Shown here: positions 1-33,353 of the stretch, in pieces
Layout: each line of letters starts with the position of its first letter
Position numbering within the stretch: position 1 is the stretch's first letter
Source: Paraglaciecola sp.
Lineage (GTDB): Bacteria; Pseudomonadota; Gammaproteobacteria; Enterobacterales; Alteromonadaceae
Reading direction: 5' to 3'
DNA length: 33,353 nt
Assembly: GCA_009993955.1 (NCBI GenBank)
Contig: JAACSL010000036.1
Coordinates: forward strand, 1-33,353
Translations under genes and position numbers: made by a program
The notes under the pieces: generated by a model
What the model was told of the DNA's origin: nothing
Databases searched by the model: none
The model's input: the letters and a program-made list of their open reading frames with translations, nothing else

Positions 1-58
1 GCCTGTTCCTCTGTTGGTTCCCACTTTCTTGGTCGAAAGATCGGATCTTGGAACAGGC
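1..58. repeat. Inverted repeat with 9-bp perfect arms
   Basis: The arms gcctgttcc (1-9) and ggaacaggc (50-58) are perfect complements around a 40-base centre. The centre holds a second small palindrome, agatc-g-gatct (38-48). There is no T-run directly after it, so it is not a standard intrinsic terminator, and it lacks the arms of a tRNA. It sits at the window edge, so what lies upstream cannot be judged. Confidence 0.35.
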
Positions 59-89
59 ATTTAGTTCAATTTCTTAAACAGGATTGGGG

Positions 90-311
90 TTAATTAGGGG
101 TAAAACCGTCTGAACGTGTATCGTCTGATCGGATACGATTGCCTTCAAATATTTCGGATGAGTCGATAAGTAAGGTTATGAAGGGCTCATCTACTATTGT
201 GCTGTCACTACTGGCCGCTCGGGATATCAGTTTAGCGTGTGCCAGGTTGACCGAGACAAACAATAACAGCATGCTAATTGAGATTTTAGTGCTTATCGAG
301 AAAACAGACAT
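90..311 (-). CDS. Small putative exported protein, unknown function
   Basis: A 73-residue protein that I do not recognise. The first 26 residues look like a signal peptide: one lysine near the start, a hydrophobic stretch (ISMLLLFVSVNL) and A-H-A before a likely cleavage site. The mature part, about 47 residues, is polar and rich in Ser, Asp and Thr, with no cysteine. On the minus strand an AGGAA ribosome-binding site lies about 5 bases before the ATG, which supports real translation. It reads away from glyA. Since there is no family match, it could be a small periplasmic peptide or the remains of a larger exported protein. An overlapping plus-strand frame (139-330) has no comparable start signals and is taken as a shadow. 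Confidence 0.5.
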   Translation of the reverse strand: MSVFSISTKISISMLLLFVSVNLAHAKLISRAASSDSTIVDEPFITLLIDSSEIFEGNRIRSDDTRSDGFTPN

Positions 312-672
312 AGTTATTCCTTTTTCCTAAGTTTTTGTTTGTTCGTATGATTTGACTCAAAGACCAAGCAATTTCTATGCAAATTTATGAGTCATCCCAG
401 TCTTCAATGCCTAACAAGATGTTTGCCCATGTAAACTTCCCAGATACGCAGCGTTATGTAAAAAAATCCGACACTTTGACTGAATCGTGAACACCTTAAC
501 TTACGCCAAAATCAAACTGAAGCCTTGGTACATTTACAGTAACTATGCGTCAATCCGTGCTTACAACCTTTGGTTATGCTTGATGCCCCTTTAACCCTAT
601 ACATCGGCGTCAAAATGGCTAGAATATGCGCTTCTTTTTCGCCCGGCCCAAGTCATAGTTTGAGGAACACCG
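312..672. promoter_or_regulatory. Divergent leader region upstream of glyA
   Basis: There is no coding region in this stretch. It separates the small minus-strand gene from glyA. A possible -10 element TAGAAT (620-625) precedes the glyA start by about 50 bases, but no good -35 is visible at the right distance. GAGGAA at 662-667 is a good Shine-Dalgarno for the ATG at 673. I looked for a PurR or MetR operator or a riboswitch fold and saw none that was convincing. Confidence 0.35.
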
Positions 673-1929
673 ATGCTGACACGTAATATGAACATTGCTG
701 ATTTTGATCCCGAATTGTATCAAGCGATTCAACACGAAAACCAACGCCAAGAGCATCACATTGAATTGATTGCCTCAGAAAACTACTGTAGCCCGCGTGT
801 ATTGGAAGCCCAAGGCTCACAGTTAACCAATAAATACGCGGAAGGCTACCCTCATAAGCGTTATTACGGTGGTTGTGAGTATGTCGATATTGCGGAAGAT
901 TTAGCCATTGAACGCGCTAAATTATTGTTTGGCGCCGATTATGCCAACGTGCAACCCCACGCCGGTTCACAAGCCAACACAGCAGTATTTATGGCTCTTA
1001 TCAATGCTGGTGATACGGTATTGGGTATGAGTTTGGCCCACGGCGGTCACTTGACTCACGGTTCGCATGTGAATTTCTCCGGTAAAACCTATCATGCCGT
1101 GCAATATGGTTTGCATCCACAAACCGGTGAAATTGATATGGCCCAGGTGGAAGCCTTGGCCTTAGAACACAAGCCGAAAATGATTATCGCTGGATTTTCT
1201 GCCTATTCAGGCATTGTCAATTGGCAGCATTTCCGTGAAATTGCCGATAAGGTAGGTGCGTATCTATTGGTTGATATGGCCCACGTAGCAGGTTTAGTTG
1301 CCGCGGGTTTGTACCCAAATCCATTACCTCATGCCCATGTGGTCACTACCACCACCCACAAAACCTTAGCAGGGCCGCGTGGTGGTCTGATTTTGTCATC
1401 GTGTGGTGACGAAACAATTTACAAAAAGCTCAATAGTTCGGTTTTCCCAGGCAACCAAGGTGGACCTTTGTGTCACGTGATTGCCGCTAAAGCGGTGGCC
1501 TTTAAAGAAGCCTTGCAACCTGAATTCAAGGTGTATCAACAGCAAGTACTAAACAATGCCAAAGCCATGGTGGCCGTCATGCAGCAACGTGGATACAAAA
1601 TCGTGTCAGATGGTACCGACAATCATTTGTTTTTGCTGGATTTGATCAATAAAGACATTACCGGTAAAGATGCTGATGCCGCCCTTGGCCGCGCCAATAT
1701 TACGGTTAACAAAAATTCAGTGCCTAACGATCCACGATCACCGTTTGTCACCAGCGGTTTACGGATTGGCACCCCCGCCATTACCCGTCGCGGTTTTAAA
1801 GAAGAGCAAGCACAGCAAGTGGCTCACTGGATCAGCGATGTACTGGATAACATCAATGATGAGACTGTGATCAACAAAGTGAAGGCAGACGTTGTTGCCT
1901 TGTGCCAAGCTTTCCCAGTTTATGCATAA
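673..1929 (+). CDS. glyA: Serine hydroxymethyltransferase
   Basis: This PLP enzyme interconverts serine and glycine and passes a one-carbon unit to tetrahydrofolate; it is cytosolic. At 418 residues it matches the usual bacterial length (about 417) and aligns end to end with the enterobacterial enzyme, from the MNIADFD start region to the terminal PVYA. Clear family segments are [10 protein letters not shown], the [15 protein letters not shown] substrate region and [14 protein letters not shown], in which Lys230 is the Schiff-base lysine. The GAGGAA site 5 bases upstream fixes the ATG at 673. It stands alone and ends in a strong terminator. In relatives glyA usually lies directly before nrdR; here a TonB receptor lies between them. 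Confidence 0.98.
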
Positions 1930-1952
1930 CAGAAAAGCAACGCTACACTAAC

Positions 1953-1982
1953 AAAAAAGCCCCGTTTTACCGGGGCTTTTTT
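1953..1982. terminator. Bidirectional intrinsic terminator after glyA
   Basis: The stem gccccg/cggggc has a 6-base loop and is flanked by six A on the left and six T on the right, so it can end transcription from both sides. It lies between the convergent glyA and TonB receptor genes. Confidence 0.92.
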
Positions 1983-2008
1983 ATGTCTGCATTAGGTATC
2001 AGCACTAA

Positions 2009-4315
2009 TTAATAGAAACTGATTTTCGCTTCAATACCAAAGATACGTGGTTCATTGACGATGCCAGTCAAGTTGTTAAAGTCGATGGCGCCTTTCACGT
2101 TATGCTCATTAGTGATGTTCCGGACAAACAAAGCGATGCTGTAATTATCACTAAAGTTTTCATAGCCAATGCGCAATCCGCCTTCCACGTTGCCGTCTGT
2201 TTTAAATTCAATTGAATCGTACAAAAACAGATTGGTCTCGCCTTGGTAAGCCCAGTCGGTATACACATAAAACTCACCATCATCACCCATAGGCATAGAA
2301 TAACGTGCCGTCAGGTTGAAGATACTTTCAGGGGCTTGTGGGAAGGCATTCCCGTCAATAGACGCTTTGAAACCGTCAGTACGTGGATCCAATACCGTAC
2401 AGTTACCTGTGGCACCAAAGGCTGGGTTTGCACCACATGGCAGCACTGTTAAGGTGCCATCTTGGATTTCAGTATGGTTGTAGCTATAACCGGCTGTCAG
2501 CACAAGGTTGTCATTCACCACATATTGCGCATCCACTTCAAAGCCATAACCTGTGCCTTTATCAGCATTGATGAGGGCTGTATTGTTGGCACCGCCGCCG
2601 ATAGCAGAGAACTGAATATCATCAATCACATAATAAAATGTGGCAACATTCAAACGCAGCGAGTTGTCTAACAAGTCAGATTTGAAACCCAGTTCGGCAG
2701 AGTTAATGGTTTCTGGCTCGGCAACAGAAGGTGCACCTTCAAAGGCCACATCACGACCTTGAATGGTTTGTGCTCTGAAACCATTAGCTAAACGGGCAAA
2801 CAACGAGGTGTTATTGTCGAGTTTGTAGTTGGCGCTTAATTCCCAACTCATTTGTCCATCGTCAACCTTGATGTCATCATAACTTTGAATGCTTGCATCG
2901 CCGGTGACTAAGGCAAAACCATTCACGTTTTGCTCGCCAACGTGCAATGATTTTTCATCGTAGGTATAACGCAAACCGCCTGTCAGGTTAAGTTTTTCGT
3001 TGACAGCATAAGACAGTTGCGAAAAGACCGCCCAACTAGTGTTTTCATGGAATACGGTGGTGGCGCCAAAGTAGCCATCAATGCTGGTGACATTAAACGA
3101 AGAGTCGTAATAAAAGGCGCCAAGCTGCCAACTTAATGGCTCAGTGGTGTCACTCGCAAAACGAATTTCTTGAGTGAACTGTTCTAAGTCATCCAAGTTG
3201 TCTTGGGTGACGGCGCCAAACGCAATAAAACCCGGGTAGGTGAGTTCTTCTGTGCCATCGCCATTGATGTCAGCCGGAGCAAATAATGATACACCACCAT
3301 CAATATCACCCAAGCTTGAGCCTTGTGCTTTTTCAAACGCGGTAATGCTAGTGAAGTCCATCCCTTGCATGCCAACTTCTAATTTGAGTGAGGCACCATA
3401 ATTTTCATATTGTTGTGGGTTGTTGTCGGCGCCATTGCCATCAATATCACCGTCGTAATACACCTCGTCGCGCACATAATTTTCGTTTAGGTCGTTGCTG
3501 CCTTTAGTAAAAATATTGGCGCGAAACACCGAAGCGGTTCCATCCAATTCACGACCATGTAGGTTGAATAAGGCAGAGAAATCCGCCGACGGTGAATAGA
3601 GTAACTGGGCGCGCCAGGCTTTTTCATCAAAGCCACCAAACGCATCTTTTTTGCCAGTATACGCATTGTTGATCCAATCATCACGGTTCTGTGAAAGCAC
3701 TGATATCCGACCAGACAGGTTTTCTGCCAGTCCACCGCCTACCGCTCCTTCAAAATTAACGGTACCAAGGTTGCCCAAGCCCAGTTTGGCGTAGGCCTCA
3801 AAATCTTCTGAGGGTTTTACCGAGTCAAATTTGATGATACCCGCCGTCGTATTGCGACCAAATAAAGTACCTTGTGGGCCACGGATAACCTCAACCTGCT
3901 CAACATCAAACAGGGGGAAACTCTTTAAAATCACATTTTCTTTCACCACGTCATCCATCACGATGGAGACAGGCTGTGAGGCCGCAAGATCAAAGTCTGT
4001 GTTGCCTAAACCACGAATGTAAAAACGCGGTGCAACACGGCCATTTGATGTTTCTGCATACAAACCTGGCACACGAACGGCCAAGGCCAGAATATCGTCA
4101 CCACCAGAAAACATGCTCTCAAATTTTTCACCACTTAATGTAGCGATGGAAATAGGCACTTCTTGAATGCTTTGAGCGCGTTTTTGTGCGGTGACGGTGA
4201 TTTTTTCGAGGCTATTGTCATGGCCCTTTTTCTCTGCGTCTTGTGCTTGTGCGTTGAAGCCAAACAGTGCGGCTTGTATACACAGAGCGAGCATTGCTTT
4301 ATTGGTTTTTTGCAT
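2009..4315 (-). CDS. TonB-dependent outer-membrane receptor, substrate unknown
   Basis: A 768-residue outer-membrane receptor that takes up a ligand with TonB/ExbBD energy. Visible parts are a signal peptide (about 1-24, cleaved after FNAQA), a TonB-box-like stretch EKITVTAQK (37-45), a plug domain with the typical R-G-P-Q-G-T-L-F-G-R-N-T-T-A-G motif (145-159), and a long beta-barrel ending in the terminal aromatic residue of outer-membrane proteins (...KISFY). The ATG at 4315 has a modest AGGTAA site upstream. No transporter, catabolic enzyme or sigma/anti-sigma pair for FecA-type signalling lies next to it, so the ligand cannot be inferred. Alteromonads carry many such receptors for siderophores, vitamins, glycans and aromatics. 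It sits on the opposite strand between two housekeeping genes, which suggests a lineage-specific insertion. Confidence 0.93.
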   Translation of the reverse strand: MQKTNKAMLALCIQAALFGFNAQAQDAEKKGHDNSLEKITVTAQKRAQSIQEVPISIATLSGEKFESMFSGGDDILALAVRVPGLYAETSNGRVAPRFYIRGLGNTDFDLAASQPVSIVMDDVVKENVILKSFPLFDVEQVEVIRGPQGTLFGRNTTAGIIKFDSVKPSEDFEAYAKLGLGNLGTVNFEGAVGGGLAENLSGRISVLSQNRDDWINNAYTGKKDAFGGFDEKAWRAQLLYSPSADFSALFNLHGRELDGTASVFRANIFTKGSNDLNENYVRDEVYYDGDIDGNGADNNPQQYENYGASLKLEVGMQGMDFTSITAFEKAQGSSLGDIDGGVSLFAPADINGDGTEELTYPGFIAFGAVTQDNLDDLEQFTQEIRFASDTTEPLSWQLGAFYYDSSFNVTSIDGYFGATTVFHENTSWAVFSQLSYAVNEKLNLTGGLRYTYDEKSLHVGEQNVNGFALVTGDASIQSYDDIKVDDGQMSWELSANYKLDNNTSLFARLANGFRAQTIQGRDVAFEGAPSVAEPETINSAELGFKSDLLDNSLRLNVATFYYVIDDIQFSAIGGGANNTALINADKGTGYGFEVDAQYVVNDNLVLTAGYSYNHTEIQDGTLTVLPCGANPAFGATGNCTVLDPRTDGFKASIDGNAFPQAPESIFNLTARYSMPMGDDGEFYVYTDWAYQGETNLFLYDSIEFKTDGNVEGGLRIGYENFSDNYSIALFVRNITNEHNVKGAIDFNNLTGIVNEPRIFGIEAKISFY

Positions 4316-4609
4316 ATGAGTTACCTATTGTGATTCGGTATTTATGTGGAAAACAAGGTCTATAGTGGCGTTTAAAAAAACGCTGATCTTACTCGTTTTG
4401 CACTTATTTGTGCAGATTTTTTCGGCTTAATTGTTGATTAAATCAGCAAAAGCGCCGAGAACCCCGTTTTTGCCCAGAAAACGGGCAATTCAACTGGCGA
4501 TGAGGATGTGGCTAAAGATGAAAATTAGCTCAGAATCATGCGGATTCCTGTCACTTTGCTGGTTTTTTTGCTAGCTTACGTTTACTTTTTTTCAACGAAT
4601 ATAAATTCT
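4316..4609. promoter_or_regulatory. Divergent region between TonB receptor and nrdR with palindromes
   Basis: Three inverted repeats lie here. gcgttt-aaaa-aaacgc (4373-4388) is a small hairpin. TGCAC-N6-GTGCA (4399-4414) has the form of a dimeric repressor operator. cccgtttt-N7-aaaacggg (4463-4485) overlaps an alternative pairing tgccc/gggca (4471-4475 with 4483-4487). They would be well placed to control the receptor gene on the minus strand. I cannot name the binding protein. A TATAAA at 4600-4605 is too close to the nrdR start to be its usual -10. Confidence 0.35.
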
Positions 4610-5059
4610 ATGTTTTGTCCCTTCTGCGCGGTGCAGGAAACCAAGGTCATTGATTCAAGATTGGTGGCGGATGGCACGCAAGTGCGCCGCCGCCGCGAGT
4701 GCACTATTTGCAAAGAACGTTTCACCACCTTTGAAATGGCCGAACTTGTTATGCCACGGATTGTTAAACGGGGCGGATCACGTGAACCATTCAACGAAGA
4801 CAAATTGCGGGCAGGTTTGCAACGCGCTTTAGAAAAACGCCCGGTGAGTACCGAACAAATTGAAGAGTGTATTAGTCGCTTAAAGTCTGCGCTGCGAGCT
4901 ACCGGTGAGCGTGAAGTGGACAGTCAGTTTCTGGGCAATCTGATTATGGATGCACTCAAAGAACTCGATAAAGTCGCCTACGTGCGTTTCGCCTCAGTCT
5001 ATCGTTCGTTTGAAGATATTCGTGAATTTGGTGAAGAAATTGCGCGTTTGGGCGATTAA
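4610..5059 (+). CDS. nrdR: Transcriptional repressor NrdR
   Basis: NrdR is the ATP/dATP-sensing repressor of ribonucleotide reductase genes. From the ATG at 4610 it has 149 residues, the same length as the E. coli protein. The zinc ribbon is intact (Cys3, Cys6, Cys31, Cys34) with the R-R-R-R basic stretch (26-29). The ATP-cone follows, with [23 protein letters not shown], and the conserved tail [19 protein letters not shown]. The frame is open upstream to an ATG at 4538, which would add 24 hydrophobic residues; NrdR is a cytosolic DNA-binding protein that begins M-x-C-P-F-C, so I reject that extension. No clear Shine-Dalgarno precedes either start. It is the first gene of the riboflavin cluster, as in many gammaproteobacteria. 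Confidence 0.96.
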
Positions 5060-5101
5060 TTACACAATGTTAAGCAACCATTGTTTAGAGCTATCCCTGC
5101 G

Positions 5102-6241
5102 GTGAGTCAATTTAGCCCTCACGATCATGCCATGATGGCCTTAGCGCTACAATTGGCTAAACGCGGCCAATACAGCACCACACCCAATCCTAATGTTGGC
5201 TGTGTCATCAGCGATGACAAGGGCGACATTGTGGGTCAAGGTTGGCACCACAAGGCAGGCTCAGCCCATGCTGAGGTGCATGCTTTGAACCAAGCTGGAC
5301 AAAAAGCAACAGGGGCCACCGCTTACGTCACGCTTGAACCCTGCAGTCATACTGGCCGCACGCCACCTTGTGCAAATGCATTGATAAAAGCAGGGATTAA
5401 ACGCGTGGTGGCCGCCATGGTTGATCCAAATCCACTGGTGGCGGGTAAAGGTTTAGCTTTATTAAGGGCTGAAAAAATTGAAACTGCCTCAGGTCTATTG
5501 GCTAGCCAAGCTGCACAACTGAATCGCGGTTTTATAAAACGCATGCAAACGGGACTACCCTGGGTAACGGTTAAACTGGCCGCCAGCGTGGACGGTAAGA
5601 CAGCCCTTGCAAACGGGCAAAGCAAGTGGATAACTGGCCCGCTAGCACGACAAGATGTGCAGCGCCATCGGGCAGCGAGTTGTGCGATTTTGACGGGCTC
5701 GGGGACGGTATTGGCCGATGATCCTGGGCTTGATGTGCGTTACACAGAGTTAGGACTCAGTGCCAACCGACTGGCAGAAAAAGACTTGCGGCAACCATTA
5801 AAAATTATTTTAGATGGGCGCAATCAAATGGGGCCGGGGCTTCGCTGTTTGCAGCAAGGTTCGGGGGCAAGTTTGATTATCAATAGTCGAGTTAATACCA
5901 GTGCCTTTGCCAGCAATGTTAGCCAATGGCAAGCTCCCTACACACACAATAAATTAGATTTGTCAGCGGTGATCCATTATCTGGGAAGTCTGCATCTCAA
6001 TCACATTTGGGTTGAGGCTGGGGCAACCTTGGCAGGGGCTTTATTGGAAAATCGTTTAGTGGATGAGTTGATTTTATATCAAGCGCCCAAACTTATAGGC
6101 AGCGCGGGGCGAGACCTATTTCAGATAACGCCACTGACTGACATGCAACAGGTGATTGACTTGCAATGGCAAGACATTCGGCAGATAGGTGATGATTTAA
6201 AACTAAGTGCTAAGGTTATGTATGCCAAAGCAAATGAGTAA
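5102..6241 (+). CDS. ribD: Bifunctional riboflavin pyrimidine deaminase/reductase RibD
   Basis: RibD deaminates and then reduces the pyrimidine product of GTP cyclohydrolase II, the second and third steps of riboflavin synthesis. The N-terminal cytidine-deaminase-like domain (about 1-150) has the zinc signature: His56-Ala-Glu58, Cys81 and Cys90 in the EPCSHTGRTPPC motif. The C-terminal domain (about 155-375) is the DHFR-like reductase, beginning WVTVKLAASVDGKTA. The start is uncertain: a TTG at 5081 has no good ribosome site, while the GTG at 5102 gives MSQFSPHDHAMM, close to what I recall of relatives, with AGAG about 11 bases upstream. I chose the GTG, giving 379 residues. It follows nrdR by about 40 bases and precedes ribE by 8. 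Confidence 0.95.
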   Translation: MSQFSPHDHAMMALALQLAKRGQYSTTPNPNVGCVISDDKGDIVGQGWHHKAGSAHAEVHALNQAGQKATGATAYVTLEPCSHTGRTPPCANALIKAGIKRVVAAMVDPNPLVAGKGLALLRAEKIETASGLLASQAAQLNRGFIKRMQTGLPWVTVKLAASVDGKTALANGQSKWITGPLARQDVQRHRAASCAILTGSGTVLADDPGLDVRYTELGLSANRLAEKDLRQPLKIILDGRNQMGPGLRCLQQGSGASLIINSRVNTSAFASNVSQWQAPYTHNKLDLSAVIHYLGSLHLNHIWVEAGATLAGALLENRLVDELILYQAPKLIGSAGRDLFQITPLTDMQQVIDLQWQDIRQIGDDLKLSAKVMYAKANE

Positions 6242-6249
6242 GAGAGTAT

Positions 6250-6921
6250 ATGTTCACTGGAATTATTGAAGATATTGGCCTGATCCAAAGTTTACAGCCC
6301 AACGGCGCGGACATTCGTCTTACGATTCAGACCCACAAACTAGACATGAGCGATGTACACCTTGGTGATAGCATTGCCAACAATGGTGTGTGTCTGACAG
6401 TGGTGGCCAAATCAGCTAACAGTTTCAGTGCTGATGTGTCCCATGAAACCATTAAACGCACGGGGTTTGCGCAATACCAAGCAGGGGCCAAAGTTAATTT
6501 AGAAAAAGCCTTACAGGCAAATGGTCGTTTAGGTGGGCACATCGTCAGTGGGCATGTGGACGGCGTAGGCAAGGTTCTATCCATTAACAGTGTGGGGCGA
6601 TATGTTGAAATCTGGGTTGAAGCACCGGCGAGTCTAGCTAAATACATTGCGCAAAAAGGCTCCATTACGGTGGATGGGGTGAGCCTCACGGTAAATGAAG
6701 TCAAAGATAGCCACTTTCTCCTCACCCTGATCCCACATAGTTTGCAAGAAACCATCATCGGCCTCTACAAAGTGGGTACTAAAGTAAATCTAGAAGTGGA
6801 TGTGATTGCACGTTACCTCGAACGGTTAATGCTGGGCGACAATGCTGCGTATACAACGGCTGACAGCAAACAAAGTGAAATCAGCATGGCGTTTTTAGCA
6901 GAAAATGGCTATTTGCGATAA
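6250..6921 (+). CDS. ribE: Riboflavin synthase, alpha subunit
   Basis: This enzyme dismutates two 6,7-dimethyl-8-ribityllumazine molecules to riboflavin, the last step of the pathway. It is called ribC in E. coli and ribE or risA elsewhere. It has 223 residues, slightly longer than the 213 of E. coli. The start [10 protein letters not shown] is diagnostic, and the two lumazine-binding barrels are clear: the first with GVCLTVV and [10 protein letters not shown], the second with [22 protein letters not shown] and [10 protein letters not shown]. The C-terminal helix YLERL...LAENGYLR drives trimerisation in the family. It begins 8 bases after ribD, so the two are surely in one operon. Confidence 0.97.
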
Positions 6922-6958
6922 ATTAACCCCGAATAAACAGAATAATAAGAAACCTACT

Positions 6959-8059
6959 ATGTCACTGAATACCACAGCAGAGTTAATTGAAGACATTCGC
7001 CAAGGCAAAATGGTGATTTTAATGGATGATGAAGATCGCGAAAATGAAGGTGATCTGATCATGGCAGCTGAATTTGTTACCCCTCAGGCCATTAATTTCA
7101 TGGTGACCCATGCCCGAGGCTTGGTGTGTTTGCCGATGACGGCTGAACGCTGTAAACGCCTAAATTTGCCATTGATGGTAGACAACAACGGCGCGCAATT
7201 TTCCACTAACTTCACGGTTTCCATTGAAGCGGCTCACGGTGTCACTACGGGAATCTCAGCGGCTGATCGCGCAAAAACAATTTTAGCGGCGGTGGCCAAA
7301 GATGCCAAAGCCAGTGATATCGTGCAACCGGGGCATATCTTTCCTTTGATTGGTAAAGAAGGGGGGGTGTTGAATCGCGCAGGTCATACTGAAGCGGGCA
7401 TTGACCTTGCACGCTTGGCTGGCTGCGAGCCCGCATCAGTGATTGTTGAGATTTTGAATGAAGACGGCAGCATGGCCCGACGCCCTGAGTTGGAAGTGTT
7501 CGCCGCCAAACATAATATCAAAGTGGGCACCATTGCCGATTTAATTGAATATCGCAATCTCAATGAAACGACAATTGAACGTGTCGCGACCTGCAAATTG
7601 CCCACTGAATTTGGCGAGTTTGATTTGCATACCTACAAAGACGTTATTGATAATCAAGTACATTTTGCCTTGTGTAAGGGTGAAATAAGCGGTGACAAAC
7701 CTACCCTTGTAAGGGTGCATCTACACAATACTTTAAGTGATTTGCTCGGTTCAACTCGAGCTATTGAACGCAGCATGAGTTTGCCGCAAGCGCTAGAACA
7801 TATCGCCGCAGAAGGCGGGGTAATGGTATTATTGGGGAAAGAGCAAGATGTACTGTCACAAGTGAGGCAGTTTGCCGCCGAAGATCGTGGTGAAAAAACC
7901 ACCTCTGCAGCGTGGCAAGGCACGTCGCGCACAGTGGGCGTAGGCAGCCAGATTTTGGCGAGCTTAGGGGTAAAGAAAATGCGTTTACTCAGTCGTCCCA
8001 AAAAATACCACGCCTTATCGGGCTATGGTTTAGAAGTGGTAGAATACGTGGCGCATTAG
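6959..8059 (+). CDS. ribBX: DHBP synthase with degenerate GTP cyclohydrolase II-like domain (RibBX)
   Basis: The N-terminal domain (about 1-205) is 3,4-dihydroxy-2-butanone-4-phosphate synthase, which supplies the four-carbon unit for riboflavin. It has the acidic loop [10 protein letters not shown] (23-32), the [10 protein letters not shown] region and [13 protein letters not shown]. The C-terminal part (about 210-366) aligns with GTP cyclohydrolase II, but the zinc-binding cysteines (family S-E-C-L-T-G-D-A, C-D-C-G) are replaced by [17 protein letters not shown], and the R-Q-E-G-R-N-I-G-L loop is absent. It therefore should not hydrolyse GTP. This matches the known proteobacterial RibBX variant; a separate ribA must be elsewhere. 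The start is the ATG at 6959, with AAGAAA upstream; the open frame back to 6905 overlaps ribE and is rejected. Confidence 0.95.
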
Positions 8060-8159
8060 CCAAATGCAGCGCAAGGCAGCTTATTTAGCCAAAAAAGCGC
8101 TTAAATCCCCACACGGTTGTGCTAAACTGCGCGCCGTTTTTTCATGTAAGGTTTAGGTA

Positions 8160-8636
8160 ATGAAGATCATCGAAGGCAATATTCGTGCAACCGGTAAAAA
8201 ATTTGCGGTAGTCGTAGCGCGTTTCAACGGTTTTGTTGTTGAGAGTTTGGTGGATGGCGCCCTAGATGCCTTAGAGCGTCATGGTGAAGTGAATGAACAA
8301 GACATCACCTTAGTTCGTGTGCCTGGCGCTTATGAACTGCCCATTGCTGCTCAACGCCTAGCACAAAGCAAAAAATACGATGCCATTATCGCCTTAGGCG
8401 CCGTCATTCGTGGCAGTACTCCCCATTTTGATTTTGTGGCAGGTGAATGCAACAAAGGTTTGGCCCAAGTTTCTTTGCAATATAATTTGCCCGTAGCCTT
8501 TGGGGTGATTACCACTGATAGTATCGAGCAAGCCATTGAGCGCTCTGGTACAAAAGCAGGAAACAAAGGGGCTGAAGCCGCTATTACCGCACTAGAAATG
8601 GTGAATGTATTGGCCAATATTGAAGGGATGAACTAG
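8160..8636 (+). CDS. ribH: 6,7-dimethyl-8-ribityllumazine synthase
   Basis: RibH condenses the RibD product (after dephosphorylation) with DHBP to give lumazine, the substrate of RibE. It has 158 residues, close to the usual 156. Family marks are the start MKIIEGNI, the [20 protein letters not shown] substrate loop, [10 protein letters not shown] and [20 protein letters not shown] precedes the ATG. A possible promoter lies just upstream: a TAAACT -10 (8123-8128) with TTAAAT (8101-8106) 16 bases before it, so ribH-nusB may be transcribed both from the operon and from its own promoter. No FMN riboswitch fold is seen in the 100-base gap after ribBX. Its stop codon abuts the nusB start. Confidence 0.97.
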
Positions 8637-9059
8637 GTGAAACCTAAAGCCCGGCATCTAGCCAGAGAGCTTGCTGTTCAAGCGGTATATTCGTGGCAAA
8701 TGTCGAATAATCCGGTTAAGCAAATTGAGCTTGCCATTGTCACCAGCAACGACATGACAAAAGTCGACATGGAATATTTCCTCGAGTTGTTGCGCTGTGT
8801 AGTCAAAGATTGCGCAGATTTGGATAAAAAAATAAAGCCTTATTTGGGCCGTCTGCCCGAAGAACTAGATCCTGTCGAGAAAGCTATTTTACGCATTGCC
8901 ACCTATGAATTAGTCGGCCGCATTGATGTACCATACAAAGTGGTAATCAACGAAGCAATTGAATTAGCGAAGACCTTTGGCGCAGAAGAGAGCCATAAAT
9001 TTGTTAATGGTGTATTGGACAAAGCCATTAAAACCTTACGTAAAGATGAACTGGCTTAG
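8637..9059 (+). CDS. nusB: Transcription antitermination protein NusB
   Basis: NusB joins NusE (S10) on boxA RNA to prevent early termination in rRNA operons. It has 140 residues against 139 in E. coli. It starts with GTG directly after the ribH stop (zero-base gap), which indicates translational coupling. Typical segments are [20 protein letters not shown] at the N terminus and [17 protein letters not shown] plus the [28 protein letters not shown] block at the C terminus. The ribH-nusB order is common to many proteobacteria. Confidence 0.97.
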
Positions 9060-9084
9060 GCTGAGTTATCCCCATCTCGCCAAT

Positions 9085-9102
9085 GCGCTGTGTAAGCAGC
9101 GC
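9085..9102 (+). other. Small perfect hairpin between nusB and thiL
   Basis: gcgctg-tgtaag-cagcgc is a perfect 6-6-6 stem-loop 23 bases before the thiL start. It lacks a T-run, so it is not an intrinsic terminator. It may affect mRNA stability or thiL translation; this is inference. Confidence 0.3.
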
Positions 9103-9125
9103 TGTGAGTTCTCCCTCCCAAGATA

Positions 9126-10100
9126 GTGATAAATGTGCAAGAATTCTCAGTTATTGACACCTATTTCAAACAATATGCCAGTCAACGTAAAGATGTGTTA
9201 GCGGGCATTGGCGATGATGCGGCCTTAAGTATTGTGCCAGCCGGTCAGGCACTCGTCACGACTACCGACACCTTAGTCAGCGGCATTCATTTTTTAGCCG
9301 ACGCCGATCCTCATGCCATCGCCCAAAAAGCTGTAGCGGTGAACCTAAGTGACTTAGCTGCCATGGGCGCTGAGCCAGCATGGATCAGTTTGTCCTTGAG
9401 TGTGCCCGAAGCAGACGAACAGTGGTTGGCGGCCTTTGCGCGCGGTTTACAAGAGATTACTCACTACTATTCAATCCAATTGATTGGTGGTGACACGGTG
9501 AAAGGCCCGTTAAGTGTGACTATTACTGCGCAAGGTTTTGTGCCACCCGAACAAGCACTGTTGCGCAGCAAAGCCAAACCTGGCGATTTTGTGTATGTGA
9601 CAGGTACGCTGGGTGACGCAGGTTTGGGTTTAGATTTTCTGCGTGGCAATCTAAGCGTGCCTGACGAAGATAATGCCAGTTATATTCTTCGTCGTTTGCA
9701 TTATCCGACCCCTAGACTTTTAGTGGGCAGTAGTTTACGTCGCGTGGCCAATGCGTGTATTGATATTTCCGATGGCCTAGTAGCCGATCTCGCACACATC
9801 CTCAAAGCGTCAAATTGTGGTGCGACTATTCACGTTGATAAGCTGCCGTTGTCGCGCGCCATGCGTGAAAGTGTGGACGCTGAGCAAGCAGCCCAGTATG
9901 CACTTGGCGCAGGTGACGACTATGAGTTGTTGTTCACGGTAAACGAAGAACAAAAAGGCAAACTTGAAACGGCGCTAACCAATACTAACGTAGTGTATAC
10001 TTGCATCGGCCAACTGACTGGTATTACAAATAAATTAGAATTGCGTCAGCAAAATAACCCAGTCAAATATGCCGTAACGGGTTACCAGCACTTCAGTTAG
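9126..10100 (+). CDS. thiL: Thiamine-monophosphate kinase
   Basis: ThiL phosphorylates thiamine monophosphate to thiamine pyrophosphate, the active cofactor, which Dxs (encoded nearby) also needs. It has 324 residues, as in the family (about 325). The PurM/ThiL-type ATP site is visible: GIGDDAALS near residue 28, TTDTLVSGIHF, the VNLSDLAAMGAEPAW block and QLIGGDTVKGP. The C-terminal part has CIDISDGLVADLAHILKAS and GAGDDYELLFTV. I use the GTG at 9126; a second GTG three codons later (9135) is possible, and neither has a strong ribosome site. It lies in the rib-nusB-thiL-pgpA order seen in E. coli. Confidence 0.96.
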   Translation: MINVQEFSVIDTYFKQYASQRKDVLAGIGDDAALSIVPAGQALVTTTDTLVSGIHFLADADPHAIAQKAVAVNLSDLAAMGAEPAWISLSLSVPEADEQWLAAFARGLQEITHYYSIQLIGGDTVKGPLSVTITAQGFVPPEQALLRSKAKPGDFVYVTGTLGDAGLGLDFLRGNLSVPDEDNASYILRRLHYPTPRLLVGSSLRRVANACIDISDGLVADLAHILKASNCGATIHVDKLPLSRAMRESVDAEQAAQYALGAGDDYELLFTVNEEQKGKLETALTNTNVVYTCIGQLTGITNKLELRQQNNPVKYAVTGYQHFS

Positions 10101-10148
10101 TACCTTAAGCTTAACAGGCCACTTGCCGCCACATAAACAGGAAAGGTG

Positions 10149-10643
10149 ATGCAAAAAGCACTGCGCGACAAAGTGTCCCTCAAAAATCCTTGGCATTTTC
10201 TGGCCTTGGGTTTTGGCAGTGGATTAGCATCTAAAGCCCCTGGCACTTTTGGTAGTTTGGCCGCTGTACCACTGGTTATCTTATGTGGTCTTTATTTACC
10301 TCTTGGTCTGTATATCGGTCTGGCTATGGTGGCAAGTTTTGTCGGGATCTGGATCTGTGGCCACACAGCCAATGACATGCAGGTTCACGATGATTCATCT
10401 ATCGTTTGGGACGAAGTGGCCGGCATGTTAATCACCTTTATAGCCGTACCCATCACTTGGCAATCCGTTCTGGTGGGTTTTGTCTTGTTTCGACTGTACG
10501 ATATTCTCAAACCTTGGCCGATTAGTTACCTTGATAAACATGTTCATGGCGGCATTGGGATCATGGCTGATGATGTATTGGCGGGTGTGTTTGCCTGCCT
10601 AAGCATGCAAGCCATTTTGTATTGGCAGTGGTTGCCTGGCTAG
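10149..10643 (+). CDS. pgpA: Phosphatidylglycerophosphatase A
   Basis: PgpA removes the phosphate of phosphatidylglycerophosphate to make phosphatidylglycerol in the inner membrane. It has 164 residues from the ATG at 10149. Several hydrophobic segments are present, with the conserved blocks NPWHFLALGFGSGLASKAPGTFGSLAA, the acidic HDDSSIVWDEVAGM and the C-terminal GIGIMADDVLAGVFA. AGGA at 10139-10142 gives 6 bases of spacing to this ATG; the GTG at 10146 would be too close, so I prefer the ATG. It ends the riboflavin/thiamine gene run. Confidence 0.96.
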   Translation: MQKALRDKVSLKNPWHFLALGFGSGLASKAPGTFGSLAAVPLVILCGLYLPLGLYIGLAMVASFVGIWICGHTANDMQVHDDSSIVWDEVAGMLITFIAVPITWQSVLVGFVLFRLYDILKPWPISYLDKHVHGGIGIMADDVLAGVFACLSMQAILYWQWLPG

Positions 10644-10660
10644 AGCGCGCCACGCAGCAT

Positions 10661-10790
10661 ACTCACGACTTAGCGCTAACCACCTTTAGAATATAAAAAC
10701 GTCTTGCAGCGCAACAACATAGGTTAATGTGTTGACTCAAAAAGCCTGCTTAAACATTTGCTATGTTTTTCTATCGCTGCAAGCGTGAGT
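10661..10790. repeat. Nested inverted repeats in the pgpA-dxs gap
   Basis: Three perfect arm pairs lie inside one another: actcacg (10661-10667) with cgtgagt (10784-10790), cttgcagcg (10703-10711) with cgctgcaag (10775-10783), and aacatag (10716-10722) with ctatgtt (10761-10767). The two right-hand outer arms are directly adjacent. An inner aatgt/acatt pair (10726-10730, 10754-10758) could extend the fold. The result is a long imperfect hairpin, like a folded RNA or a small palindromic element. I see no integron attC core sequences and no T-run. Confidence 0.45.
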
Positions 10791-10801
10791 TATAGCACAT
10801 T

Positions 10802-10936
10802 GATGGCAGAAAACTTAGCTTTGCAGAATTTAGGTATCTGGCCAGTATTGCCAATGAAATGATTGACGCAAGACCTGAGATTGAATTGCAAGCCGCTAAT
10901 CGCCATATCGCGGACCTTGAAGGCAGGCCAACATAG
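10802..10936 (+). pseudogene. Possible C-terminal remnant of a lost gene
   Basis: One frame stays open for 44 codons to a TAG and translates to a protein-like sequence (DGRKLSFAEFRYLASIANEM..., ending ANRHIADLEGRPT). It is amphipathic and unlike random intergenic translation. An in-frame stop lies only three codons upstream, and there is no start codon with a ribosome site before the internal ATG at about 10859. It may be the tail of a decayed gene or chance. I do not recognise the family. It directly follows the nested inverted repeats and lies in a 316-base gap without other genes. Confidence 0.25.
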
Positions 10937-10959
10937 CGGTTGACCTAGATCTTTTGCGG

Positions 10960-12828
10960 TTATTTTTTGCCTAAGAACGCCTCAACGTTGCTGAGGATAC
11001 CAGCACAGTCCATGCCAAGCTCGGCATACATTTCTTGTTGAGTACCTTGCATAATAAAACGGTCGGGTAAGCCGATTTGCAGTAGTTTACTGCCGTGTTG
11101 ACTCGCTAACAGGTACTCACCTACGGCACTACCGGCACCGCCCATGATGGCACCATCTTCAAGGCTGACAAACAAGGCATGGGAAGGCGCTAGTTTATCA
11201 ATAACCTCGGTATCAAGCGGTTTAACAAAGCGCATATCAATGACACTGGCATTGAGTTTTTCTGCTGCAGCGAGGGCTTCAGGTAGCAAAATGCCAAAGT
11301 TTAAGATAGCAATGTCTTGCCCTTCTCGGACTTGGCGACTTTTACCCAAGGCCAAGTCTTGCATCGTGGGATTAGGAGTCGCACCCGTAGCAGCGCCACG
11401 GGGATAGCGCACTGCCGCTGGGCAATTAAGCTTATGCCCGGTGTAAAGCATCTGCCGGCATTCGTCTTCGTCGGCAGGCGTCATGATCACCATGTTAGGA
11501 ATACAACGCAAGAAAGGAATATCAAACGCCCCTTGATGTGTGGGACCGTCGGCACCAACAATGCCGGCTCGGTCTATGGCAAACAAGACAGGTAGGTTTT
11601 GCAAGGCCACGTCATGGATCAGTTGATCATAGGCGCGTTGTAAAAATGTGGAGTAGATCGCTACAACCGCGTTTAAGCCCTCTTTTGCCAAACCAGCGGC
11701 GAAGGTCACGGCATGCTGTTCAGCAATCGCTACATCAAAATATTGTTTTGGGTATTGCTGGGAAAATTTCACCATGCCAGAGCCCTCACGCATTGCTGGT
11801 GTAACGGCCATTAATTTGGGATCAATCGCCGCCATGTCACACAACCAATCACCAAAAATAGCGGAAAAAGTCGGGTTGCTGGGTGCCGCTTTGGGCAAAC
11901 CAGAGGCGTTGGGATTAAATTTAGGCACGGCATGAAACTTAATGGGATCAAGCTCAGCCAGTTCAAAGCCTTTGCCTTTTTTGGTGACCACATGCAGGAT
12001 CTGCGGCCCTTTGATATTGCGCATGTTGCGTAGGGTATCGACCACCCCGTTCACATCATGGCCGTCGATAGGGCCGATGTAATTAAAACCTAACTCTTCA
12101 AATATGGTGCCTGGCACAACCATACCTTTGATGTGTTCTTCTGCGCGACTAGCAAATTCACGGATAGGTGGCACGCTACTCAACAATTTTTTTCCACCAT
12201 CACGAATGGAATTGAAAAAACTGCCTGTCAGTAAACGGGCGAGGTGACTGTTTAGTGCCCCGACATTTTCGGAGATTGACATCTCATTATCGTTCAGCAC
12301 AACCACTAAGTCTTTGTCGATATCACCACCATGGTTCAAGGCTTCAAAGGCCATACCCGCGGTCATGGCGCCATCACCAATCACGGCAACAATTTTGCGG
12401 CCTAAGTTTTCTTTTTCTGCGGCCACGGCCATGCCCAAAGCGGCGCTGATGGACGTTGACGAGTGCCCTACCGCGAAGGTGTCATATTCACTTTCCGGCG
12501 GCCAAGGAAAGGGGTGCAAACCGCCTTTTTGCCGAATAGTGGGCATGCGCTCTCGGCGACCGGTTAAAATTTTATGGGGATAAGCTTGATGCCCTACGTC
12601 CCATAACAAACGATCAAAGGGCGTGTTATACACGTAATGTAGGGCAACCGTTAACTCAACCGTACCCAAACCTGAAGCAAAATGCCCGCTGCTTTGACTG
12701 ACACTTGTTAACAAATACTGGCGCAATTCGGTGGCTACTTGCTGCAGTTTGTCTTGTGACAGTTTACGCAGCTCGTCAGGTGTATTGGCTTTGGCCAGAG
12801 TGGGGTAGTTCGCAAGGTCTAGGGTCAT
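10960..12828 (-). CDS. dxs: 1-deoxy-D-xylulose-5-phosphate synthase
   Basis: Dxs joins pyruvate and glyceraldehyde-3-phosphate, the entry step of the MEP isoprenoid pathway and also a source for thiamine and pyridoxal. It has 622 residues (E. coli 620). The thiamine-diphosphate site is intact: His49, GDGAMTAG (151-158) and the following NDN (179-181). The pyrimidine-binding domain has the [16 protein letters not shown] block and [18 protein letters not shown]; the C-terminal transketolase domain follows. It is the last gene of xseB-ispA-dxs and starts 60 bases after ispA. No clear Shine-Dalgarno precedes its ATG, so translation may depend on the upstream gene. Confidence 0.98.
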
Positions 12829-12888
12829 GGATAAGAGATCAACTAATGGTTATTTTTATTTCTGCCATGGCAAACAAGTCATTAATGC

Positions 12889-13779
12889 TTAAAACTTGCG
12901 CTCGATAACAAAATCAGTGAACGATTCGAGTATCTGGGTATTGTAGGGCAAAGCGCGCAAAGCTTGTAGTGCTTGTTGATGTAAGCTGTGTAGATAAGTT
13001 TGTGCTTGGCTTAATCCTAACAGTGCCGGGTAGGTACTTTTGTCTAACGCTTGATCCGAGCCCTGTGGTTTACCCAAGGTATCTGAATCACTGATCACAT
13101 CCAGTATGTCATCTCTCACTTGAAAGGCTAGACCAATAATTTTGGCATACTCACGCAAGCGTTCTTGGTGTGCAGTGTCAACATTGTCGGCTAAAACAAG
13201 GGGCATCTCAATGCACGCTTCAATTAACGCCCCGGTTTTTTTACTGTGTAACAACTCAAGTTGGTTTTGATCAATGTTCTGACCAGTGGCGGCGATGTCC
13301 ATGGCTTGGCCACCGCACATCCCGCTGTAACCGGCGGCCCGACTTAAGATACGCAATAGGTCAACTCGTTTCGCTTGGTTGGCTGTGCTCAGGGTGCCAC
13401 TGCACAGCAGTTCAAAAGCGAGACTCTGCAAGGCATCGCCAGCCAAAATCGCGGTTGCCTCGTCAAATTGGATATGGCACGTGGGTTTACCGCGGCGTAA
13501 TGCATCATCGTCCATGGCGGGTAGATCATCATGCACCAACGAGTAGGCATGAATGGCTTCAATAGCTGCCGCGCAGGTTGCTAATTCTTGCCGCTCTAAG
13601 CCCAACATTTCACCGCTGGCAAACACCAAAAACGGTCGCATGCGCTTACCACCCATGAGTAAGGCATAGGCCATAGCTTGTTTTAACCGTGGCGCATGTT
13701 CAGGGAGGGCGTCAATGGCCTGCTGAAGGTATACGTCAACGACTTCTTTTGCCTGTTGCTGATAGCGGGAGAGACTCAT
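12889..13779 (-). CDS. ispA: Farnesyl diphosphate synthase
   Basis: IspA condenses IPP with DMAPP and GPP to give farnesyl diphosphate, feeding quinone and undecaprenyl synthesis. It has 296 residues (E. coli 299). Both aspartate-rich motifs are clear: DDLPAMD (84-90) and DDILD (223-227), with [10 protein letters not shown] (43-52) for IPP binding. Its ATG overlaps the xseB TGA as ATGA, so the two are translationally coupled. Confidence 0.97.
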
Positions 13780-14030
13780 TCAGACTGGTGGGTATCGTTG
13801 TTGAAGTCGATTAAATTTGTCTGACCGTTTTGACTCATCAAAATCTGAACTTTTTGTTCAGCATCTTTGAGTTTTTGTTGGCTGAGTCGAGCCAGAGCAA
13901 TCCCTCGTTCAAACTGTTGTAAGGCATCCTCTAAAGGCAATTCACCTTGCTCCATATTCGCAACGATGCCTTCGAGTTCCTGCATGGCTTGTTCAAAGGA
14001 GAGAGTGTCGTTTTTTTTACGGCTGGTCAT
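13776..14030 (-). CDS. xseB: Exodeoxyribonuclease VII small subunit
   Basis: XseB is the small subunit of ExoVII, which degrades single-stranded DNA with XseA (not in this window). It has 84 residues (E. coli 80). The core [20 protein letters not shown] followed by [31 protein letters not shown] is the whole family domain, two helices likely forming a coiled coil. It is the first gene of the operon leading to ispA and dxs, the common gammaproteobacterial arrangement. Confidence 0.96.
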
Positions 14031-14350
14031 AATAACATCACAGTTGATGGCCTAGTTGCCACAGAGAGCGCACCTTACCTGAGCAAAAAAAACGGGTCAA
14101 ACACTTTTCTGATGGACTGGCTTTTTAAGCATGATGACTTAATATGGGGTCAGCAAACACAGAGAAATTATGCCTATAGTATTTTTCCAGTGAGTCGATA
14201 AAATACTGAAATATGTCAGACAGTTAGTGTCATTTAGTCGGCAGGTTAGAGAACACTGTGGATCACAGTACACCGCAGATGACGCTTTCCCATAGCGTCA
14301 ATAATTAACAAAGGTCTTAGCCAAAGGCTCGATAAGCATTGGAGTAGAGT
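14031..14350. promoter_or_regulatory. Divergent promoter region between xseB and pomA
   Basis: There is no gene in these 320 bases. On the minus strand TTGACC (14095-14100) and TAAGGT (14072-14077) are 17 bases apart, a possible xseB promoter. The perfect palindrome ACTGTG-gat-CACAGT (14255-14269) looks like an operator. A small hairpin gacgct/agcgtc lies at 14281-14299. A FliA-like match, CAAAGGTC-N11-CTCGATAA (14309-14335), precedes pomA, but the start of transcription would fall on the GGAG ribosome site (14341-14344), so it is weak. Confidence 0.35.
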
Positions 14351-15115
14351 GTGGATTTAGCAACCCTGATTGGAATCCTTGGTTCAGTTGGCTTTGTGGT
14401 TATGGCCATGGTACAAGGCGGTGATATCGCCATGTTCATCAACGTACCGTCAATTTTGATCGTATTCTGCGGTAGTTTATTTGTGGTGTTATCTCAATAT
14501 ACGCTAGGTCAGTTTTTTGGGGCGGGGAAAATAGCCGGTAAGGCGTTCATGTTCAAGATTGATACCCCCGAGTCACAAATTGAAAAAATTGTGGAAATGG
14601 CCGATGCGGCGCGAAAAGGTGGATTTTTGGCCTTGGAAGAAGCAGAAATTGCCAACCCTTTTATGCAAAAAGGGGTCGACATGTTGGTGGATGGCCACGA
14701 TGTTGAAGTGGTGCGTGCTACCTTAAGTAAAGACATTAGCATGACATCCGAGCGCCATGAATTTGGCAAAACTATTTTTAAAAGTTTGGGTGACGTCGCC
14801 CCCGCCATGGGCATGATCGGTACTCTGGTCGGTTTGGTGGCGATGTTGTCAAACATGGATGATCCAAAATCCATCGGACCTGCGATGGCGGTTGCCTTAT
14901 TGACAACCTTATACGGCGCGATGTTGGCCAACCTAATTTGTCTACCCATTGCGGTAAAGCTCACCAACCGTGCTGCAGAAGAAAAACTGAATCAAAGTTT
15001 AGTGCTAGATGGCATTATCGGTATTGCCGATGGGCAAAACCCACGGGTAATCGAAGGGATTTTAAAAAGCTATTTGGCAGCGAGTAAACGCGGCAAACCG
15101 GCAGATGGCGAATAA
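14351..15115 (+). CDS. pomA: Flagellar motor stator protein PomA
   Basis: PomA is the A subunit of the stator that couples ion flow to flagellar rotation in the inner membrane. It has 254 residues and starts with GTG after a GGAG site. It aligns along its whole length with Vibrio PomA: MDLATLIGILG at the start, four membrane segments, the cytoplasmic loop with charged residues (SERHEFGKTIFKSLGDVAPAMGMIGTL), and the LVAMLSNMDDPKSIGPAMAVALLTTLYGAMLANL block lining the channel. The PomA rather than MotA type suggests Na+ drive. pomB follows after 2 bases. Confidence 0.96.
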   Translation: MDLATLIGILGSVGFVVMAMVQGGDIAMFINVPSILIVFCGSLFVVLSQYTLGQFFGAGKIAGKAFMFKIDTPESQIEKIVEMADAARKGGFLALEEAEIANPFMQKGVDMLVDGHDVEVVRATLSKDISMTSERHEFGKTIFKSLGDVAPAMGMIGTLVGLVAMLSNMDDPKSIGPAMAVALLTTLYGAMLANLICLPIAVKLTNRAAEEKLNQSLVLDGIIGIADGQNPRVIEGILKSYLAASKRGKPADGE

Positions 15116-15117
15116 AC

Positions 15118-16059
15118 ATGGCAGACCAAGAAGATTGCCCAGTTTGCCCCCCTGAAGGATTACCCGCGTGGATGGGTACATTTGCTGACTTAATGTCACT
15201 GTTGATGTGTTTCTTTGTATTACTATTATCCTTCTCTGAAATGGACGTACTCAAATTCAAGCAAATTGCCGGCTCGATGAAATTTGCGTTTGGCGTACAA
15301 AATAAAATAGAAGTGAAAGACATTCCCAAAGGGACCAGCGTGATTGCCATGGAGTTTCGACCCGGGCGTCCTGAACCTACCCCCATCGATACCATCCAAC
15401 AACAAACGATTGAAGTCACCCAGCAAATGCTGGAATTTCAAGCGGGTAACGAAGATTCTGCTGGGGGGCGGCAAAAGCAACGAGGCGAGCAACGTGGTGG
15501 CGCCGCTCAGCAAACAGCCACAGAACAAAGCGCCAGCAGTCAGCAAACCCAAAGCGAAGAAACAAGCCAAGAACAAGTCAATGAGCGCATGAAAAAAGTC
15601 ACGCAGCAATTAGAAAAAGAAATCATTGATGGGGCTATCGAAATGGAATCCTTGGGGCAGCAAATCACCATTCGTATCCGTGAAAATGGTTCGTTCTCTG
15701 CTGGATCTGCGTTTTTACAGCCCCAATTTAAGCCCATTATCCGCAAAATTGGCAGCATACTGGCCGATATGCCTGGTGATATCGAAATATCGGGACACAG
15801 TGATAGTCAGCAGATTTCTAATGAGTTATATCGTTCAAACTGGGATCTTTCTGCCCAGCGAGCTGTGGCGGTGGCCGAAGAATTGCGCAGAGCACCGGGA
15901 TTTGATGAGAACCGTATGTCGGTAGTAGGAAAAGCCGCTACGGTGCCGTTGGTAGAGGGCGACGATGCACAAGCTGCCAGTCGTAATCGCCGAGTAGAAA
16001 TTTCTATTAACCAAGGTAAACCCAAGATTTCTGAGCCGATTTCGGTATTAGAGCCTTAA
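15118..16059 (+). CDS. pomB: Flagellar motor stator protein PomB
   Basis: PomB forms the ion channel with PomA and anchors it to peptidoglycan. The N-terminal part is CPVCPPEGLPAWMGTFADLMSLLM...; Asp24 is the ion-binding aspartate and starts the single membrane segment (about 20-40). Residues about 105-160 form a polar linker rich in Gln, Ser, Thr and Glu (QQTATEQSASSQQTQSEETS). The OmpA/MotB peptidoglycan-binding domain (about 190-300) has EISGHSDSQQISNELYRSNWDLSAQRAVAVAEEL and the terminal N-R-R-V-E-I. At 313 residues it is of usual size. The linker is compositionally biased and probably tolerates length changes. Confidence 0.96.
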   Translation: MADQEDCPVCPPEGLPAWMGTFADLMSLLMCFFVLLLSFSEMDVLKFKQIAGSMKFAFGVQNKIEVKDIPKGTSVIAMEFRPGRPEPTPIDTIQQQTIEVTQQMLEFQAGNEDSAGGRQKQRGEQRGGAAQQTATEQSASSQQTQSEETSQEQVNERMKKVTQQLEKEIIDGAIEMESLGQQITIRIRENGSFSAGSAFLQPQFKPIIRKIGSILADMPGDIEISGHSDSQQISNELYRSNWDLSAQRAVAVAEELRRAPGFDENRMSVVGKAATVPLVEGDDAQAASRNRRVEISINQGKPKISEPISVLEP

Positions 16060-16081
16060 CCACCTGAAGGTTGTTAAGGCT
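16052..16081 (+). terminator. Stem-loop at the pomB stop codon
   Basis: agccttaac (16052-16060) pairs with gttaaggct (16073-16081); inside, acc-tgaa-ggt extends the stem after one mismatch, giving a TGAA loop. It covers the pomB TAA. No strong T-run follows, so it may be a factor-dependent terminator or an mRNA 3' end structure. It lies between convergent genes. Confidence 0.45.
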
Positions 16082-16123
16082 TAGCAACTCGACTCTCTCT
16101 TGTTATGGAGGTGGCTTGTTGGT

Positions 16124-16678
16124 TTATTCTTGATTACAGCGACGTAGCGGAGCTGTTTTATCAAAAAATATCGATATTTCGGCAACGGTGATCCCAAGTT
16201 TTTGCATATAAGACCGGTTCATCACGCGATTGTCGTCCAGTCTAAACATCCAATCGTCCACCGCAAAATCATAGGTCGAATCACCAACCGGCACCTGTAA
16301 GGTGTATTGCCAGTTAAACGCGGCGCCTTGCTCATTGCCAGTGGCTTGACCCACCACATCGCCGGCTGTGCCAGTGATGGAGCCATCAGGCTGAATTTGA
16401 ATGCTCCAAATGCGTGTTTGCTGCTCACCATCGTCAAAATAAAAGGACTCATGTAATTGGCCTGCATTTCCTTGCCACGTTCCCACAAGGTCAACACAGA
16501 AATGTCGGGTCATTTTGCCCGTGTAATCTTGCAGAATACCCCAAGCTGTAAGCTCACCGTTAAAATAATCAGGCAGGTCAAACTTGGGTTGACTGGCTTG
16601 GTAATCACTGAGCTCAACAGAACAAGACAACAAGGTGCTACTCATCACTGTAATGGCCAGCGCCGGTAAGATTCGCAT
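16124..16678 (-). CDS. DUF3833 family lipoprotein
   Basis: A 184-residue lipoprotein: the signal peptide ends L-L-S-C with the lipidated cysteine at 19. The mature part has features I associate with DUF3833: FDLPDYFNGELTAWGILQDYTGKMTRHF near the N terminus, an aromatic beta-rich middle (FYFDDGEQQTRIWSI), and WMFRLDDNRVMNRSYMQKLGI near the end. Its function is not established. It is the last gene of the five-gene operon and starts 2 bases after the chalcone-isomerase-like gene. DUF3833 genes are often found beside cfa, DUF1365 and an FAD oxidase in gammaproteobacteria, which suggests a role in envelope lipid modification or transfer; that is inference. Confidence 0.85.
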   Translation of the reverse strand: MRILPALAITVMSSTLLSCSVELSDYQASQPKFDLPDYFNGELTAWGILQDYTGKMTRHFCVDLVGTWQGNAGQLHESFYFDDGEQQTRIWSIQIQPDGSITGTAGDVVGQATGNEQGAAFNWQYTLQVPVGDSTYDFAVDDWMFRLDDNRVMNRSYMQKLGITVAEISIFFDKTAPLRRCNQE

Positions 16679-16680
16679 GG

Positions 16681-17181
16681 TTACTTTCCTATTAGTTTTT
16701 GGCGCAGCTTGGGATAGCTACATTTTTCATCCAACCAAATCCGTAAAAAGTTAGGGCCAAAATCACGGTCGTCAATGGTCGCAAGTGATTGGTTGTTAAA
16801 GAAAAAATCACTACTTCGATCGTTGTTAACGACGATGGTTAACTCATCGCCTTTTTTAATGTCGGGCCACAAGGTTTTAAGTTGTGTCAACCAAGGCGCA
16901 GTTTGCTGTTTGCTGATCCCCAGCTTTTGCCACTCTTCTCCAGTGCGTTCCACCAAATCGTCGGCCTGAATATTCCGCAAATAATGGATCTTTAAAGCAA
17001 GGGGGTAAGTATCGAGTTGATACTGTCCGTCGTCACTGTAAAGTTCCGACTCATACACATCCCAAAACAGCACTTCTAATTTTGCTTGGCCAACTTTTTT
17101 AAGTTCAGCGACAGGACTCGCCATACCTACTCCGTTTAGTAAAACCATCAATATTAAAGCTAACAAGCTCTTTAATGGCAT
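16681..17181 (-). CDS. Chalcone-isomerase-like exported protein
   Basis: A 166-residue protein with a signal peptide (hydrophobic LLALILMVLLNGVGMAS, about 1-22), so likely periplasmic. The rest matches the bacterial chalcone-isomerase-like fold family: VGQAKLEVLFWDVYESELYSDDGQYQ, then PLALKIHYLRNIQADDLVERTGEEWQKLG, and a C-terminal FLRIWLDEKCSYPKLRQKLIG. Bacterial members of this fold are not flavonoid enzymes; plant relatives of the fold bind fatty acids, so lipid binding is a fair guess in this operon. It follows cfa by 47 bases and precedes the DUF3833 gene by 2. Confidence 0.82.
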   Translation of the reverse strand: MPLKSLLALILMVLLNGVGMASPVAELKKVGQAKLEVLFWDVYESELYSDDGQYQLDTYPLALKIHYLRNIQADDLVERTGEEWQKLGISKQQTAPWLTQLKTLWPDIKKGDELTIVVNNDRSSDFFFNNQSLATIDDRDFGPNFLRIWLDEKCSYPKLRQKLIGK

Positions 17182-17228
17182 AACTCAAATTTCTCCTGTT
17201 GGTCTTAACCGGCACCTCGGCTAAAGAT

Positions 17229-18482
17229 TTAGCGAACAAGGGGCGCAACGTACGCCGGTTTGCTGACGACAAGTTGCACGGTGCTGATGGTGCGCTCTAA
17301 AAAGCCGCCCTCACAGTAACTAAAGTAGTAGCGCCACATGTTCATAAAGCGATCGTCGTAGCCATCTTTCGCCAATACATCCTTGTTAGCCATAAGTCTG
17401 TGGTGCCAATGTTGCAAAGTTTTTGCGTAATCTAAACCAATGTCGTGCAAATCACGGATCATCATATCTGTGTATTTGCGTAAATGCTGGTTAATCAGCA
17501 ACTGGGAAGGAAGGAACCCTCCCGGAAATATGTGTTTTTGAATGAAGTCCACGCTTTTACTATAACTATCAAAACGTTGGTCACTAATAGTAATGGCTTG
17601 TAACAGCATTAAACCCTGATGTTTCAATAGAGTGGAGCATTTTTCAAAGAAAGTAGGTAGGTATTCTTTTCCTACCGCTTCGATCATTTCAATGGACACC
17701 AACTTATCGTATTGGCCTTCCAGCAAACGGTAGTCCTTTTTCAGCAAGGTTATTTGTTGTTGTAAACCTTCACGTTCTACCCAATCTTGCGCGTACTTGT
17801 GCTGTTCTTCAGAAATCGTGGTTGTGGTCACTTTGCACCCATAGTGTTTGGCGGCGAATACAGCTAACCCTCCCCAACCTGTGCCAATCTCCAACAAATG
17901 ATCGTTTTCACTCAATTGCAATTTGTCGCAGATAGCTTTGAGTTTGGTATGTTGCGCTTGCTCTAGTGACGACTCAGGGCTGGGATAAATGGCACTAGAA
18001 TACATCATGCTTTCATCGAGAAAGCGGGTATACAATTTATTCCCTAAATCATAATGAGCAGCAATATTCTTCTTGGCTTGTATGGCAGAATTGCGATTGG
18101 CAAAATGCATTACCTTACGAACGGGTAGGGCAAGCCATTCCATTTTGGCTTCCCACGCGTCAAGCATGTCAAGATTTCTGGCGAAGATACGAATAACGTT
18201 TGTTAAATTTGGGGTAGTCCACAATCCTTCTGAGAACGTCTCACCGGATGCCACGCTACCGCCAAATAATAATCGGCGATACACACTGATATCCAAAAAA
18301 TCGATTTCTGCGTGTAGATCGCTATTTTTTTCGCCGAAGGTGTTAACCAATACGCCGCGTTCTTTGATGACCATTTGTCCGCGTGGCAAACTGGCAAAAA
18401 TTCTCAACATAATGTTGCGACACATTCTATCTGACCATGAACTGTCACTGCTTACCTCGAGGGTTTGCTCTAAGTCTGACAT
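17229..18482 (-). CDS. cfa: Cyclopropane-fatty-acyl-phospholipid synthase family
   Basis: A SAM-dependent enzyme that methylates the double bond of membrane phospholipid acyl chains, usually to a cyclopropane ring. It has 417 residues, longer than E. coli Cfa (382). The N-terminal lipid-binding domain (about 1-130) is followed by AHYDLGN (142-148), the SAM motif LEIGTGWGG (197-205), SIEMIEAVG (263-271), FIQKHIFPGG (313-322) and the conserved Cys390 in the YYFSYCEGGF region. In Rhodobacter, Cfa-like proteins in the RpoE/ChrR regulon make methylated and furan fatty acids, so this copy may make something other than cyclopropane. It starts 2 bases after DUF1365 with an AAGAAG site. Confidence 0.94.
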   Translation of the reverse strand: MSDLEQTLEVSSDSSWSDRMCRNIMLRIFASLPRGQMVIKERGVLVNTFGEKNSDLHAEIDFLDISVYRRLLFGGSVASGETFSEGLWTTPNLTNVIRIFARNLDMLDAWEAKMEWLALPVRKVMHFANRNSAIQAKKNIAAHYDLGNKLYTRFLDESMMYSSAIYPSPESSLEQAQHTKLKAICDKLQLSENDHLLEIGTGWGGLAVFAAKHYGCKVTTTTISEEQHKYAQDWVEREGLQQQITLLKKDYRLLEGQYDKLVSIEMIEAVGKEYLPTFFEKCSTLLKHQGLMLLQAITISDQRFDSYSKSVDFIQKHIFPGGFLPSQLLINQHLRKYTDMMIRDLHDIGLDYAKTLQHWHHRLMANKDVLAKDGYDDRFMNMWRYYFSYCEGGFLERTISTVQLVVSKPAYVAPLVR

Positions 18483-18484
18483 AT

Positions 18485-19213
18485 TTACTTCTTACCTTGT
18501 GCTGGGTGGCCATAAAATGGCACGCGTTTAACAAACAGTTTTAAAGCTTGCCAATAAATGCCCACAACGGTTTTTATTGTCATGCTGGGTATGTTCATCA
18601 CTACGCGTTTGAGCGTAGAAGAGTTCAATGGCTGTTTGCACAAATCCAATGCCGCAACAAAATGTTTGCTTTGTTGGTGGCAAGACAACGTTAACCTTAG
18701 TTGTTGCATAGGCTGTGAAATCTTCCATTTATAGGTCATATCCATGGGGTTAAACGGCGATACATGAAAAGCTTTTTGACTGTCTAGTTGTTGGTTTAAG
18801 TCGACGAGATAACAATGTCGTTCATTCCATGGTGTATTGCTGACTTCTGCCAATAGATGACTATAGTGACCATTCTCCTGCTGCAAGTAATAAAAGTTCA
18901 CAGGACTAAAATACCAACCTAGGGTACGTAATGGGCTCAATAAAAATACCGATCCATGTAACTCAGTCCCAGCTAACGCTGACATTTTTTCCAAAACGCT
19001 TTGCTGCAAGGGTGTATCTGGGCTACCTAAATAATCACTGCGTTTAAAACGAATGGGCGCCCATCTTGACGTTGAAAACCAGCTAACGTTCTTTTCGATG
19101 TCGGCTAGTTCATCAAGCTTGATCCACAGCAGAAAAATACTGTAACTAAAATGATGTTTTTTGGGCACCAGTCGACTGTGCACCACTTGTCCCTGGTAAA
19201 TGGCACTTTCCAT
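18485..19213 (-). CDS. DUF1365 family protein
   Basis: A 242-residue protein of the DUF1365 family, unknown in biochemistry and nearly always beside an FAD amine oxidase and a cfa gene. Family features are the start SAIYQGQVVHSRLVPKKHHFSYSIF, the FLLSPLRTLGWYFSPVNFYYL block, WNERHCYL, and KAFHVSPFNPMDMTYKW. I chose the ATG at 19213, which overlaps the stop of the upstream gene as TGATG; an upstream ATG at 19240 would add nine residues without a ribosome site. The overlap suggests translational coupling and fixed stoichiometry with the oxidase. A role in modifying or handling fatty-acyl chains with the oxidase and Cfa is likely but unproven. Confidence 0.9.
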   Translation of the reverse strand: MESAIYQGQVVHSRLVPKKHHFSYSIFLLWIKLDELADIEKNVSWFSTSRWAPIRFKRSDYLGSPDTPLQQSVLEKMSALAGTELHGSVFLLSPLRTLGWYFSPVNFYYLQQENGHYSHLLAEVSNTPWNERHCYLVDLNQQLDSQKAFHVSPFNPMDMTYKWKISQPMQQLRLTLSCHQQSKHFVAALDLCKQPLNSSTLKRVVMNIPSMTIKTVVGIYWQALKLFVKRVPFYGHPAQGKK

Positions 19214-20511
19214 CACAAAGTGGCACCAAAACGCGCACAAACATCCAATGCACTGCGCACACCGTCTTCATGAAAACCGTTGTACCAATACGCCCCACAA
19301 AAATGCAGACCTTGTTGCCCACAGATTTCGTCACGTCTCTCTTGTGCAGCGATTGTCGCGTGGTTGAATTGCGGGTGACTGTAATGGTAGATGCCAAGGA
19401 TTTTATCCGCCGCAATGCCTTTTGTATTGTTAAGGGTCACACAAAACGCTGTTTTGCTCTCAATTTTTTGCAAGATATTCATGTTGTACGTTAATACAGC
19501 AGGGGCTTCTTGCTCACCAGCTTCACCACTAAGCGCATAGTTCCAACTTGCCCAGGCCAGTTTTCGTTTCGGTAATACCTGCGTATCAGTGTGCAATACT
19601 ACTTCGTTTGCAGCATAGGGAATGCTACCCAATATGCTTCGTTGTTGCTCTGTAGCTTGACTGAGCATGGCTAAGGCTTGGTCACTGTGGCAAGCAAAAA
19701 TTACCTCGTCAAAATACTCAATGTGTTCATCAGCAGACGAGCTTTTTGTGGTCAGCGCATAACGTGTCGCCGCGTTATCATCGCCGGCTTGCACGGGAAC
19801 GACCCCCATGACGGGACGATTTAACTGTATTTTGTCAGCAAACCCTTGAATGAGAGGCGCGATATACTGCTTAGAACCGCCAACAATGGTGTACCACTGC
19901 GGCCGATTAGTTATGTTGAGTAGGCCGTGGTTGTTAAAAAAGCGTAGGAAAAAACCAAGAGGAAAGCTTTTAATTTCAGCGAGGCTAGTGGACCAAATAG
20001 CTGCGCACATTGGTAAAATATAATTGTAGCAAAAGTCGTGACTCAACCGATGCGTATGGATGAAATCCATTAATGTTTGGCCGTCGGTATCTCGCTTTTT
20101 GCTCAGGTATTGTTTACACAGCTTATTAAACCGCACTATGTCGCGAACGATGCGCAAAAAACGAGGGCGCAATATATTGCGGCGTTGGGCAAACAAGCTA
20201 TTTAAGGTATTGCCATTGTATTCAATATTTTGTGTTTTATTTTTGACGCTAAAACTCATTTCTGTCGCTTGAGCACTAACACCCAATTTCTGCATGAGTT
20301 TGATAAAATTAGGGTAAGTCCAGTCGTTGTATACAATGAAGCCGGTGTCCACTGCATAACGTTTACCTTCTACTTCGACGTCTTTAGTTGCCGTGTGGCC
20401 ACCAATGTAATCATTGGCCTCAAACACCGTTATATTGTGTTGCGAATGCAGGAAATGTGCACAGGTCAATCCAGAAATACCTGAGCCAATTATCGCAATG
20501 TTTTTTCTCAT
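19213..20511 (-). CDS. FAD-dependent amine oxidase-like (NAD(P)-binding) protein
   Basis: A 432-residue flavoprotein. The N terminus has the dinucleotide-binding motif IAIIGSGISGL (Gly9, Gly11, Gly14), then VFEANDYIGGHTAT (30s-40s), typical of the amine oxidase/phytoene-desaturase-like superfamily, and DTGFIVYNDWTYPNF. The C-terminal FAD contact region includes LHFCGAYWYNGFHEDGVRSA. Family members are encoded with DUF1365 and cfa; in Rhodobacter related genes belong to the RpoE/ChrR singlet-oxygen regulon and to methylated or furan fatty-acid formation. A fatty-acyl desaturation or oxidation is more likely than true amine oxidation. It is the first gene of the operon, with a sigma/ChrR-type promoter 74-103 bases upstream. 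Confidence 0.9.
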   Translation of the reverse strand: MRKNIAIIGSGISGLTCAHFLHSQHNITVFEANDYIGGHTATKDVEVEGKRYAVDTGFIVYNDWTYPNFIKLMQKLGVSAQATEMSFSVKNKTQNIEYNGNTLNSLFAQRRNILRPRFLRIVRDIVRFNKLCKQYLSKKRDTDGQTLMDFIHTHRLSHDFCYNYILPMCAAIWSTSLAEIKSFPLGFFLRFFNNHGLLNITNRPQWYTIVGGSKQYIAPLIQGFADKIQLNRPVMGVVPVQAGDDNAATRYALTTKSSSADEHIEYFDEVIFACHSDQALAMLSQATEQQRSILGSIPYAANEVVLHTDTQVLPKRKLAWASWNYALSGEAGEQEAPAVLTYNMNILQKIESKTAFCVTLNNTKGIAADKILGIYHYSHPQFNHATIAAQERRDEICGQQGLHFCGAYWYNGFHEDGVRSALDVCARFGATL

Positions 20512-20584
20512 GTTTTACTTACCTGTTTTTTTAATTGATGCTTGCAACGTTTGCCACCTGAGTAACATAACGGATTTCATGCCT

Positions 20585-20614
20585 TCAATACCAACAATAA
20601 CGAATTTGAGATCA
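20585..20614 (-). promoter_or_regulatory. ECF sigma-type promoter for the lipid operon
   Basis: On the minus strand TGATCT (20614-20609), exactly 18 bases, then TATTGA (20590-20585). The start of transcription would be near 20578, about 67 bases before the oxidase ATG. The -35 and spacing match the site in front of the sigma gene and resemble the Rhodobacter RpoE consensus (TGATCC with a TA-rich -10). Confidence 0.65.
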
Positions 20615-20676
20615 AATTGGCCGGCGATAGCAGCAAGTCGAATCAATGGGGCTAAGATAGTTAAAAATTGCCAACG

Positions 20677-20706
20677 CGATCCAAAATAGATTCAGGGGCG
20701 TAAACA
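20677..20706 (+). promoter_or_regulatory. ECF sigma-type promoter for the LON-domain gene
   Basis: CGATCC (20677-20682), 18 bases, TAAACA (20701-20706). The spacing equals that of the other two sites and the -35 differs at one base from TGATCC. It points towards the LON-domain gene 22 bases downstream and is divergent from the lipid-operon promoter, 62 bases away. Confidence 0.5.
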
Positions 20707-20728
20707 CCACCATTGACAGCCTTAATTC

Positions 20729-21313
20729 ATGAAAGTAATGACATTCGACACCTTTCCTCTTTTCCCTTTATCAGCGCATTTGATGCCCGGCGGTCGCTTG
20801 GCCTTGCGTATTTTTGAACCACGCTACGTGCGCATGGTGAAAGAGGCTTGTGCAAACGGAACGGGTTTTGGCATTTGTATGCTAAACCCCAAAGGTGACA
20901 AATTAAAAAATGAACACATTTATCCCATCGGCACTTACGCGACGGTGGTGGATTTTGACCGGCTTGACGACGGTTTACTCGGCATCACAGTGGAAGGACA
21001 ACGCTGTTTCAAAATCAGTGATATACAAACTCAAGAAGATGGCTTGAGAGTAGGCAAGTGCGAATGGTTAGAGAATTGGCACAACCCTACCAGAGCAGAT
21101 AATCTTGATTTGGCCCGCCTTCGGTTGCAGGAAATATTTGATAAATATAATGAACTCAACAAGTTGTACAGCCAGCCTCAATTTGACCAAGCTCTGTGGG
21201 TCATCTATCGGTGGTTAGAGTTGTTGCCAGTAGGGGCAGAGCAAAAACAAGTTTTATTGGCTGATAAAGATTGTGTGAATGCCATGCGTTTTCTGACACA
21301 ATTGGTCGAGTGA
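20729..21313 (+). CDS. LON substrate-binding-domain protein
   Basis: A 194-residue protein with only the N-terminal LON (PUA-like) domain and no ATPase or protease part. It begins MTFDTFPLFPLSAHLMPGGRLALRIFEPRYVRMVKEA, the family signature, followed by ICMLNPKGD, IGTYATVVDFDRLDDGLLGITVEGQRCFKI and the helical C-terminal half ending in the CVNAMRFLTQLVE region. Such stand-alone proteins have no known enzyme function; cereblon and Lon use the domain to bind substrate or ligand. Its stop codon overlaps the -35 of the sigma-factor promoter, and it has its own site of the same kind, so it probably belongs to the ChrR regulon. A second ATG three codons in (20738) is possible. Confidence 0.88.
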   Translation: MKVMTFDTFPLFPLSAHLMPGGRLALRIFEPRYVRMVKEACANGTGFGICMLNPKGDKLKNEHIYPIGTYATVVDFDRLDDGLLGITVEGQRCFKISDIQTQEDGLRVGKCEWLENWHNPTRADNLDLARLRLQEIFDKYNELNKLYSQPQFDQALWVIYRWLELLPVGAEQKQVLLADKDCVNAMRFLTQLVE

Positions 21314-21340
21314 TCTTTTTTTAACTACTGCCAGTATTTA
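21311..21340 (+). promoter_or_regulatory. Autoregulatory ECF sigma-type promoter
   Basis: TGATCT (21311-21316), 18 bases, TATTTA (21335-21340). The predicted transcript starts near 21347, about 20 bases before the sigma-factor ATG and just before its AGGGG ribosome site (21356-21360). The T-G-A of the -35 is the stop codon of the LON-domain gene. Self-transcription is usual for ECF sigma factors. Confidence 0.68.
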
Positions 21341-21366
21341 TTATAAATAATCAGCAGGGGTAGTTA

Positions 21367-21975
21367 ATGTTAGTCGGAATACCTTTGGAATCTACTACAA
21401 ATTATACAGCGAAGCCCATTGACTGTGCTGACGAAATGTCTGTGCATCTTACAGATATAGCCAACAGCCGAAGCCAGAAAGCATTTGCTGAAGTTTTTAG
21501 TTACTTTGCGCCACGATTGCGTTCTTACGCCCTCAAACAAATGGGCAACGAAGCCTTGGCTATGGAGTTGGTGCAAGACACCATGGCAAATGTATGGCAA
21601 AAATCCCATCTGTTTGATGCCGAAAAAGGCTCACCATCCACTTGGATATTCACCATCGCTCGGAACATTCGCTTTGATTTACTACGCAAGCAGCGTAATC
21701 GCAAAGAGGATATCTGTGCCGACGACTTGTGGCCAGTGTTGTGCGAACAGACTGCTGATGTAAACGAAGTGGCACTAGACCATCAAGTGACACTCGACGA
21801 AATTAATATCATGTTTACTCGCTTGCCAGACAAACAGCAGCAAGTCATTGAAGCTATTTACCTTGAAGGAAAATCGCAGCAAGAAGTGGCTGACGAAATG
21901 AACATTCCCCTTGGAACCGTAAAATCTAGAACCCGTTTGGCGCTTCAACGCCTAAAAGAGATGTTAGACGAATGA
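21367..21975 (+). CDS. ECF RNA polymerase sigma factor, RpoE/ChrR type
   Basis: A 202-residue ECF sigma factor with region 2 (about 30-100; FAPRLRSYALKQMGNEALAMELVQDTMANVWQKSHLF, WIFTIARNIRFDLLRKQ) and region 4 (about 140-200; LPDKQQQVIEAIYLEGKSQQEVADEMNIPLGTVKSR, the helix-turn-helix). The ATG at 21367 has an AGGGG site 6 bases upstream. Its stop overlaps the start of a ChrR-type anti-sigma factor as ATGA, so this is the ECF group that answers singlet oxygen in Rhodobacter. I infer that it drives the divergent lipid operon and its own operon. The name rpoE would be confusing with the envelope-stress sigma factor, so no symbol is given. Confidence 0.95.
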   Translation: MLVGIPLESTTNYTAKPIDCADEMSVHLTDIANSRSQKAFAEVFSYFAPRLRSYALKQMGNEALAMELVQDTMANVWQKSHLFDAEKGSPSTWIFTIARNIRFDLLRKQRNRKEDICADDLWPVLCEQTADVNEVALDHQVTLDEINIMFTRLPDKQQQVIEAIYLEGKSQQEVADEMNIPLGTVKSRTRLALQRLKEMLDE

Positions 21976-22640
21976 TAAACTTTCACCCATCTACGCAGCA
22001 ACTAGATGATTTTGTTGCGGGCAATTGTGAGCCAACTTTGGCTTTGATGATTTCTGCTCATGCCGACATGTGTAGCCACTGCATGGCGAAATGCCAACAA
22101 CTACAAAATATTCAATCAGTTGGCGCGATGAGCGATGTGCCAACTGATCATGGGCCTGATTTTTCGGCCATGATGGCGCGTATCGTACAAATGCCCAGTG
22201 CGCCCGGTTTAACCACGCTGTCAGCCAAGCAGGCGTCAATCGAGCTTGACGGTAAGCAGTTTGTTTTGCCACGCGCTTTACGCCCATATGTCAAGAAAAC
22301 AGGTGATTGGTCGCGGCTGGTTGGTAAGCTTTGGCAGGCGCCAGTCGACATGGGTGATTTGGGGCGCGCTAACTTCATTTACATGGAAAAAGGCGGCAAA
22401 GTGCCAGAGCATACCCATATGGGTACAGAAATCACCCTAGTGATTGATGGGCAGTACAGCGATGGCATGGCTCACTATGATTGCGGCGATCTTACGGTCT
22501 TAGACGGTCAACACAAACATCTGCCACATTCTGAAGCAGACGAAGGATGTTTGGTATTCAGTATCGTCGATAAACCGTTGTTCTTTACTGCAGGTATAGC
22601 TCGATTACTTAATCCGTTTAGCAACTTATTTTTTAAATAG
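21972..22640 (+). CDS. chrR: ChrR-type zinc anti-sigma factor
   Basis: ChrR binds the ECF sigma factor and releases it on singlet-oxygen stress. It has 222 residues. The N-terminal anti-sigma domain has a zinc site: His5, His30, Cys34, Cys37, each one residue before the ligands known in Rhodobacter sphaeroides ChrR (6, 31, 35, 38). The C-terminal cupin has His147, His149, Glu153 and His183, a constant shift of six from the Rhodobacter ligands, in the EHTHMGTE and QHKHLPH motifs; Cys193 lies near the Rhodobacter cysteine pair. All key residues are present, so it should be functional. It overlaps the sigma gene by four bases and is followed by a strong terminator. Confidence 0.95.
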   Translation: MINFHPSTQQLDDFVAGNCEPTLALMISAHADMCSHCMAKCQQLQNIQSVGAMSDVPTDHGPDFSAMMARIVQMPSAPGLTTLSAKQASIELDGKQFVLPRALRPYVKKTGDWSRLVGKLWQAPVDMGDLGRANFIYMEKGGKVPEHTHMGTEITLVIDGQYSDGMAHYDCGDLTVLDGQHKHLPHSEADEGCLVFSIVDKPLFFTAGIARLLNPFSNLFFK

Positions 22641-22691
22641 GTACGTCTAATAACCAAGTCTTCTCATTAAGTTGGGTAGCAAAATAAGTAC

Positions 22692-22721
22692 AAAAAAAGC
22701 GCCAACTGTGGCGCTTTTTTT
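22692..22721. terminator. Bidirectional intrinsic terminator between chrR and bamD
   Basis: The stem agcgcc/ggcgct around aactgt has an A-run before and seven T after, so it can stop both the chrR transcript and the opposing bamD transcript. Confidence 0.92.
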
Positions 22722-22742
22722 ATGCAAATCAGCAATTAACGC

Positions 22743-23510
22743 TTAACTTATAAAGCTGCTGCTCGGATAATTTAGCTTTAAGGTTTTCATCGCGTTATTT
22801 TTCAATTCATCCAATTTCAATTGATCATAACACTCCACCATAATCTCTAAGGCTTCTTGTACATGCGGTGTGTCTGAATAATATTCTAGCACGTAACGAC
22901 CACGATTAGCCGCCGCCACATAGGCCTCTCGACGCATGTAAAAGCGGGCAATGGCTATTTCATATTTTGCCAAGCGACTTTTTATAAATAACATACGTTT
23001 TTGCGCATCAGCGGCATATTTACTGTCAGGATACTTTTCAATTAAACGACGAAAGTCCTCAAACGCCTGCCGTGAACGTGTAGGATCTCGATCAGAACGG
23101 TCGATGCCAATCAATTCTTGGAACAAATTTTTATCGGCTTCCATGTTGGTTAAACCACGCATGTAAATAGCGTAATCGACATCGGAGTGATTGGGGTTTA
23201 ACCGCGTGAAGCGATCGATGGTGGCAATGGCTTCTGTGGTCTTGCCCGATTTGTAGTAACTATAAATTAAGTCTAATTGTACTTGATGAGATAAGGGACC
23301 AAAGGGGTATTTCGAGTCTAAGGCGCTTAATGTTGCTGTAGCCGCATTAAAATTGCCTAACTTCATTTTTTCCTTAGCGTCTTGGTATAAGGCTTGTTCG
23401 CTACGATTGCCTAGTACCAGTTGTTCATCCTCTGGCGAGGAAGAACAACCTACTACTGCCAACATGACAGTGCTGAGTATTACATTAGCTAATTGTGTTC
23501 TTTTGATCAT
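22743..23510 (-). CDS. bamD: Outer-membrane assembly lipoprotein BamD
   Basis: BamD is an essential part of the BAM complex that inserts beta-barrel proteins into the outer membrane. It has 255 residues (E. coli 245). The lipobox V-V-G-C puts the lipid on Cys22. The TPR repeats are visible: LYQDAKEKMKLGNFNAATATLSALDSKYPFGPLSHQVQLDLIYSYYKSG, then DYAIYMRGLTN, the DRSDRDPTRSRQAFEDFRRLIEKYPDSKYAADAQ block, and IARFYMRREAYVAAANRGRYVLEYY. It is divergent from rluD, as in E. coli. Confidence 0.97.
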   Translation of the reverse strand: MIKRTQLANVILSTVMLAVVGCSSSPEDEQLVLGNRSEQALYQDAKEKMKLGNFNAATATLSALDSKYPFGPLSHQVQLDLIYSYYKSGKTTEAIATIDRFTRLNPNHSDVDYAIYMRGLTNMEADKNLFQELIGIDRSDRDPTRSRQAFEDFRRLIEKYPDSKYAADAQKRMLFIKSRLAKYEIAIARFYMRREAYVAAANRGRYVLEYYSDTPHVQEALEIMVECYDQLKLDELKNNAMKTLKLNYPSSSFIS

Positions 23511-23586
23511 ATTGCGTCTAATTGCTCTTATTTATCGAGTTGATACTGCATATTGCATTCATTGAGTACCAAAAATCCGTTAGAAT

Positions 23587-23679
23587 ATGGCTTACATCGT
23601 TATTAGCCGAGCATTCTACCCCAGTGAATTGGACGATGCCCAGCTAAATCGTCGGCTAAAATTATTGGATTTCTATTGA
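23587..23679 (+). other. Short open frame and stem-loop in the rluD leader
   Basis: A 30-codon frame from the ATG at 23587 ends with a TGA directly before the rluD ATG (MAYIVISRAFYPSELDDAQ...). It lacks a ribosome site and overlaps a TAGAAT that could be the -10, so it may be chance. The same stretch holds an 8-bp perfect inverted repeat, ttagccga (23603-23610) with tcggctaa (23652-23659), with inner gcat/atgc and attc/gaat pairs. A structured leader is more credible than a peptide. Confidence 0.3.
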
Positions 23680-24663
23680 ATGTCTATTCACAGTGAAAAA
23701 ATTCACTTGCAAGCAAGTGCCCTTCAAGATTTATTTGGTAAACGCTTAGATCAGGCTTTAGCCGAAATGTTCCCTGATTATTCGCGTTCGCGTTTAAAAG
23801 AATGGATTTTACAAGACAAGGTCCAGGTTAATGGCCGTGTAGTCAATGTGCCCCGTGAAAAACTGGTGGGTGAAGAAGAGATAGAAATTAATGCCGAAAT
23901 TGAGGTGCAAGTTCAACACGAAGGGCAAAAGATACAATTAGACATTGTTTATGAAGATGAGCACATCTTAGTCATGAACAAACCTGCCAACTTAGTTGTG
24001 CATCCAGGAGCGGGTAATAGTAAGGGCACCATACTCAATGCGCTACTCAACCACGCACCACAAATTGCCAATGTGCCAAGGGCCGGCATTGTGCATCGTT
24101 TAGACAAAGATACTACCGGCCTGATGGTGGTGGCCAAAACGCTGGTGGCGCAAACGCATTTAGTGGAACAATTGCAAGCTCGCGAAATCAGCCGTGAATA
24201 TGAAGCGATTGTGTATGGCACTATGGTGGCTGGTGGCACAGTGGATGAACCAATTGGTCGCCATCCAACTAAACGTACCAACATGGCGGTGCGTGAATCT
24301 GGAAAACCCGCCGTCACCCATTATCGGGTCAAAGAAAAATTTCGTGCTTTTACCTATGTGCGTCTAAAACTTGAATCAGGGCGAACCCATCAAATTAGGG
24401 TACACATGTCGCACATTCGTCATCCTATTGTTGGCGATCCTGCCTATGGCGGTCGTCCTCGTCCACCAAAATCCAGTAGTGAAGGTTTGATCGAGGCCCT
24501 ACGAGGTTTTCGTCGCCAAGCTTTACACGCCGTGCAGTTAGAACTAGTGCATCCGGTAAGTGGTGAGTGGATGAGTTGGCAGGCACCTTCACCCACTGAC
24601 TTTGTACAACTTCTTGCCATCATTCGTGAAGACAAAAGCATCAACGGCAATGGTGACGTTTGA
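23680..24663 (+). CDS. rluD: 23S rRNA pseudouridine synthase RluD
   Basis: RluD makes pseudouridines 1911, 1915 and 1917 in helix 69 of 23S rRNA and is needed for ribosome assembly. It has 327 residues (E. coli 326). The S4 RNA-binding domain (about 18-75) has RLDQALAEMFPDYSRSRLKEWILQDKVQVNG. The catalytic motif HRLDKDTTGL carries the nucleophile Asp142. KLESGRTHQIRVHMSHIRHPIVGDPAYGG is the conserved C-terminal part. The order rluD-pgeF-clpB, divergent from bamD, is that of E. coli. Confidence 0.97.
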   Translation: MSIHSEKIHLQASALQDLFGKRLDQALAEMFPDYSRSRLKEWILQDKVQVNGRVVNVPREKLVGEEEIEINAEIEVQVQHEGQKIQLDIVYEDEHILVMNKPANLVVHPGAGNSKGTILNALLNHAPQIANVPRAGIVHRLDKDTTGLMVVAKTLVAQTHLVEQLQAREISREYEAIVYGTMVAGGTVDEPIGRHPTKRTNMAVRESGKPAVTHYRVKEKFRAFTYVRLKLESGRTHQIRVHMSHIRHPIVGDPAYGGRPRPPKSSSEGLIEALRGFRRQALHAVQLELVHPVSGEWMSWQAPSPTDFVQLLAIIREDKSINGNGDV

Positions 24664-25438
24664 GGTGGCAGTCAATGCCACCAATATTAAGTTAATTCAA
24701 CCTGACTGGGATGCCCCCAGTCACGTAATGGCCTATTCAACTTGTCGCCAAGGTGGGTTTTCCACAGGTGTGTATGCGTCTCTTAATGTTGGTGACCACG
24801 TGGGGGACAGAAACCAAGATGTCGCCGCTAACCGTGCTTTGTTGCCAAATGCTGATGGCATAGTATGGTTGCAACAAGTGCATGGTAGCCATTGCTTGGT
24901 GTTAGCAAGCGATACTGTTTTAGCCACCAAAAAAGTGCTTGCTGATGCGAGTATCAGTTCTAACAGTTTGCAAGCTTGTGCGGTGATGACTGCAGATTGC
25001 CTACCCGTGCTGTTGTGCGATGATAAAGGCAGTATCGTTGCTGCCGTGCATGCTGGATGGCGCGGGTTAGCGGATGGCATTATTGAACAAACTGTTGCCA
25101 CCATGGCGGTGCAGCCCCATACCCTGATGGCTTGGCTTGGGCCAGCCATTGGCCAGCAAAATTTTGAAGTGGGTGTTGAAGTTTATCAAGCGTTTTCCCA
25201 ATATCAGAATGCCTTTGAACATTCTGTCAATTACCGGAGTGAGTCACCTAAATACCAATGCGACCTGTATAAAATTGCCAAGCAAAAATTGCATGCCTTG
25301 GGCATAATGAGGGTCAGTGGCGGCCAATACTGCACCTATGCTCAAGAGAATCTGTTTTTTTCTCATCGTCGTGCTTCTCATCAAGGTCATGCCACCACAG
25401 GTCGCATGGTGTCTGTTATCTACCTTAATAAAACCTAA
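24650..25438 (+). CDS. pgeF: PgeF/YfiH family multicopper-type purine nucleoside phosphorylase
   Basis: This family (YfiH, also LACC1-like) has purine nucleoside phosphorylase and adenosine deaminase activity; the E. coli member edits a misincorporated L-Ser in peptidoglycan precursors. From the ATG at 24650 it has 262 residues (E. coli 243). Zinc ligands are intact: His78 in LQQVHG, Cys117 in MTADCLPVL and His134 in AVHAGWRG; the C-terminal CTY...FFSHRR block is present. The start overlaps the end of rluD by 14 bases; the frame is open further upstream inside rluD (TTG at 24602), which I reject. The N terminus is about seven residues longer than in E. coli; GTG at 24653 is an alternative start. 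Confidence 0.94.
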   Translation: MVTFEVAVNATNIKLIQPDWDAPSHVMAYSTCRQGGFSTGVYASLNVGDHVGDRNQDVAANRALLPNADGIVWLQQVHGSHCLVLASDTVLATKKVLADASISSNSLQACAVMTADCLPVLLCDDKGSIVAAVHAGWRGLADGIIEQTVATMAVQPHTLMAWLGPAIGQQNFEVGVEVYQAFSQYQNAFEHSVNYRSESPKYQCDLYKIAKQKLHALGIMRVSGGQYCTYAQENLFFSHRRASHQGHATTGRMVSVIYLNKT

Positions 25439-25455
25439 TGTTGAGGTATCTTAAA

Positions 25456-25483
25456 AAGGTTAATTAAATAACCTTATTATTTT
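25456..25483 (+). terminator. Weak AT-rich stem-loop after pgeF
   Basis: aaggtta-attaaa-taacctt (25456-25475) is a perfect 7-bp stem followed by attatttt. The stem has only two G-C pairs, so it would be at best a partial terminator between pgeF and the clpB promoter. Confidence 0.4.
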
Positions 25484-25489
25484 GATGCT

Positions 25490-25518
25490 CTTGATAACTG
25501 TAAAATTTGCACCCATAA
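25490..25518 (+). promoter_or_regulatory. Sigma-32 (heat-shock)-type promoter of clpB
   Basis: CTTGATA (25490-25496), 14 bases, ACCCATAA (25511-25518) matches the RpoH form CTTGAAA/CCCCATNT closely, with one change in each half. It would start transcription about 28 bases before the clpB ATG. clpB is a classic RpoH target. Confidence 0.65.
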
Positions 25519-25550
25519 CTGCCTTATAAATTAGTGTAATGAGGTGGGTT

Positions 25551-28121
25551 ATGCGCTTAGACAGTTTTACCAGTAAATTTCAGATGGCTATCTCTGAGGC
25601 TCAGTCATTAGCGTTGGGTAGAGATCACCAATATATAGAACCTGTGCACCTATTCAGCGCGCTGCTCAATCAGCAGGGTGGCTCGGTGCGCTCACTACTT
25701 GATCAAGCAAAAATCAATGTTAACGGTTTGCGTTCAGCGCTGGCTGAAGCCTTAGATAAATTACCCAGGGTAGAGGGTGTAGGGGGCGATGTACAGTTGG
25801 GCAAAAACACCGTGGTGTTATTAAACCTCAGTGACAAAATTGCCCAGAAACGCAAAGACCAGTACATCAGTTCAGAGATTTTTGTATTAGCTGCCTTACA
25901 AGACAAGGGTAAGTTAGGCGATATTCTTAAGCAATTTGGTGCAGATGAGCAAAAGATTGAAAAAGCCATCGAACAAATGCGTGGAGGACAGCAGGTCACC
26001 GATCAGAATGCTGAGGATGTTCGTCAAGCGTTGGATAAATTTACCACCGACCTTACCGAGCGAGCAGAACAAGGCAAACTTGATCCTGTTATTGGTCGCG
26101 ATGATGAGATAAGAAGAACCATACAAGTTCTTCAGCGTCGCACCAAAAACAACCCCGTTTTAATTGGTGAGCCTGGCGTGGGTAAAACCGCCATTGCTGA
26201 AGGCTTAGCCCAACGCATCATCAACGGTGAGGTACCTGAAGGGCTCAAACACAAACGCGTTTTATCCTTGGACATGGGATCTTTAGTAGCCGGTGCCAAG
26301 TATCGTGGTGAATTTGAGGAGCGCTTAAAAGCGGTGCTCAATGAGCTTGCTAAAGAAGAAGGCCGAGTCATCTTATTTATTGATGAACTGCATACTATGG
26401 TCGGCGCTGGAAAAGGCGAAGGTGCCATGGATGCCGGCAATATGCTCAAACCTGCGTTAGCACGGGGAGAGTTACATTGCGTGGGCGCTACAACCTTAAA
26501 TGAATATCGTCAATACATCGAAAAAGATGCGGCTTTAGAGCGCCGTTTCCAAAAGATCATTGTTGATGAGCCAAGTGTTGAAGATACCATTGCCATTTTA
26601 CGGGGTTTGAAAGAACGATATGAATTGCACCATTCGGTAGAAATTACCGATCCCGCCATTGTCGCCGCAGCTTCGCTGTCTCATCGTTACATTAGCGACC
26701 GACAACTTCCTGACAAAGCCATCGATTTAATTGATGAAGCGGCCTCAAGTATTCGTTTGCAGATGGATTCAAAACCCGAAGAAATGGACAAACTCGAACG
26801 CCGTATCATTCAACTAAAATTGGAAGAACAAGCGTTAGCTAAAGAAAAAGATGAAGCAAGTCACAAACGACTTGAATTGATTGAGATAGAGCGAGAGCAA
26901 GCAGAGCATAAATTTTCAGGTTTAGAGACTATCTGGTTGAGTGAAAAACAAGCGATGCAAGGCACGCAAACCATTCGTTCTGAACTTGAACAGGCTAAAT
27001 TAGATTTAGAAATTGCTCGTCGCGCGTCAGATTTGAGTCGAATGTCAGAATTGCAGTACGGACGTATTCCTGAGCTTGAGAGTAAACTAGAACTCGCTTC
27101 TGAGTCAGAAAATCAAGAAACCACCTTGTTGAAAAACAAAGTGACGGAGAGTGAAATTGCCGATGTACTGGCGCGTTGGACTGGTATTCCGGTATCGAAG
27201 ATGTTGGAGGGGGAAAAGGCTAAACTTCTGTCAATGGAATCGGCGCTGCATCAACGTGTTGTTGGACAAGCTGAGGCCGTTAATGCCGTTTCCAACGCCA
27301 TTCGTCGCTCACGCGCCGGTTTATCGGATCCCAATCGTCCCATTGGTTCATTTTTATTTTTAGGGCCTACTGGGGTGGGCAAAACCGAATTATGTAAAAC
27401 ATTGGCGGGTTTCTTGTTTGATACCGAAGAAGCCATGGTGCGAATCGATATGTCAGAGTTCATGGAAAAACACTCGGTTGCACGCATGGTCGGTGCTCCT
27501 CCAGGTTACGTTGGCTATGAAGAGGGAGGCTATTTAACCGAGGCGGTACGCAGAAAACCGTATTCCGTTATTCTCCTTGATGAAGTGGAAAAAGCGCACC
27601 CTGATGTGTTTAATATTTTGCTCCAGGTGTTAGATGACGGCCGCTTAACAGATGGGCAAGGGCGCACGGTTGATTTCAAAAATACCGTGATCATCATGAC
27701 ATCAAACCTAGGCTCAGACATTATTCAAGATGCCACAGTTTACAATAATTATGAGCACTTAAAGTCTTTAGTAATGGGGGAGGTGAGCCAACATTTCAGA
27801 CCAGAATTTTTGAATCGTATTGATGATGCGGTGGTTTTCCATTCATTGGGTAAAGAGCAGATTAAAGCTATCGCGAAGATCCAGCTTCAGTCACTGCGTC
27901 AACGGCTGACACAAAAAGGTTATAAATTAGAGTTAAGTTTTGCCGCATTGGATAAACTCGCTGAAGCCGGATTCGATCCTGTTTATGGAGCAAGACCACT
28001 AAAACGGGCCATTCAGACTGAAATCGAAAACCCGCTGGCGCAACTTATTTTGTCGGGCAGTTTGGCCAATGATGGTGTGATAAGAATTGACGCGAGTGCT
28101 GACGGCTTGACAATTAATTAG
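25551..28121 (+). CDS. clpB: ATP-dependent disaggregase ClpB
   Basis: ClpB is a hexameric AAA+ chaperone that works with DnaK to pull proteins out of aggregates. It has 856 residues (E. coli 857). The N domain begins [20 protein letters not shown]. The first ATPase has Walker A GEPGVGKT (206-213, Lys212) and [15 protein letters not shown]. The long coiled-coil middle domain (about 400-530) is rich in Glu, Lys and Gln. The second ATPase has GPTGVGKT (605-612, Lys611) and [16 protein letters not shown] use the ATG at 25551, with GAGG six bases before; an ATG four codons upstream would lie on the ribosome site. The gene has its own heat-shock promoter. Confidence 0.98.
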
Positions 28122-28215
28122 CCATGACACTGGTTTGCCATCATCGTGTGAGATTTGTATTGAGGAACGTTACGCGACTACCCAAGTTGAATAAACACAA
28201 AGGAGTCGCGAAAGA

Positions 28216-31005
28216 TTACATCGTGGCCAGTAGGGCTTTTGCGTCATCTCGTTCGGCAAACACAGATGGTGAAGCCAACGCTGTCTCAAGCTCTATTTTA
28301 GCTTCACCTAAACGACCAAGCTTGGCTAGGGTGTACGCTAAATGAAAGCGGGTAGCCGGGTCAGTTGAGTCGATGGCATTGGCCTGGCGCAGAGACACCA
28401 GGGCATCCTCATAACGGCCCATTTTGGCCAAGATCCAACCATGTGTATCTTGCACGGCGGGGTTACTGCCAGCGGTTCTTAATGCTCTCTTTGAATATTC
28501 CAAGGCAGTTGTGAGATTTGTCGCTATATAAATATTGGCTAGGTTGTTCAAGATAGAGAAGTCTTGGTTTAAATTTGGATCATCAATGAGTGTCAAATAG
28601 TGATTTTGCGCCTCTTGCCAAAGTCCTAAGTTCATTAGGTGGTCGGCCAGTAACTTTCTCGTCCAATTGTTTTTGGGCTCTTTATCGACAAGCTCTTTGA
28701 GCAATGCCGTAAACTCACTACTTTTAACATCTCGACGCGCTAACTCATACATTCGTACCAAAGGCATCTTATAATTAGGGTCTAACCTGACGGCCTTGGC
28801 ATAGCTGTCGTGAGCCTTAAGGAGTTGATCTTTAGCTAAATAGATGTCGCCGATTAGCAGGGAAATACTCGCTTGGTCGCCATAATATTTCTGCATTGAC
28901 TCGGCAATTTCCTGCGCTTTTGTTATCTCATCCAATTGTAAATTTAAACGCGCATATTCTAGGTTAAGCAACAAATGTTGCGGTAGGTAACCGAGTGCAC
29001 GTTTGAGTGTATTAGTTGCCCCATCATAATCTTCTACTTGTTGTTGCATACTGCTTACGGCATAGAGTTTTTGAGGGTTGTCTAACCACAAGTTGTATAA
29101 CTTACCGAGCTGAACTTTTGCTTCAGTGAATTGATTGTTTGCAATCAACAATTGGGCTTTTTTCAACGCAAATTCTGGGTCAACGGGAAAGTCTTTGACT
29201 AGTTTATTAACGAGTCTCAGTGCTCTATCAGCCTGTTGATCCCTGCCGTACAGTTCCAGCAACAATAAATAAGCTTGGCGATTTTGTGTATCCAACAACG
29301 TTAGGTTTTCAAGTCGGTTGATGGCTGACGTCAATTCGTTAGTCTGTGATTCAACCAACGCTAACTGAAAAACACTGGCGTTGTTTTGTGGATTCTCTGT
29401 GACTAAAGACGTCAATAAGGTTTTTGCCTCAGTCAGTCTATTGGTATTTTTGAATAAAATAGCCAAATTAAAGCGCCCAGCAAAATGCTGTGGGACAATG
29501 GCCAAGACATTATCAATAGCGGTTTGCGCTTCTGCATATCTCTGCAGTTTCAGTAATGCTGCAGCTTGTAAATTCCAGTGATCGACATTTCGACTGTCTG
29601 CTTTTACAAGCACGTCCGCTGCCTTTAACGCGTCTTCAAAACGTCCTTTTTGGATATACAAAAAACCACGTGCAAGCAACAAAGTGGAAGAGTTTGGAAA
29701 TTCTTTATTACTATTTTCAATTAACTGAATTGCTAAATCAGCTTTATCTCTCGCTACTAATGCTTTGGAGCTAAGCAAAATAACTTGGATACTATCAGGA
29801 TATAGTTCACGTAGTTTTGTCAGCAAGTAATCGGCTTTAAAATCTTTACCATTGTTCAAATATAATTGAGCTAACTTCAAAGCAATGGGCAGATGTTCGT
29901 AGAGTTTTTCCTCATTTCTATCCAGAACGTGCATCGCCGCTTCATTTTGACCCATAGATACGTAAATTTCAGCGAGCATCGCAACGGCATTCAAATCATC
30001 ATTATTTTTGGCGATGTACTTACTCAGACTTTGACGGGCTTGTTCAAAATTCCCTTGAATAAAAGCCGTCATTCCTTTGACAAAGTAGAGTGAATCTTGC
30101 TTCGCATATTGTTCATTGGTTAAGGTACTGAGTTGGTTACTCAGATTATCTAATATATTGGTGGCCAGCTCGCCTTGTTGGTTTTTAGATAATATCCAAC
30201 TGTTTAATAGCATAGCGAAAGGATCATCCGGTGTTTGCTTTATGATGCTTTCAGCAATAATTTTAGCTTCATCAATCCTGTTTGCCGATATAAGTGCGTA
30301 GGCCAATGATCGGCGCACTACGGGGTCCTCATTGCCAAGCTTTAACGCATGTTGATAAACGTCAATGGCCTGTTCGAGTTCGCCTCGGGCTTCCAAAATC
30401 TTACCTTTCAGATGCCAAGTACGACTATCACTCTGATCGATACTAAGAGATTGTTCGATGCCGGCTTCAGCAGCCTCTAGCTTGTTTTCTGCAAGATCTA
30501 AATAAATCAAGCTGTTCAAAGCTCGCGTATTTTTCGGAAATAATTTAATGGCCGCGAGATAATCGTTTCGTGCCTCTTGTTTTTTGCCCAAACTACTATA
30601 TGCGGCAGCAGAGAGCATTTTCCACTCAAACAACGTGGCATTAGACAAAGAATACCCTTTGCCCAGGTCAATCACTTCCTGATATTGCTCGTTGAAAAGT
30701 AATACATTTCCGAGTGGTAGCAGTACCAACTCGATATCTATTTTGTACTCTAAAGCTTGCCTAAATTCTTTGATGGCTTCTTCATAATACCCTTTTTGCG
30801 TGAGTAACTTTCCCATTAAGAGTTTGGCAGGTAGGTTCTTAGGGTTCGCTTGTAACGCGTTTTTTAAATAGATGTATGAAGCGTCATATTCTTGTTTTTG
30901 AAAAGACTGTAAAGCGAGCTCATAAAAACTATCTGCTGCTTCTGACATCTTACTTGTCACTAACATAACGACGAGAAAGGTCACTAATATAATTTTTTGA
31001 ATCAT
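28216..31005 (-). CDS. prsT: PrsT-like TPR-repeat protein of the PEP-CTERM system
   Basis: A 929-residue exported protein made almost wholly of TPR repeats (at least twenty, from about residue 25 to the end), such as YYEEAIKEFRQALEY, GELEQAIDVYQHALKLGNEDP and QLLKAHDSYAKAVRLDPNYK. Length and layout match the PEP-CTERM/exosortase-associated TPR family (PrsT), and the PEP-CTERM gene lies just upstream on the same strand. The signal peptide (about 1-23) has no lipobox cysteine, whereas PrsT is usually annotated as a lipoprotein, so this one is probably periplasmic. Its job in the family is not established; handling of exported substrate or exopolysaccharide is plausible. No exosortase (EpsH/XrtA), prsK or prsR is in the window. 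An AGGC ribosome site precedes the ATG. Confidence 0.8.
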   Translation of the reverse strand: MIQKIILVTFLVVMLVTSKMSEAADSFYELALQSFQKQEYDASYIYLKNALQANPKNLPAKLLMGKLLTQKGYYEEAIKEFRQALEYKIDIELVLLPLGNVLLFNEQYQEVIDLGKGYSLSNATLFEWKMLSAAAYSSLGKKQEARNDYLAAIKLFPKNTRALNSLIYLDLAENKLEAAEAGIEQSLSIDQSDSRTWHLKGKILEARGELEQAIDVYQHALKLGNEDPVVRRSLAYALISANRIDEAKIIAESIIKQTPDDPFAMLLNSWILSKNQQGELATNILDNLSNQLSTLTNEQYAKQDSLYFVKGMTAFIQGNFEQARQSLSKYIAKNNDDLNAVAMLAEIYVSMGQNEAAMHVLDRNEEKLYEHLPIALKLAQLYLNNGKDFKADYLLTKLRELYPDSIQVILLSSKALVARDKADLAIQLIENSNKEFPNSSTLLLARGFLYIQKGRFEDALKAADVLVKADSRNVDHWNLQAAALLKLQRYAEAQTAIDNVLAIVPQHFAGRFNLAILFKNTNRLTEAKTLLTSLVTENPQNNASVFQLALVESQTNELTSAINRLENLTLLDTQNRQAYLLLLELYGRDQQADRALRLVNKLVKDFPVDPEFALKKAQLLIANNQFTEAKVQLGKLYNLWLDNPQKLYAVSSMQQQVEDYDGATNTLKRALGYLPQHLLLNLEYARLNLQLDEITKAQEIAESMQKYYGDQASISLLIGDIYLAKDQLLKAHDSYAKAVRLDPNYKMPLVRMYELARRDVKSSEFTALLKELVDKEPKNNWTRKLLADHLMNLGLWQEAQNHYLTLIDDPNLNQDFSILNNLANIYIATNLTTALEYSKRALRTAGSNPAVQDTHGWILAKMGRYEDALVSLRQANAIDSTDPATRFHLAYTLAKLGRLGEAKIELETALASPSVFAERDDAKALLATM

Positions 31006-31134
31006 TAAATTGCCTGTAGCCTTAAAATCAATACTAAGTACAAAGCTATCAATAAGTCTGAGGTAAATAAATATTTGATTTACTAGGGAGGAAAAAAAGC
31101 GGTGGAACTAAGGTTAATATAACTAGCTTAGAGT

Positions 31135-31168
31135 ACTTGAGTAGCCCATATTATTGGACTACTCAAGT
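31135..31168 (-). terminator. Stem-loop between the PEP-CTERM gene and the TPR gene
   Basis: acttgagtag (31135-31144) and ctactcaagt (31159-31168) form a perfect 10-bp stem with a 14-base loop in which cc/gg may pair further. It lies 12-45 bases after the PEP-CTERM stop. No T-run follows on the minus strand, so it may act as a 3' stability structure with partial termination, allowing less of the TPR protein than of the surface protein. Confidence 0.5.
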
Positions 31169-31179
31169 TAGTCATTTGA

Positions 31180-32043
31180 TTAAGCTTTAGTGCTTGTTTT
31201 ATTTCTACGACGTTGAACAATAAACAAAGAACTCAGCAAAAACACACCAATAGTACCTGGAGCAGATACTTCTGTTGGTGGCTTTGGTGCCGTTGTCGTT
31301 TTTCCGGTAATTTTACGGATTTTAAACGCATCATCGTTTGCATCAACTCTGCCGTCAGTCGGCGTACCAAAAACGCTGTTGTAAGCACCAATTAACCAGT
31401 ACTGTGATGAAACAGCCGTAGGGCCAGTGTTAACAGAATAGTACGTATCCGTTGGGCCACCATTATATTGTCCAACTGTTAACCAATCACCTGAACCTGC
31501 AATGCTGGCCCACGTTGTGTTGTTTAGGATGGGCGATGTATTTGACGCGCCATCATATGCCAGCAAGGTAAAATCGCCATCGCTTACCCAGCCAAAATTG
31601 ATACCTGTTAATTCGACTGATGAATCAAAACTCACCAGTACCATATCATAATCGATAGAATTGCCTTGGTTATCAAAGGCATGCTCTGGTGAACCACCAG
31701 TTTCATCATTGTTAACCATGCCCCAACCATTATTATCACCCCAGTAGTACATACTGCCGCCAGTGATATAAGGGTCTGCATTGCCATCTGGATTTAAACC
31801 TGTGCCGCCGGTTTCATTGTTATCAGACCACGCAGTAAAACCAGCAGTTACGGACTCAGAGCCGTTTGTATCAGTGACATTAAACGATGATGTTGGGCAG
31901 TTATTTGTACATGTTGTGACTGAATTACCTGCACTACCAGGTGCTAAATCCCACTCCCAAGTAGTAGTGCCCGCATGTACTTGTACGACACACAAAAAAG
32001 ATGAGGCGATACACACTTTTTGTATTTTTTTCAGCAGATCCAT
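31180..32043 (-). CDS. PEP-CTERM (exosortase-dependent) surface protein, V-S-A-P variant
   Basis: A 287-residue secreted protein. The signal peptide is about 1-24 (cleaved after QVHA). The mature part is acidic and rich in Gly, Asn, Asp and Thr, with one Cys pair (CTNNC) near its start and beta-type repeats such as WSDNNETGGTG and YWGDNNGWGMVNNDETGG. The C terminus is a sorting signal: V-S-A-P-G-T-I, a hydrophobic helix (GVFLLSSLFIV) and the basic Q-R-R-R-N-K. This is the PEP-CTERM layout with AP in place of PEP, known in marine gammaproteobacteria. An exosortase encoded elsewhere should cleave it. The ATG at 32043 has AGAGG eight bases upstream, so the ATG seven codons earlier (32064) is rejected. 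A sigma-54-type promoter precedes it. Confidence 0.88.
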   Translation of the reverse strand: MDLLKKIQKVCIASSFLCVVQVHAGTTTWEWDLAPGSAGNSVTTCTNNCPTSSFNVTDTNGSESVTAGFTAWSDNNETGGTGLNPDGNADPYITGGSMYYWGDNNGWGMVNNDETGGSPEHAFDNQGNSIDYDMVLVSFDSSVELTGINFGWVSDGDFTLLAYDGASNTSPILNNTTWASIAGSGDWLTVGQYNGGPTDTYYSVNTGPTAVSSQYWLIGAYNSVFGTPTDGRVDANDDAFKIRKITGKTTTAPKPPTEVSAPGTIGVFLLSSLFIVQRRRNKTSTKA

Positions 32044-32411
32044 TTTCAATACCTCTATAATCAAAATTCGATGACACTATATGAACGTATAAAGCAAAAA
32101 GTAAGCCAGATAATATTTTGTCTTTAAATACAATGAGTTAAAATTTTTCTAAGTCGCATTCAAAATATTGTGTAAAGATATTCGACATCCAATGTGGCTC
32201 AACTGTCTGCTAATAATGCCATCATTACATTTTCACCGAGGATTATACTTATATTTGTTAAGGTTTTAGTATGCAAAAAAATACAAACCAAGCAGTAGTA
32301 GCGTCATACTTTACTTGTTAAGTATTCTGTCATTCATTGTTGTTGATTAACGCTGCTATTTTTTCTGCTTAGCTGTATTATCCCGTCATAACTTTTTATT
32401 GGAGTGTGTTA
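32044..32411. promoter_or_regulatory. Divergent region between the PEP-CTERM gene and pssA
   Basis: This 368-base AT-rich stretch has no convincing gene. It holds the sigma-54 site (32094-32108), a 16-codon frame from the ATG at 32271 with an AAGG ribosome site (MQKNTNQAVVASYFTC), which I consider too short to call, and a TATTAT (32376-32381) that could be the pssA -10 although no -35 is clear. GGAG (32401-32404) is the pssA ribosome site. Confidence 0.35.
32094..32108 (-). promoter_or_regulatory. Sigma-54 (RpoN) -24/-12 promoter of the PEP-CTERM gene
   Basis: On the minus strand TGGCTT-N5-TTGC runs from 32108 to 32094. The invariant GG of the -24 and GC of the -12 are 10 bases apart, as required, and six of the eight usual conserved -24/-12 positions fit. 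Transcription would begin near 32082, about 38 bases before the ATG. Exosortase-system genes are known to be controlled by PrsK/PrsR with RpoN. Confidence 0.6.
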
Positions 32412-33212
32412 ATGCCAGAACAAAAACGTAGAGGTATTTATTTGTTGCCAAACCTGCTGACTACTGCAGGACTCTTTTCTGGCTTCTATGCGATTGTAGC
32501 CTCAATGAATGGACGTTTTGAGGCTGCAGCCGTAGCAATATTTGTGGCAATGATATTTGACGGTTTAGATGGACGGGTCGCGCGAATGACCAACACCCAA
32601 AGCGCCTTTGGTGCGGAATATGATTCTATGGCTGACATGGTGTCATTTGGCATGGCACCAGCGCTGGTAGCGTATAATTGGGGATTAACTGATTTAGGTA
32701 AAATCGGTTGGCTAGCCGCCTTTATATATGTATCGGGTGCGGCGTTACGTTTGGCGCGCTTTAATACTCAGCTTGGCACTGCAGATAAACGTTATTTTCA
32801 GGGGCTAGCAAGTCCCGCCGCCGCTGCACTTGTCGCCGGTCTAGTGTGGGTTGGGGTTGAATACCAAGCTGATGGTAACAGTTACGGTGTTATTGTTGCT
32901 TTGGTTACTGGCTTGGCTGGATTACTGATGGTGAGTAATTTCAAATATAATTCGTTCAAGGAACTGAATTTACATGGCAAGGTTCCTTTTGTAGCAATTC
33001 TTATTGTCATGTTAGTGTTTGTTGTTGTGGCCACAGAGCCCGCGCTTGTCTTATTTATTGTGTTTGCTCTATATGCTCTGGCCGGTCCGATTAATACATT
33101 TCGCAGTGTAGATAAAGTAAGGCTTGAACATGTTGTGGGTGATGCCGAAGACGAAGATGCTGATTTTTTAAAAGAGGTAGATTCCGCTAAAGAGGATAAA
33201 CCGAATAAATAA
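32412..33212 (+). CDS. pssA: CDP-diacylglycerol-serine O-phosphatidyltransferase (CDP-alcohol family)
   Basis: This membrane enzyme makes phosphatidylserine, the precursor of phosphatidylethanolamine. It has 266 residues with about seven hydrophobic segments. The CDP-alcohol phosphotransferase motif is complete: Asp50, Asp53-Gly54, Ala57-Arg58, Gly67, Asp71 and Asp75 in DGLDGRVARMTNTQSAFGAEYDSMAD. This is the type II enzyme, not the phospholipase D-like PssA of E. coli. The acidic C terminus (GDAEDEDADFLKEVDSAKED) is cytosolic. The ATG at 32412 has a GGAG site seven bases before; the GTG at 32406 is too close. Confidence 0.95.
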   Translation: MPEQKRRGIYLLPNLLTTAGLFSGFYAIVASMNGRFEAAAVAIFVAMIFDGLDGRVARMTNTQSAFGAEYDSMADMVSFGMAPALVAYNWGLTDLGKIGWLAAFIYVSGAALRLARFNTQLGTADKRYFQGLASPAAAALVAGLVWVGVEYQADGNSYGVIVALVTGLAGLLMVSNFKYNSFKELNLHGKVPFVAILIVMLVFVVVATEPALVLFIVFALYALAGPINTFRSVDKVRLEHVVGDAEDEDADFLKEVDSAKEDKPNK

Positions 33213-33232
33213 TAGGCAATAGTTATTGTCCT

Positions 33233-33260
33233 AAAAAAGCACTCAACGGAGTGCTTTTTT
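33233..33260 (+). terminator. Intrinsic terminator after pssA
   Basis: The stem gcactc/gagtgc with an aacg loop is preceded by six A and followed by six T, then a further T-run (gtttttt). It lies 20 bases after the pssA stop. Confidence 0.92.
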
Positions 33261-33279
33261 GTTTTTTAGCCCAAAAAAC

Positions 33280-33353
33280 CAGCAGTTGAATTAAAAAATG
33301 TATTTAGGGCTTGCAAGTGTATTTGGGATGTCTATAATGCGCCTCCTCGCTTA
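33280..33353 (+). promoter_or_regulatory. Strong sigma-70 promoter with UP element, likely rRNA operon
   Basis: TTGCAA (33311-33316), 16 bases, TATAAT (33333-33338, perfect), followed by gcgcctcc, the GC-rich discriminator typical of stringently controlled rRNA and tRNA promoters. An A/T-rich stretch upstream (about 33290-33306, with AAAAAATGTATTT) fits an UP element. The gene itself lies beyond the window; in E. coli an rRNA operon also follows clpB. Confidence 0.75.

Follow-up and report, generated by a model that had tools for sequence, protein, structure and literature searches.

Gene content of the locus

The window analyzed here, the whole 33,353-nucleotide stretch of Paraglaciecola sp. 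contig JAACSL010000036.1, carries eight adjoining genes: a Lon-domain gene, a sigma factor gene, and an anti-sigma factor gene on the plus strand, and a divergent operon of five genes on the minus strand. The sigma factor (21367..21975, +) is of the ECF11 (RpoE/ChrR) type of ECF sigma factors; its best PDB match is Rhodobacter sphaeroides RpoE (2q1z, E = 1e-33), and the next PDB sequence follows only at E = 5e-14. Directly 3′ of it, overlapping it by 4 bases, lies a gene for a ChrR-family anti-sigma factor (21972..22640, +; TIGR02451, 158.5 bits against a cut-off of 124.5; ChrR structure 2z2s, E = 4e-16). The zinc ligands reported for R. sphaeroides ChrR are His6, His31, Cys35, and Cys38 in the anti-sigma domain and His141, His143, Glu147, and His177 in the cupin domain (PMC6852236, PMC7380195, PMC3818230). 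All eight have counterparts here, H5, H30, C34, and C37 (kept in 91 of 91 aligned rows) and H147, H149, E153, and H183 (kept in 88 of 91). Judged by sequence, sigma-chrR is a standard ECF11 RpoE/ChrR pair. A strong terminator-like hairpin with a 15-pair stem and a T tail (22690..22723; reported on the minus strand) separates chrR from bamD.

The gene upstream of the sigma factor encodes a stand-alone Lon N-terminal (substrate-binding) domain protein (20729..21313, +; PF02190, E = 4e-25) with an alternative ATG start at 20738; its structural model has a pLDDT of 93.6, and its best fold matches are 7cay and 1zbo.

The divergent operon opens with a flavin amine-oxidase-family protein read as UfaD (19213..20511, −; PF01593, E = 9e-20), followed by a DUF1365 protein read as UfaO (18485..19240, −; PF07103, E = 2e-77), a CFA-synthase-family methyltransferase read as UfaM, the fatty acyl methylase (17229..18482, −; PF02353, E = 6e-83), a chalcone-isomerase-like protein (16681..17181, −; PF16036, E = 1e-12), and a DUF3833 protein (16124..16678, −; PF12915, E = 4e-64). 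The first three correspond to RSP_1091, RSP_1090, and RSP_2144, respectively. UfaO has been described as a DUF1365 protein (PMC6852236, PMC7380195, PMC3818230), and in Pseudomonas syringae the protein related to RSP_1091 (UfaD) carries the annotation flavin-containing amine oxidase (PMC5507510). A CFA-type methylase, a flavin oxidase-family desaturase, and a DUF1365 protein thus stand together, as in the published ufaM-ufaD-ufaO sets, and in its domains and gene order the operon resembles the furan-fatty-acid pathway, UfaD-UfaO-UfaM plus two genes. The initial annotation had called it simply a lipid operon; the five genes and their promoter motif hold, and its domains now give it a more specific content.

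With respect to LON-sigma-chrR, the flavin oxidase, DUF1365, and CFA-family genes keep one order and one set of strands in 80 of 80 loci. From the rows of DUF1365 proteins, 19 of 89 were dropped because their starts were misplaced. In most relatives the operon begins with two additional genes (NTF2-like and SDR), both missing in the window. No UfaD was found in the three family genomes lacking such a sigma factor, one of which is only 84% complete, nor in genome G021, where a sigma/ChrR pair is present. Among 36 family genomes, 23 carry a cassette of the window type and 10 a diverged cassette with the same motif; the two never co-occur.

Three promoters with one spacing

Three motifs with an 18-base gap between two hexamers had been drawn at 21311-21340 (+), 20614-20585 (−), and 20677-20706 (+), and all three stand at these coordinates and on these strands. 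The second hexamer as drawn begins 2 bases late relative to the published −10 element (CGTA), so the spacing is N16 in the register of the literature. Read in that register, the sites are TGATCT-N16-GGTATT before the operon (20585..20614, −), CGATCC-N16-CGTAAA before the LON gene (20677..20706, +), and TGATCT-N16-AGTATT before sigma-chrR (21311..21340, +), the −35 of the last beginning on the LON stop codon. All three share the N16 spacing of the published ECF11 promoter, TGATCC-N16-CGTA, which precedes the sigma gene and the core targets. They deviate from it at the C of CGTA (A or G in two sites), at the first T of TGATCC (C in one site), and at its last C (T in two).

The window's own statistics are weak, since the pattern TGATC-N18/19-TAWWNA has two exact matches where 0.51 are expected and 10 of 100 shuffles of the window give as many. 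We therefore trained a matrix on 156 relatives' sites, with the window left out and the core columns fixed by the pattern used to collect the training sites. It places the three sites at ranks 2, 3, and 4 of 66,648 positions; 30 shuffles reach such a score 0.03 times on average and at most once. The position at rank 1 (5422) was set aside as intragenic, within a 386-residue ORF at 5081-6241.

We surveyed the promoters in 81 loci, the window included, using spacings from N10 to N23 as a control. Before the first gene of the operon the motif occurs at N16 in 73 loci and at N15 in 3 more (76 in all). Before the LON gene, NGATCH-N16-NGTA occurs in 54, with 13 further loci at N15 (67). Before the sigma gene, TGATCH and NGTA stand at N16 in 31 and at N15 in 12 (43). 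Every other spacing gives 0 to 4 loci, and the spacer DNA between the conserved halves differs among loci. The alignment of relatives' loci that had been proposed as a check therefore bears the motif out before all three units. As sequence signals, the three promoters can be taken as settled, real and conserved in relatives, and it is conservation, unlike the window statistics, that decides this.

The site is missing before the sigma gene in 38 loci, before the LON gene in 14, and before the operon in 5, and only 29 of 81 loci have all three together. Of the five operon misses, four are among the 10 loci named Paraglaciecola, the genus of the window; there TGATCT is present and GTA absent. Alteromonas has lost the sigma gene's own site in 26 of 32 loci and kept the LON and operon sites in all 32.

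Candidate targets elsewhere in the genome

We searched the genome with three exact patterns, using reversed patterns as the control. Raw counts were barely above it (12 versus 4, 18 versus 14, and 6 versus 5), and we therefore retained only matches with conserved sites. Each of the following counts of close orthologues includes the genome's own copy: a photolyase, whose site reads TGATCG (10 of 10); a DUF4397/CHRD lipoprotein (5 of 5, after 2 of 24 loci, L207 and L209, were dropped from matching); and an efflux gene (3 of 3, with 5 of 22 loci scanned for the site). The genome-wide search that had been suggested thus yields candidate targets through conservation and little through raw counts. 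Because conserved sites precede these three off-cluster genes, the idea of a self-contained regulon loses its support; on this comparative evidence, the sigma factor probably serves at least three genes outside the cluster. All three extend the list of candidate targets, and a literature search on DUF4397 with a sigma factor gave no match for the lipoprotein.

No NGATCH-N15/16-NGTA was seen before the genome's two further photolyases and two clear glutathione peroxidases, nor any TGATC-N17-CGTA in the exact-pattern search; the NGATCH scan also misses the known photolyase site because that site reads TGATCG. An intergenic match before fadE (contig C8) was treated as unsupported: an N15/16 match occurs in 8 of 21 same-genus orthologues, its own included, and most of the 13 without one look sigma-70-like by eye (TTGAYC-N16-TATTAT-like). 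Within the subgroup of 8, fadE may still be a target. A SOUL haem-binding gene (C49) with an N16 match is a possible target; of the 23 genomes searched, only one other has a relative of it, and that one is without the site. Further pattern matches lie at SdhE, a phosphopantetheinyl transferase, and etfB (names assigned partly by eye).

A model of the regulon and its alternatives

We consider it highly probable that the cluster is an ECF11 RpoE/ChrR regulon, in which sigma released by ChrR would drive the LON gene, its own gene, and the divergent furan-lipid-like operon. The earlier proposal that all eight genes form one regulon survives in its core, a common and conserved ECF sigma/ChrR-type motif before sigma-chrR, LON, and the operon together with a full set of ChrR zinc ligands, and fails in its claim of self-containment. 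ChrR, the zinc anti-sigma factor, would hold the sigma factor until an oxidant caused ChrR to release it and be degraded; singlet oxygen or an organic peroxide would be the likeliest such oxidant. A singlet-oxygen trigger is suggested by homology, and the conservation described above supports a stress regulon of the singlet-oxygen type in marine bacteria that are not phototrophs, one in which a sigma factor would be coupled to a furan-lipid-like operon. A different signal in its place, such as blue light, peroxide, or superoxide, is a serious, if less favored, possibility: ChrR of Vibrio cholerae is reported to control a blue-light response (PMC5241685), and rpoE2 of Shewanella oneidensis to be induced by hydrogen peroxide, its mutant being sensitive to peroxide and paraquat (PMC4336711). 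The cupin zinc site, however, is intact here, and Rhodobacter is reported to need the cupin domain for singlet oxygen (PMC6852236, PMC7380195, PMC3818230).

Free sigma would start transcription at TGATCY-N16-NGTA promoters before the LON gene, the operon, and its own gene, the last being transcribed either from its own promoter or from the adjoining upstream LON promoter by read-through. That, with the operon and LON as true targets, read-through is instead the main route and the 21311 site redundant strikes us as unlikely. The two genes are co-directional with a short gap, and absence of the sigma site from 38 loci, alongside LON and operon sites kept throughout Alteromonas, fits such an arrangement; yet the window and all 10 named Paraglaciecola keep the sigma site, and 8 of 10 loci of the second cassette type also have a site before sigma.

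Under the ECF11 reading, the operon's enzymes most likely turn membrane 18:1 chains into furan fatty acids by methylating, desaturating, and oxygenating them, and these products would scavenge the oxidant. Shewanella and Vibrio papers name their regulon members CFA synthase (PMC4336711, PMC5241685), as would suit an ordinary cyclopropane synthase in an operon that makes no furan fatty acid; we hold this still less likely, for the gene lies, as it does in furan sets, beside genes for DUF1365 and flavin-oxidase proteins, and its product scores far under the curated Cfa equivalog cut-offs (280 versus 600 and 279 versus 400 bits). Finally, a reading of the motifs as chance occurrences or as housekeeping (sigma-70) promoters, with the three units regulated separately, is very improbable despite the shuffle result, the reversed-pattern counts, and the fadE look-alike, since as many as 76 of 81 loci keep one spacing across differing spacers, a sigma-70 scan of the 217-base divergent region found nothing, and the only sigma-70 site on the coding strand before sigma lies within LON, at a distance of ~260 bases.

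Rhodobacter is reported to require the genes for UfaO and UfaD for ChrR breakdown (PMC6852236, PMC7380195, PMC3818230), so the operon may, by homology, also close a positive feedback loop here. One open reading of the Lon-domain-only protein is as a receptor handing released ChrR to a protease; this conserved neighbor is a candidate, open to experiment, for a part in degrading ChrR.

Possible cassette exchange

The regulon could also travel as a cassette, a reading to which we give slightly less than even credence: two diverged versions of the whole set, each with sigma, ChrR, and the lipid pathway and often with the Lon-domain gene, would replace and exclude each other among close relatives with the promoter code unchanged. 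With that code constant, an incoming sigma factor would gain control of targets outside the cassette, the photolyase among them. If so, cassette exchange under one promoter motif would be a clean test case for swapping a regulator without rewiring its targets.

Comparison with known systems

Our literature search found no study of such a regulon in Alteromonas or Paraglaciecola. The regulon type is already known, and a closely similar set of promoters, with that of the Lon-domain gene among them, has been described in Shewanella (PMC4336711). S. oneidensis RpoE2-ChrR has sigma-chrR, an adjoining Lon-domain gene, and a cfa operon under TGATCC-N16-CGTA-type promoters, and a photolyase in the regulon; the motif is described at rpoE2, at the Lon-domain gene SO_1987, and at the SO_3386 (phrB-cfa) operon, all of which rise on RpoE2 expression, and the transcription starts of rpoE2 and pgpD are mapped (PMC4336711). 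Shewanella differs in having phrB inside the operon and pgpD/hemH2 among the targets (PMC4336711), whereas the operon here is adjacent, divergent, and without phrB, and the two clear glutathione peroxidases are without an NGATCH-N15/16-NGTA site. R. sphaeroides RpoE-ChrR/UfaM-UfaD-UfaO shares the sigma factor, a ChrR with both zinc sites, the core target families, and the promoter type (PMC6852236, PMC7380195, PMC3818230); here, in a non-phototroph lineage, the ufaM-, ufaD-, and ufaO-like genes form one operon and a Lon-domain gene stands beside sigma. In the ChrR/SigmaE system of V. cholerae, ChrR controls the chrR-sigma operon, and a CFA-synthase gene is induced by blue light, the signal studied there (PMC5241685). 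For P. syringae PSPTO_1043/1042, TGATCC-N16-CGTA was found by ChIP-seq, and an operon holds cfa, RSP_1090-like, and amine oxidase genes; phrB comes first in that operon and the remaining targets differ, but an AcrA-family efflux gene is among its candidates (1.4-fold; PMC5507510), as an efflux gene is here.

The cluster and its predicted promoters

The window spans all of contig C71 (33,353 bases) in a genome with congeners assigned to Paraglaciecola (Alteromonadaceae). Eight genes, on both strands, lie between a MotB-like gene and bamD in the window. Genes for a flavin oxidase, a DUF1365 protein, a CFA-family methyltransferase, a chalcone-isomerase-like protein and a DUF3833 protein occupy the minus strand, and genes for a stand-alone Lon N-terminal domain protein (LON), an ECF sigma factor and a ChrR-family anti-sigma factor the plus strand. 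The solved structures closest to the sigma factor and ChrR are Rhodobacter sphaeroides RpoE (E 1e-33) and ChrR (E 4e-16). All 91 of 91 ChrR rows retain the anti-sigma zinc ligands, and 88/91 retain the cupin zinc ligands. We consider it very probable that this is an ECF11 RpoE/ChrR regulon, a type already described in reports on Shewanella, Vibrio, Pseudomonas syringae and Rhodobacter (PMC4336711, PMC5241685, PMC5507510, PMC6852236, PMC7380195, PMC3818230).

The initial annotation had claimed promoter motifs with identical 18-base spacing before the lipid operon (20614-20585, minus strand), LON (20677-20706, plus) and sigma (21311-21340, plus). All three lie exactly at these positions and the spacing is indeed equal; the published register, however, is N16, the second hexamer having been placed two bases downstream. 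Promoters of this sigma class read TGATCC-N16-CGTA according to ChIP-seq in P. syringae (PMC5507510), and likewise in an account of S. oneidensis (PMC4336711). In that register the window's sites are TGATCT-N16-AGTATT (sigma), TGATCT-N16-GGTATT (operon) and CGATCC-N16-CGTAAA (LON). Statistics from the window alone would not convince, with 2 exact pattern matches against 0.51 expected, and 10 of 100 shuffles gave at least as many. When the window was scanned with a matrix built from 156 sites of relatives, the window excluded, the three sites ranked 2, 3 and 4 among 66,648 positions (shuffles, 0.03 each), although the pattern used to collect the training sites dictates the matrix's core columns and the sequences are related.

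Conservation of the sites in relatives

A comparison of intergenic regions, of the kind proposed as a check, used the best 80 of 90 confirmed sigma-gene relatives, with flanks, which together with the window make 81 loci; 81 regions each were scanned upstream of the first recognized operon gene, LON and sigma. The order and strands of the CFA, DUF1365, flavin oxidase, LON, sigma and ChrR genes are the same in 80/80 relatives. TGATCH-N16-NGTA occurs upstream of the operon at 73/81 loci and of sigma at 31/81 (12 at N15), and NGATCH-N16-NGTA upstream of LON at 54/81 (14 at N15). With N15 and N16 pooled, the motifs are conserved at 76/81, 67/81 and 43/81 loci for the operon, LON and sigma, respectively, and all three together at 29. 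The other spacings from N10 to N23 yield 0 to 4 matches per 81 loci (shuffle mean at most 0.8), a control that escapes the core-column problem and in which relatedness is equal at every spacing. The observation of three promoter motifs was thus right and is now well supported. By eye, the first base of the LON site is mostly C or A instead of T, so CGATCC is usual there.

It is highly unlikely that the motifs are chance matches or sigma-70 promoters, but that explanation gains slightly, and the ECF11 reading weakens slightly, from the window's own genus. Four of the five operon-site misses are in Paraglaciecola: the full site is present in 6 of the 10 named Paraglaciecola, and the remaining 4 have TGATCT but no GTA at that distance. 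TGATCT is retained, with GTA absent at N15/16, at the Paraglaciecola loci L044, L045, L049 and L052.

The sigma site (TGATC-N15/16-GTA) is absent from 26/32 Alteromonas loci, all 32 of which have both the operon site and the LON site. If transcription from LON reads through into sigma, the regulatory loop would remain closed there. Seven Alteromonas loci (among L057-L118) have GAAC-type bases upstream of the GTA element before sigma instead. At three Alteromonas loci, L073, L076 and L079, ChrR keeps only one of its four cupin zinc ligands; these loci also lack the sigma promoter, and their Lon-domain proteins are the most diverged among cassettes like the window's (41-44% identity).

Likely targets outside the cluster

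The suggested genome scan, run with three exact patterns, returned 12, 18 and 6 matches, so close to the 4, 14 and 5 of the reversed pattern that most are chance. Intergenic matches were tested for conservation upstream of orthologues. The photolyase gene (contig C49) did carry a conserved site, TGATCN-N16-CGTA, in 10/10 orthologues of at least 53% identity, its own included; the sites lie at -58 to -79 in DNA that otherwise differs. Among weaker photolyase matches, 11/20 have the looser NGATCN-N15/16-NGTA. An ECF11-type site is also conserved upstream of a DUF4397/CHRD gene (L188:216-2657, contig C33), which encodes an 813-residue lipoprotein-like protein containing four stretches of DUF4397 and three of CHRD; the site occurs in 5/5 orthologues of at least 69% identity and 3/17 weaker rows. 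An efflux membrane-fusion gene (C34) has the site in 3/3 orthologues at 70% identity or more and in 0/2 weaker rows scanned. At least three further targets are therefore likely on sequence grounds. The kind of regulon claimed in the initial annotation stands; "self-contained" does not.

We did not accept fadE as a target, its site occurring in only 8/21 same-genus orthologues. Six loci from same-genus genomes (L177, L178, L182, L183, L184 and L186) carry, upstream of a different photolyase, a [CA]GATCTAGA motif followed by GTA at N16, the best photolyase in these genomes being just 33-36% identical to that of the window's genome.

Two types of cassette

Across 36 genomes of the family, the sigma resembles the window's in 23 (62-100% identity) and is of a diverged second type in 10 (40-45%); 3 genomes have neither (one only 84% complete) and 0 have both, where independence predicts about 6 with both. 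One of the 23, G030, falls outside the first-type clade on the sigma tree. In the 10 second-type loci (L244-L253, compared with first-type L043-L122), ChrR adjoins sigma in all 10, an NTF2-SDR-oxidase-DUF1365-CFA series is present in 9 and a Lon-domain gene in 5; the proteins are 28-56% identical to the query set. The same motif precedes sigma or LON in 9/10 and NTF2 in 5/9. The sigma tree, from a short search and with long branches, separates the first type and intermixes the second with a genome of another family. The genus FadE tree (15 first type, 5 second) implies at least 3 type changes, of which well-supported branches force 2; with so few changes, the mutual exclusion is suggestive rather than proven. 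Flavin oxidase was found in 0/4 of the genomes searched, namely the three with neither type and G021, which has a second-type sigma and ChrR and does not fit strict linkage. The photolyase site also occurs in a second-type genome, G011 (L160); no other observation in this analysis is direct evidence that sites outside the cassette persist when its type changes.

The putative lipid operon and the Lon-domain protein

In reports on Rhodobacter, RSP_1091 (UfaD) and RSP_1090 (UfaO, a DUF1365 protein) act with UfaM (RSP2144) to make furan fatty acid; RSP_1090 is required for ChrR breakdown under singlet oxygen, with RSP_1091 implicated alongside, and that breakdown needs no new protein synthesis (PMC6852236, PMC7380195, PMC3818230). 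The P. syringae counterparts are annotated as amine oxidase, hypothetical protein and CFA synthase in PMC5507510. Because flavin oxidase, DUF1365 and CFA-family genes are likewise consecutive in the window, we read its operon, by domains and gene order, as a putative furan-fatty-acid operon. The roles of RSP_1090 and RSP_1091 suggest, by analogy, that a positive loop from operon to ChrR breakdown may operate here too.

The Lon-domain protein is modeled at pLDDT 93.6, and its best matches are the stand-alone Lon N-domain proteins 7cay and 1zbo, followed by Lon proteases and cereblon. Cereblon is a substrate receptor. Hypothetically, the Lon-domain protein might deliver ChrR to a protease; that Rhodobacter ChrR is broken down without new synthesis counts against an induced protein being essential. 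Shewanella has a gene of like kind with the same promoter type, SO_1987 (PMC4336711).

The first recognized operon gene is NTF2-like in 70 of the 80 relatives, SDR in 5 and flavin oxidase in 5, the last being Paraglaciecola loci arranged like the window, with the promoter upstream. The usual NTF2-like and SDR head genes are absent from the window (20512-20728), as from those five loci. Two of the SDR-first loci (L073, L104) have space enough for one unrecognized gene. On the sigma tree the window groups with L043, where SDR is first, away from the five oxidase-first loci, which suggests that head genes may have been lost more than once.

The DUF1365 protein (18485-19240, UfaO-like) gave a confident structure model for which comparison with solved structures found no clear match. 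Its invariant residues, H21, R23, D69, R105, E132, H142 and Y144, could mark an active site.
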